From Coniochaeta sp. PMI_546 (lineage: Eukaryota; Ascomycota; Sordariomycetes; Coniochaetales; Coniochaetaceae): 64,000 nucleotides of DNA. The notes beneath the pieces are model-generated. The model was not told the origin of the DNA and did no database searches. It was given only the letters and a program-made list of their open reading frames with translations. How positions within the stretch are numbered: the first letter of the stretch is position 1; each line of letters opens with the position of its first letter. Position numbers and translations under genes: made by a program. Where the stretch lies: positions 186,001 through 250,000 of the forward strand of contig MU271160.1 in assembly GCA_021432605.1 (NCBI GenBank), in the 5' to 3' direction. Positions 1 through 64,000 of the stretch are shown here, piece by piece.

Positions 1-510
1 TACGTGCATGTGTTGTGTCTGCACGAGTATCTGGTTTGGGTATGTATGTTTGTCGAAGAGAAAGGGATGCTTCGGGTAAGCGAAAGGCGGTGATTTATCT
101 TGAGGACCGGTCGTCAATTGACTCTAGGAATGAGGAATGAAATTGGCATCTGGGAAAGTGACCTGTTGCTTCTTGCTGATGAACAATACAAAGGAGGAAC
201 CTCCCGGTTGTCCTGGAAATTGGGGAGGCTAGGCGAAGTGGAGACAGGTGCGCTCGAATGGGAGGTGCAGGATATTTTGGTCTGAGCTGAGACAGAGAAG
301 GCCAAGCTAAAGTGGTTGCAGGATTATCCCGATTGGGCTAGACTACTTTTACAGGCAAAGAAGCAAGGTACGTACCTGTCACGGGCCAGCAAGCTGAGTT
401 TCACCGAACTTTTGCCAGCATTCTTTTCCGGTCAACACCAAGAGATCCAACATCACGAGTCTCGCTTTGATCAGCCATTTAACGGGGCGGATTGGGGACG
501 ACACATCAAA
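1..510. other. Upstream region of the uL14m gene
   Basis: No convincing gene is seen here. Short open frames exist on both strands but overlap each other and match nothing I recognise. The last few hundred bases are presumably the promoter and 5' leader of the uL14m gene that starts at 511. Confidence 0.4.
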
Positions 511-1070
511 ATGATTCAATTAAAGGTATGCAACCTCTTAGTACACAGGCTGTCTCTGACGTCTTTGTGAGAGACAAGACTAACAGAGGCCATGTTTGCA
601 GACGATGCTTAACTGCATCGACAACTCGGGCGCCGCCCTTGTCGAATGCGCCATGGTCGTCGGCCAGAAGAGACATGCGTCAATAGGTGAGTGCCACTGC
701 TCCCTCTCTTCAATGCTGCTTGCCTGCAGTTATAGAAAGAACAAAGCTAACCGTCGGCCCCCCGCAACCCTGATTAGGTGATCGAATCGTTGTCGTCGTG
801 CAAGAACAAAGAAGCGCCCACGCTGCCGGTATGGCATCAGCTGGCGGTACCAAAGTCAAGAGAGGCGATATCAGACACGCAGTAGTCGTACGGACGAGAT
901 ACAGGGTCGGCAGACGCGACGGCAGTGCGGTCCGGTTCGATGACAACGCATGTGTGCTCATCAACAAGGCCGGAGACCCGATCGGTAGTCGCATCAACGG
1001 TGTTGTCGGTCAAGAATTGCGGAAGAAGAAGTGGAGCAAGATACTAAGCATGGCTCCCATGCAGGTATGA
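511..1070 (+). CDS. MRPL38: Mitochondrial large-subunit ribosomal protein uL14m (L14)
   Basis: This encodes the mitochondrial ribosomal protein of the universal uL14 family, which sits at the subunit interface and contacts rRNA of the large subunit. I model three exons, 511-525, 602-686 and 778-1070, giving 130 residues, close to bacterial L14 (about 122). Family signatures are visible: MIQ at the start, CIDNSGA, the stretch [14 protein letters not shown] and the later [11 protein letters not shown]. The first exon is only five codons. The start is fixed by MIQLK, which matches the usual L14 start, and by the GT donor directly after it. Both introns (76 and 91 nt) have GT...AG ends and splice without breaking the L14 alignment. 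The 3' neighbour RPB9 is convergent. Confidence 0.93.
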
Positions 1071-1631
1071 GTGGACAGAGGAGGAGTACAAGCTTCGGTT
1101 GTCACGACGCTCTCTGTGTGCCCAAGTGGCAGAAGATGAGAGCTGTACACTACGGGCTACGGACGAAGCGTGTATACTATAGATCCAAGTCGCAGTGTTT
1201 GTCAGGGTGGCATCGTGGCTGGTGTATAATTAAATGCTTAGAGGTATCACCAAGCCTGACAGCGTGGTTGGTCGAGCAGGCAGCAATATATCATGATGTT
1301 GCAACACAGAGAAGTAGTGAGATACACATGCAAGACCTGATGACTGTTCCAGTTCTGTTGATTCCACTAAGAGAACAAATCCATCCATAAACTCCAATAG
1401 AATGAATATTCGTGATGCAACAAACTCCGTGCCGGTCCCTGAGCGGGAACCTCCCTCAACGCCATTTTATCCACGCAATCCGAATTCGAGGCCAGTCCGG
1501 TGGGGTATCGTACGTAGATGCGGGCGGATCAGTCGAAGATCTCACCACATTCGCAGCAAACATAGAACAATTTCTGTAGCCGAATGTCTTAGTAAAAAAA
1601 CAAAAACGCGCTTGTCGACCGAGAGCCTTTT
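1071..1631. other. Intergenic region between uL14m and the RPB9 gap
   Basis: Small open frames only. Because RPB9 ends inside the assembly gap, its 3' untranslated region should lie in the upper part of this stretch. Nothing else can be supported. Confidence 0.4.
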
Positions 1632-1658
1632 GGGGGGGGGGGGGGGGGNNNNNNNNNN
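1632..1658. other. Assembly gap: 17-G homopolymer followed by 10 N
   Basis: There is a run of 17 G at 1632-1648, then ten N at 1649-1658. The gap falls inside the last exon of RPB9. About a dozen codons of the second zinc ribbon that should follow are missing, so the true missing length is probably more than ten bases. Confidence 0.95.
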
Positions 1659-2521
1659 ACCATTCCTGTCTCAGCACTTCGCTGCTGGGACTGGAAGAAA
1701 ACAGCTTCGGGATGCTTGCAGACAGGACAGGTCTTGTTTGCTCGCGGAAGCTAGAGACAACATGTGTCAGCCAAGTCATGACTCACAAAACCCGGAAAGA
1801 AAGGAAATCCAGCCGGTTGGAAGACAAGAGTTGGGCGGTGAGGGTAGCTGCAAAGGGCATGGCAGTGTAGCTCCCATGTAAGCTAGTCCCATAAGCAGGT
1901 CGGCGGGTTCCAGCAGTCCTGCATCAGGTCATCGTCATCGTCGTCTTCGACTTGCTGACGAGGCTCTCCCGCGTACCACAGAAGTTCTTCCTCAGAAAGA
2001 ATGAAACCAGTACTCGTGAGGGACCCAACGAGGCTGTCTTCGCTTGTGTCATCAATGTCATCATCAGGATAGTCATAGTCCATGTCGTCGTCTTCAGCCT
2101 CATCGTCGATGTCCTCGATATGCTCGGGAACAAGAACATCTTTGCAGATATGGCATCTAATGACATCTCCGCACTGGGCGCAAAGCACACTGGGGAAGGG
2201 GGCACGAGTGGAGGGAGCACTCTCAGGAGGGGTTGGACTGGAGGAAGGGGCTTTACCCACCGTTGGATCTGAGCCCACATCCTGCGTTACTCCAGCCGTC
2301 TCGCCGGCCGAGTTGCTCAAACTGTGACGAAAGATACACGTGGAGGCGGCTTCCTCGGTGTATGCGCATGTTCGGCATTCGAACATGAGCTTGTGGTTGA
2401 CCTCATCCTCTCGGGGATACAGCATGTTGCTGCACTCGGAGCAGAAGCGAAATGTGATCTGCTCATCCTTTTTGTGTTTCGTGCCTGCGTCGGACGCAGC
2501 TGAAGCTGCAGGGCTGGCCAT
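1659..2521 (-). CDS. RPB9: RNA polymerase II subunit RPB9 (3' end missing in gap)
   Basis: RPB9 is the small two-zinc-ribbon subunit of RNA polymerase II, with roles in start-site choice, elongation and fidelity. Exon 1 (2521-2261, 87 codons) carries the first ribbon, with CSEC near residue 27 and CRTC near residue 49, and ends at the conserved DPT. A 510-nt intron (2260-1751, donor GTGGGT, acceptor CTAG) joins it in phase 0 to an exon reading LPRANKTCPVC and then FFQSQQRSAETGM. This is the conserved start of the second ribbon. The exon runs into the N gap at 1659, so the last Cys pair and the stop codon are not visible. If the intron is not removed, the frame stays open to a stop at 1883 and gives a different acidic C-terminus. 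The residual doubt is only about which form is made. Confidence 0.9.
1883..2260 (-). other. In-frame open intron extension of RPB9 (possible alternative C-terminus)
   Basis: Reading on from RPB9 exon 1 through the intron gives 125 more codons before a TAG at 1883. The peptide has a Ser/Pro-rich linker, a paired-cysteine motif (CAQC then CHIC, five residues apart) and a strongly acidic tail rich in Asp and Glu. It resembles coding sequence rather than random intron. It could be a retained-intron isoform or chance; the sequence alone cannot decide. Confidence 0.45.
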
Positions 2522-3681
2522 TTTCAGAGCTGCGGTTCGACTGTGCGAGGCGCGAGCTGGGATCTGGTTTCGGGCGATTCGAGAAAGCGGTTGTCAAGGA
2601 CCGTGATCGAGAAGCGTCGTATGAAGGTATTCGCGTTGAGAATCGCAAGTCGGTCTAGCTCCCGATCTAGTATTTAGTTTGGAGGATGTCTCGGGCAGGC
2701 TTGTGGAACGTGGAGGCGAGGTTGAAGTTGAGGTTGATGTTGAGTTTGGCAAGGTGTGATGGAGGTATGGGGATGTGGTGGTTGCGATGCTTTGATCAGC
2801 AAAAAACTGGTGTGGGGGGAAGTTGACGGCAACGAGCGGGCCCACTCTTTCGACGCAGGCACAACGAAGAGCTGTGGTGAAGCGGCAGCGAGAGCACCTG
2901 GACTTTTCAACTTCACCTCACCGGCTCACCCTTCACCTCAGCTCCAAATTCATTTCCCTTTCGATTCAAAGCGATATGCTAGCGCGCCTACAATCACGAG
3001 GGATGATCAGGAATCCCATAATTGCTTCAGCTTCTGACTCTGTTTAGTCCATTCCATTCCCTTCTTCCGAGCCAATTGCCAGGAGTCGTAGTGCAAGTGA
3101 GATCTCGCCCTACGCCGGGAAACCCTCGTGATTCACTCGCTGGTCCCAAATAAAGTGGCTGCCACACCACCGAGAAGTCCTGTTACAGGTGATCATCCCC
3201 ATTGACGCCGTACCTGCCGTAGGTCCGACTCGAGTTCATGAATGTGACCTGGTGATGTGTGATGTGATGGAAGAATGACCCGCTTTCTGAGTGACGGTTT
3301 GAGTCCCGGTCCCCAAATTGACAGGGCAGTCTGGAGAAAACCCCGCGGCATCAGTGACACCCCTGTCACAGCTTGCTTGTTGCTCCACCAATGCAGGTCG
3401 GGGCCGTCAGGGCAGTGCCGACCCCGCGTGATGCTTAAGAATGAGCGAGCGCCTTTCCCTCCTCAAAGCTGAACTTCACTCTTCCCCACCTTTGGCTACC
3501 ACACGTCATCTGCTTTCGTGCTTCACTGCTTGCTTTCAGCTCGAGATTACCTTTCTATCTTACCTTACCTATATACACATCCAGGTTACCAACTTTCGAA
3601 TTTGACTTTCCGCAGTTCCTGCAAGTCAACTCGCATCTGCCTGCTGAAGGTCAACAACCATCGCCCGTCCACACTACCAGA
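2522..3681. other. Divergent intergenic region, RPB9 and Pin1
   Basis: This 1.16-kb region separates two divergent genes, so it should hold both promoters and leaders. Pyrimidine-rich tracts and a TACCTTACCTATATA stretch lie at about 3559-3575 upstream of the Pin1 start. No coding potential beyond short shadow frames. Confidence 0.4.
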
Positions 3682-4390
3682 ATGAGCGATGTAAGTAACC
3701 GGTCATGGCACCCTTGAGGAAGTCCCGGTGCATATTACAGATCATGAAGCTAACCACATGCTCTCCCTCTCTAGCAAGCCGAGACCGGTCTCCCATCTGG
3801 ATGGGAAGTGCGTCACAGCAACAGCAAGAACCTACCCTACTACTTCAACGCCGCCGAGAAAAACTCACGATGGGAGCCTCCAGAGGGCACCAACACCGAG
3901 AAGCTCAAGGTATACATGGCCAAGTATCACAGCGGCACCTTCCAACCCACCGAGGGAGCCCAGCCGGGTAAGATCCGGGCGGCACATCTGCTAGTCAAGC
4001 ATGCGGAGAGCCGGAGGCCGTCGAGCTGGCGCGAGGTGAGTACATCCACCGTCTCTTTAGCTATCACGACGATGGTCGTGTTGGAAAAGACGCTAACTAT
4101 GACCTTTTTTCCGGTTCTGTCAGGCGTCAATCACCCGCACAAAGGACGAAGCCCGCGAGATAATCAAGCGTCACGAAGAAACCATCAAAAGCGGCAAAGC
4201 TAGCCTCGGTGACCTGGCCGAAACGGAGTCGGACTGCAGCAGTGCGCGGAAGAGGGGTGATCTCGGGTATTTCGGCCGCGGAGACATGCAAAAGGAGTTC
4301 GAGGACGCTGCCTTTGCGTTACAGCCTGGCGAGATCAGCGGCATCGTCGACACCGCGAGTGGGTTGCATTTGATCGAGAGACTGGAATGA
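3682..4390 (+). CDS. ESS1: Pin1/Ess1-type peptidyl-prolyl cis-trans isomerase
   Basis: This is a parvulin-type prolyl isomerase that acts on phospho-Ser/Thr-Pro sites, including the RNA polymerase II C-terminal domain. Three exons, 3682-3690, 3775-4035 and 4124-4390, encode 178 residues, the usual fungal length. The N-terminal WW domain is clear (LPSGWEVRHS through YYFN to SRWEPP). The catalytic domain follows with IRAAHLLVKH, a basic phosphate-binding patch (SRRPSSWRE), the Cys-containing SDCSSARKRGDLG and the end GLHLIERLE. Exon 1 is a nine-base exon (M-S-D) directly followed by GTAAGT. Both introns are phase 0, 84 and 88 nt. The upstream neighbour RPB9 is also a polymerase II component, but that is probably coincidental. 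Confidence 0.96.
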
Positions 4391-5046
4391 TTACAGTAAA
4401 ATGGGGTCAACTGGACCGAAAACCTACGACGAGGAAAAGTGCAGGTAGTGGAGCAAAAAGTTTAGTTGAGGGCAAAGTCTACAGCGGCTTTGTCAAGATC
4501 CTGAGCATTGCGGCAACAACGCCGTTTCTGCAGTAGCCATTGGCACCAGTACAGCACTGGGGATCAATTGAAATCCTCTGTGACTCCAGCTCCTCTCAAC
4601 AGGGAGTGCTCGACAAGTGCGCGATATTAACCAAGTTCCCTTGCCTACTATACATCTTCAGTCCTACATCCACTTCGGTATGACATTTCCGTACCTTCTC
4701 CGCATCCTGATTCATAGGCACGAGAACAGACAGTATCGCGGTTCAGTAAAATGAACGAGGCCAACAATGTGCATTTGCCTTGTGTATGTGTCTCTGTTTA
4801 TGTTGCCCCTTCAATGCCGCTCGTGGCCAGCGTCTCGCTTCTGACTGGTATATGTCGAAATGAAAAAGCCGATGCAAAATAGATCAAGGACTGAGGATAC
4901 CTGCCTCGGCCATCTATGTACTTTCCCTTGATTGCCATACATTCACACAGCAAGCAAAACAACCAATCGAACGAACTTTTCCAAACCAACACCATTTCAC
5001 CGACCACATCTAGTCCTACATGACCAAATGAGTCTCGGAAACAATG
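4391..5046. other. Convergent intergenic region
   Basis: 3' flanks of the Pin1 and LrgAB-like genes, which converge here. No coding or RNA feature is recognised. Confidence 0.4.
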
Positions 5047-7193
5047 CTACTGCACCCTGGCAACGACCCATCCGCCCAGCTGGGGAATCATGGTGAAGCC
5101 CACCGTAGCGACGCCAAAGACTGTCATGGCCAGGGCTGAGTAGGGCGCCGCATCCGATCCGCCCTCGTACAGATGTGCTGTGCCCATGGCTGCGGCGTTG
5201 ATGCCTATTGTCACGCCGGACGCTATTATTCTGGTTGTGTTCTCCTGTGGGGTAGGTGTAGACGTAGATGGCGTCGTGTCATGCGACCCGTCAACTACCC
5301 GTGCTGCATTTTCAGGAGCCGTTGTACTTTGACGGAAATCGTGACCCGTGGCCGCATCTCCCTGCGTGTTGTTACTTGACTCGGCGCCTTTCTGTGTGGT
5401 ATTGCTTCCAAGACCTCCGTTTTGGATTGACTTCCAATGCAGTGTAGTCTTCTGCCGCAACTTTCCAATCTTCGCCTCGGCCATCTCCATGAGTCGAGCA
5501 AGCGATTCGCCCGCTCCCAGGCCAAGCAGCATCTGACACATGATACCGTTGACCACGGCCATCGCAGCACTTAGGCCAACATCGCCCCCGATCCTGGCAA
5601 CAGCCGGTGCGCCAAGGGCAAGCGTGACCGTCCTCGCGACAAAAGCAAGATCATATCTCGCCTGACTATGCGGTCCGAGTACCTCTTTGGCGAGAAGCGG
5701 CCCAAGAATCACATTTGCAAGCGCGGCGGTACATGAGACAACTAGAATCGTGAAGCCGGCGCTGGAGAGTAGCCGTCGACGGTATTCCCACAATTTCAGA
5801 CCCCAGCAAACGAGTCCTGCGGAGAGGATAGCGTTCGCGACATCTCCAGCAGCGACGCCAGGGTGTGGCCTGTGGGCATAATCAGGACTCGACGAGTCGC
5901 GACTGGAAAAGCCGAAGTCGAGGTAGGGTCCCGAGTCGGGGTGGCTGCGGTGCATGACTAAATCTGTAAAGGTCGTGTTGCGCTCGAGTGTCGAAAGCAC
6001 TACCTCCATGTCACGGCTGCTGCGGTGACTTTCTGCTGCGGCATATGCTAGCAACCCCATCGCCGTCCAGAGAACCGGGTTACAGGTGACGGAGAGAACG
6101 ATGCGGGCTTTCGGCCGTAAAGGTTGGAGAACGGGAAAAGTGCTGGTTCTGATACTTGTTTGGAGAGCTTGTGTTGTTGTCCAGATGGCGAGGAGAAGGG
6201 ATATACCCAGGGGCTCTTCAAAGCCGGCACCGTAACGAAGGGGGATGCCAATGACAAGCGTGAAGAACCAGCTCGAAATGAGCAGAGGGTGGTCAAGTAC
6301 CCAATCTTCACCTCTCCATGAAGACGGTCTGTCAAAGTCATCTGCTGGGGCCACAGAAGCGCATCCTACAGCGGGCCCCTCAACATCATCTCTGTCTGTC
6401 TGCTGACCGAGGTTTTGAATACTAGCCGCTGAAGAGACATCAGACATGGATGCTGGGAGTTTGCCGCATATGACACCGAGGATACGTCCCGTAGACCGCT
6501 CGTTCTTGGGAGGGAATGACGCCTCTTCATCACCAAGTCGGCCGCAACGTCGGTGTAAGGGAGAGTGTCGAGCACATGAGCTGAGTATCTCTTGCGAACA
6601 CGCTGCCATGAGGTAGACTGCGGTTGTTGAGACAACGCCTGCGGTGACTAGGTGAGCGTAGCACATCAGCACATCAGCACTGGTGAGTAAGTCTCAGACA
6701 GCGACGTATGGATTTACGTACCAAAACATGCTATAATCCTGGCAATAGTGTCACCCGACGCAACTGGCGAACGAGCGAGCATGACGATAGGAATCGAAAA
6801 TCCGATGGACATATGCCTATTGACCAAGTTTGTCTGGCGTTCCTCGAGTCAGCGGTGGTCCGAGACAATGGTGACGCCAGCCACGAGCCCAGGGGCCTGG
6901 GACAAACTCACCGGTTGTCGTAGATGCTTTGCATAGAAGTCCTCCAACCCATCCCAACAGCAGCCCAAGAGGAGTAGCAACACGAATAGGAGGAACATCG
7001 CTAAGATAGACGAAGGGAAGGGAAACGGGCTGAGCTCAGTAGCCATCTCCAGGCCAAACATGAGCAGTTGCGCAACCAAGCCCAGAGCTATTGCTTTAAG
7101 GCCAAGGACAATCCTCACCAGCCGGCCTCGATGATGCTGCAAGCGCACTTCGACGATTGCGAAGACGCTTGGAAAGCAACACGGTACTATCAT
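5047..7193 (-). CDS. LrgA-LrgB fusion membrane protein (fungal LrgB-like)
   Basis: This belongs to the CidA/LrgA-CidB/LrgB family. Bacterial members are holin-like, and the plant plastid fusion homologue PLGG1 moves glycolate and glycerate. The fungal role is not established. I model exons 7193-6912, 6833-6722 and 6647-5047, giving 664 residues. The N-terminal part is LrgA-like, with hydrophobic helices around residues 35-90 and the motif FPSSILAM. The LrgB half has several membrane segments, including FVARTVTLALGAPAVARIGG, a low-complexity Ser/Thr insert, and a closing segment GINAAAMGTAHLY typical of LrgB. Introns are 78 and 74 nt. Intron 2 contains an 8-bp tandem duplication that doubles a GCTGAT branch-like site; splicing to the TAG at 6650-6648 keeps the frame. 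The ATG is uncertain and an upstream exon is possible. Confidence 0.8.
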
Positions 7194-9197
7194 GGTCACT
7201 ACTGATGAGATCCTGGCGAGGTCTCAGAGACCGAGACAAGATTGAAACATGTTGCAGATATTGCAGTGCTTATCAACAGTCTAGAAGGCGCCATCCAAGA
7301 GCTTAGTCCCTGTAGCCACCGCATCAAACCACACGCTGCTGTAATCCCGGCGTCATGCACCACGGTCATCCTGTGTTCCTGGTGGCAAGGCACCACAGAG
7401 GATCTCATTGCGTAGACGGATAATTACCTTCACTTTGTTCCAAACAACGCTAATCCGCAGCAGTTGTACAGCAAAGCAAACTGGATGTCCTGAGAAGGAC
7501 GGAATCATGTACGGAGCAAAGGGATCAGTGTCGTTTGCTCGTAATTAGCCTCCTGACGTGGCTCAGAGAGTGATATCATAGGTGGGCCGGGTGTTATATC
7601 GGTGAGAGTGACTATTTTGAGCGGTACCTTGACCAGAAGCGACAGGCAACAAGCATGCGCTGTCCTGCATATCTCGAGTCAAACAGAGGATCACGAATCC
7701 CAGGTACCGGCCAGGAGACAGGCAACCAGGCGAGACAAGCCTCGCACGACCGGAATAGTCTTAAGTTTATAGCCCAATAGTGATCAACGTTAACACCTAT
7801 TGAGCCTGCTCGAGGAATTGCAACGAGCCAACAGGAGGCAGAAATGGAGCCTGGGCCGTAATTGAAGCTACTCGGTCCACGGTGGCCCGATATGTGATAT
7901 CTCACGTTGACCTGTCGTCGCGGGCCAAGAAAACTCAGTATTTTCCGGGCCCCAAGCGGCTCTGTTTGCCTTGCGTCAACCCGCACTGGCGGGATCAGCG
8001 GACGCAAGTCATGGCTGGGTACAATCAGACGCATCCCCTTCCGTTCCAAGCTAGATCGCTGCCGAATCGAGCCAGGAGGGAAGGGAAGACCTGCAGAAGA
8101 GGCGCTCAACGGGAGACATGGGATAGACGGGGGACGAGGGTTCCAAAGCCGCTGTCAGATCTGACAGACGAGGCGCCAGTGTTTGTGAGTAGGAAATGTG
8201 CGGATGATGGGGCCGAGCTTCTGCGGCATGCGCAGATCCTTGGCATGGACCCTAGACCTCCTGAACTTCTCAGCTATCCCAGAAGGGCTCAGACAAACGA
8301 AACATGGCAGGAACCCGAGCGCAGACAGCTTTGTGGTCGGTGTTTGTTCCACAGCTTGCGGATTGTGGCTAAGGACATGCAGGCTTCCGGCTCTGGAAGA
8401 GCGGATCGTTGCCGGTCTAAGCCGCCAGAGGATCCGCTCATGATTGGGAGAATGGGTTGTGGGAAGTTTAGATGTTCTGCCATGAACTTGAGCTGTCCAC
8501 TGGGCAGAAGTGACAATGCTGCGCAGGTATTCCACCTTGTGGCAGGTGTGGTTCTGTTGGACAAGTCGTTAAACGAAGCTCCCGTACACAACGGCAGGTT
8601 TGTGTTGCCTCCTTGGCGAGATGCGTTAAGCATAATTGCTGACTGTTGGGCAGTTACAAGGCACGGGATTTAGCCCGTGGTACGCGATATCCACGTTGTT
8701 GTCGTAGTCCAGAGCGTCTTCTTTGGTCGGGTAGGCAACGGCCGAAAAGACATTATCGTCCCGGATTCCGCCAACTCACCACGGAGAAAACAGACGGTGA
8801 GAGCTCTGGGAGTAATTGGTCTGATGAAAGAAAGATTGAAGGACACAAGATGACGTGGTTCCATGATTTTGAACTTCCGAATGTCCTGATGGGGGTTCCG
8901 TACATCTTTCAAGACGAGGTGAAGTTGATGGTGGGGTCCAATGCACAACACAGTACAAAGTAGACAGTGCGCTGAGGCTTACCTCAACATAGGGGGTTGT
9001 CGTTGCGTTGATGGATTTGGCGGGGCACTTTTGCGTTCTGTCCCCTAGTCTAAACAAACGCGATTGCAACGACTTCACGCTGGATGCCAGGACGATTGAG
9101 ACACCTCACGTACGGCAGAAATAGTCAGAGGTTTGCTTTGGCAGCTCGCTCATACGCGCTCTGAGCCACCGTGCAATGGGTTGAGTTTGCGTTTACC
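7194..9197. other. 2-kb region with unassigned ORFs
   Basis: The longest frame is 7882-8673 on the plus strand (263 codons), with overlapping frames of 165, 126 and 114 codons on the minus strand. None shows a recognisable domain, signal peptide or hydrophobic pattern. The predicted plus-strand protein is Arg-, Cys- and Pro-rich, like a chance translation. The 5' end of the LrgAB transcript and the promoter of the HAUS3-like gene should lie at the two edges. Confidence 0.35.
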
Positions 9198-10931
9198 ATG
9201 GATACTGAGACTCTATCATCCATAATTCGTGGCTATGACGCGTCCCTCGATCCGCAAGATGTCAAAACAGCCTTGGACCAAGACGAGTCCGGGACGTTAG
9301 CTGAGTGGGCAGCAACCCATCTGACGTCTGATACTTTGTTGACAGCTGAAGAGCTCCTTCAGTGAGTTTGTTCTTCCACACTTGAAGCTTCCCACCACTA
9401 AGAATTGCCTAGATATTCAGCTCTGGAAAAGTCTGGGAGGGCCAATCAACTAGACGCATCAATCGACGTCGCAAGCGGGCAGATTTTTCATGACGAGGAA
9501 ATCAGGACTGCTATTCAAGAGTTAAATCGCGCTACGGATGCCATCAGCAAACAGACCGAGACCCTCAGGCACCAGCAAGACGCCTTGGCCAGGCTCATCA
9601 AGAGTGAATCAAAAGACACTCGGGACCGAGCAAGCCTGGACCTCAAGCAGTCACAAGCTTTGGAGCTCGATCGCAAGGCAGTGTTGTCGTCTGTAAGCGG
9701 CTTGTCTGGGGATATCGAGCTTCGCCTTTCTGAACTGGACTTGCACGGCAGCGGTGCTCTCGACAAGACCCAGCATCTTGTGCATTCGCTGTTGGCGGCA
9801 GACGATAAACTACTGACCAGCTTACAGAAGCTTGGATGGGAACTAGAGACCGAAGACCCTCAGGAGAAGCACAATGTCAAGCAACTGCAAGATATCTGTG
9901 CCAGATTGATCAAGTACAGCGTTGAGACCTGCAGGACGAGGCTTGACCGTGCTTATTTGGAGGCACTGGAGGCGGCTCCTACCACGAATAGCCATCAAAT
10001 TATCGAAGGTGAAGATATGGCGACCGTCCAAGATGAATTGGAATCACTCTACTCCGAGATATTACCGGTCGCTCAAATGTCCGTCGAGCAGCAGTATCTG
10101 GCACCGGCGCTCAAATCTCTGTCTTCGAGAAATGAGAAGAGCTTCGCCAAGACAGCACAAGCCATCGGCTACGTGAGTTTATCTGCGCATATGATCTATA
10201 TCGTAACTGACATGTCTCAGATACGCGATTGTCTAGACTATCTTGTAGAGAAGACTGAAGGCTTCTGCTCTCGTCTTGAGGTTTTTCATGCTCATCAGTC
10301 AGCGACATCTCAGTTGATTGCTGTTTCTCGAGCTGAACTGGCAACAAAGGTGGAACGCCAGTCAACGAAGGAGTGTCGCCCAACAGTCGGAGCCTCACCC
10401 GCAAGACGACGCAAATCCTCCGGCCAGGGTAGTAGCATGTCACCAGTTCGTAGCCGTGCAGGCCCAACATCGAGGCAGAGGAGACGGTCCTCTGGTGTCG
10501 GTATCACCACTGATGAGGCACCCTTGGAACAACTGCTTCGAATGTTGGCGCTCTCGTTACCCGTGGAAGAGGATATTGTCCAGTCTTCCTCCTCCAACCC
10601 GCAAATGGCAGCTCTAGCGACTGCACTTGCCGATCGGACAGGCAAGGTCGGGGATGTAGCGTCAAACGTCCAAGAATCGTTTGAGGGAAGCGCTACGACT
10701 CAAATCAAAGACTCCTCTCTGGCTTTCAGGGCCTTGCGAGACACACTCCTTGCGGAGAGTCCTTTCGGCAAAGTTAGGCTAGTCGACCCGGAAATTGAAA
10801 GCTCCATTCAGGTCCTGGACCAGGAGCTTGACAAAATGAGGAGGAAACTGGAGCAGATGGATTCAGAGGTTACCTTGATACGAGGTCGACGAGGGAAGCA
10901 GGACGAGCTCATTCGACGTTGGGGTTCCTAG
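9198..10931 (+). CDS. Augmin (HAUS) complex subunit 3-like coiled-coil protein
   Basis: This is a likely homologue of HAUS3/AugC, a subunit of augmin. Augmin recruits gamma-tubulin to existing spindle microtubules for branching nucleation. Three exons, 9198-9361, 9413-10172 and 10221-10931, encode 544 residues. The N-terminal 70 residues match the HAUS3 pattern: a short helical module (LAEWAATHL), then LLTAEELLQYSALEKSG, which corresponds to the segment before the conserved (I/L)xKSG in animal HAUS3. The rest is predicted coiled coil rich in Glu, Gln and Leu, with a basic Ser-rich linker near residues 350-390. The start ATG has a good context (ACCATGG). Introns are 51 and 48 nt; the second is open in frame, so intron retention would add only 16 residues. 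The assignment rests on the N-terminal pattern and length. Confidence 0.72.
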
Positions 10932-11784
10932 AGCTGTTTGACCTTGTCATACCTGCTGCTGCACTGCTGCCCATCGTTCATGTCGAACACCTGGATTTTC
11001 ATGTGTCAGTTGATATGTCGACTAGACGTTCGAGAACTCATCCTGGTACTTAGACGAAACGTCACCAGCCAGTCGGACCTCTGTGACACGGCTCGTGAAG
11101 GGATGCGCACTTCAAGTCCGGTCTTGGCTTTCGTCTTCTCGTGAGGTTGTCACAGTGAAGGCATGGCTTCACTCCGTCCAATGGCATCGTTGATCGGGGC
11201 CCATCATGCGCTGTTGGCCCTCCTTGGAGGCGAGACCAATCGAGCAAGACGACTTGAGAAGCACAAACATAAGGTGAAGCACACACAGCCTGCATTGCTA
11301 GCCTTCGGCATGGGGTGTCGCCTGTTTATCTCCTGTTGAAGCATCAGTCGCCCGCGGCAAGGTAGCTGATAGGCACAAGTCGAGGTCGAATAGGGCTTTG
11401 TGGCCTGCAGCCACCCGTAACGCCATGCAGGAGCAGCTCGTGTTCGGGCCATTTCCAACGGTGATTATGCCCAGCTTTCAGCTAATCTTAGATACCAGTG
11501 TCAATCAGCATGGTGATCATTGGTCAACAACTTTTGCATATCAGTATTCCCACGAAAAACGTCTTTCATTGTGCACATAGCTCGAGCGTTGAACCCTTGC
11601 TCTCCGCCAATTTCTCAGTCAGGACGTGGCGTTGTTCTTGACGGGTACGGTATACCCGTTCGCCATGGCCATGTATAAATCCAAAGACTTTCGCATGTTG
11701 ATGGTCTGAACGACTTGCAGTGGTTCCACGGCACCGAAAGGACAGAAACATCCCTGCTCAAGCTCAAGAACAGCGCTGCACAAC
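10932..11784. other. Intergenic region
   Basis: No gene is recognised. The right edge is the promoter of the secreted protein that follows. Confidence 0.4.
11674..11680 (+). promoter_or_regulatory. TATA box-like element
   Basis: TATAAAT lies about 105 bases upstream of the ATG at 11785. It is a plausible TATA element for the secreted-protein gene, judged only by sequence and distance. Confidence 0.4.
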
Positions 11785-12645
11785 ATGCTTCCCAAGCGTT
11801 ATCACGTTGGCTTCGTCCTTGCGACCGCAGCTACAGTCAACGCTGCTGTTGCCGCGTGTGGTGCGGACAAGTATGTGAAACAGACCGTTACCATAGCCTT
11901 GCCTACTTGAATCGAGAATATCTCTTCGTAATCATGTGCTCAATACTAACATGCTCGTAGCTGCTATCGAGCCATGTTCCCTTGTCAATCTCCAGCACCA
12001 TGGTCTACCGCAACATCCTTCTGTGCCACAATAACTGCCGGTGGCACAACCGCTAGCAACTACCCTACCCGCGCGACGGCTGCTTGCGGTGCTGCCCCTG
12101 TCAAGTACCTGTCCGTGTGCAGCTGCGGACCAACGTGCACGCCTACTACCACCACAAGCTCTCCGACTCCAACAGTGACGACATGCCCGCCTCTGGGCCT
12201 CGTTCCTAACGGGGACTTTGAGTGTGATACCACGTCGTGGACGGTACAGGTCCCAGACTCAGCAGCAAGCACCAGCATATTCTCGCCGGGAAATACAGGC
12301 GCCAAGGCCTTTCAAGTCCACACCAAGTCGGCGCCCATCACGCCGGAGCTGGGCGTCAGCGCACGCATCATCAGCTCCACCATCAACGCCGCGGCAAACG
12401 TGCCTTCGAAGCTGACTTTTGCGTCGTTCTTCACCAACAGTGACGCAGGCTCTATTGGTGTGCAGATCAACGATGCCCCGGTGTACTTAGTAGACGCTCA
12501 TGACGCGCCCGCCGGTGTCTGGAACGGCAACTCCATTGACTACACACCTTCGACAGATCAGATCGTCATCAAGTTCGAGTTCCTATTCGGCCCATATCCC
12601 AGCTATGCCAGGATTGATACAGTGAACTTCAACTTCCTTCACTAG
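11785..12645 (+). CDS. Secreted Cys-rich protein with a CBM-like beta-sandwich C-terminus
   Basis: Two exons, 11785-11870 and 11961-12645, give 256 residues. The first 22 or so residues form a signal peptide (hydrophobic core VGFVLATAATVNAAVAA). The mature N-terminus has a CGADNCYRAMF motif, with spaced cysteines through about residue 80, as in many fungal secreted proteins. A Thr/Ser/Pro-rich linker with CSCGPTCTP follows. The C-terminal 150 residues start with LVPNGDFE and look like the beta-sandwich fold of carbohydrate-binding modules of the CBM4/9 type (inference). The 90-nt intron has a GTATGT donor and a TACTAACATG branch region. I cannot assign an activity. It may bind cell-wall or host polysaccharide. 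Confidence 0.78.
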
Positions 12646-12712
12646 AGACTGGCCTGGAATAGTAAATGGCGGGTGCAAGATGGACTTACGGAAAAGCAAG
12701 GCTGGGCGTATA

Positions 12713-12718
12713 AATAAA
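12713..12718 (+). terminator. AATAAA polyadenylation signal
   Basis: AATAAA lies about 68 bases after the stop codon of the secreted-protein gene and fits a 3'-end processing signal. Confidence 0.45.
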
Positions 12719-13193
12719 GGTTGAACTTGAAAACAAGCGGACGGTTATCTCATCAAGGCTTCAAGGGTTACAGCATCGTATAATGCAACACTCCTTACGA
12801 CTCACAATTTATCTTATGAAATCAGCCATGCTGTCAGGACAATTGCAGGGCAACTTGTGCCGACATCGGTATCCGCCTGACGTGTCGATGAAAAGGGAAT
12901 ACAACATTATCCAACACCGACGGGATCACCGCCGCAAATTCCGACGCGGTAAATCCGGCTTGTGGGGACGAGGTCCAACAACCAAAGGACCAGAGGCAGT
13001 ATCATGTAAGACGGGAAGGATGTGGTCTTACGCGCCAGCAGTGATAAGGATCTGACCCCTACAGGCTCATGTCATTTAAGGACCTCCAACCATCAGCCCC
13101 CTCGTAGATGATAGCTTGTTCTCCTTCAGTGTACGAGTAGTCCCAGACACATGCCGGTGTATTTGTCTTTTTTTTACGAACCAGTTTACGGCC
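12719..13193. other. Intergenic region
   Basis: Short stretch before the cupin gene, with small open frames only. Confidence 0.4.
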
Positions 13194-13746
13194 ATGGCGG
13201 CTTCTATTCAGGGTAACGATGGCGGCCAGTAAGTAATTACCTACACCGATACGCCTTACTAGACTGCTTATCCGGCACAGGTCTGTGCCGCAAATTTCAA
13301 ACCACCACAATTCCATCTCTTCCCAAGCGAGCGAAATACCAGCTATCATCGCGCTGCCAGCCAGAGCAGACGTTATCGCCCCGGACGGATCCGAGGTCCG
13401 TATCCTAGCTAAGACAGACCGCGCCAGTATGGCCAACTTTCGCCTGGCGGCAGGGCAGGTGACCATCGGCGTAGTGCATCGCACAGTAGACGAGGTATGG
13501 ATGGTGACCGGCGGCGAGGGTATTATCTGGCGCTGCCCGGACGGACGACCGGATCTTGGGTTTGAGGACAAACTAGTTCCAGGAGTTAGCATACCGATAC
13601 CTGTGGGAACTCACTTCCAGTTCCGCGCCGCGGAGGGCACGTTTCTTGACATTTTAGGCGTCACTGTCCCGCCATGGCCGGGTGAGAATGAGGCGATTGT
13701 GTCTAACGTTGCGCCGTGGAAGCCTAACATTGCTGTTGTCGCTTGA
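13194..13746 (+). CDS. Small cupin-domain protein
   Basis: A single cupin beta-barrel, probably metal-binding, of unknown substrate. The second exon alone lacks a sensible ATG. An upstream exon 13194-13228 (MAASIQGNDGG) with a GTAAGT donor joins in phase 2 to the acceptor CAG at 13278-13280. This gives 166 residues. Cupin motif 1 is seen around VGVVHRT-like residues, with VHRTVDEVWMVTGGEG: the His and Glu spacing is right and the conserved glycine turn is present. Motif 2 is weaker (PVGTHFQFRA). Similar short cupins are often single-domain enzymes or binding proteins of secondary metabolism. No cluster is visible around it. Confidence 0.75.
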
Positions 13747-15982
13747 GAGATTGGCTGGTGTAGGGCGTAGGGCGCTTAGACGGAGAGGGGATGGAGAAAT
13801 GGCCGTACCTGAACCGTTCAGTTAACGAGCATCATCGTCATGGCTACCTATAAAGTGCTTCGCAAGTCCTTATCCTAGCTAGACAAGAGATTGCAGTACG
13901 TGACTCGGCATCGTATGTGGCGTCTGCCTGCCTCGACCCTAAGCCTCGATGAAAACAACAGCAACTTGATGGTTGGACGTCATGCCTTGTGATTATCGGT
14001 GTCAATATTGCACGGCACGCCACCTGATGAGGAGATTCTGTCAAATGATTGACCGCTTGCTTGAGTGGTGAGCCACGGCCCTTGGCTTCAAACGAGACAT
14101 GCTGTGGGTATGTATAAACAACGGCCACTAGCTGACTGCCTTCCTCCTCATGACCATCTCCATGACCATTTGCCTACCTTTACTTAATATTTGGCAAGCG
14201 ACGCATCTCACTCGCCAGTTTGTTTTAGCATAGTCACAAGTTAGATCTAGAGCTCTCGCCCCTCGTCTGTTCTGTCAAAGGGCAGTCGCCGGTTTTTCCA
14301 GCTGGCATCAATGACGGCATCGAGGTCTCAGAATTGCTATTTGCTTCGGCCTTTATCATGGAGACTTCGTAAATGCAACCCGTCTTTGTTGTCGGTGTCT
14401 TTGCCATGTGCTTATATACTTACTTAGCATTGTCTTCTGCAACAAAGAGCTTCGACCTATCGTGACGATGACAGGAACGGAGGAACTTCTCAGCTAACAG
14501 CTACTCTAGAGTCCAGTCCATGCCTATACTGATGATGCACCTTCGTGAAGTAGGGTCAACGGGAAGTCCTCGGTTTTTCGTTCTAGGTCTTGCAGGTGAC
14601 CCTGCCTGTCGGATAGATCTTAACTCTCATCCTGAAGGACTTGGTGGTGAACGTCATGGCCATAGCAAGCACCCCTTCATGAATCATTACCCGAAGTCAC
14701 AGTTTGTCGGTGCCATGTGATGACCAACAACCCTACAAGTGCTCCAGTCTTGGATGGGACTTTTTCGCTCGTGCAATGACTTCTGTACCTATAATGTAGA
14801 CTGCTATCATGACGCACTATGAAGGCAATACCTAGATCGAGGTATTCACAGATTTTCTCGGCCGATAGGAAGTCCACATTTGCTTCTCAGGGTCGGGTCC
14901 CTAGCTTCAAATTCAAAGTCAGGAACACTCTGGCAACTCTTGTCCGGACCTATCTCGTGGCCGCGGGAACAGTTTCGTGACTTACATAGACATTCGGTGT
15001 GTTATACCTTTCGCAACCTCGACAGCCGCACTTTCTGTAACGCCAATTATGATTCACATGCAACCAAATAGACAGGAAATGGCTTCAGGTCCGAATCCTC
15101 TAGACCTGGTGAGTGTTTGCAAGCTGGACACTCGGCAGCTCCTCGTCGTTGTACGGTAGAAGACGGCTTAAGGCCTTAAACTAATATCATATGTACATGG
15201 TGATGGACGAGACCGTGCTGCTCTTTGTGATCCTGACAAGGGGATGGAGTACGCGAAGTGATGATATCGTGCTTCCAATTTAAGATATATGGCCGAAAGA
15301 CCGCAAGACTCGAATATGTTGGTTGCATCCGGATTCGTAGTGTCTAACAGGACCATTATATGGATGTTAACAGATATAACTGCTAATATATTTGTATATG
15401 ATGTTACCCGACTACGTCCGATCGAACTTTATCTTGTCTGAATTCACGTTAGGGGTGACTTTGACTTGATTTTAAAACGGATAAGTCGTACTTTTGACGC
15501 CAGCTGGGCTGTTTCCTACTGAGGCGCATGCTACAGTAGCGTTCTGTATCAAAAGCTCCAAGTCTAATCCACGACTTAACGCACTCATAGGCAACACGTG
15601 CGGCTGGTACGCTGCACATATACCTGCACCTACAGGTCCCACCACACTCGATTCGTCTGAACCGCCTACGAAGATTGGCAAAAGCAAAGCGTTGTATATC
15701 TCCTCTGAGTGTCATGGGAGCTTCACTGGAAAAGCTAGAAATACAGTCGAAAGGCTTCGAGTCAAATACTTCTGGGGTATGCCGACATCTAAAGGAGTGA
15801 ACTCATATCATTTCATGGACCGAGAGATCGCATAGCTAAGCACAGTTTCCAATCTTGTAGCTATTCCCGCTGGTGCTTGCCTATGAACGTATTCCATTCC
15901 ACCCATCGTCGTTATTGACGCAGAGTCTAAGCTTCGTTAGTGAGGCCACAGCTAAGGCTGGCAGACCAGCACTTACCCTCAT
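13747..15982. other. Gene-poor region left of the metallothionein
   Basis: About 2.2 kb with only short frames. The stretch 15181-15480 is noticeably AT-rich. Frames of 70-113 codons overlap on both strands at 15449-15835, but none has a recognisable domain. The right edge includes the 3' flank of the metallothionein gene. Confidence 0.4.
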
Positions 15983-16048
15983 TTACTTGTGGACGGGGCA
16001 GTCAGCACAGCTGCAAGAGGCGCCGCAAGAACAGTCGTTGCCGCACAT
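15983..16048 (-). CDS. Mini-metallothionein, MMT1-like (21 residues)
   Basis: This is a 21-residue protein beginning MCGNDCSCGASC and ending in CPVHK. It has six cysteines at positions 2, 6, 8, 12, 14 and 17 (C-x3-C-x-C-x3-C-x-C-x2-C) and no aromatic residues. Size, start and cysteine spacing match the Magnaporthe MMT1 metallothionein family. MMT1 is a six-cysteine protein of 22 residues needed for appressorial cell-wall function; related short fungal proteins bind copper or zinc. The open frame continues upstream, but the ATG at 16048 gives the family-typical start. A TATA-like element lies about 150 bases upstream. The gene is far below usual ORF size cut-offs. Confidence 0.82.
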   Translation of the reverse strand: MCGNDCSCGASCSCADCPVHK

Positions 16049-16191
16049 GATGATGATTGGAAGTGCTTGACTAATATGTTTGATTTCGGCTTGGATAGAG
16101 ATAGGATGTTTGGCTTGCTTGAGGAATCGAATGTTTATCAGAGAGCTGACAAGAGGGGGATGTGCCAAGCCAAGGGTCGGGAGACCCTGAG

Positions 16192-16200
16192 CTATTTATG
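16192..16200 (-). promoter_or_regulatory. TATA box-like element of the metallothionein gene
   Basis: On the minus strand this reads CATAAATAG, about 145-150 bases upstream of the metallothionein ATG. It is the best TATA-like match in the region; role inferred from position only. Confidence 0.35.
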
Positions 16201-17945
16201 CTTTGAATGGATCAGGTCAGCCGCCTTTGCCGAGTGCGACTATGGGTCTTACTGCCGGCCGACAACAGGGGAGTCTGAGGGTCTGAGGGGCTGTCCTGCA
16301 GTGAGAGCAAGTTTCGCCGCTTGTAACTGAGGTGTGCCTCACTAGGGAGTTTGACATGCATAAAATATGCCCTCAAATATGGGGGTGGTGTGTGGGTTAG
16401 GGGATTGATTCGCTGCCGTTTCCTCGCGAGTCTTGATCTCCACCCGCGTAAGGGACCAATCCACCACGGGTAGGGAGGGCGTATAAGAGGCCCCCGGAGC
16501 TCACCGCATACAATGTGCTCCATCGTGACACTGCTGCACAATAGAACCGATATTACAGAGCGAGCTCCTGACGGCAACAACCACCCGGGAACACCCAATG
16601 AACATCGTCACCCCCACAAAGTCTTGTTACTCTGTGTTGTGATGCTTGCGAGAAGGTGGCGCGGAGATATCAGAATCGAGGCTGCGATCCAGTGTCATGC
16701 ACGTCAGTGAGGCAAATGATCGGAAACCATTCGGACACGATCGAAAGACGTATGCCTAGACACTGTGCGCCACTCGGCAACCTGTTTATGCATGTGTTTG
16801 CAGACGATCAGATGATCTGGGCATAACATAACTACACGTACATTCGTTGCCGTGGGATGAAACTGATGTCATAAGATCACCTAACGCGAACGATGGTCAA
16901 GCGCATTAAGGGTTGAGTGCTGCCCAAACCGCGTGACCAGTCGACGTACCAGCTTTGAGCTGTATGTCGGGACGACTGAGATGGCATGGTCAAGCTTAGA
17001 TGGCCAAGGAATTGTTCGAGAAGTTGTCCACGAAGGCAAAGCCGGAAGTGGATACTTCCTAGCTGAACTCTGGATGTTGACTAAGAAGACCTCAGCGTGG
17101 TCCTGTCCCACCAGGGCTACACAGGGGTCTCTCGAAGTCCGTAAGCGGATGGCGTCGTTCATGCGAGCCGGTTATGACCTAAAGCAATGGTTTTAACATC
17201 TTTGAACTGTGTCTCGTGCGTGGTATTCTAGTAATGAGTTAGCATATGCACAGAGGTAGGAGACACTCAGGGAAACTGAAGTCCCGTTCAAAGAAATGGT
17301 CTTACTGTGACGGAGCTCTCAACACAACCTTCAGCTCATGCACTGATATCAGTTCGTCTCTAGCTCTCTATATATCAGAGTCTAACAACTGCTGTCACTG
17401 CTCATTCGATATCCTGAACGTTTGGCGCACTGCTATTGGCAGAATATCAGGTATGGTCTCCACCTGGAGAGATCGACAGGTGAGCGGAGGCGGTAGAACC
17501 ATCGACTGATATGGTTAACTGGCTGCTAAATGTCAGAGTAAATGAGTTGCATAGATCAGGTAGACATTACAGAGATAAACTCTGGGCGTGGCATAGAGAT
17601 AGTAAGACAGGTCCCAGTCCGGTAGTCTTGAGTTTAGAATCGACTGGGAAGACATTTCCGAGCACCGATCTTCGGTGTCGAATAAGGTAAGTTGCAACTT
17701 GCGGTTGGCAGTTGTCGCCTCTTTTTCTTCTGGTTTGCATCCTAAAGATAATGGCACAATGGACACAATACTCGGATGATCTTACTGGTCACGTGGACTG
17801 GCGGGCGCGTTCTGATGCAGGGCCCGCAACGCGTCACACATAACGCGTCTAACCTAGCTCCTAACTTGAAACATCATTCCAAGTTGCGTAGGGCTGCATG
17901 ATTGCAGAAATCGTGCGATACTACCTTAGTACATCATGAGTGAGT
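16201..17945. other. Gene-poor region right of the metallothionein
   Basis: Only short, overlapping frames. No transposon termini or recognisable domain. The right edge is the promoter of the RecQ gene. Confidence 0.4.
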
Positions 17946-20183
17946 ATGGCTCCGGAGATGAGCTCTTCGACGGCATCTGCACACCACCAAGGTGAAGATG
18001 TCCAGCAGCAGCCCAGCAAACGCAAGCAACTCGAGGATGAATATGGCGACTACGACGATGCTGTCGAGGAGATCGCCTCAGCTAAGAGGCCCAGACTCGA
18101 CTCCAGGAATGCGAAAGCCAAGTCTGTGAGTGAGCTGGCCAGAGCTATCTTGGCCGAAAAGTTCGGTTACGAGAGCTTTCGACATGAGCAGGAAGGGGCC
18201 ATCAACGCCGTATTGAAAGGCGACAACGCCCTCGCCATCTTTCCGACCGGCGCTGGCAAGTCACTCTGCTATCAGGTACTTAATGTTCTCGTTTACTGGT
18301 TGATTACGATTGGTTAACGCAAGCAGATCCCTGCGATTGCCTTTGAATATCTCGATCTGCAAGAGGGATCTAGAGGACCAGGCCAACATGGCATCACGAT
18401 TGTCGTATCGCCTCTCATTGCGCTGATGAAGGACCAGGTAGATGCGCTGAAGAAGCGTGGCATCCCTGCAGACTGTATGGATTCGACCAAAACATGGCCG
18501 GAGCAGCAGGCGATCAGTGCGGCGATGCGTGACGGAAAGCTTCGCATCTTGTACTGTGCTCCGGAGAGACTGAACAATGAAGGCTTTGTGGAGGTCATGA
18601 AATGTGTGAGGGGCGGTGTTCGTCTGGTCGCCGTCGACGAAGCTCACTGCGTCTCCGAATGGGGTCACTCATTTCGGCCAGAATACCTGAAGGTTGCACG
18701 CTTCGTCGACGAGATTAAAGCCGAGCGGGTTATCTGCTTAACGGCGACTGCAACCCCCAAAGTTGCGGACGACATCTGCAAGGCTTTCAATATCTCCGAA
18801 TCCGCTGTGTTCCGTACCTCACCATACAGGCCTAATCTCGAGCTACAGGCCATGGCTGTCAAGACGAAACAGGAAAAGTTCCCTCTTGTCTTTGACTTTC
18901 TTCGCGAACACCCCGGCCCGACTTTAGTCTATGTGACGCTTCAGCAGCAAGCTGTCATGATGGCCAGCGACCTGAAGAAGCAGAGATTTAACGCTTCGGC
19001 GTTCCACGCCGGTATGAAGGTCGAGGAGAAGAGGCGAATCCAAGACGATTTCATGACAAACAAGGTCGACATTGTCGTCGCTACTATTGCTTTCGGCATG
19101 GGTATTGACAAGCCTGACATCCGAAATGTCATCCATTTCGACCTCCCAAGTACGATAGAGGAGTATTCCCAGCAAGTTGGTCGAGCAGGAAGAGATGGCA
19201 AGCCCAGTTCGTGCATGTATTACATGTGTCCCGACGACTTTTATCTCCGCGAGAACTTCGCACGTGGTGATCTTCCCTCCGAGTCTTCGCTTCGCTCATT
19301 GCTGAGAGACATATTCAGTGAAGACGTCGTCAAGCTCCAAGAGGGCGAAGTCTTCAAAACAAGTCACTATGAGCAGTCTCGCGAATTTGACATCAGACAG
19401 AGTCCTCTGTACGTCATCTACGCAACGCTCGAACTCCGCTTCGGCCTCATCAGAGCGATCACGCCTGAGTACAGCGAGTACAAGTTTGTGGCCTCGTCAA
19501 GCTATTATCGCTTGGTTCACGCAGATAAGTCGCCGGAAGGGCAGGCCATCTTCAAGTCCGCCAAGAAGGCACAGAAATGGTATAAGATTGACCCGACAAA
19601 CATTGCGTCAAGTACTGGCCTTCCCCGGACGGACATTGTCCGCCGTTTACAGCAGCTCCACGACCAGGGCGCTATAGAACTGAAAGCCGGAGGTGTAGAG
19701 CCTCGATATCGAATTCTTAACGTCTTGCCGAAGACAGACAATGATATAAACGATCTTGTCGACAAGGTGTACAAAGACCTCGAGAAGAAGGAGCAGGATG
19801 CATTGCGCCGGATGGAGGAAGTTGTCAACCTGATGACGAGTAAGACATGCTTCGCCTCGGCGTTGGCGGCGTACTTTGGCATGAACCTGCCCGGTGGTAA
19901 GGAGGAGTGTGGTCATTGCACACTCTGTCTGACCGGAAAGCCTGTGGTGCTACCTCCCAGGCCGACTGAGGTTGTCGATATACAGAAGATCAAGGCGGTG
20001 CTTCATGCCTGTGGTGTGAGGGATGATCCCAGATTCTTGGCCCGGGTTGCTTTTGGCATCAAGAGCCCTCGAGTCACCCAATTGAAGCTGGACAAATCGC
20101 CAGTCTTCATGTCGCTGGCCGATCACAGCTTTGAGGCTCTGATAAGAGAGTTTACGAGGGCCTGCGCCGGTGCAGCAACCTGA
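17946..20183 (+). CDS. RecQ-family ATP-dependent DNA helicase
   Basis: A 3'-5' DNA helicase of the RecQ family, acting in recombination and replication repair. Two exons, 17946-18275 and 18327-20183, encode 728 residues. Motifs are in order: Walker A (PTGAGKS, about 100-106), DEAH at 214-217, TATATP near 250, and the arginine-finger motif QQVGRAGRDGK near 392-402. The RecQ-C-terminal zinc site has four cysteines (KTC, then ECGHCTLC), followed by a winged-helix-like region. There is no HRDC domain, so it is a compact form unlike the long QDE-3/Sgs1 type. The short N-terminus carries a basic nuclear-signal-like KRPRLDSR. An out-of-frame ATG lies ten bases upstream of the chosen start. The 51-nt intron follows Walker A. 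Confidence 0.93.
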
Positions 20184-20951
20184 CATGGTCCAACATAGGG
20201 GCTTTGCGCAGAGCCGACATTGTTGTGCTTCGGGACAGGCACTTGAGGCGTTGTGGCTCTCGGTGTTCCAGGCGTTCTAGGTGCAGCTGCACCTGTAGTG
20301 GAATCACTTGTGTTAGTGCAGTGACAAGGTCCTACACACACATGTTGGCGTCAGTGCGTTCTCGGATACTTTATGTCTGTCTTCAGACTACCTTAACTTT
20401 TCGTTCCTCGTTGATTTAATAGACATTTCATCCTATTGTCATCTCGTCGCCTAATTGGCCTAATTCTCTCATTGCCTATTTCCATTTTCATCTCGCAATG
20501 AGTTCATGCTAGAAGAGCTTGTCCACCTTCACGGATGCAATGATTTAGGTACCCTGCTAACATGCGAAGTTCCGCCGTAGGTATGAGTCCAGACTTAGAC
20601 AAGGGACCAACAGGGCTGAATGGTTTGCGACGCCTACCGTCGGCTTTACCCGGCGACTCCCCCGCGGTCGATTCAGATTTCTGCATGCATGTGTTGCGTA
20701 GTGGGGTCCAAGCCAAGCGTTTCTGGCATCATCCCTCTATTTCTTCTCGCCATCGTTTTTTCTACCTCTCGCTGACGTTGGCGGGCTTTTTTCCTAATTC
20801 CTTGTATCCTGACATATAGAGACAATAGCTTTACAAGACCAATTCGTTCTGTGGCATTGACAGATATTCAGATCCTCAGACATCGTTGAGAATACTTGCT
20901 CAGCATCTGTTATCCATTACCTGACTCCCGGAACATCATAACGTGACGATC
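20184..20951. other. Intergenic region between RecQ and cystathionine beta-synthase
   Basis: 3' flank of RecQ and promoter/leader of the CBS gene. Pyrimidine-rich tracts occur at 20400-20500. No coding feature. Confidence 0.4.
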
Positions 20952-22626
20952 ATGGCCGGCGCAAATGGAGATGTCACCAATGGCGAGGCTCGCCCGCCAG
21001 TACCGGTCCTAGAGGCGACCAAGCAAAGCATCAAGAAGTCAGTCACCGAATTGATCGGTAACACGCCCTTGGTCCGGTTGAACAAGATCCCCCAGTCCCT
21101 CGGAATCGAGGCCGAAGTCTACGCCAAGGTAGAGCTGTTCAATGCTGGCGGCAGTGTCAAGGACAGGATAGCTTTGCGCATGGTTGAGGAAGCTGAGAAG
21201 AGCGGGAGGATCAAGCCAGGCGATACCTTGATTGAGCCCACGAGTGGAAACACGTAAGTTACGATTTTGGACATTTGGCTGTAGCGAAACATGAGCTAAC
21301 CCGGCATGTGATTTCAGGGGCATTGGCCTTGCTCTCGTGGGCGCCGTCAAGGGCTACAAGACTATTATCACCCTCCCCGAGAAGATGTCTGCCGAGAAAG
21401 TCTCGGTTCTGAAAGCGCTCGGCGCTACGATCATCCGCACACCGACGCAGGCTGCGTGGGACAGCCCGGAGAGCCATATCGGCGTCGCCAGACGTCTGTT
21501 AAAAGAGATACCCAACTCGCACATTCTCGACCAGTACACAAATAAGGACAACCCTGAGGCTCATGAGTACGGCACTGCGGAGGAGATTTGGGCTCAGACT
21601 GGCGGAAAAGTGGATGCTATTGTTGCTGGAGCAGGAACAGGTGGCACAATCACTGGTCTCGCCCGCGGACTGAGGAAACACAACAAAAACATTAAAGTGG
21701 TAGCCGCCGATCCGTTCGGAAGCATCCTCGCCCTTCCAGAGGCTCTGAATGAGGAGAAGGCGAACATTCCCTACAAAGTGGAGGGTATCGGCTACGACTT
21801 CATCCCCGACGTCCTGGACCGCGAGGTTGTGGACAAGTGGTACAAGACCGACGACCGTGAGTCGTTCATGTACGCGCGACGACTAATTGCCGAGGAAGGT
21901 TTGCTCGTAGGAGGCAGCTCAGGCAGTGCTATGGCTGCCATGGTGCGCGCAGTGAAGGATTTGAACCTCGGCAAGGGCGATGTCGTCGTCGTGATCCTGC
22001 CAGACAGCATACGGTCGTATCTGTCCAAGTTCGCCGACGACGATTGGCTCGCGGCCAATGATCTCCTTCCGGCCACCGAACCCGTCAACGGACCGGATGC
22101 AGACCCTGCTCACGAGAGGAAGTCTGCGTCCAAGCGACGACCTAGCGACCCGTACGCCGGAGCCACGATCCGTGACCTCCGTCTCAAGCCAGTCACCTCA
22201 GTCCTGGCCGATAGCCCGTGCAGCGAGGCTATCGAGACTATGCGCGAGAAGGGATTCGACCAGCTGCCAGTCCTCGGCAGCGCCGGCGGTAAGCTTGTCG
22301 GTCTGGTTACTCTCGGTAATCTTCTCAGCTACATCTCTCGTGGGCGCGCATCGGGCAAGAGCCCAGTCAGCCAGGTCATGTTCGACTTCAGCAAGCTTGA
22401 TGAGGTTGTTACCGATCCCCGCAAGATGGGTGGCGGTGGCCAGGGCACAAAGCGGAAGTTTGTGGACATCACGCTGGACACCCCTCTCTCTGCCTTGAGC
22501 AAGTTTTTCGAGTGGAACAGCGCTGCTGTTGTCACGGATAAGGTCGAAGGCGGCGGCAAGAAGCCGGTTGCGATTGTCACCAAGGTGGACTTGTTGACGT
22601 GGGTGGTGAAGCAAGTTAAAGTGTGA
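20952..22626 (+). CDS. CYS4: Cystathionine beta-synthase
   Basis: This PLP enzyme condenses serine and homocysteine to cystathionine, the first step of transsulfuration to cysteine. Two exons, 20952-21253 and 21318-22626, encode 536 residues. The PLP lysine is K70 in NAGGSVKDR. The substrate loop TSGNTGIG spans the intron, and the phosphate-binding loop GAGTGGT is at about 205-211. GGSSGSA follows near 299. The C-terminal part from about residue 384 is a pair of CBS regulatory domains ([13 protein letters not shown]...), as in yeast Cys4. There is no heme-binding N-terminal extension of the animal type. Upstream frame includes a GTG, but MAGANG at 20952 is the first ATG. The 64-nt intron is phase 2. 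Confidence 0.96.
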
Positions 22627-22959
22627 GTCGTTTCTTGCGGTAGGGGAGCACTCTCTGGTTCATGACTAGGAATGGCGTTTGTATGGCAGGCTGGTAGACT
22701 TTGCTTTTTCGGCTGGGTAGATATCCGCAGCCTTCAACATGGTAATGGACTCGATGACTCCGGGGAGGGCTGGAGGACGAGACTGGACTCAACTCTTGCA
22801 GCAGAGAAAGGAGGCAGAGGCAGGTATATATCCCAGACAACTATGGGTTCAAGCAAGAAAATTGTAAGGACACGTCTCAGATCTTTGATCATTGCCTGAT
22901 ACGAGCACAACCTCGATATTATGATTATTGTCTTGCTCCTGGGCTTCACCTCAACAAAT
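22627..22959. other. Convergent 3' region
   Basis: 3' flanks of the convergent CBS and SRP receptor beta genes. No other feature. Confidence 0.4.
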
Positions 22960-23874
22960 CTAGAGCTTGTCGGCGATCCAGCTCCACCACTTGTCCACCC
23001 CTGGTCCGCCCTCGCCAACAACATTACCCCCAATAACATCGACCTCAATGTCAAACTCCCTCATCTGGCTGAAGCTGAACTTCTCACTGCCATACTCGCC
23101 CAGCCAATCATCCCCTTCATCGGGGACATCAACCTCGTCCGTGCCCACACTTGCCTCGAGCAGCCCCTTACTCCTCGTCTTCCGTATCCGCCCCAGCTCC
23201 GTCTCCAGCCGGCTCCTCACCAACGCCGCCGGCAGCGCGGTGAATAGATCCAGCTTATTCGCCGCCACTAGGACCGGCACGGCCCCGGGAGCCCGACTGC
23301 TCTTGCCCGCTCCCGTGCGCTTCTGCAGGGCGAGTAGTACGTCGTAGAGGTACTCTGCGCCGTCTGTAGACAGGGTGTCCACATCCGCTGCGTCGACGAC
23401 AAAGACCACTGCCCGCAGGCGGGAGCTCTTCTTCTCATCCTTGCTCAAGCCAAGCTTCGACAGCGCGGCGGCTCGGAGCTTGCCGTGACCGGGCGTATCG
23501 ATCAGCAGAAACTTGGTAGCCGTAGCGCCCGTGGCGTCGAGGTCGGTGCGGAAGGAGACGGACTTGTCCTCCGAGACGGCTAGTTCGACGGACGAGGGGA
23601 TCTGCGACGTGTGCGTTTGGGCGGGGTGGGGTTCCGGCTTGGAGAGGGGCCCGCGCTCGAGAAGAGTCAACAGGGCGGTCTTGCCTGCGCCTGAGGGTCC
23701 GACGAGTATGACTGACGGAAGGGACGTGTAGGGCGTTTGGCGGGTGTAGAGGTGGTGGAGGATGATTGGCGCGAGGAGGACGATCAGGCCGCCGATGATG
23801 AAGACTGCTGGCGAGGGTGTGAGTGTCGTCTCGAGGAAGGACTTCAGCAAGTCCCAAAGATTTTGTTGTTCCAT
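22960..23874 (-). CDS. SRP102: Signal recognition particle receptor subunit beta
   Basis: The beta subunit anchors the SRP receptor to the endoplasmic reticulum membrane for co-translational targeting. The single-exon frame encodes 304 residues from the ATG at 23874 (MEQQNLWDLL), chosen over the one eight codons upstream for its ACCATGG context. A membrane helix lies at about residues 20-45 (AVFIIGGLIVLLAPIILHHL). The Ras-like GTPase domain then shows P-loop GPSGAGKT, DTPGHGKLR for the switch region, and NKLD (AANKLDLF) for base recognition. A C-terminal acidic loop and WWSWIADKL complete the usual fungal form. Confidence 0.95.
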   Translation of the reverse strand: MEQQNLWDLLKSFLETTLTPSPAVFIIGGLIVLLAPIILHHLYTRQTPYTSLPSVILVGPSGAGKTALLTLLERGPLSKPEPHPAQTHTSQIPSSVELAVSEDKSVSFRTDLDATGATATKFLLIDTPGHGKLRAAALSKLGLSKDEKKSSRLRAVVFVVDAADVDTLSTDGAEYLYDVLLALQKRTGAGKSSRAPGAVPVLVAANKLDLFTALPAALVRSRLETELGRIRKTRSKGLLEASVGTDEVDVPDEGDDWLGEYGSEKFSFSQMREFDIEVDVIGGNVVGEGGPGVDKWWSWIADKL

Positions 23875-24535
23875 GGTGTTATTGCGTCCCCTTTCCACGA
23901 CCCCAAGCTCTTTTTCGATTCCTCTTGGAGGAAAGAAGAGCGACGAAAGCTGGACTGAGCTTGATTTATGCTGGGGACCTGGTCGCTACTCATTCGATTT
24001 TGAGGAAAGTGACACCATCGCCGCTTCTTGCCTTTCCGTGCCGAGACCTTAGACTGTGGGTCTGATTAGATCCGCAACCGGTACCTAAGGTACCTTACAG
24101 GGGTGAATGTGCTCCACATATAGGGGCCTCTCCCAGTACCAGCCAATCAAGCAGCTTAGAGGCACGACATCCAGGCTCAGCCTCGTTGGCGGCTGGAAAT
24201 AGCTGACATGCACTGATGTTGAACCCTTTTTCATTGCGCGTCACTTGTGTATACAGTCTCTCCCTCTTTCTTGTGCTTCTTACAAGATTCTTTCGCTCTT
24301 CTTGGTCTTGGGCAGAATGTTGTGATATCCAAGTTTTAATCTGTAAACTGTGTCGTCGAGAACTGCGGTGTACCTTTTGCCCGGGCAGTTGGTAGCTCAG
24401 CCAAGCCGACAACCACGACTGACAACCGGAAAGCACAAGACGGAACCCTGAGGACCCATCCACCTTTGGAGATATTGCCGCTGGTACATCAATCCTACTG
24501 TACTGATCTGAAAAACTTGAACTTCTGGCGAAAGA
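23875..24535. other. Divergent intergenic region, SRP102 and AKR1
   Basis: Promoter region shared by divergent genes. It contains a GGTACCTAAGGTACCTTA palindromic element at 24080-24097 (see findings). No coding feature. Confidence 0.4.
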
Positions 24536-27042
24536 ATGACGCAGGACAACACAAGCGCATCACAGCAAGCGGCTGCTCCGGCGCAACCGTCGTCCAAGTC
24601 CTCGACTGCCGAGCCAAAGCTGAACCACGAGATGGAGATGGGCAATCTTCCGGGAGACGGTGTCTCTGTCGACATTATGCAGGTTGCCAGGATAGGTGAT
24701 ATTGCCGCTATGGAGAAGCTTTTCGAGTCTGGCGACTATGACGCGACGTACACTGACGACGAAGGAATCACTCCGTTACATGTATGTCCAGTTCTGCGCA
24801 CTGCGCTTGCCTTTCCCTTCTGCTTCGACGGACTGTCATTCCTAACTGCGCACGTGTGTTGCTAGTGGGCGGCAATCAACAATCAGTATGCCATGTGCAA
24901 ATTCCTCATCGAGAAGGGCGCCGAGATCAACAAGAAAGGAGGCGAAAGCGTCGCAACCGCGCTCCAATGGGCTGCACAGAGGTGTCACTATTACACAGTT
25001 CATCTGCTTCTCCAGCACGGCGCCGATCCCCTTATAACCGACAACCAAGGCTATAACACCCTTCACATCAGCACATTCAACGGGAACGTCTTCCTAATAG
25101 TGCTTCTCCTACACCAAGGCATTCCGGTAGATGTCGAGGACTCCTTCGGCCACACCGGCCTGATGTGGTCTGCTTATAAAGGCTTTCCACAGTGCGTAGA
25201 TGTCTTTCTGCGCTGGGGAGCGAGCGTGCACGCAAAAGACTCGCAGGGCTTCACAGCTTTACACTGGGCTCTGGTGAAGGGCAGCACTGGCTGCATACAA
25301 AAGTTGATCGAGTATGGCGCAGACCGCTTCGCCAAGACAGAGACGGGGAAGACACCAGCAATAACGGCACAAGAGCTGAACACGGTGGGCGCATGGCACA
25401 AGGCCCTGAAGGAATGCGGATATGACGAGGACGGGAACCTGCATGTGCCGAGCTGGCCTGGCGCAAACCATTTCTTACAGGATAAGAAAGGGTTCCTGAC
25501 CAAGTTCCTCTACATCTGGCCGTTCGTGGTTCTCTGGGCTATGTTCACGATTATGGCTGGCATGCCTGTCTATGCGGGCGTGCCCATATCTCTAATCGTT
25601 GGCTTTGGCCTCCAATGGGTCGCGCAGCAAGTCCTGGAGTATGCGCCGCATGATATGAGAATGTTACAGAAGACGGTAGGTTCGCTCTCTTCTGACCCAA
25701 TGGGACTTCCGCTAACGCAATCCTATGCAGCCCTGGATGTCTGGCATCTTCGGCGCCTCGCTCTTCTGGGTGGGCGTCAACTGGCTGTTTACCCTCTTTC
25801 CTGGCACCGCCCTAAGGACTGGTAAGCCCTCTCACGCACTGATTTACTGACTGGCAGAGCTGACAGCAACCTAGACTCCGTGCATAGCCACTGGTTCCTG
25901 AACGTGCTCTTCGCCGTATTTCTAGGACTGACGGCGTACTTCTACATTCTCTGTATGGTCGAGGACCCCGGTTTCGTGCCCAAATTGAGCGGCATCGCTG
26001 AGCAGAAGGCCGTCATCGATGAGCTTATCGGACTATGGAAGTTTGATGAGGCCAACTTTTGCGTCACCTGCATGATCCGCACTCCGCTTAGGAGCAAGCA
26101 TTGCCGCAGGTGTAATCGCTGTGTGGCAAAACACGACCAGTACGTATTCGTTGGCATCGGTACCAGTGCATTTCCAGTTAACTGACCTAATGTAGTCACT
26201 GTCCGTGGGTCTACAACTGCATCGGCATAAACAACCACCGTCACTTCTTCCTCTACCTCATCAACCTCACTTTTGGCGTCATCACATATGACTTCATCTC
26301 ATACTACTGTAAGCTTATACTTATGCGCCTCCCTCGACTACACTAGTCTGACTTGCAGCAAACAGATTTATCATCCGCCAGCGCCACGTCCTCAGACCAG
26401 TGCAACATCCTCTCACCTTCTCTCTGTAAAATCGTCAACGCCGACGCCTACACGCTGCTTCTCACAATATGGGCAACTCTGCAGCTGACCTGGGTAGGCA
26501 TGCTCCTCTTCGTGCAATTCATCCAAGTTACCCGCGGCATGACAACCTACGAGAACATGTTCGGCATAGACCACCACAGTGCCGCATCCCTCAACAGTGC
26601 CTTCACAAGCACCGGCGCCCCCCTCGGCGGCGGCGGCGGCGGCGGCCACCCGCCATCTGGCGCTGCCGGGCAACCGGACGCGCACGGCCACGGCCACGGT
26701 CACAAGCACAACCACGGCGGCTTCCTCAAGCAGTGGGGCAAGCTGCTCGGCGTGGATGCCTTCATCGAGACGGCGACGGGCCGGGGTGCCGCGACCGGTG
26801 CCAAGAACAAGCGGAAGAAGACGAATCCTTACTCGCAGGGTTGCCTCACCAACTGCAAGGACTTCTGGTTCGATCCGGCCCCGGTGTTCGGCAAGCGAGA
26901 GACCGGCGCGGCTGTTCTGGCTGGGCGGCCTGTGAACTGGACTGATGTATACGAAACGCCTGACTTGATGGACGTAGGGTCTGGAGGCCGGGGGAGGAGA
27001 GGGAGGAGTGGGTATGAGGCTGTTGCTGGGGAGGAAGTGTAA
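24536..27042 (+). CDS. AKR1: Ankyrin-repeat palmitoyltransferase AKR1 (DHHC)
   Basis: AKR1 is a Golgi/endosomal protein S-acyltransferase. I model six exons: 24536-24781, 24866-25675, 25731-25821, 25875-26139, 26196-26308 and 26366-27042. They total 733 residues. The N-terminal half has about five ankyrin repeats ([31 protein letters not shown]). Two hydrophobic segments follow near residue 310. The DHHC-CRD domain has [17 protein letters not shown] with the catalytic DHHC at 470-473, split by an intron between the two His-coding bases. Further membrane helices follow ([17 protein letters not shown]). Towards the C-terminus a run of seven glycines is followed by alternating His-Gly ([13 protein letters not shown]). 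All splice sites are GT...AG, and they were chosen to keep the frame and the conserved YY(Y) junction. Confidence 0.93.
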
Positions 27043-27574
27043 CATGTTTGGCCAGGGATGTCACTTATGCTTCACGTGATCGGCGCAGACTTGTATATGC
27101 CTACCTTGTGGACTTGGGGACTTGTCGGTGGTGGTCAGGATGTCGGTTCGGTCATACCTGGTTCTTATAGATGTGCTATATGTTAATGACTGGACGTTGT
27201 CGGTCAGACGGTCAGACCTATACGAATTCATGTATAATTCTACGGTGAAGCGATTGATGTCACGTTGGATCTGTAAAGAGTTTATGAGAGAGCGTGTTAC
27301 CATTCTGTTTTGCTCCTACCGGTATGTAAATTCCACAAGTCTATCCTTTCCTGCTTCCACCGGCCCGGCCATGTGTGCTCACCCCTTACTCACCTGTAAT
27401 GAAATACCCCCATCCCAATTCCCTTTTTTTTTTTTTTTCCTTTTTTTTTCCCCGTGTGTTCATGAAGTTCCGCTTCGTGTTAGTCACCTACCTTCCATAT
27501 CCAACCAATATGTGCGTTTCGCAGCATTGCTAGATGAGCTGTACCGCAGCAGCCGCCATACTTACCTAGTGTGC
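27043..27574. other. Convergent intergenic region with poly-T tract
   Basis: 3' flank of AKR1 and of the small membrane protein. It contains T15 and T9 runs at 27424-27449 separated by CC. No gene. Confidence 0.4.
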
Positions 27575-27877
27575 CTACATGCTGGCGGACGAGTCACGGG
27601 TAGTACCGCCGTTGTCGAAAGTGGCCAGCTCGATGTCACCCTGCGTCTTCTGCTTGCGCTTCTTGGCGATGCAATGCTTGATCCCCGTGTAAGCCACAAC
27701 GGCCAGAAGGCTAGTCGCAATTCCAGCGGCCACACCGATCCACACATAGTCATGGATCTTCAAGATGAAGCGCCCGCCGTCAGCGGGGGTGGGGTCCTCT
27801 GCTTGGACCCGGGATGCCATGACAAGCACCAAGATGGTCAACTTGAGGGTGGTGAGGTTGGGGCGCATGGCCAACAT
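27575..27877 (-). CDS. Small type I membrane protein with signal peptide
   Basis: A single frame of 100 residues. Residues 1-26 look like a signal peptide (LKLTILVLVMASRVQA, cleavage after QA). A short extracellular part (about 20 residues) precedes a membrane helix (VWIGVAAGIATSLLAVVAYTGI), then a basic anchor KKRKQK and an acidic/Ser tail. The topology is type I. The family is not recognised and the size is small, but the layout is coherent. A TATA-like sequence (TATATAG) lies around 28034-28040, about 155 bases upstream. Confidence 0.6.
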   Translation of the reverse strand: MLAMRPNLTTLKLTILVLVMASRVQAEDPTPADGGRFILKIHDYVWIGVAAGIATSLLAVVAYTGIKHCIAKKRKQKTQGDIELATFDNGGTTRDSSASM

Positions 27878-28033
27878 GGTTTCAGAGTGGGTTGTTGAGT
27901 AGTACGTACTCGTTAGATTGCTATGCAGTGTGGTGTTAGGTGGTTCAAGTGGAGAGAGGAGTGTTTGGTAAGAGATGGTTGTGAGCCTACTGAGAGGAGG
28001 AACATGGAAGTCCAGACGGCTGATGTGGCATTA

Positions 28034-28040
28034 CTATATA
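28034..28040 (-). promoter_or_regulatory. TATA box-like element
   Basis: TATATAG on the minus strand, about 155 bases upstream of the small membrane protein ATG. Judged by sequence and position only. Confidence 0.35.
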
Positions 28041-29878
28041 GGCCATGGCTGTCACGGATGCGGTCAGTTGGCTTTGTCGAGACAATGTCGTTGTGATTGA
28101 CAGCTATGAAAGCTTTCCACAAAGACCCTTGTTCATACTCTCACTCTTTTCGAGTCCCTTTGCCGGCAACTAAGGTGCATTATGCTTAACAGAAGCATTG
28201 TTCTTCATCCTCAATAACGTCTTTGTTCCCAGCCATACTCCGGCTCAGATCTGGCGAGGCTCATGGCCACCATGGCAAGGTTTGGTACGGGGAAAGACCC
28301 ATTTCAGCCCTCATCTTTCTCCTGAGACACAAGATCTCGTGAAACATGTACACAAGGAATGCAGCATCCAAAAGTGCGATGCTGATGAGCAGACGAAGAA
28401 GCTGGATGCGCGTCCTGCGATGGAAGCCTCCGATTAGTCCTGAACAATGAGACGGACTGACATTGGGCCTCACGGTCCATCAGTGGCCTGTGGAAGGAAT
28501 GTAAGGGCACGTACATCATGTCAAATCTCTCGGGTACGATGTGGTGGCTTGTAGACTTAGATTTGTGGCAAGACTTTCAGATCTTATTGTTGCTTGATTA
28601 AGTCCTGAGAAGTCAGCTTGTGAGTAGAAATCGACACGAGCTTACGACTGAAGTCATGCAGGATGAAAATAAATTACTAGCCTCTAGTTTGGCAACTGAA
28701 TAATAGTTCACGGGATTTGCACGGTGATGCTTCGTGGTGAAGTAGATTTTGCTTCTCAAGGCGTGAAGTGTGATCTGCGTGTCTGGATAGACGTTTTGAT
28801 ACGTTCACTTGAACTGGAGGCAGGGATTTCCGGACAAACTACCTTAGGCTTCTGTTGATAGGCTCTACTAGATAAGGGGGTTCCGTGCTATTCACCACTG
28901 ATACATAATCGTCATGCTCTTCACTCTATTTTTACATGTTAATCCCTAAATTCTGAGCATGATCGAAAGCCTAGCCCTCATCTCTTCCGCAAAATCCCTC
29001 GTTCAAGATTCGTCCTTCTCTTCTTAAGCAGATTATTCCGAACCATAAGCCTCGTTGTGCCTTGAACCACCTGGTAACCAGGTAAAGACCGATCCAAAAA
29101 TCAGTGAAGCCTATTACCGCTCACTAGTCATGGTTGCCATTCATGCCCAGCCCGACCACTTTATCCATGCCGCCTGTGTGTATTATCAGTAACAAAATAC
29201 CGCGAGCGTTGAAACCCCCAGTTATGACACCCAATGTTGTCAAGAATACTAGCCCGGCAGCCAGCTGAGGTCTCTGATCATCATTTCAGACCAGCGAACC
29301 AAAGTTCCATGTCGTGTCAAGGCTACGTGGACTAGTAGGATGGTTGTTGGGAGCACATTTACGTGGTGACACGTCTTCACATCATGTTTGATCACAGTTT
29401 GCAACTTGGCTGACTATGGCTCTGGTAGTCTTCCCCAAAACCAGGTTAGTTATAAACTAGCGTTTGTGGTTTTAGTTGTCCAACATACTTCGAAAGCTGA
29501 AGGTCATTTACAGGGTGAGACTCTGCCGTTTGGACCGATATAACTGAGATAGATAATGGGACAGGAGTAACAGCGAAGGTGGTTCGAACTGGCTCTTGTA
29601 AGCATCTTGTTCGATGACTGTTGCAGAATTAGATGTGAATGGACACCACCCAATAATGATATGCCAGTCAGTCAATGATAAGGCATTGCGGTCGACTTCT
29701 GTAGGTATCTGGGGACGGTGAAGCAGGGGTTTATATCACCTCAAGAGGTCCTCTGGACGCACTTAATTCCTGATTCACTAGCCCCTGACAGTAGACCTTC
29801 GGCTAGGTTGATTTACATATTGGTATATTGTGTTTGCTATTACGCTCAATGTTGACGTCATATTTCTGAGATGAATTC
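28041..29878. other. 1.8-kb gene-poor region
   Basis: A minus-strand frame at 28261-28473 contains a hydrophobic stretch but starts with GTG and matches nothing I know. The rest (28500-29870) is AT-rich and closed in all frames. It includes the 3' flank of the carboxypeptidase. Confidence 0.4.
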
Positions 29879-31635
29879 TCAGTGACCGAACCTCCGGCGA
29901 AGATTCCTCTTCTTCCACGGAGCCCCAGGACCGTTCTTCGCCGGGTCATAAGTAGAGTTCGGCGGCAGCACCTCAAACTGAACAGTAGAATTTCCCTCAC
30001 GGTAGGTACTCTTCGGTGTTCCCTTAGTATGATAGCACGACTTTGGGCCCATCTTTACTGTTCCAGTCGCGATGTCCAACCCCTTGATGGCCCGCTCAAA
30101 CATCTCCAGTGCCGCCAGAGGTTGGTAGAACGGTACCTCGTGTCCGGCCTCGTAGATTCGAGTGAAGCTGAACTTGCCCGACTGCTTGGTCTGTCCATGC
30201 ACAATGCCATCGCTTGTCGACACGTTGACATATCCGGCTTTGTCCCAGCCCTTGACAGCCACCTCTTCGGCTACCGCCTCGACGCCGAGCCAGTTGCAGA
30301 TGTAGTCTGCGTCTCCGGCATAGAGCGCCACAGTCACGCCGTCGGCCACCAAGGTCTTTAGATCTTCAACTGTGCCCGAATCGCGTGCGTCATCACCAGT
30401 GAGCCCAAAATTTGTGCCCACGGCGCCGTTGAACTCTGAAAAGTTGGTGTAGGCTCCAATGGCAGCCAGTACTTTGGGTGTGTTCAGATAGTTGACGTAG
30501 AATTCATATGGAAATGGGTCAGGGGTCAACTCGCGCATGTCGTACTCATCGCGGCCGCTGACCTCGTCGTAGAGATACTCGACAAACTCGAAGCAGAAAT
30601 TGTCAGCATCTGAGCATATCTTGTTGTCACCCGTCGCCTTGCACTGGGCGAGCTGGTCAGTGCAGTTGCCAACCCCATAGGTGGCGTCGAACATCTGATC
30701 TGCCTTTGACTCGTTGAAAAATGTATAGTCATATGTATTGCCTGGGAAAACGGTGTAGTTGTAGTAGGCTGGATACTGGATCATGGGGTCGAACCTAAAG
30801 GTTTGTCAGCCGTCTCTTCTGTACATATTATGAGATTGGTTAGAGGGGCGCACCATCCGTTGCCAATCAGCACCGTCTCAAGGCTAATTTTAGCAGCTCC
30901 CGGGATGTCCTTTGCATTCTGCTCCTCAATATACGCGTTGTACACCGGTCCGTAATGTCCACCGTACGACTCCGAAGAATAATGGAAGCCATTCCTCGAG
31001 TACTGCGGGAATGCGCCCATAAATCCTTGGATAGTCTTCCAGAAGTTAGGCGCAGCATTGGTCGTCGAATTCTGAGTGAGACTCAAGTCTGGCAGAGACC
31101 ATGTTCCACAGGTATCTGTAGCATTCTCTGGGCAGCTCTCGCCCTCCTTCAGCACCACGACATCTCCTGAGTCGTCAAGATACCCAGGAACAGGGACTGA
31201 GTATGAGAATCCGACCATTGTAGGCTGGTCGACGAAGAGCATGTTACTGACGGTCGACCACGAATACGGGTTATTGTAGACCTTGCCGTTGATATCCACG
31301 CCGCAGGGTCCCAACTCTTGAAAGAGGCCAATCTCGGAAGAGGAGCCAGGGCCGCCATTCATCCAAACAGTCAAGGGTGCCGTAAGGGGGTCAACATTGC
31401 GGGCTTCGAAGAACCAAAAGAAGATGTGCTGGTCCTTGTCGACGTCTGCATAGCCGCTGTAACTCTTGACATTCGGATTCAGCTCGCAGATACCCGTCGG
31501 CACTTCCTTGTACCGCACCGGAATGCCGGCGAAGCCCATCTTTGTGATGAGATCCTCCGGCGCCGGGACGAACTGAGCGACGACATATTGTAGACTTGTG
31601 CCGAGCAATGCCAGCGGAAGCAGGTTGCGTGTCAT
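29879..31635 (-). CDS. Secreted serine carboxypeptidase (S10 family, carboxypeptidase S1-like)
   Basis: An exopeptidase removing C-terminal residues in acidic extracellular or vacuolar conditions. Two exons, 31635-30854 and 30794-29879, encode 565 residues. The signal peptide is about 20 residues (MTRNLLPLALLGTSLQYVVA). The oxyanion region WMNGGPGSSS is at 91-100. The catalytic triad is Ser223 in SESYGGHYG, Asp424 in YAGDADYICNW and His479 in EAGHEVPFY. Many N-glycosylation sites (NYT, NES, NCT, NFS, NST) support secretion. The start MTRNLL was preferred over an ATG 24 codons upstream because it puts the signal peptide at the N-terminus. The 59-nt intron has a GTGCGC donor, less common, with a GGCTGAC branch site. 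Confidence 0.93.
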
Positions 31636-32923
31636 ATTGAGCTCAAGAGGCTGGGCACACAGCGAGGAAGAGCTCAAGAGGCCGAGATGCGAGACAAAAG
31701 GTGACACTCCCTTTCACAAAGCTCAGGGTGGCATCGGTGCGCGTATATGTCGTGGAGCTCCCGGGGACCGGGAGCTCTCCACTCTGCTGTTCCACCTGCT
31801 GGGTAACATTGCGAGACGGATATTAACCCAATTTGCACCAAGACATTGGAGATGGTGCAAGACAGCTGCAGGTGCTGCTCGCGATTCCTGGTAAGGAACA
31901 CGGACTGCGGAAGGTCTTTTTGCGATCCCCCCAATCAATAGCCGGTTCAAGCTTGTCGTAATGCTTATCGGGCGACAGGGCCAGGGTATAGGCGAAGGAT
32001 TAACGGTTCGAATTAGATGACCCCAGTCTGCAAGTAACCAGTTCCCGCTCCACTAGGCCGAGCCTGGAAGGTACCAACGTCTCTGCGGTTACACTGCCGG
32101 CCTTTTGGCGAGTTATCGGGTTTAGCGAAGAAAGCTTGATTCAAAGCGGCAGGACTATAAAGCAACCCTGCAGGCATGGGACTGTATAGCCTGGCTATTG
32201 TGCCTGAGATACGCTATGCCAGTCGGTTCTAATCGTCGCTGCCAGACTCTTGGATGTCATCGGCGACGTAACCTTATCTTTGCTGTGCGGGTCGGTGACT
32301 AAAACCTCTGGTCGTCTTGCACCAGGTGTTGAAGTGGCTAGTGGATGTCGCTGGTATAGACTTAAGAGTCTGCAGCTCGCTGAGACGGGTTGGGATTTAC
32401 CGCGTCACTAGACAAAGCTTATGTGCGTTCAGACCGTAACATATGATGAATTAACAGTCAATGGACGACATTCAGAACTCGATATCTTTCTGACTTCGAC
32501 CCAACTTCGGATGACTCGAGGGCTCAGACATGTCACAAAAATAAACAAGTATTTGTGCATGGTGAGCTACATCCATTTGACCTCTGGTGTGTGGGCCAAC
32601 TCATTCTATAAGTACTTTAGCGTTGTATGCATATTCTGAAAAGAGGGAGAAATAAAAACTTGAGTTCTTGTTACCAGTCAATGTGTCTTGGCAGCAGTTC
32701 CAGAGGATCATGCCAGAATGATATCCCATGATGCACAGCACAGAGATACTTGAAGGTCTAGCGGTCCTCATCCTTACCACTTGAATGCACGGTTGATTTA
32801 CCAAGCACATATGAAGAGAATATAGGAGACGGAAATGGCATAACGAATGACTGTCGAAATTCCATGAAACCTAAATCACTCTAAGCCAAGCTGGGTGCCT
32901 AGCGAAATAACTGTACACTATTC
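31636..32923. other. Intergenic region
   Basis: Promoter region of the carboxypeptidase gene and flanks of the locus at 32.9-34.4 kb. No gene recognised. Confidence 0.4.
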
Positions 32924-34350
32924 CTACGATATCTGCTTCTCCTTCTCCTCCTGCTCTCCATTAGTAAGAATCTCAGATCTCAACAGGGGGGAAAGGTGAA
33001 AAACGGAATACTGTCGAGGTGCATGCTTTCGGACTGCCCATGGCATTGTACCAGGTCGCACGTGAGGCTCATCGACTAATTCAGCTGTCAAGTCAGGACG
33101 TTTGACATCGATAAAGAGCATTCCAGAATCTGAAAGACAGCCCTGCAGATTGCAAGACCTCACAAAATACCTGAGCATGGCCGCTTCCGGTCCACACAAT
33201 AATATCCCGTCTCGGCCGGAAAGTGCGTGATGGTCATTCGAGAATATGACCCTTGACTGGGCACAATGACCAGCAATGGGATAAGGTGGAGTTGTTAATG
33301 ATACATTGCAGTCTAAAAGACGTGATGGGGTAAGAACTTGTGCCCAATATCTGAGCCTTATTTTTGCATTGCAAAATGCGTGACATGCGGCAAACTCATT
33401 CTATACAATCAAGCAACGATCATCAGCCCGTAGGTCAGCGAGAGGCCAGCCAATTGACTTAAGCCCATGACTTATCCTGCTCATAAATCTTCGCTGCGTT
33501 ACAAGAGAAGAGAACACATCAACAAGATCGTAAAGCCAATTAAGGGTGTGGGAACGTCGCAAGTGTAGCCTCTCAGTCTCACTAGCTGTTCCAGGTCCAG
33601 AGTGGGATCCTAATTCCCAATTCTTTGAGACGCGTATCGTCGGCTTTCCATTCCTATTCTGTCCAAAGTCAGTGACAAAGTCCAACAAGTCCAATGAATC
33701 TCGGTATTAGTATGTCAAGAGCTGCTCTTGACTGTGACGGCGGTCTAGAAAGCTCTTAGTCTCTCCGGACTAAAGACAAAGACCACGAACATGCACTTGA
33801 TCCACGATCACTTGTCCGGCTCTCCGCGAGTGGCAATGTTGATATTGTTCCAAATGAGTCGTGCCCTTCAGCGAGGTCGACAAGTATAGCGGCTGCAAGG
33901 ATTTTCACGGCTAGTCAATGGTGGCGATCCCTTCCTTATTATGAATGACACGGTAGCCCCCGATGGGTACATCCTCTAAGCTCTGGCTGTTGGGGACTGA
34001 ATAGCAGCTTAATATTCCACTGATGTCTTTGGCTGATCGTGATGAAATATAAAGTCCGAATAAACTATCGTCTCCTATGTTAGGATCCATTTTGAAGATT
34101 CATCAGATCGCCTCTCCTGTTGGCGTCTAGATGGAGGCTGACGAAGTTCTGCATCACCAACACTGAGATCCTCGTTCCTCACAATTGCATCCGGCACATT
34201 GTCTAGGTTAAGAGCATCAATGAAATGCTTGTGGGAGGCACTACTCCGCTCAATATCTGGATACAACCGAACGACGAAGTCCTGACTGTATGGTCTGTAC
34301 TGGCAGTGCGGGCTTGTATCACCGATGATTGCCGGCGGGGTGGGATTGAT
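32924..34350 (-). pseudogene. Cryptic or decayed multi-exon coding locus
   Basis: Translated minus-strand segments here look like coding sequence but are broken. A block near 34345-34075 reads through RLYPDIERSSASHKH. The next block starts MDPNIGDDSLFGLYISS near 34092 and stops after IATID. A third block (33700-33401) has GKPTIRVSKN and TLNWLYDLVDVFSSL and ends at TAG. The same frame reopens immediately (NEFAACHAF) and runs to 32924 through SRVIFSNDHHALSGRDG and SCNLQGCLSDSG. A GTAACG donor after FSSL and the TATAG acceptor before NEFA would form a phase-0 intron of about 105 nt. Whether this is a real gene with several introns or a mutated relic is unclear. I do not recognise the family. Confidence 0.4.
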
Positions 34351-34721
34351 TTACTCTGAAATGATCTTTGACGGAGCGACAAGGCGGGACACCGTGACCT
34401 GAGCGATTGTAATCAAACTCTAGGCGTGTCAGTATCCAGAGTCTTGCCCGAGACAGTGATGTGGCTGAATGTTTTGATAATCCAGTACGTGAGAGGCGTT
34501 TGCAACTTGTGTTTAAACTTGTGGCTCATAGGGAACCGTTCTGTCGTCTTTTGGATCTGACTCAATATCACATTTTAAGCCGTGTATCACAAACAGCCAC
34601 AACAGTCGTAGCCGGCTTTAACACTTTATTAAAGGTCATACTATCTGATAAACTATCAGCTTCCCAGGTTTAACACCCTCTCTTTCTGTCTACGCCAATT
34701 TCCAGCACCTAAGCAAGGTAT
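34351..34721. other. Intergenic region
   Basis: 3' flank of the CBM18 gene and upstream flank of the cryptic locus. Nothing recognised. Confidence 0.35.
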
Positions 34722-35855
34722 CTAAGAAGAGTTGCAGCGTCCAAACTCCGGCTGGCATCCGAGCAGTGGGACGCAGTATTGCCTGTCGTCGCCACAGAAA
34801 CCCCATTGAGAACAGCACTGGCCGCCGCTTGACCCGAGACAGGTGACTCCGTTGCCACACGTGCCGTCTGTGCTCGATCGCAAACCTGCTGGAATTGAAA
34901 CCGAGGGTGTCGATACCGAGGAAGTGGTTGTGCTTGTTCGCGAGGTAGTTGAAGTCGTGGGCGTCGGGGTGATGATGATTGGCGTGGAACTACTCGTTGG
35001 TGTTGGTACAAGCGTAGTCGAGATCCCGACAGTTGTAGTCACAACAGAAGTTGCGGTGGCAAAGGATGTCACCGTCTGCGTGATCGTTGTGGTTGCCGTG
35101 ATCGGAGTCCCAGCACCGACAGAGACCGTGACCGAGGTCGTGACGTAGCTGGTGATAGTGACAGTTGAGACTCCGCCTGCCACACCGCACGATCCGAATT
35201 GCGACAGACACCCGCCACCGCAGAACGAATCCTCGTTGCCACAGTAGTAGAACTGGGAGCAGCAGCGGCCGAACCGGGAGCCTGCGCAGGTGGTGCCATT
35301 TCCGCACATGCCGTTTTGGGAGATTTGCAGCGGGCCAGTATACGGGGGAGAGGTGGAAGTGGGAATTGGCGTCGACGATACAGACGTAGACGAAACCGTA
35401 GAAGTGGAGGTTGGCGGTGGCGGTGTCGTCGAGATACTGGTGCTACTGCTAGTGCTCGTTGGCGTCGTGCTGGTTGAGGTCGAACTCGGGGTGCTCGTAG
35501 GCGCGGCGGACGATGTTGATGAGGAGCTCGAAGGTCGGGGTTCTCCCTCGCACCAACCAAACGCCGGCTGACATCCTACAATCTGTGGACAGTACGAGTC
35601 GCCATCACCACAGTACCCGAAGGCCGAGCAGCACAAGGTGCCCGAGCATATCGCGCCTCCACCGTCCGCTCCGCAACGGCCACCAGCCTGCCGCCGCTCT
35701 AGCGGCGCCGAAACGTCGACATCCGCCGTGTCAGCTCTCACTGCCAAAAGATCCTCGAGCGAGCCAATGCCGCTATTGTCGAAGGAAGCCTGCGAGAGTC
35801 CTGAGAGACCGAGCTGCAGCAGCAGCGCTAGCCCGAGGTGATTCCACTTCATCAT
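34722..35855 (-). CDS. Secreted chitin-binding protein with three CBM18 modules
   Basis: A single-exon gene encoding 377 residues from the ATG at 35855 (MMKWNHLGL). The signal peptide covers about 24 residues (LALLLQLGLSGLSQA). Three hevein-like CBM18 modules are visible by their eight-cysteine pattern: GGRCGADGGGAICSG..CCSAFGYCG, then NGMCGNGTTCAGS..CCSQFYYCG, then DGTCGNGVTCLGS..CCSQWGFCG. They are joined by long Ser/Thr/Pro linkers, likely O-glycosylated. No catalytic domain is present. A role in binding fungal or host chitin is inferred. The in-frame ATG 19 codons upstream is less likely because it would bury the signal peptide. Confidence 0.9.
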   Translation of the reverse strand: MMKWNHLGLALLLQLGLSGLSQASFDNSGIGSLEDLLAVRADTADVDVSAPLERRQAGGRCGADGGGAICSGTLCCSAFGYCGDGDSYCPQIVGCQPAFGWCEGEPRPSSSSSTSSAAPTSTPSSTSTSTTPTSTSSSTSISTTPPPPTSTSTVSSTSVSSTPIPTSTSPPYTGPLQISQNGMCGNGTTCAGSRFGRCCSQFYYCGNEDSFCGGGCLSQFGSCGVAGGVSTVTITSYVTTSVTVSVGAGTPITATTTITQTVTSFATATSVVTTTVGISTTLVPTPTSSSTPIIITPTPTTSTTSRTSTTTSSVSTPSVSIPAGLRSSTDGTCGNGVTCLGSSGGQCCSQWGFCGDDRQYCVPLLGCQPEFGRCNSS

Positions 35856-35939
35856 TGGCCTTGTTATCGCAGAAAACGGGGTGCAGAAAACGACGACATG
35901 AATAGCAACCAATCTTGTCCTCCAGCACAGGGGGCTGTG

Positions 35940-35946
35940 ATATAAA
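35940..35946 (-). promoter_or_regulatory. TATA box-like element
   Basis: The plus strand reads ATATAAA (minus TTTATAT), about 85 bases upstream of the CBM18 protein ATG. Position-based inference. Confidence 0.35.
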
Positions 35947-37074
35947 TGCGCTCATCGTGAGGATCATAGGGATCGTGGCCCGGGAGAACTTGGAGTTTAG
36001 GATAATTGGAGATTGGACATGTAATGCTCCGATAGTAATACCAGGCAAAATATGATTAGATGTATGATGATGTGGAGGGTAGCATGGAGGGCACACGCCA
36101 GGTACCAGTTGTGACGCTGAGGTAGGTTTCAATCCCCAATTCCAAGCCGGGAAAATGCTCATGTCTTCTGGAAGCCAACGAGGTAGTAGGCGGCACCGAC
36201 AGGCGAGGCCATGCCGGGCAGCAACGGACAGCATACCTGCAGTGTCGAGAGAGGTTCGTAAATGCCGGTTGCCGTCTTACCGAGGAGGCCCTTGGCGTTG
36301 GCGAGTCCGCTGGAGTGGAACCATATTGATGGTCCCGTTGGCTATAACGGCGCATACATCTCGTTATCAGCTTGAGAGATTGGCTATTTTCCCGACGACA
36401 ACGAACGGAACGCTTAGCCCCGATGTATACAATCGGCTATCTCTGAGGTTGAGAGACCAACTACGATCTCGGATCAAGGATGGACCTTCCGCTCGCGCTG
36501 CCTCATGGCATCTGATCTGATGTTCGCTGATCTTCCTGCGCGACTTTCCCGGGTTCAATGACACCGTTCATGCATCGAGTGACAGTCGTTCGGGCGTTTT
36601 TCTGTGGTTCGGGATGTTGCATGTCTTCGCAAACCTGTGTCGCAGATCCCGAGGTCTGTGTGCTCCAAATTCCTCGTTTGTCCAGATCAGATCCAGATTG
36701 ACGGGTGAAGTGCGACTGATGATCCGCTGTGTAAATTAAGGCACAGATGGGCCCTCGTCAAATGGGGGCTAATGTGCCTTACATCGGCTTGTAGTCGATT
36801 AGGCGGCAAATGCGTGGGAGCAACTAACCATTTACATTTTATCGTAGAAGCCTTGCTTCACAACGACATCACGCCATAATCCTGGCCCACATGCGCAACG
36901 GAATTGAGGGTGATTCCTTCCTTCTCGGTTGACGTTGAATTACGGATTCTCGTTCGTTTCTCGTGCGGGGTAACCTGTTTGACGACATCAATGTTCCGAC
37001 AGCGGATGGGAGCATTCTGGTATAACTCGTCAAGCAGACAACCTCACTCACTTCCCGTCATATCCTCTTGCATC
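35947..37074. other. Intergenic region with short frames
   Basis: Divergent region between the CBM18 gene and the glyoxalase-like gene. Frames such as 36155-36520 (plus) overlap minus-strand frames and look like chance. Confidence 0.4.
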
Positions 37075-38001
37075 ATGTCACCGTTATCTACACCCGTGCT
37101 TGACCACATCGTCATTCTTGTTTCCAGTGACTTTTTGGCCAACGTACCATCGTGGCTCGCAGATTCACTTACCGTTTTACCTGGCGGTACACATGCCGAT
37201 GGGTTGACGGAGAACAAACTGGTCGTTTTCGAGGATGGAGTGTACCTTGAGCTCATAGCCTTCGTCGAAGGTGTTGAGCCCGAAAAGCGACAATCCCACC
37301 GTTGGGGACAGAGGGCGGAGGGTCAGATCATTGACTGGGCTTGCACGTTGCTGCAGGAGGGCTCCGACACCAGCCCAGAGGAGCACTTTAGTGCTGTCCA
37401 AGACCGGGTACGGTCAGCGCAGACCGGATTCAACTACACAAATCCGGTGCCAGGGGGAAGAATAACTCCGGATGGGACTGTGCTGAAATGGGCTATCTCG
37501 ACACCACATGTCGACACGGCGGGACCCAATGCCAATCTCAAGCTCGCCGGAGGTGAACTTCCCTTCTGGTGCTTTGACCGTACACCACGCCCTCTCCGCG
37601 TCCCGCACGCGAATCCAGATAACGTTAAGCATCCCTCTGGAGCCGTCGGGGTGGCTACTGTCACAATCTTTGTCAAGAGCGCGAACGAGGTGTCCCATTT
37701 ACGGCACGTATATGATGCCATTGCAGACGAGTCCGGCAAGCTGCTAGCCGTCGAAGGGGTGGACTCAGCCTACAGGTGGAAAGTAGAAGTTCCGTTTCCG
37801 AACTCATCTACACAATCCGGACTCATATTGCGGAAATGGTCCGAAGAGTCGCTAGACACAAGAACATTGACTTCTGAAAGTGTCCACATTAGCATTGCCC
37901 TATATACGAAGGACAGGAGCGGTCGTCTAGAGGGGAATATTGGGAAAGATGCTCACCTCGTTATAGATTTGATACCATTAGCGGAGAAAGACTTAGCGTG
38001 A
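37075..38001 (+). CDS. Glyoxalase/bleomycin-resistance-like (VOC) domain protein
   Basis: Single exon, 308 residues from the ATG at 37075 (MSPLSTPVLDHIVILV). The start DHIVILV is typical of a VOC-fold beta-strand with its metal-binding His. Then LPGGTHADGLTENKLVVFEDGVYLELIAFVEG carries the glutamate-bearing strand. This matches the Glyoxalase_3 type seen in many fungal proteins. A second VOC half is likely in GVATVTIFVKS onwards. The substrate is unknown; such proteins often act on small metabolites. The frame is open 57 codons upstream, but this ATG gives the domain a natural beginning. The isochorismatase-family gene follows in the same direction. Confidence 0.8.
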   Translation: MSPLSTPVLDHIVILVSSDFLANVPSWLADSLTVLPGGTHADGLTENKLVVFEDGVYLELIAFVEGVEPEKRQSHRWGQRAEGQIIDWACTLLQEGSDTSPEEHFSAVQDRVRSAQTGFNYTNPVPGGRITPDGTVLKWAISTPHVDTAGPNANLKLAGGELPFWCFDRTPRPLRVPHANPDNVKHPSGAVGVATVTIFVKSANEVSHLRHVYDAIADESGKLLAVEGVDSAYRWKVEVPFPNSSTQSGLILRKWSEESLDTRTLTSESVHISIALYTKDRSGRLEGNIGKDAHLVIDLIPLAEKDLA

Positions 38002-38293
38002 GATCTTCCACTCTGTGACTCATCCAGCACATCCAGAGGTAAACTCCACAACTATAGCTGAGCACTAGAAGAAAACATACAAATAATATTGTCGAATTCG
38101 AAGGTACCTTATTATTTGAGGCCGGTCGAAGATTACGCCGAGTGGGACAGCATCTTATCATCGACTTGTTTATATTCCTTCCCCATCAAACCCCTTCATC
38201 TCTAAACCTTTCATTTCAAACTCTTTTGTGTCGACCTCGTAAAATCTCAAACTCCAAAATCGAACCTTCAACAACCTTTGTACAGTCGCCCAG

Positions 38294-38929
38294 ATGGCCA
38301 ACAAACGCACAGCCCTCTTCGTAGTCGACATCCAAAATGACCTCGCAACCGACCCAGAAAACGCATACCCCACGCAGCCCGCCTGCTTGACTCAGCCGAG
38401 AAGGTGCTCGCATCCACGCGAAAACAACTAGACACCCTCCGACAAACGCAAAGTGAATCTCGTCCCCTCATCGTCTTCGTCCAACACTCAGAGGACCCCT
38501 CGAGCGGACCTCTAGTCAAAAACACCAAACCATGGGAGCTCGTCTTCCAACCGCGACCGGACGATGCGGATGAGATTCTGGTCGGGAAGACGACTCGTAA
38601 GACCTGATGCTCCAGAATGTGTAAGCGTCAAAATGGTATCTGACACTTGCACAGGAGACACATTCGAGAGCAACCCCGACCTTGCGCAGAGACTCAAGGA
38701 AGCAGGCGTCACGTCGGTCGTGGCACTGGGGATCCAGAGCGAGTGCTGCGTGCTGTCGACATGCAAGGGCGCTCTGGCGGCCGGTTTTGAAGTTACGTTG
38801 TTGCAGGGCGCTCATTCGACCTATGACAGCGGTGCGAAGACTGCGCTTGCGATTGAGAGGGAGGTGGAAGGGGAGCTGGAGCGGGCCGGTGCGAAGATTG
38901 TGCCTTGGGGGGATGTGATAGTCGACTAG
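38294..38929 (+). pseudogene. Isochorismatase-family hydrolase with a frameshift
   Basis: The protein family hydrolyses isochorismate-like or amide substrates with an Asp-Lys-Cys triad. The start MANKRTALFVVDIQNDLATDP holds the Asp. Immediately after, around 38357-38362 (GAAAAC), the family-like reading continues only in another frame (RIPHAARLLDSAEKV). One added A would restore it. The frame then runs to GKTT, where a 58-nt intron (38597-38654) joins exon 2 (DTFESNPDLAQRL ... SECCVLSTCKGAL with the nucleophile Cys). All core motifs survive, so either a one-base sequencing error or a recent inactivating indel explains it. Without the indel the protein would be near 190 residues. Confidence 0.75.
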
Positions 38930-39189
38930 ACGTCCATAGGGCAAACATAGCTGGCACTATCCCTGTCATATCAGTCTTTCGAGGCACAGAGTTAGGACTG
39001 TACAGAGGCCTTGAAGTGAACTAGGTTTTAAAAATTAAGAACTAGCCAAATATTATATACATCGGAACCCTCGTGATTGGGAGTTCTTTTTGCTTCCAGT
39101 CAATCCCTTCTCGACCAAGGTATTCAAAAGATACCTCTTATGTCATGACGGGACCTCAGCCAAGCCTTTCATACGCGCAGACCACACCC

Positions 39190-42106
39190 CTAAGAGAGGT
39201 CGGCGCTTAGATCGAGCTTCCGGCTGCTCCTGCCGACGTAGACCTTCTTCGGGTACTTGGACACGACCCAGTCCTGGGCAACGACGTCCCAGTTGCTGAG
39301 ATCGCGGCGGGTCAGAGTAGCGCGGAACTGCGAGGTCTGGCCGGGGTCGATGCGGATCCGGTCGAAGTCACGGAGGACGACCTTGGGGTCGTCGGGACCG
39401 CCGAGCGAGACGTAGAGCTGCGGGACCTCGTTGCCGGTGATCTTACCCGTGTTCTTGATGTCGGCCGTGACAGTGTACAGCGTGTCGTACAGCTGGCGGT
39501 TGCCACCCGGTTCGCTCTTGCCCGACGAGCGGAGCAGAGGTTGGGGTGTGGAGTCGGTGGCATGAGGGGGAAGGAACTCTTCGGCGGTCTTGCCATAGTT
39601 GGGATCCTTGGAGGCGGTCTTGCCGTCGGTTGAGTTGAGATACGGGTAGATGTACTGCCAGACAGGGGTGACGTCGCTCGGGAAGAGGTAGTCCTTCAGG
39701 TTCTTCGAGTAGTTGCCGAAGGTGGGAGCTGCGCTGGTCGTACCGGTTGTGGGCTTGTAGTCGCCGGCGTTGGACTTCTGCACCTTGATGTTGCTGTATT
39801 CGAAGGTGGTATAGCTGAGACCATAGCCAAACTCGTAGATCAGAGGGGTATTTGCCTTGTCGAAGTACCGATAGTCGATGAAAACACCCTCGGAGAAATC
39901 TTGCTGAGGAGGACCATTGCCATTGTTTGGCTGATAGAGCACGTCGGTGCCGTAGCTCTCACGGGTAGCGCCCCATGTGAAGGGAGTGCGGCCGGAAGGG
40001 TTGACCTTGCCGTAGAGAATATCGACGATGGAGTTGCCCGACTCCTGGCCTGGAACGCCGGCCCACAGGATAGCGGTGACGTTGGTGCTATTGTACCAGT
40101 CGGTAACGAGGACAGGACCAGTAGAGTGGATGACCACAATGGTATTCGGACACCAGCTGGAGACGTTCTTGATGAGCTGATCACCGTTCTTCCAGAGAGT
40201 CAGGTTCTTCCGGTCACCCTCATTGCCGTCGACATTGATGTAACCTTCGCCAGAGTCGGCATTGACGAAAACGATGGCGGTGACATTGGCCTGGGAGACA
40301 AGAGCCTTGGTGGCCGTAACCTGGTTGTTGGCCAGAATGCTCTCGTATCGGGAGCCATCCTTGACGGCCTGAGCCTGAATGGCTGCGTCAGGAGTGATGA
40401 GATAGGGGAAATTGGCGGTGCCGGAGCCCCAAGCCATACCGAGCGTTCCATTGTCACATCCACGGTCACCGCAGCCGTTGGGTCCCGCTGGGTTTTGTCC
40501 GGCATCCTCGCCAATGACAGCGACGAACTGGGGCTTGTTAAGAGGCAAGGCGCCGTTGTTCTTGAGGAGGACAGTGCCCTTAGCAGCGGTATCACGGATG
40601 ATGCTTGCGTGGTCGGCCTGTACGTTGACGTGCCAGTTGATTTGCTGGTGACCTGTCCCGGCTGCGGCGTGAAGGTTTCCAAAGGTGTCGAGAGTCCACG
40701 AGTCAAAGTTGATTGGAGGCTGGTCCACAGTGTTTCCGACCTTGAAGAAAGCTGCCATGATACGCATGGCCATGTCGTCGATGCGGTACTCAGGAACAGT
40801 TCCATTGACCACAGCAATGGTCAGGTTGGTGCCCCAGTAACTCAACCCGGTGTTGAACTCGGTGTCACCGGGCATGGTCATGTCAAGTCCAGCAACGGCG
40901 CTGGCGGCGCCGGTGTGCTGAGCTTGCCAATCGCTCATGACGAATCCCTGGAACCCAAGCTCGCTCTTGAGCAGGCCGTTCAAAGTCTTGGAGTTCTGAC
41001 AGCCGTAGGAGTTGTTGATTTGCTGGTACGAGCACATGACGGAACCAACACCAGCACGGACGGCATCAGCGAAGGGCCAGAGGTAAAGCTCGTGCATAGT
41101 CTTGTCATCAATGTTGGATGAGAGAGTCTCCGATATGTTGAAACCATATCCGCGTGCTTCGCCGGTCTGGCGGAAGTGCTCTACAAACATTTGTCAGTGT
41201 CAAAGCACATTGCTCAGGAGTCGCTCGGATGTGCTTACCCTGTTCGTTAGCGATGAAATGCTTAGCACAAGCAATAACACCTGCATCTTGGATACCCTTG
41301 ATTGTCTGAGCCATGCCAATTCCGGTCAAGACGGGGTCGGGCGAGAAGCCTTCCCAGTTACGCCCTCCCTCTGGCGCACGACCGATGGGGCCGGCGACGG
41401 GGCCGAGCATCACGTTGACTCCCTTTCCCTTGTGCTCTTGACCCATGGCCTTTCCTCGCTGGTACATCACTGTCTTGTCAAAAGTGGCAGCAGCGGTCTG
41501 GCCAGAGGTGAAAACCGAGTTGTAGTCAGTGTTACGGACGCCGACAGGCGAGTCTTGCATGCACAAGCTCCTGAGACCGAGCCGGGGAATGGCTCCGACG
41601 TTTCCGACACACTGCTCGCCCATCCAGCTAGTAACACAAGAGTCAGCCAACACTCTAGATTCACGGGCTCCAGCTCACCCTGAGTCTGTCTACTTACCCA
41701 ACTCCGGTGGTCAGGTTGACCTTCTCAGCGAGGGTCATCTGGGACACGAAAGCCTTCGCCTTGGTGTAGGCATCCTGCCAGCCGTCCGCATTCGGATCCA
41801 TCCATGGCGATGGGTAGAATGGCTCCGACGTCGCAAGGGCTCTGCGCTGAAGCTGCTCGGTGTTAGCTTGTTGGGCTAGAACAATGACGAGCACCATATG
41901 CGACTTCTTAAGTAGTAGTATGTTGACTCTGAGAAGATGACGTATGATAGGTATGCTAAGGTTGTACGGCGCCCATCTTACAACTTAGGGGCCGGGAAGT
42001 TAGGAAAGACACGACATGAGTGGCATACCTGAGAACCCTTGACTGCTGCAGCAGAGGCAGAGCCGGTGCTTGCCAACAGGGCAAGAGCTACGGCCGTGTG
42101 CTTCAT
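39190..42106 (-). CDS. Secreted beta-glucosidase, glycoside hydrolase family 3
   Basis: It cleaves beta-glucosides such as cellobiose to glucose. Four exons, 42106-42029, 41852-41698, 41627-41239 and 41180-39190, encode 870 residues, matching Aspergillus-type extracellular BglA (about 860). The signal peptide is [29 protein letters not shown] starts the mature enzyme and [10 protein letters not shown] the GH3 core. The nucleophile Asp is about D291 in [25 protein letters not shown] belongs to the second domain, and a fibronectin III-like domain ends the protein ([10 protein letters not shown]). Intron 1 (176 nt) acceptor was chosen as CAG before LQRR because a GCTAAC branch site precedes it and phase 0 is kept; an AAG-ending alternative exists. 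Many N-glycosylation sequons support secretion. Confidence 0.94.
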
Positions 42107-42222
42107 CGTTGTATGACCTGCGGGTGTCCGTAACGAGGTCGTCTTTGTCGTCGAAAGTCAACACGTTGCCGGCGGGCTGGGTCAGAAAAAGGGAACGTGC
42201 TGCAGATCGGAGATGGGACGAG

Positions 42223-42233
42223 GTTATATATGC
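42223..42233 (-). promoter_or_regulatory. TATA box of the GH3 gene
   Basis: The minus strand reads CATATATAACC, about 117-127 bases upstream of the beta-glucosidase ATG. The best TATA-like element in this window by sequence and distance. Confidence 0.5.
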
Positions 42234-45200
42234 GTACATCACCTGCTTCAAGTAAGTGAAGTAGATGGAACCCTAGGCAACGGGTGAAGCTTAACGATCC
42301 ACCCCAGCCCTTAGTCCACGGTGGACACAATGGCCGCCACGAGAAGCTTGCTTGGATGATCGTGGTGCCGCCTGCCCCGGACCAGAGCTTGCCCAAGGTG
42401 ACCCTCCATTAGTGAGCATCTCCAGGTTTCTCCATGGTTGTGGATGCACGTTTTGCCCAGATCGTCCGAACTCCGCATGACGATTGCAAAGAGTGGTGAT
42501 GAAAATATCGCGGTCAAGGTCTTACAGAGCGGGGAAGGACGAGCTCATCCCAGGGACGTTGTTGCTGTAGCTAGGTCTAGCAGGGGCAGCTCCATCATCA
42601 TGTCTTTGGACCAGTCTCCAACGAGCAACTCCAACGCGCGATGTCATCAGAAAAGGGCCGATCCCTTCTGGACGAGCAATCAGGTTCCTGTCAATGTTTT
42701 TTTTTTCGGGGCAGCGAATGGACCGGATGGATCTTTGGAGAATGGGGAACCTGAATGTACCGTGGCACAATGCAACAGTGGGACAGGACCGATGGTCAGC
42801 GCGAGCGGGAGGATTTGCGGCGACTTCGGCAGAACGTCGTCAATGGCTGCCACTAACGGCGGGACGGAAGGTACACCGACTGTACCTTCCCCACATCATC
42901 ATCTTGGGGCAACTGCCAGTCTTCCTATCGTATTGGCCAATCTCGAGAAGGAGCTGCCCTTCAAGCTATGACTTGCCAGTGCTTGCCCATGTAGGTTGCG
43001 GGAAATGGACTGTGCTACCCCAGGAAATGCACGCACGTAACCCACACCAGTTCGTAAAAATAAGTGCTGGGTAATTGTCCAATGCGGCAAGTCTTCTCCA
43101 ACAAGAACAAACAACAATAGCAATGTGAACCTGCATGGTAGAGGTATTCGGGGAGGTTTTCAAACCTCAATTTCACCGAGCAGCCTCGAGGCGATCTGCT
43201 ATCCAGATTTGAGAGAGAGATTCATCCGCTTGCCGCTTGGCGCCATTGTGTGCACACTGCAACTGAGGCTTGCGGAGGAAGTCCTCCCTGCTTGTCAACA
43301 TGCAACTGAAATGATGGCTGTTGATCGGAATTTAATCTCACGCTCCAAGCCTCCAATGCAAAAAAAGACGACGCGGCTCGGCATTTGCCCCGTTTCAAAT
43401 CATCACTTCACGGGCCAGGCTTAGGTAACTGCAGTATATTATACGGTGGCAGTCTCCTGACCGTGGCACGACGTCAGCGCAAAACTTTCTGACCTTCCTT
43501 TCCTGGGGTTTTGCGCCAAGTGGGCGCGATCCGAACGAGATCCGGTGACCTTGGTGTATGTAAAAGGCGGCGAAGAAGCACTTTGGTGACGCAGCCACGA
43601 TACAAGACATCATCCTTGGGCCAAGTCGTGACACGGTTGAACTTCCGAGTCGCCCAAGGGTTTCCCGCAACCGCTTCTTACCCCCCCGCATCTAGCTTGC
43701 TTGCTCTTGGCCCAGCGCCACCGATCTGAACCCTCCATCATCCGAACAGATTCCCGAGAATTAACCAGCCCTAGCGCCACCACCGCTCTGCCGCATGCCG
43801 CTTTCCCCAGCATCTCTCCACAAGTCCACACATGCCGCCGGGGAAAAGTGGAGACAGCATGCTCCCCCGGCTTCATCGGGCAGCGGGCACCGGGGCCGAA
43901 CAGGCAGCCACTTTTAGCCCTCCTTGTGCCTTGCGACGAGTGCAGTTCTAGCAATGTACAACAGTTTACTACTGTTGCTAGCCCCTCCAAGCCCCTCGTA
44001 GGGCTCAAAAGCGCAACGAGTCAGCATTGATCGGCCCGTTTTCGTTCCCCTAGTGACCGCACATCCTAGGCTTTTCCGGCGACAAGAGTATAGACAGCGC
44101 GGAGTTGCTGATTGATGCTCTCGGTGTTGTACTGCCAGGCTGCTGTTGTGTGTGCCGAAACGGGTGTCGACCCAGCATGCATCCACACGACGGAGCGCAC
44201 AACTACCATAGTAATTGCTTGTGCAGCATTGCCCAACGGACCGATGCCGACGACAACCCCTGCTAAGTGGTTGCACGTGGAGAAGTGAGACTGGCAGGAC
44301 TTCGGCCCCGTCACTACCCTACGGTGTCGTACGGGATCCAGTGCCTCGTTTGTAACTGGTGACATGCTGTGGCCAAGTTGTAACGTTGTGTAGCAATTCT
44401 CCCCCCCGGTTCTCGGCCTTATTGTCCAACATTGTTGGCCTGTCACTGCACCGATGATGCCATAGCTAGGAATCGGTCTTCTCTACGGGTTCACAGATTA
44501 CCAATTACCAGAGCCTCGGGGCGGCGGTGTTCCACTTTTACTATGTACAAAGGATTCCCACCCGTGAATGCACTCTCATCACGAACTCGACATACTAGAC
44601 TTAGGCCGGCGCTGTTCACATCTGTGGTCTAACCAACAACACGAACTCTCATATACACAATCCCACAGGGTTTTGAGCGGAAATGTGCACAAAATGTTAA
44701 ACAACGGAGCAGTATGTCGCATACACTACTTAACTTCTTCTGTGCGCATCAAAGTCCAACAGTATCACCAGCAACATAGGCCCCCCGTAGCTAGGTGAGT
44801 GTAACAAAGCTCATAGTGTGTAGGCAATTGTAGTCATTGGCCCCACGGAATCAAGCATTGCGGAGTCGGAATCTTACCGTCGTCCTCGAACACTTTCGTG
44901 CCCTTCTACATCCACAAGGGATCAGCTAGCTGCTCTGTAGAGTTAGACCTAAGGCGCCTCGTGCTCCTCATCGAAAGTACAAGTTCGCTGCCATTCTTCA
45001 CCAAAACCCTCAGAGCCACCAGAGAACTCTAGGCTATGCTATCTCAGCCAAGCTGTGCGGGATGCCACTCCTACAATGACTAGTAACTGAGGCCAACAGC
45101 AAGATGGCAGTGAGAACTGTAAGCCGCTGGATACTCTGAACCATCAAGGTGACTGGATAACATGTTGCGATCAACATCTAGTGCCGCTCACATCATTTTC

Positions 45201-45577
45201 GATGCTTGACGGGCCTCTTTTACTAGGGCAAATGATCTTTGTAATCTTCTATGACCTAGTTCTGAATGACTGTGTTTTGGCTCCAAGTCTTTGCTGTGAA
45301 GTCCTCTAACTGAGTACCAGTCCATATTCACCCTTTCCGAAGTCTCCCGAACCCAACAACATCTCCCCACGACAGAACATGGCGACTTGCCATCTTCCTC
45401 CACGCTGCTTATGCTCACGAATAGACTTCGCACACTCTGTCCTCCACCTGCATCCACCATCACCTCCCCTTCAGCTGCCCCGCTTCTACCACAGCCCTCA
45501 TCCCCTTGTCCACCCAACAACACACTCAACACACCTTCAACCTGACGCATCGTCCGGGGCTTCCCGCCCCTTCGTAG
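42234..45577. other. 3.3-kb intergenic region upstream of the GH3 gene
   Basis: No gene recognised. Frames of up to 177 codons (42438-42971) and 132 codons (43610-44008, minus) overlap frames on the other strand and have no domain or signal. Several CCCC/GGGG-rich motifs (for instance near 43680 and 43861-43899) could include CreA-type SYGGRG sites, as expected for a glucose-repressed beta-glucosidase promoter, but this is not tested. Confidence 0.4.
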
Positions 45578-48500
45578 TCAATCGTGCCCAGAGGCGCGCT
45601 GTCCACTGCTGCCAATATCTCCGCTGGTGCCGAGATAATCCCCAAACACTCTCTGCTCGATATCCAGATCTTTCCAGGCGGCACCGACCTCCCTCTCCGC
45701 AGCCCGGCGGAAGTACACCCGCTTGGCCCACTTCCAGCCCTCGATGCCCAGGAAGAACAAGAAGGCGGCGACGAAGACGATGCCCCACTCCCAGCTGATG
45801 CCGGTGTGCTTGAACACGGCGTGGTTGATGACGGGTATGTACAGCGTGGGGAACAGCGTGACGAAGCCGAGCAGGATGGCCCAAAAGAGGAACTTGTTCC
45901 GCCAGACGTCGTGCATCCACTGGGTGAAGTACTTCTTACTGCCGGGCTGCATGCGGAAGAACGAGCGGCGCATGTCGACCAGCTCCCAGGCCAGGAAGAG
46001 GGCGAACCACGTCAGACAGGCGAAGGCCGTAGCCCGGGCGCGGAAGACGGTGTCGCACGACTCAGAGTATTTGTCGTTGCAGTTGTCTCCCAGGTTCCCG
46101 TTACCCCAGGCGTATACCCGGAGGATGAAGGAGGCGAGACACAGAGCCGCTATCCAGGTGCCGTATACAACCATGTCGATGCAGAACTCCCACGTAAAGA
46201 TACCCGTTTTCAAATCCTGCGGCGGCCGGCGCATGATATCCGGCACCGCACGCTCGAAGCCGAGACCCATGTCCGGCAGTCCAGAAGTGATCATGATGAT
46301 CCAGACGATCTCGACGGGCGCCAGGGGGAAGACGGAGAGGCGGGTGTGGTCCTTGAAGGCGAGGCCGATGAGCAGGGTGCCGGCCTGTGCGACGTTCTCG
46401 GCCAGCACGTGCAGCACGAATTTCTGGATGTTGTTGAAGATGCGGCGCCCTTCCTCGACGGCGGCCACGATGGAGGCGAAGTTGTCGTCCGTCAGCACGA
46501 TGTCCGAGGCGTCTTTCGCCACGTCTGACCCGGACTGGCCCATGGCTATGCCGACGTCGGCGCGGCGGAGGGAGGGCGAGTCGTTTACGCCGTCGCCGGT
46601 CTGAAACTCGTTAGCGGTAAGTGACACAAGGTGGACAAGACGTTGCTTACCATGGCTACAAACTTCTTGCGGCGATGCAGAGCATCAATCATCCTGACCT
46701 TGGTGCTCGGCGCGCACCGGGCAATGACCAGCGGAAGAACCGGGAGCTCATCGACTTGCTCGTCACTGAGGGCGTCGAACTGGCTTGCGGTCATGACCAT
46801 TGCATCCGCGACATCGCGACTGACCCGCTCCATCCGCTTGGGCAAGATACCGACCTCAATGGCAATCGCCTTGGCCGTCCCAGGATGATCACCAGTCAAC
46901 ATATGCACCGAGATACCAGCCTCGTGGCACTCGCGGACGGCGAGAGCAGATTCGGGACGAGGAGGGTCGTACAATCCGATCAGACCGCGGAAAGTCAGAT
47001 CCTGCTCGACCTCGGCCCGCTGCTTGTCAACGTCGTCGTCCGTGATTTCCATGTCCACTTTGCGGCTGGCAAGAGCAAGGACACGCAGTCCTAATCCGGC
47101 AAATACCTCCATGTTTCGCAAGATCTGACCACGGAACTCATCCGTCATCAGAACAGCGGCATCCTCACCAGCACCGTCATCGCGGCAGTACCGTGTGCAC
47201 ACCTTGATGACCCTCTCAACAGCACCCTTGGTGAAAGCGAACTGCTCGCCAGTCTCGGTGCGCTTTATAACAACGCTCATTCGTTTGACATCGCTGTCGA
47301 AGGGGAACTCCGCAATCTCCTGCCACTCAGGTCTGTGGCCCTGCGTCAAGGCCAGTCGGTTCCACGAGAAGCGGCTGGAGAAGACCTGGATGGCGATCTC
47401 TGTCGGGTCGCCGCGGGCGTGCCATTGGCCTTCCTTCTCGAAGACGGTAGCGAGGTTGGCCAGGGTCGCGACGGCGAGAAAATCCTGCAGGCCGGTCTTG
47501 CTGTCCTCGAGGAGTCGTTCTGGGGCAACGATGGAGCCAGCCGCTTTGGTTCGTCCTCCGCAGTCGATCTCTGTCGGTACACGGGAGTCAAAGCGGATGT
47601 CGCCAGTGGTTGGGTTGAATGCCTCGTTCGAGTTCTCGACAGTGTACGTGCCAAGGCTAGGGATCCAGACACTGCGTGCAACCATCTTGCCCTGGGTCAG
47701 GGTACCAGTCTTATCGCTGCAGATGTCCGTCACCGCGCCCAGAGCCTCAAGAGACTTGAGGTTGCGTACGATGACGTTGCGCTGTACCATCCTCTTCGTT
47801 CCAGCCGCCATGGTGATAGTCAGCACAACAACCAGGCTGGCCGGAATCATGGATAGTCCCGTCGCGACGGCATAGATGATGACCTCCTGCTTGGAGTCGA
47901 AGTTGTTGGCGCCCAGCACCACAACTGCAAAAACGACCGCGATGCAGAACAATAGGATAGCCAACTTGCTCAGCTTCTGCTGCAGTGGCGTACCGACATT
48001 GACTCCCAGAAACCGACCTACGAAATCGCCCAGTGTAAGGGCATACGCCTCGACATAGCGTCCAGGGTGCGCCTTGCCCTGGGAATTGCGCTTGACCGGT
48101 CGAAGCGGGGAATCCTTCTTGCGCAGAGCGGCAGCGATAGCTCCAATCTCTGTGAACGTGCCGGTGGCGAAGACGATGCCCTTGGCGCGACCCTTGGTGA
48201 CGGTCGAGCTGCTGTAAGCAACGTTCAATCTGTCGCCTGGGCCCGTCTTGTCGTCGAAGACGCTGTTCTCCGATTTACGCACGGGGAGACTCTCGCCAGT
48301 CAGGAGCGCCTCATCTGTCTCGAAGTTCTTGGCCTCGATGAGCCGAATATCAGCTGGGATGGTATCGCCGGTCTTTACCTCGACCAAGTCGCCAGGCACA
48401 ATCTCTCCAGAGGGGACGACCATGGCCTCACCGCCGCGCACGACGGTGGCGGTCGGCGAGCTGAGGGAGCGTAGGGAGTCCATGGTCTTCTCCGCCGAAT

Positions 48501-48941
48501 ACTCTTGTAAGAAACCGACCACAACGTTGAGCAAGATCACGGCAGCAACGACGCCGCCCTCGATATACGACCCGATGCCAAAACTTACCGCCATGGCCAT
48601 GATGAGCACCTTCACGGGCACTAAATCAGCTCGGTCATTTGTTCGGGACGCCTTCCGAAACGGAAGAAAGCTTGGGGCCTTACTAGAGTCATGGCATTGG
48701 CGACCTGGCCGACAATGATCTTCAAAGGTTGGGGTCCTTCTGCCTCGCCGAGCTCGTTGCGCCCGTACTTGGCCAGCCGGGACTTGGCTTCCTCGGCCGA
48801 GAGGCCGGTGAGGGGGTCGAGCTCGAGCTCCGAGGCGAGTTGTTCGTGGGTGAGGGAGTGGGCCGGCGCGGAGAGCGGCTTGTTGGATTGCCCTGATACA
48901 TGGCCGGCCAGCTGGTCGCCCTTCTCCTTGATCTTGGGCAT
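45578..48941 (-). CDS. ENA1: ENA-type P-type sodium/potassium-exporting ATPase
   Basis: A type IID P-type ATPase that pumps Na+ (and K+) out of the cell at high salt or pH. Three exons, 48941-48684, 48609-46651 and 46600-45578, encode 1079 residues. An N-terminal cation ATPase domain leads to NAMTLVLIMAMAVSFG. TGES is near 190. MIPASL (about 340) is in the ion-binding helix. The phosphorylated Asp is D385 in SDKTGTLTQGK. HGDP-like WHARGDPTEIAIQVF belongs to the nucleotide domain. TGDGVNDSP starts exon 3 at 740. DNIQKFV-like NNIQKFVLHVL and DMRRSFFRM are typical of fungal ENA proteins. Exon 1 joins exon 2 cleanly only with an AAG acceptor (see findings). Intron 2 is 50 nt with canonical ends. 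Confidence 0.95.
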
Positions 48942-50380
48942 GTTGCTTGGGCTGCTGACAGCTTGGGAAGTATATCTGGTGGCTATTTGCTCCGAGCGTC
49001 TGTGATACCGGGCTGTTGTATCTCTGCGAGGGCAGCTAGTGGATTCGAGGTTAAGAGAAAGGTAGAAACGAAATCTAGGGACCAGACGAAGACGATGTCC
49101 TTCTTAAAAGGCCGAGAGATAACGCACAAGGGGGTGGTTTTTTCGCCGCCCCCGGTTCAAGCTCGGAAAGAAGACTGGCAACATGTTTTGCTCCCCTTGG
49201 CATGCTCTGGGCGTACGCCGTTATGTGGATGTGGGAGGCTCGGCAGGCCTTGGCATCACTTGATGCCAGATAATCGATGGCTGAATCAGGAGTGCTGGGC
49301 TAATGGGAAGGGAGAAACCTGGAACATCAGTAACGTCTGTCAGGTGGTGCTATGAGCGTTGTTTCTTGCCACAGTATCTATACGTACGATTGGTACGGCC
49401 ACTTGCGGGAGACAGGCGGCGTATTGAAGACGAAAATCGGTCCGGGTCCGGGTAGACGGGATGCCGCCAAGCGCCCAGTGTTTGTCGGGGTGGGGCCGCC
49501 AAGGGCGTCCGTCCAGGAGTGAGATTTCACGTGTACCGGCGGCCCAAGAAACTCTTGGCTGTTTTCCCTTCTGTGTACAGTCACGGCGTCGTGCGACTAA
49601 AGGTATACACACTGTATGTTGCCCGCATACACTACATGGAGACTGACGTAGACTCTCTCTCGTGGGGGTGACCTGGGCTTAGTCTGTGCACTAAGTCTAC
49701 CACAGCAGATGATGGGCGATAAGATGACACGGCGGACGTTGTCTTATAGTCCTGATAGTGTAGACTTTCCAGAGGACGGTCATTTTTGCCAGCAGCCATC
49801 TTTTGATCAAGATTCGAAGATTCGAGGGTATTGGAATGGCGAGTCATGCAGATCCCACGGCCGTTCTTCCAGATCGTCTATCTTAACTGGAGTAAGGTAC
49901 CTAAGGTATTCGGGAGTACGTACATAAGGTAAGGTACCTGGTACTATGGTAAGGAACCTTACACGAGTGTTGATTCGATACGCAGTAACAAACGAAAAAG
50001 CTGGCTTACGTTATGTAAGGTACCCTGCCTACCTACACGGTACACGTGTAATTTTCAGCCAATGGCTGACCTGGCTTACGATTAGAGTTTGGTCCGTGCA
50101 CCTGAGGCGTCAAATAGGGGGACCTCCAATCTGACATGTGTCCAAGACGCAGACAGGGCATAGATGACGAAACGAAGATACTACGGCGTCAGTACGCTCA
50201 TCCACCTCTCCTCAAAAGAAGCTGCCCCGGCTGAATCAAGCACAGCAGTAGCTCTAGCAGTACCCGAGATATCGACCGGACCGTTTGATGCGGGTGCTGT
50301 CCGTGACTTTCCGCCGCATTCGCAGGCGCGTTTGAGAGTCGGTGATCTTGACCATTGACGAAACAACCAGCACTTGCAAT
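48942..50380. other. Divergent intergenic region, ENA1 and MRL1-like gene
   Basis: Promoters of two divergent genes. At 49892-50045 several GGTACC/AAGGTACC-type repeats occur (see findings). Small frames only; no gene recognised. Confidence 0.4.
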
Positions 50381-51567
50381 ATGCGTTTGCAAACCCTCTG
50401 GACAGTCGCGACGCTTCTAATAGCGACCGGAGGAGCAACCGCCTCCCCGCGACAAGATGGCGACAAGGCATCGACGACCTCCAAAGCCACAGCGACAGCG
50501 ACACCCTGCGTCGCCACCTCGACCAGCGGCGCGTTCTACGACCTGCGGGATGATATAGCCAGTCCGATAAAGGAGGGGGAGAAAGAAAGAGCTCATAAGG
50601 GGCCAATAGAGGATTACACCTATGCAAAACCACACGACTGGCCGCATAACTTCACTATGAACATTTGCGCACCCGTCGTCAAGACCGTGAAGGACGTGGT
50701 GGGCGTGGAGAAGGCGCAATGGAAGAATATCAGCGCCTACTACGAGGCGGGAGGGAAGACGTACTCCCTAGGGTATGAGCCCTTCCAACTTAGTGACGCC
50801 TATATGGAAGGCAAGAATGCTGATAATTCGCGGATAGGCAGCTAAACACCACCCTCGTCCCAAGAGGCTCACAACTCGTCCTGAGATACTCGGGCGGCTC
50901 CCCGTGCGCGTTGGACAAGAGCAAACATAAGCGGCAGCTACACTCAGGGGCGAGTTACAAGGATTCCGACCATGAAGCAGAGGTACCAAAAGTCAGTGAC
51001 TCGGCCAAGGATGAGGCGGCAGTTCGGCGGAAATCAGCCATCATCTCGTTTCGGTGCGACCGAGACATCGGCAACGCACAAGCCCGGCTTTCCTTTATCG
51101 AGGCGGACGAGGACGAATGCACCTACGTCTTCAGTGTCTTGTCTCAACATGCATGTGCCAAGACGGAACCGCACAAGCCTGGAAGCGTCGGGCCTGGTAG
51201 CGTATTTGGCATCATATTCTTCGTTGCCGTGGCTGTGTACCTGCTTGGCGGAGTGTTCTACCAGAGAACAGTGGCACATGCTCGGGGCTGGAGACAGCTG
51301 CCTAACTACAGCCTATGGGCAGGTATTGGGGGATTTGTTCAGGTATTTTACTTTTCCAATTCGCGGCACCAGTGTCTCTCACGCTGTCATGGCTAACTGA
51401 GCAACTCTTTCTAGGACTTCTTCGTCATCCTAACATCCTCGTGCGCGAGCTTCCTTCCCAGCAGACGCGGCTACGGCCGGTTATCGGTTTCTCCGACCGG
51501 GAGGAACAGAAATCGCGATGATGAAAACCGTCTCATCGACCAGTTGGATGAGGAGTGGGACGATTGA
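50381..51567 (+). CDS. MRL1-like mannose-6-phosphate-receptor-homology sorting receptor
   Basis: A type I membrane protein of the MRH/ATG27-MRL1 group, acting in Golgi-to-vacuole sorting. Three exons, 50381-50772, 50838-51342 and 51415-51567, encode 349 residues. The signal peptide is MRLQTLWTVATLLIATGGATA. The luminal domain has GAFYDLRDDI, NFTMNICAPV, GGKTYSLGQLNTTLVPRG and SGGSPC with paired cysteines (CRCD, CTYVF, CAKTEP). The membrane helix is at VFGIIFFVAVAVYLLGGVF. The cytoplasmic end DDENRLIDQLDEEWDD is an acidic-dileucine sorting tail typical of fungal MRL1. Introns of 65 and 72 nt were set by frame and by the YSLGQ and FVQ-DFF junctions. ATG27 was considered but this tail favours MRL1. 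Confidence 0.82.
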
Positions 51568-52162
51568 TGACCAGGGTGTGTTTTTGCAGCGAGTCAAGAG
51601 CCCCATGTTTCTCCTATCCTGTTTTTAAAATAGAAAGTTCTTGGTGTCAGGGCGAGAGCTATGTGTAATTTCGGCCAAGAAGCTGATATCTCTCCCCTTC
51701 ATTGATCGCCTGTGGACGTGACGGAGGCTGTGTTTTGCGTATTCCCACCTCGAGACCATGAGTACCCAATTGCTCCTTACGCGACACAGGTCCACAGGCT
51801 CTGGAGGTGATCCATGCTACGCTGATAGACAATATCCAGCCTCAGGAGCGGGTAACACCTCAGTCTTGCGGAAAATCAAAGCCATGTCACACATCTGGCG
51901 GAATTCCATCCTGCGGACTGTGAATAAGCACGGACCTCCGGCGGTTGCCCCGACAGACAACCCCACCATCAACGTCACCTAGCTACCTGTGGTACATACA
52001 CTCTATGCCCGAGATTATCCAGGCACCTGAAACTCTGACCTGCGAATACACATATAAGTAAACCATCCCTCCTGGCGCAGCCTCTCTGGAAAGATTTGGC
52101 CTCCTTCAATTCCGCCTCTGTTGTGATTTTAAAGAATACAAGGCAGGAAAGGCAGCGTCAAC
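51568..52162. other. Intergenic region
   Basis: 3' flank of the MRL1-like gene and promoter/leader of the twinfilin gene. No coding feature. Confidence 0.4.
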
Positions 52163-53356
52163 ATGCAGTCCGGAATCTCTGGTAATACAAATACGGCTCT
52201 CCTTTACTTATCCGAACCTGTATTGGATCTCCCATGTTTTCCAGGGAGCCTTTCACTAACCTACCGTCTCATTGTCCAGCATCTAAGGAGCTCTACTCCG
52301 ACTTCAACACCCTCCTCGGCTCAGACACCCATTTCGGCCTCCTCGTGACAATCAAGTCAGAGCAACTAGTGCCCCTCACCTTCCTAACGCCCAGCTCGCC
52401 CGCTTCCTCCTCCACCTTCACCCAAAACCTTACAACTCTCCTCGCACCGCACCTCCAGCCAAAGGAGGCTCTTTACATCCTTCTCAGAAGGTTCGATACT
52501 GCGCCATACCTCACCGCAATCTCGTATGTACCAGATGCTGCGCCCGTGCGGCAGAAGATGCTCTTCGCGTCTACGCGGCTGACCCTGACCCGCGAACTCG
52601 GCACCGAACACTTCCGCGAGACCATATTTGCTACAACAGCCGAGGAACTGAGCGCGCGGGGCTTTGAGAAGCACGACGCGCACGCCCAGCTTGAAGCGCC
52701 GCTGACGGAAGAGGAGAGGAGCCTGGGCGAGGTCAAGCGGGCTGAGGCCGAGGCTGGATCTGGGACTGGGACGAGGGAGATCCACCTCAGCAAGAACCTG
52801 GCTATGCCGGTTGACCAGGCCGCCGTGCAAGCACTGAACGAGCTCGGCGTGGAGGGTGGACGGAGGAACCTGGTCATGCTGGTAAGCCCTTACGGTTGCG
52901 TTGGTCGGCTGGTGTGTCCTCGTAAGCTGCTGACCGCATGACGCTCGACAGAAAATCAATCCCGAGACCGAGGTCGTCGAACTAGCACCCGAAGACGGCG
53001 CAACCCCATCTTCAATACCGGAGCTGGTGAAGACAATCTCCGCAAGCGAACCTCGGTTCACCTTCTACCGCTTCGACCACTCCTACGGCGGCAACACGAG
53101 CAGCCCGGTGTTGTTTATCTACACGTGCCCCGCAGCGCCGGGGATCAAGGCCAAGGGCATTAAGAGTCGCATGATGTACCCACTTATGAAGAGGGCGGTA
53201 CGCGCGATTGCTGAAGGCGAGGCCGGGCTGAAGATCGAGAGGACGTTTGAGGTTGAAGACCCGAGCGAGGTCACAGAGGATTCTGTTCTTGGCGAGCTGC
53301 ATCCCAAGGTCGAGGTGCGGCAGGGATTCAGCAGGCCGAAGAGACCTGGTCGGTAG
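52163..53356 (+). CDS. TWF1: Twinfilin (two ADF/cofilin domains)
   Basis: It sequesters actin monomers and caps or severs filaments. Three exons, 52163-52181, 52280-52881 and 52952-53356, encode 341 residues, the normal size. Exon 1 is a 19-base microexon; the start reads MQSGISASKELYSDFNTLL across the junction, as in fungal twinfilins. ADF domain 1 covers about 1-140, with the linker near 150-180 (basic/Glu-rich), and domain 2 covers about 190-320 (FTFYRFDHSYGG, then KSRMMYPLMKRAV, the actin-binding long helix). The C-terminus KVEVRQGFSRPKRPGR is the conserved basic tail. Introns of 98 and 70 nt keep phases 1 and 0. Confidence 0.94.
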
Positions 53357-55614
53357 GTGCTGCTGGCCAGTACGGAACTGACATTGCAAGAGATGAATAG
53401 TTCGGGATGGTTACTGGACTGGTCCGACGTATTGTACCTACGTCAATTGATGTCCATCTCATCAAGGGACGGTAATGGTAAATAACGGGAGTATCCGATG
53501 CAAATGCATATGCCCTTGACTGCGGCACTCCGGTGTCTTCCGTAATGTGCAATTGCGTGTGGTAAGCCATTTTACTGCTCACCACTGACGAGGAAGATGC
53601 ACTCTCAGTGATCCCAAAGTTGACTCGATCATTCCCACTTTGAGCATCTCGTTCTTGCTTGATCTAGGGATCTGGTCTATTGCTGAGCAGGCAAACCTTT
53701 GCCGATCGTTTCCCCTAACACAAGGCTATCTAGGTTGATAAAGCAGCCCCAGCTACAAAAGCATCTGCTCACTTACGTCGATACGTCCACTTACCCTCTT
53801 CCCTTATCCAGGGAATACTTCTTATCAACTCCAATGGTGAACTGCCAGGCAGCTCAGCCTCAGGCTTATCGTCAAGATCAAACCTGTCTTACTTCACCTG
53901 CGCGTGGGCAGATGCAATCATTGAGGCCGTTGCTTTCTTGATTGAGATTCTGCGTCGTGATCATGATGTCTGAGGTAGCCTCTCAAGCTTTCTGGGACTC
54001 CTCCGCCCGTATGAGGACAGCGTGGCGCTTACTGCCTCTCTGCCTTATTTATTTGAATGACCAAATGGTGCACAACGCCGTTGTCACCTGCCACATGTCC
54101 TCCAAATCCGCAGGATGATGACATTTTATGTTCAAGACAAATGAACAGTCCTTGCAGTTATGACTGTAGTACGACAGCTTTCTCCCATTCGTTTCAATTG
54201 CCGTACATAGGAGCTTGGCGGCGACAGATGCACGTGTAGGCAAGGTCGGTACCTTACTGTGGTAGTCCAGGAGGTTGCGGCTCCAAGGAGATAAAGACGC
54301 CAATGTGGATCACCGAAAGATCGGCGCCAAGAGAAACGCCATCCAGCACATCTGCCATGTCAAACTCAAAACCATCAAGGTGCCCCGATCTGATCGCCGC
54401 CGGTACCCGCCGAACCGTCACTCTAACCGGCTGAAGGTGTTAGGGCTAGACAAATCACGTCTGACAGCCCAGGCATTGCAGCCGATGAGGAAATTTTGTG
54501 AAATTTGACATGTCAAGATAAGAAGGAAAAATGACTCGTCTTGATAAGCATCGACATCAAGGGGACAGATACTGTAACTCCAGAGAACGTCCAGAAAGCG
54601 TCCAGATTGCATGTTTGCAGATAGGCTCAAACGAGCGAGGAGCCCTAACAGCGGGGACTTGGATCCCGGCCGGTAGCGAATGCACGTATGAGCCAAAGCC
54701 GGTTAGCGTTCCCGGTAGTCGCGGACATCGGAGGGATGCAGGGTTTGCACGGGCCACAAATGACGAGCGATAACGCCATTTCTAGAAGGGAAGTCGCAAA
54801 CTGGTTGGTGCGCAGTCAATCTGCTATCCAGCCGGGCCACAATCCACGGCTTTACGCAGTTGTTGGCAGCTTTCGCGCTCCAGCGGTGAGGGTTCCTCCA
54901 GGAACACGGCTTCGAGGTCTCCACAGGATCAGAGACTTTGCGGAGAAGTAGTAGCTGGGACGAGACGAGCCTGGAATTACGTTTGTGGTAGGACTTTGTG
55001 ACCAACCGAGTCAGATGGATCGATTTGAGTTCGCCACTAGTTATACGCGATTTTGGACTGTCGGTGGCATCTTCAGCACGCCAAGTTGCAAGCCGGAACA
55101 AGATCGACCACATATATCCGCGATCCGGTGACCTTGCTCGAGGCAATCAATAACATCCATCCCTCGGCGACCAAACTCTAAAGTACATGCCTGCCTGATC
55201 GTTGCGCTGGCCACTGGAACATTCAAGCGTGCCGACTGCTGAGAGCCCAGGATTGCGACTTGTCGCCTGAGCATTGCGCAAGCTCGCCTGTAACCCGTGC
55301 GACATCCTGCTTTGTTGGGAAGCGAGACCTCGACCACCCAGAGGCCAGAGCACAGAGCACTTCACCTTGACCGCCTCCCAATCTACATACCCTACATATC
55401 CCTACAGCATACAATACGAGTACTGCTGCCCCAATTCTCGCCTGTCAGCACGCAATCCTTCAGCCCAGGGGAGGCCACGGGCCAGTCCTCCGTCCATTCC
55501 GCAACCGTTTCGTCGCAAATCCCAGGGCGCAGCGTCAGGGAATGGGCCCCGGTACCTGCTGTCATCATCTGCCCTGCCAACAACGCGAGCCGGTGTCTCT
55601 CCCTCTCTCTCACC
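53357..55614. other. 2.3-kb gene-poor region
   Basis: No gene recognised. The right end (55297-55614) is an open frame continuous with the sconB start, so it could encode an alternative N-terminus or be leader. TATA-like and repeat structures are not evident elsewhere. Confidence 0.4.
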
Positions 55615-57853
55615 ATGGAAGCTTCCGGCTCTCCCAGTCTGACACGAGGCTCCTCGAATCCGAGACAAGATGGCATGGCCTTGCGGACAAATGACGACGA
55701 CTTGCAAAACTATGTGACCATCCACGACAGCCGACCATACAATAACTCTTCCACCTTACCCAATTCCGAGTACAATGACCAAAACTCAACAATAACTACC
55801 ACTGCTGATTGCGACAGACGGAGGCCTGAGGAGGGAGGCCATCCACGCATGGCCACAATGTCCTCGTCACTGATATCTCAGACCGTCACACCTTTCCTTC
55901 GCGAACACATACCAAGCAACTATGCACCTATCTCCAAGTTCGACAACGATGAGACATCCATGTCGAAGGACCCGAACAGCAAGTTCTGCTATCGCCATAG
56001 GCCGGACTCGAAATGCAGGAAGGCCGCCGACGAGAGCAAGATGGGGATGATACAAAGGGTTTGTAACGCTAGAGCTTCTCTTGTGATGTCTGCCGTAACG
56101 TCGACGCTAACTTTCTCGCTACTAGGAACTTGACCAGTTGTCCGCTGCAGATCGACAAGCCATCACGCACGTGTGGTCTCTGTTCAGTGCAGCGCCATCG
56201 AGGCATCGTGTCCTCATGCTAAAAGGTGTGCTACAAACTGCATGCTTCCCCCAACTCTCTGTCGTCAGTCGTGAGATCGGCGAACAACTCAAGATCGACT
56301 TCATCACCGCACTACCGGTCGAGATATCCCAGAAGATATTGTGCTACCTAGATACCGTTTCGCTATGTAAGGCTGCGCAAGTCAGCCAGCGGTGGCGACA
56401 GCTGGCCGACGACGACCAGGTGTGGCTCCACATGTGCGAACAGCACGTCAACAAGAAATGCACCGCTTGTGGCTGGGGCCTGCCACTGTTGGAGAGGCGG
56501 AAGCTGCGCGACTGGAAGAGGCAGCGGCGCCTTCAGAAGGATAGCCAGGAGCAGCGAGCTATCGAAGAGCTCACGTCGCCTCCTGTGATACACGCCCCAA
56601 ATACCCCGAGATCACCAAGCCCGCCGGCCAACAAGCGCGACGCCAGCCACCTCGATGGTGGCGCGCTGGTCAAGCGGCAGCGTGTCACCCGTGCTACGAG
56701 CGAAAACAGCACATGGAAGAATATCTACCGTGACCGCTTCAAGGTCGGATCAAACTGGAAGTACGGCAGAGCGAGGCTCAATGTATTGCAAGGACACACC
56801 AATGGAGTGACTTGCCTTCAAATGGACGACAATATGCTCGCGTCTGGTAGCTACGATGCCACGGTGCGGATATGGGACCTCCAGACCGGAAAGGAACTGA
56901 GAGTTCTCCGGGGACACCAGGCTGGGATCCGGTGTCTGCAGTTTGACGACTCCAAACTGGTGAGCGGCTCGCTGGACGGGGTCATTAAGATCTGGAACTA
57001 CCACACCGGCGAGTGTCTTACTACCCTACGAGGACATAGCAATGGCGTCATCAGCGTGCATTTCGACGGCGAGCTTCTTGCCAGCGGATCTATCGACAAG
57101 AGCATAAAGGTCTTCAACTTTCAGACCAAGGTCAGCTACTGTCTTCGTGCTCACGATGATTGGGTGAATTCTGTTCGTCTCGACACCGAGTCAAGGACTC
57201 TGCTCTCGTCATCGGATGACTGTACCGTCAAATTGTGGGACCTGGATTCGAAGACCGTAATTCGCACATTTGTCGGGCACGTCGGCCATGTTCAGCAAGT
57301 ACTACCGATGCCCTTGGATTTCGAACCTGACGAAGATGTCATCTCGGGATGCAGTGCGGCTGACAACACGGACGCGGTATCTGAGTGCAGTGGCCACAGT
57401 GACACCACTGTGCCTCGCCGCTCGTCATCTGTTCTTGGCTCCCAGGAGGAAGACGTTCGCAGCCACTACGGAGCCGGTTTCACGTCGGATCTATCACGTC
57501 CGCTGCCTCCGCGATACCTGCTGACTGGTGGCCTGGACTCGACAATAAGATTGTTCGACAGCGCCACCGGTAAGTGCCTAAAGACCTTCTTCGGTCACCT
57601 CGAGGGCATATGGGGTCTTGCCGGCGACAGTCTTCGGGTGGTGAGCGGGGCAAACGACGCCTGCGTCAAGCTCTGGGAGCCACGGAGCGGCAAGTGCGAG
57701 AGGACGGTGACCGGCCACAGAGGACCGGTTACATGTGTCGGTCTCTCCGATAGCCGGATGGCGAGCGGCAGCGAGGACAACGAGATCCGCGTCTATTCCT
57801 TCGGCAGCTCGCCGGGGCCGGGACCGACTATCGAAGTCGGGACGCCCAATTAA
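55615..57853 (+). CDS. sconB: F-box/WD40 sulfur regulator SconB/Scon-2/Met30
   Basis: This is the substrate-recognition F-box protein of an SCF ubiquitin ligase that represses sulfur assimilation genes. Two exons, 55615-56058 and 56126-57853, encode 723 residues. The start MEASGSP has a CACCATGG context. The N-terminal part is Ser/Asn-rich; KFCYRHRPDSKC precedes the intron and ELDQLSAADRQAITHVWSLFS follows, as in sconB. The F-box is at about 207-250 (FITALPVEISQKILCYLDT). WD40 repeats run from about 367 to 710 (LQGHTNGVTCLQ, LRGHQAGIRCLQ, LRGHSNGVISVH, then FFGHLEGIWGL and VTGHRGPVTCVG). A low-complexity insert splits the repeats (EPDEDVISGC to GAGF). Together with CYS4 at 21 kb this gives the window two sulfur-metabolism genes. 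Confidence 0.95.
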
Positions 57854-59616
57854 TGATATTTGCTTTTGTGTGCTGGATGTTGGTATGGACTACCAACCTT
57901 TGGTGGCGGGCGTTGTTACTGCGATGCTCAGGATACCTTTTGATTCTGCTTGCCCGGCGTGGCTCACGTTCGGTTTTATCTTCTCAACTGTCTCGGGAAT
58001 GCTTAGAGAAGATTACATGGTTACGGGGATCTGGATATCATACCAGGCAACTGACTGTTTGAGAGAGAAAAGTTACACTCCAAAAGGTCGGCTGTCTCTT
58101 TTCGTAGATGCAAGGAGTTCTAGGATACCAAACTATTCGGGGTGGATGTCTGTATATAATGGAGTCTATCTGCTACTCTCAGCAAACTTCTCTTGTGTGT
58201 CGGCAATTTGATGTTGATTCATCCTTTGACTTCCTCTGTCCTTATGCCTACGTCGTGTCTTCGACCTCCTCTTCGTTGCCCTCCGTAGCAACGATTACTT
58301 GAACGGGCTCGGAGTCGAAATGATTCTGTATTTTCGAGATCTCCCATCAGCTGACGAGAACACTACCACAGTAGTAGGTGGGTTTCCAGATGGTGCTTTG
58401 TACTCTTACCTGCCTGTCTACTCACCTCAAGCTGCCTGCCTTATCTCACTTTTAGCTTTCAAACCTGTTATCTGTGATGATATCAAACCCGGTGGAGGTT
58501 GCTCCGAGCCTCGGCAATTTTACGGCACAAGGGAAAATCGACCCTCATGCAAGCCGACCCCGGCATTCTCCGACCGCCCGTCTGTTACCGGAATAAGGTG
58601 GGGTGGCTTCGCTTTTCAGAAGTAAGGTAAGGTAGTCGAGACCCAGGAGCTCCTTCCCCGCAAAATCACAAGCTCGGCCCAGAATCGGCTAAGCTACCCC
58701 AAAAACCGACGTCAGAAACGAATCACAAGCAACGACTTACGCATGGACAGGAGTTCCAATGACATGCGCCCAGGGATCGAATTGTTTGGTCGTCTTGCAC
58801 TTGGAAGTGATGCTCGAGCAATTCGAATTGCTGCCAGAAAAGAAAGAAAAAAATAAAATAAGGTTGTGACCAGTACGAAGCAGACGTGATGCTCATTGCA
58901 ATGGCTACGCTTAGGTGCATGTCAATTGGCTGTCAGGAGCTACGGAGAAAAGCGCGACGGGGATAGATCTGACGAGGCGCGATACAGCCAAGACTATCCG
59001 TTACGCCGATAGATCGATACCAATGTCTTTCAGCTTCCAAAAGGCCTCCACAGCTGATCACTCGCCAATGCTAAACCAGCTCCTAACGATCAAGCTAACC
59101 ACCCTTTTGGATCCAGTTACCAGTGCCGGGGCCCCTCGATTCTCTTTCCTGACTTGTGACATGGGGTCTCCAGTGGTCCATACCAGCCAATTCTCGTGGC
59201 GTTGTCTCGTGCGAGGTCCCTGACTTGCCGCGGGCCAACGGGCTGGCTGGTCCCACCTGACTCACAGGTCCGTCATGATGTTATTTCTATGCTGCCCTCT
59301 CGCCTTTTGTCTGCGAGACTTTCCACTTTGACTTCACTCTCTCCTTTTTGCAATCTGATATCTTCAGAGTTTCCCCTTTTGGTGCTGTCCTTGTGATACC
59401 CTCTCCGCTTCACCTGCGTCCCGTCTTTGTCTTCCATCTAAGCCCAGGCGACATCCACGAGTTCTACCTCAAAGTGGAGGAGATTACCACCTTATTCTCT
59501 GAGGAGTGACGCAATTGTACATTGGGGTACATTCCTCATTTTGCGACATAGCGCAGACCTAGGCGCAAGCCTTTCAGAACAGAGTCTAAAGTGCTAGGAA
59601 GGGGAAAAGCGGCACA
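57854..59616. other. Intergenic region
   Basis: 3' flank of sconB and promoter of the SFC1 gene. Contains an A-rich tract near 58838-58858. No coding feature. Confidence 0.4.
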
Positions 59617-60752
59617 ATGTCGACAAATGTCAAGGGCAAAGATGGCAAGCCGCCACCAACAGCAGCCACCAACCTGATCGGTTAGCCTCCCCGGCCTCTC
59701 TGGCACTCGTAGAAGACCAATTGGGAATTGCAGAATGCAAATACTAACCACCTTGACATGGAAACAGCCGGTGGAGCAGCAGGCATGATGGAAGCATTAG
59801 TATGCCACCCCCTCGATACCATCAAAGTCAGGATGCAGCTCTCCCGCCGCGGCCGACAACCAGGCATGCCCAAGCGCGGCTTCATCCGCACCGGTGCCGA
59901 GATCGTGAAGCGTGAGACGCCGCTCGGCCTCTACAAGGGCCTCGGCGCCGTCATGACCGGCATCGTGCCCAAGATGGCCATCCGCTTCACCTCCTTCGAG
60001 GCCTACAAGCAGCTCCTCGCCGACAAGAAGACCGGCAACGTGTCGGGCCAGGCGACCTTCGTGGCCGGTCTCGCGGCGGGTGTCACGGAAGCCGTCGCCG
60101 TCGTCACGCCCATGGAGGTCATCAAGATCCGGCTGCAGGCGCAGCACCACAGCATGGCCGACCCGCTCGACGTGCCCAAGTACCGCAACGCGGCGCACGC
60201 GCTGTACACCGTGGTAAAAGAGGAGGGCGTGGGCGCGCTGTACCGCGGCGTCAGTCTGACGGCGCTGCGGCAGGGGTCCAACCAGGCCGTCAACTTCACG
60301 GCGTACACCTACTTCAAGGAGGCCCTCAGGAAATGGCAGCCGCAGTACGACAGCGGTAACCTGCCCTCGTACCAGACCACGCTCATCGGCCTCGTCTCCG
60401 GTGCCATGGGTCCCCTCAGCAACGCGCCTATCGATACCATCAAGACGAGACTGCAGAAGATGCCGGCCGAGGCGGGCACCACGGCGCTGCAAAGAATAAC
60501 GAGGATAGCCTCTGATATGTTCAAGTGAGTTTCGGAGAACCCATGGTGCTTCAACCCCAATGCGCTGTATTTGCTGACGATAGACGGTAAAACAGGCAAG
60601 AAGGTTTCCACGCATTTTACAAGGGCATTACACCAAGGATAATGCGCGTCGCCCCCGGCCAGGCCGTCACATTCACCGTCTACGAGTACCTAAAAGACAA
60701 GCTGGAGAAGAGTGGTCCGGCGATATTAGTCGGTGGGAACTACGAGGAGTAG
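59617..60752 (+). CDS. SFC1: Mitochondrial succinate/fumarate carrier
   Basis: This inner-membrane carrier exchanges cytosolic succinate for fumarate, linking the glyoxylate cycle with mitochondria during growth on C2 compounds. Three exons, 59617-59680, 59768-60524 and 60596-60752, encode 325 residues (yeast Sfc1 has 322). Three mitochondrial-carrier repeats are clear: PLDTIKVRMQLSRR, PMEVIKIRLQAQHH and PIDTIKTRLQKM. The hallmark of this subfamily is the context KRGFIRTGAEIVKRETPLGLYKG and VNFTAYTYFKE. The ATG is MSTNVKGK. The introns (87 and 71 nt) are phases 1 and 2, with a GCTGAC branch in intron 2. Confidence 0.95.
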
Positions 60753-62138
60753 GTTAGCCCGCGAAAAACCCCCCCGAGGGGTTCCTGGGTACTACCAGAA
60801 AAAAAGAGCCGTGATATTTCTTTTGTTCGGGGTTAATAATGTGTCCTTATAGGAATGGGGAGGCGAAGCTGTAGTGACACCATGTTGGTCCGGGTCTGAG
60901 GCTATGGTAGTGGAGGTTTGAAGCATGGGTAGAAGGGCCATGATATGTGCTCGAGGAGAGTTGGAGGTGGTTCTGGATTTTATATGGCATTGGATGGCGC
61001 TGGCTACCTTGATTTTGACTATTGTCATATATATACTGGCACCCGAAAAGCAGCAGGTGGGCGGAGGATGAGCACTTCATTTAGTAGCACTGTATATACG
61101 GCATATTGTTACTTTTTTGTCCGGGCGATTCTGTTGTCTGTCCGAAAATAAATGGCCTTCCAATTTACTTAGTTTGCCTCGGCTGTATCTGCGAGCACCG
61201 CATAGTCTACTTGGTTATACCATCTACGCCTCGTCCTCTTAACCAATGCCTCGCATATGGACTCGTTTCACGAGCGGACGGACCAATAATTAGCACTCTC
61301 ACGTTTTTACATTCTTTAAGGCCTCGGGATTTCAAGAACGGTCTACGGCATGCGAAAAAACTAGTTCCTAGACTAGGGGCTGGAAACGCAAAAGGAGGCT
61401 CTCACCATGACATCACTTTTCGCCCAAGCTCTCTGCAGGCAACGCTACACAGGGATTCCAAGCGAGGCGGTGATCGAAAATGAGAGAAATGGAATTGGAT
61501 TTTATTCGCGAAGCAACAAAGGTACTTTGGTGGACTACATTCAAAACCGATATAGGTCCTACCAACGAACTATGGCCGGCTTGATCACTTAGACTGCGTC
61601 TCTCGAAGCGTGAAATTTAACAATGTGCTCGTCACATCTGACAAATAATTACTATAATCTACCATGTCATGTTATCATTTTTTCTTGATGACGGTGAGAT
61701 GATTGTATGATCAAGTGGACCCAAGGGAAGACCTTGTTGTAGTCGTGAATGGTCTGAGATGAGCTATAAAACGGGGAGCGGTGAGCATGCAGTTGGGAAG
61801 CGTGGGTCACTATATATGGGAAAACGAACCGCGAGAATGCTGATGAAGTTGAGTGCTGAAGTTGCTTGCATCTCATTCAACTATTCATCAAACGATGTAT
61901 CGGCCTCCAAGCCTCCTGCCCAGTCTTGTGCGTTGAGTGTACCAACCGTAACGCCCTTGCCCTCTACCTAGGAGATGAATTCAGTAAAAGCTAACAAAGA
62001 TAATGATATGTTTTGAAGACTCAAATCTTGAGTGACAAGGCGCGTGTACGCTCATCAAGAACATAATCAATCTTAACATGTCGGTGAGCGTAAATCTCAC
62101 AAACAACAATGGAAAGAGAAAGACTCGTTACAGCTTCC
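60753..62138. other. Intergenic region
   Basis: 3' flanks of SFC1 and of the uncharacterised gene that ends at 62139. No gene recognised. Confidence 0.4.
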
Positions 62139-62609
62139 TCAGTCCAAAACTTCAATACTCCCAGATTCGTATATCCCAAGGCCAACCGCCCCGCCGTCCT
62201 CTGCTTTGCCAGAAACGAGGACCCTGTAGACGTATATCCCAGCCTGGGGAAAACTCAACTGCTCCCATTCATACTGGACAGTGACCGCCCCCTCAGCCAC
62301 ACCGGAGTCGATGTCGGGGTCGGGGTCCACGATCCTAGCTGTAGCCTGTGCAGTGCCGTTCAGGACAGGCATATCGTCGCCTTCGCGATACAGGTAGGCA
62401 ATCGCAGTCGACTCTGCCACGGAGGCCATGTACTCTACGCTAGATGTCGCCCTGATCAACATTCCGGGTTCCACGACCTCGCCCGCATGAGCTGTAGGTT
62501 GCGGGTCGTAGAACTGGAAGTCGACGAATACGATGTTCGGCTCTTCTCGCCGTGGCTGTCGGGGACGGGTAGTTTGATCCTGGTTTGCCGTGTTGCCGTC
62601 AATTGACAT
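62139..62609 (-). CDS. Uncharacterised small protein with predicted beta-rich domain
   Basis: Frame of 156 residues from the ATG at 62609 (MSIDGNTANQDQ). A longer in-frame reading extends to 62747, but its first 46 residues are Ser/His/Arg-rich and look like leader. The domain EEPNIVFVDFQFYDPQPT through YVYRVLVSGKAEDGG ends in YESGSIEVLD. It has alternating hydrophobic strands and resembles an immunoglobulin-like or C2-like sandwich. No known family or motif is recognised. There is no signal peptide or membrane helix, so it is probably cytoplasmic. The regular hydrophobic/hydrophilic pattern makes it likely to be a real gene. Confidence 0.55.
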   Translation of the reverse strand: MSIDGNTANQDQTTRPRQPRREEPNIVFVDFQFYDPQPTAHAGEVVEPGMLIRATSSVEYMASVAESTAIAYLYREGDDMPVLNGTAQATARIVDPDPDIDSGVAEGAVTVQYEWEQLSFPQAGIYVYRVLVSGKAEDGGAVGLGIYESGSIEVLD

Positions 62610-62747
62610 GGTGTAAGAGCTGTAGGTTTGGGCTGTTCTTAGAGTGCCATGTACTGAGTGAGCGTGATGTCGATGTCGATGTGATCTCCGAGACGCGGAT
62701 GAACGGTCTCCACTAGGCACAAAACGTGATTCACTGAGACTTGACAT

Positions 62748-64000
62748 AATCTCCTTGGTGATGGTATGCAGGGGGGTATTACTGATGGGGAAACGACTGT
62801 GTTTGACAACAGCCAGATGTCAGAGGTCTGGGATCTGTCACTGAGATTTGATGATCCTGAAAGATCAAGACGACCCTTGAAAGATTGACGAGAGAGTCTC
62901 TTGTATCTATGAGACTGATGACTTGCGAAAGATGCTTGACACGCCAGGTGATAGGATCCAGAAGGAGCTAAGCAGGCCATATTAATACTTCCTGATGTTG
63001 CACAAAATGAATTACCTCTTGTGACGATAGAGTCCAGCAAACTAGCACGTCGAAGTAAGGTTGAAGCACAGACGATGACCCATGGTTCGCAAACCATGTT
63101 ACCGAGCCTCATCGTAGGTGTCGATCATCCAGTCCACTTTGGCACTTCTTCCCGTCGGTTAGCCCAGGATCCGAGACAAGCACCCTATTCCCGTCCACAC
63201 CAAGACTAGACTCTGTAGAGACAATCTGACGCCCCCTTCAAGCTGGTCGAATGCCAAGAACCACATCTTTCACTAGCCTGTACCAAGGCACGCACCCAGA
63301 AGCTACCAACGGCGGCTAAGCTATGTTTGGGTGGCTGGATGTCATGCCCCGTGCCGATGATTCCAACTGCTTGGGGCTAGGATCGATCGTGACGAGATAC
63401 GAGCTTGACTGTTCCCGACAGAATGGGCAACACAGAATCGCATCTGGAGTCTCTCCGAATACCGGTAAGGGCACCTCCCAACGGCCAAGATGGAAAGATT
63501 GATGCAAGCAGACCAACTTGCAACCACGTATGCCATCATCTGGGTGCTATCAAGATGACGAGACATGACAAGCATTTGGAAACAGAACTGGCCGCCAAAT
63601 AGCGTCCGAGAAGCGTCCACTCGCGATGACGTTAGTAATACACTGCTAGTCTGTCTTGTTACTAGCGCAGGTTTTTTTTAGGTACCTGAACCCAATGAAA
63701 GAAAAAGTACTATGGTATGCTTAAACTCCAGCCAACAACCAAAAGCTGATATGCTACCTTTGCCAAATCGGTGGAACAGATGGCAGCCGCATGGGACACA
63801 AGCCACGCGGTCCCTTGAGCAAGGCATACTTTAATGATTTGTGACCGATGGCAAGAGACTGATCTCTCTGGTCGCAGATCGACACGACTCTCAGAGTGAA
63901 CGGAGATGCACTCCTTCTCGGCCCAGCCATGGTGGCTTCAAGCCGTCGCGGTGAAGCCGACGCGCTTTACTTCCGCGCTCACAAATCAGACGCGTAGAAC
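62748..64000. other. Right-end region without a recognised gene
   Basis: Short overlapping frames on both strands. A 23-codon frame (ATG near 63929 to TAG near the end) has a reasonable start context, but no function can be given. The region holds the promoter of the small gene to its left. Confidence 0.35.

Follow-up and report, generated by a model that had tools for sequence, protein, structure and literature searches.

The window analysed here, a 64-kb stretch of DNA, contains on its minus strand a frame that opens with an ATG at 16048 and runs for 21 codons, encoding MCGNDCSCGASCSCADCPVHK, to a TAA that ends at 15983. A sequence-only reading had placed at this spot a frame of 21 codons plus stop, starting MCG and ending in HK and carrying six cysteines spaced C-x3-C-x-C-x3-C-x-C-x2-C. 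The coordinates, the ends and the length of the frame proved exact, as did the cysteine spacing in the minus-strand translation; the strand had been left unstated, and the product of 15983..16048 translated on the plus strand in frame 1 contains no cysteine. On its upstream side the frame is accompanied by a presumed leader and several promoter-like motifs, and on its downstream side by a predicted intron (Table 1).

Table 1. Features at the metallothionein locus, in window coordinates; negative distances are counted from the ATG.
Feature	Position	Strand	Basis or remark
Mini-metallothionein coding sequence, MCGNDCSCGASCSCADCPVHK plus TAA	15983..16048	-	Translation, cysteine spacing, codon choice (z 3.50)
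Predicted 50-nt 3' UTR intron, GTAAGT...CTAAC...TTAG	15927..15976	-	Begins 6 nt past the stop codon
Weaker alternative donor GTAAAT	15981..15986	-	Overlaps the stop codon; speculative
Presumed 5' leader, ATG-free and G-poor, start context CATCATCATG	16049..16198	-	Presumed from sequence
TATA-like ATAAATA at -151	16193..16199	-	One of 3 in the window, both strands counted
Four STRE-like CCCCT at -110, -223, -242 and -355	16154..16403	-	Motif count; function putative

Four lines of evidence bear on whether this frame is a gene, namely the cysteine array, codon choice, the leader and the intron, and only the first of these makes use of the cysteines. The array occurs once in the window, both strands included, and it was not found in any frame of 60 simulated windows of 64 kb drawn from an order-2 Markov model, which together held 32,241 small ORFs; at least six cysteines within at most 30 residues were present in five of these 32,241. 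Among the 450 ATG-started ORFs of 15-40 amino acids in the window, the frame encoding MCGNDCSCGASCSCADCPVHK has the highest cysteine fraction (6/21). Its product also displays the general sequence features of metallothioneins, with 21 amino acids, six cysteines (29%), two CxC motifs and no F, Y or W. Such a spacing hardly arises by chance. A fortuitous open frame without function could nonetheless be argued from the modest length of 21 codons and from the absence of any match for the peptide among the families of Pfam or of NCBIfam, the latter a library for bacteria and archaea. Set against the cysteine spacing, which the simulations never produced, and against the codon choice, leader and adjacent intron, which all concur, this explanation is very unlikely.

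The second line of evidence is the choice among synonymous codons. Using a codon model built from ten long exons of the window, picked by eye, the synonymous codons of the frame depart from intergenic base composition with P 0.00015, and a second model, built from 230 codons of the genome's GAPDH, gave P 0.00065. For calibration, 388 ORFs of 15-40 amino acids lying outside the training exons were taken from the 452 in the window; within this set the frame ranks second with the window-exon model (z 3.50) and fourth with the GAPDH codons (z 3.12). One to three other small ORFs thus exceed the frame in codon score and, because such ORFs reach similar or higher values, the codon test lends support without being decisive by itself. 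A small ORF at 60642-60752 has a similar score and could, by eye, pass for part of a genuine gene, as one of its exons.

The coding-like codon signal is limited to the 21 codons and fades upstream of the ATG: the 40 codons that precede it in the same open frame score z 1.08, against 3.5 for the 21 codons and 4.11 for a first exon of the RecQ-like neighbour on the upstream side. This bears on the possibility that the frame is not a gene in itself but an internal or last exon within a longer protein rich in cysteines. In favour of such an exon, seventy codons are open between stops here, with 150 nt separating the upstream stop from the ATG; however, besides the loss of coding signal, the upstream stretch is poor in G and carries the TATA-like box, and the stop codon of the frame precedes a consensus donor. 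We therefore consider a longer protein highly improbable. The upstream region instead has the look of a leader, with no ATG in the 308 bases upstream of the frame and only 12 G in the 120 bases directly before its ATG. Five ORFs of 65-128 amino acids that overlap or adjoin the frame were considered as genes and rejected, their codon use (z -0.68 to 1.12) not being coding-like; none of the four searched against Pfam gave a match.

The fourth line of evidence is the intron predicted just behind the stop codon. The window holds three matches to the strict intron pattern, where simulation predicts 0.03; this chance value flatters the site, because the pattern was defined only once the site was known. 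The other two matches lie at 21254-21317, directly before an exon resembling cystathionine beta-synthase, and at 3691-3774, and a strict match within 40 nt past the stop is found for only one of the 388 small ORFs. With a looser pattern for introns the excess is slight, 34 matches in the window and 26 in simulation. The GTAAAT that overlaps the stop codon might serve as a second donor: conceptual splicing from it to the same acceptor removes the stop and gives a 35-amino-acid form with the C-terminal extension LCVNNDDGWNGIRS and one extra cysteine. The gene would then specify two products depending on the donor used, the 21-amino-acid metallothionein through GTAAGT and the longer form through GTAAAT. 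Since GTAAAT would have to compete with the consensus donor GTAAGT, we judge this barely credible, and the single 21-residue peptide is the product assumed below.

The sequence-only reading had suggested that metal-response elements be sought upstream. The 600 bases upstream of the ATG were scanned with assumed motif definitions, and the copper-, zinc- and metal-type motifs tried show no excess there. Specifically, HTHNNGCTGD (0.53 expected), TGCRCNC (0.45 expected), the zinc-type ACCNNNNNGGT (0.14 expected) and a heat-shock type motif (0.28 expected) are all absent from these 600 bases, and DDDHGCTGD occurs once, at -101 (1.42 expected). CCAAT is present three times (1.21 expected). A single Yap-type site at -26 (0.09 expected) falls inside the presumed leader and was given no weight. 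For the CCCCT motifs, we assume the STRE-like definition of yeast. Four CCCCT within 400 nt are found in 6 of 1272 overlapping windows, four of the six being this upstream region and two lying near 43900, a count that was made post hoc, after inspection of the sequence. The stretch at 43900-44350 is the only other site in the window with four CCCCT or AGGGG in 400 bases. The four motifs may hint, weakly, at general-stress rather than copper-specific control. The missing copper-type motifs may themselves mean little, because the definitions were assumed ones and because the metallothionein of Podospora is copper-induced, according to the available text of PMC2654708; this induction also speaks against control by stress only.

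The genome searched comprises 33.48 Mb in 24 contigs, and a protein search found one copy of the 21-amino-acid peptide in it. The Neurospora crassa metallothionein used as query gave no match in this genome and missed even the present gene, so divergent metallothionein paralogues may exist alongside it. The segment 13000-17900 matches only itself in the genome and is thus no repeat, as far as the search shows. Neither Rfam matches nor tRNA genes were found in the window. Four DNA-pattern scans of viral and prokaryote contigs returned no records, which is little informative, as these collections are not meant for fungi; nor did the genome yield a match to the plastocyanin family, likewise an uninformative result.

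Other matches characterize the organism. The genome has two copper-fist matches, 15 matches to cutinase, spread over about seven places, and one gene for scytalone dehydratase, an enzyme of the melanin pathway, seen as two exon matches. One of these exons is identical to 4std, which we take to be the Magnaporthe scytalone dehydratase, in 86 of 126 aligned columns, and the best solved-structure match of a beta-glucosidase exon in the window is 5nbs, presumably a Neurospora protein. These two comparisons point to an ascomycete outside the genus Magnaporthe. The copper-fist, cutinase and scytalone dehydratase matches are consistent with a filamentous ascomycete that makes melanin and is possibly plant-associated; they are no demonstration of a pathogen. 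Several further features of the window deserve mention in their own right. A 153-amino-acid ORF on the plus strand at 13285-13746 has gene-like codon use (z 3.21) and appears cupin-type by eye, with no Pfam match at E 0.01. The minus strand at 34722-35912 encodes a Ser/Thr-rich protein in which two stretches match the chitin recognition domain of Pfam (PF00187), and the plus strand at 36904-38001 encodes a protein with a glyoxalase-like domain (PF13468). A P-type cation ATPase is recognized by Pfam on the minus strand at 45578-48621 as two overlapping ORFs, which makes an intron near 46600 probable. A run of 10 N at 1649-1658 is probably an assembly gap.

Collectively, the cysteine array, codon use, leader, adjacent intron and Neurospora-type cysteine core give good support to the proposal that a small metallothionein gene lies here, and the frame very probably represents a real gene for a 21-amino-acid metal-binding peptide of a filamentous fungus. 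We put at about 0.85 the probability that this is a filamentous-ascomycete gene, single-copy per our search, for a 21-residue, six-cysteine metallothionein that serves as a putative cytosolic metal buffer. Transcription would start from the TATA-like ATAAATA and yield a short transcript whose 3' UTR is spliced. As the 21 residues leave no room for a signal peptide, the product would initially be cytosolic, its six thiolates possibly enclosing zinc or copper(I) in a small cluster. The peptide would thereby act as a thiol buffer, buffering metal and scavenging oxidants, and its most likely function is that of a cytosolic zinc- or copper-buffering, antioxidant peptide. Gene finders usually apply size cut-offs that peptides of about 20 residues do not reach. 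A fungus may, in consequence, have a metallothionein that is absent from its gene list, and a gene so absent would be overlooked by studies of metal response and infection. The cysteine core combined with an intron behind the stop codon offers a simple search handle for such genes.

The sequence-only reading had gone further and assigned the peptide to the type of Magnaporthe MMT1, with a possible part in plant infection. MMT1 (MGG_09730) has about 22 residues and six cysteines. Set beside the 21 residues and six cysteines found here, these two properties, length and cysteine count, are the basis of the MMT1 label and make it plausible. A stronger version would make the gene an MMT1 orthologue in a plant pathogen, with a product that acts at infection structures and in the cell wall. 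The similar size and equal cysteine number speak for it, and the cutinases and the scytalone dehydratase gene admit a plant-associated, melanin-making fungus; in addition, small secreted metallothioneins are strongly expressed in rust haustoria, as given in the available text of PMC2441471. Against it, 21 residues are too short for a signal peptide, the features of the locus have no bearing on infection, and MMT1 formed a one-species cluster among 36 genomes, which the accessible part of PMC2409186 explains by the failure of members of divergent families to cluster by BLASTP. The available text of a review states that loss of Mmt1 lowers the pathogenicity of Magnaporthe and that the protein is needed for full pathogenicity, and that of PMC12089313 describes its role as not fully characterised. 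According to the same review text, the virulence of Fusarium oxysporum toward tomato or mouse does not depend on its Mt1, which is needed for survival in the phagosome; the mt1 gene responds to zinc but not to copper or cadmium, and mt1 mutants have lower resistance to copper, zinc and cadmium. A virulence role therefore does not follow from the Magnaporthe case, and an infection-related orthologue of MMT1 is, on balance, unlikely here. Nothing at the locus supports the suggested part in plant infection: the CCCCT motifs upstream are of stress type, and the copper and metal motifs tried are not in excess there. An infection role may exist, but it cannot be read off this gene.

Rather, the gene looks like one for an ordinary small fungal metallothionein of a known kind. 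Its closest point of comparison is the N. crassa metallothionein (P02807, family 8 fungi-I, 1t2y), whose C-x-C-x3-C-x-C-x2-C core corresponds to the last five cysteines of the present peptide. BLASTP aligned the two across this five-cysteine core with 7 of 12 residues identical and 11 of 12 positive; the letters of the Neurospora query agree with PDB 1t2y and with a table in the accessible part of PMC4755600. Both peptides have spacers of Gly/Ser/Asn type, lack aromatic residues, end in lysine and are similarly tiny, with 21 residues here against 25-26 in N. crassa. They differ in cysteine number, six against seven. The family 8 pattern given in the same part of PMC4755600 is X2-[CXC]-X5-[CXC]-X3-[CXC]-X2-C-X3, with seven cysteines. 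The last five cysteines of the present peptide fit it exactly, whereas a single cysteine and three residues (C-X3) replace the N-terminal CXC-X5, which places the peptide outside family 8 in the strict sense. A PDB sequence search with the 21-amino-acid peptide gave a best match of only E 0.69, to the segment NCSCGAACNCASC of a plant Ec metallothionein domain (2kak, 'EC protein I/II'), which we presume to be from wheat and which shares the spacing of the five cysteines. As 2kak is a plant protein with a 53-residue chain, the likeness is one of metal-binding arrangement, without kinship being shown, and the presence of the core in this chain as well indicates that C-x-C-x3-C-x-C-x2-C is a general arrangement of metallothioneins. 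With respect to copy number, F. oxysporum Mt1, compared by description only, is reported in the available review text to be the sole metallothionein of its genome, and the one copy found here parallels that situation.
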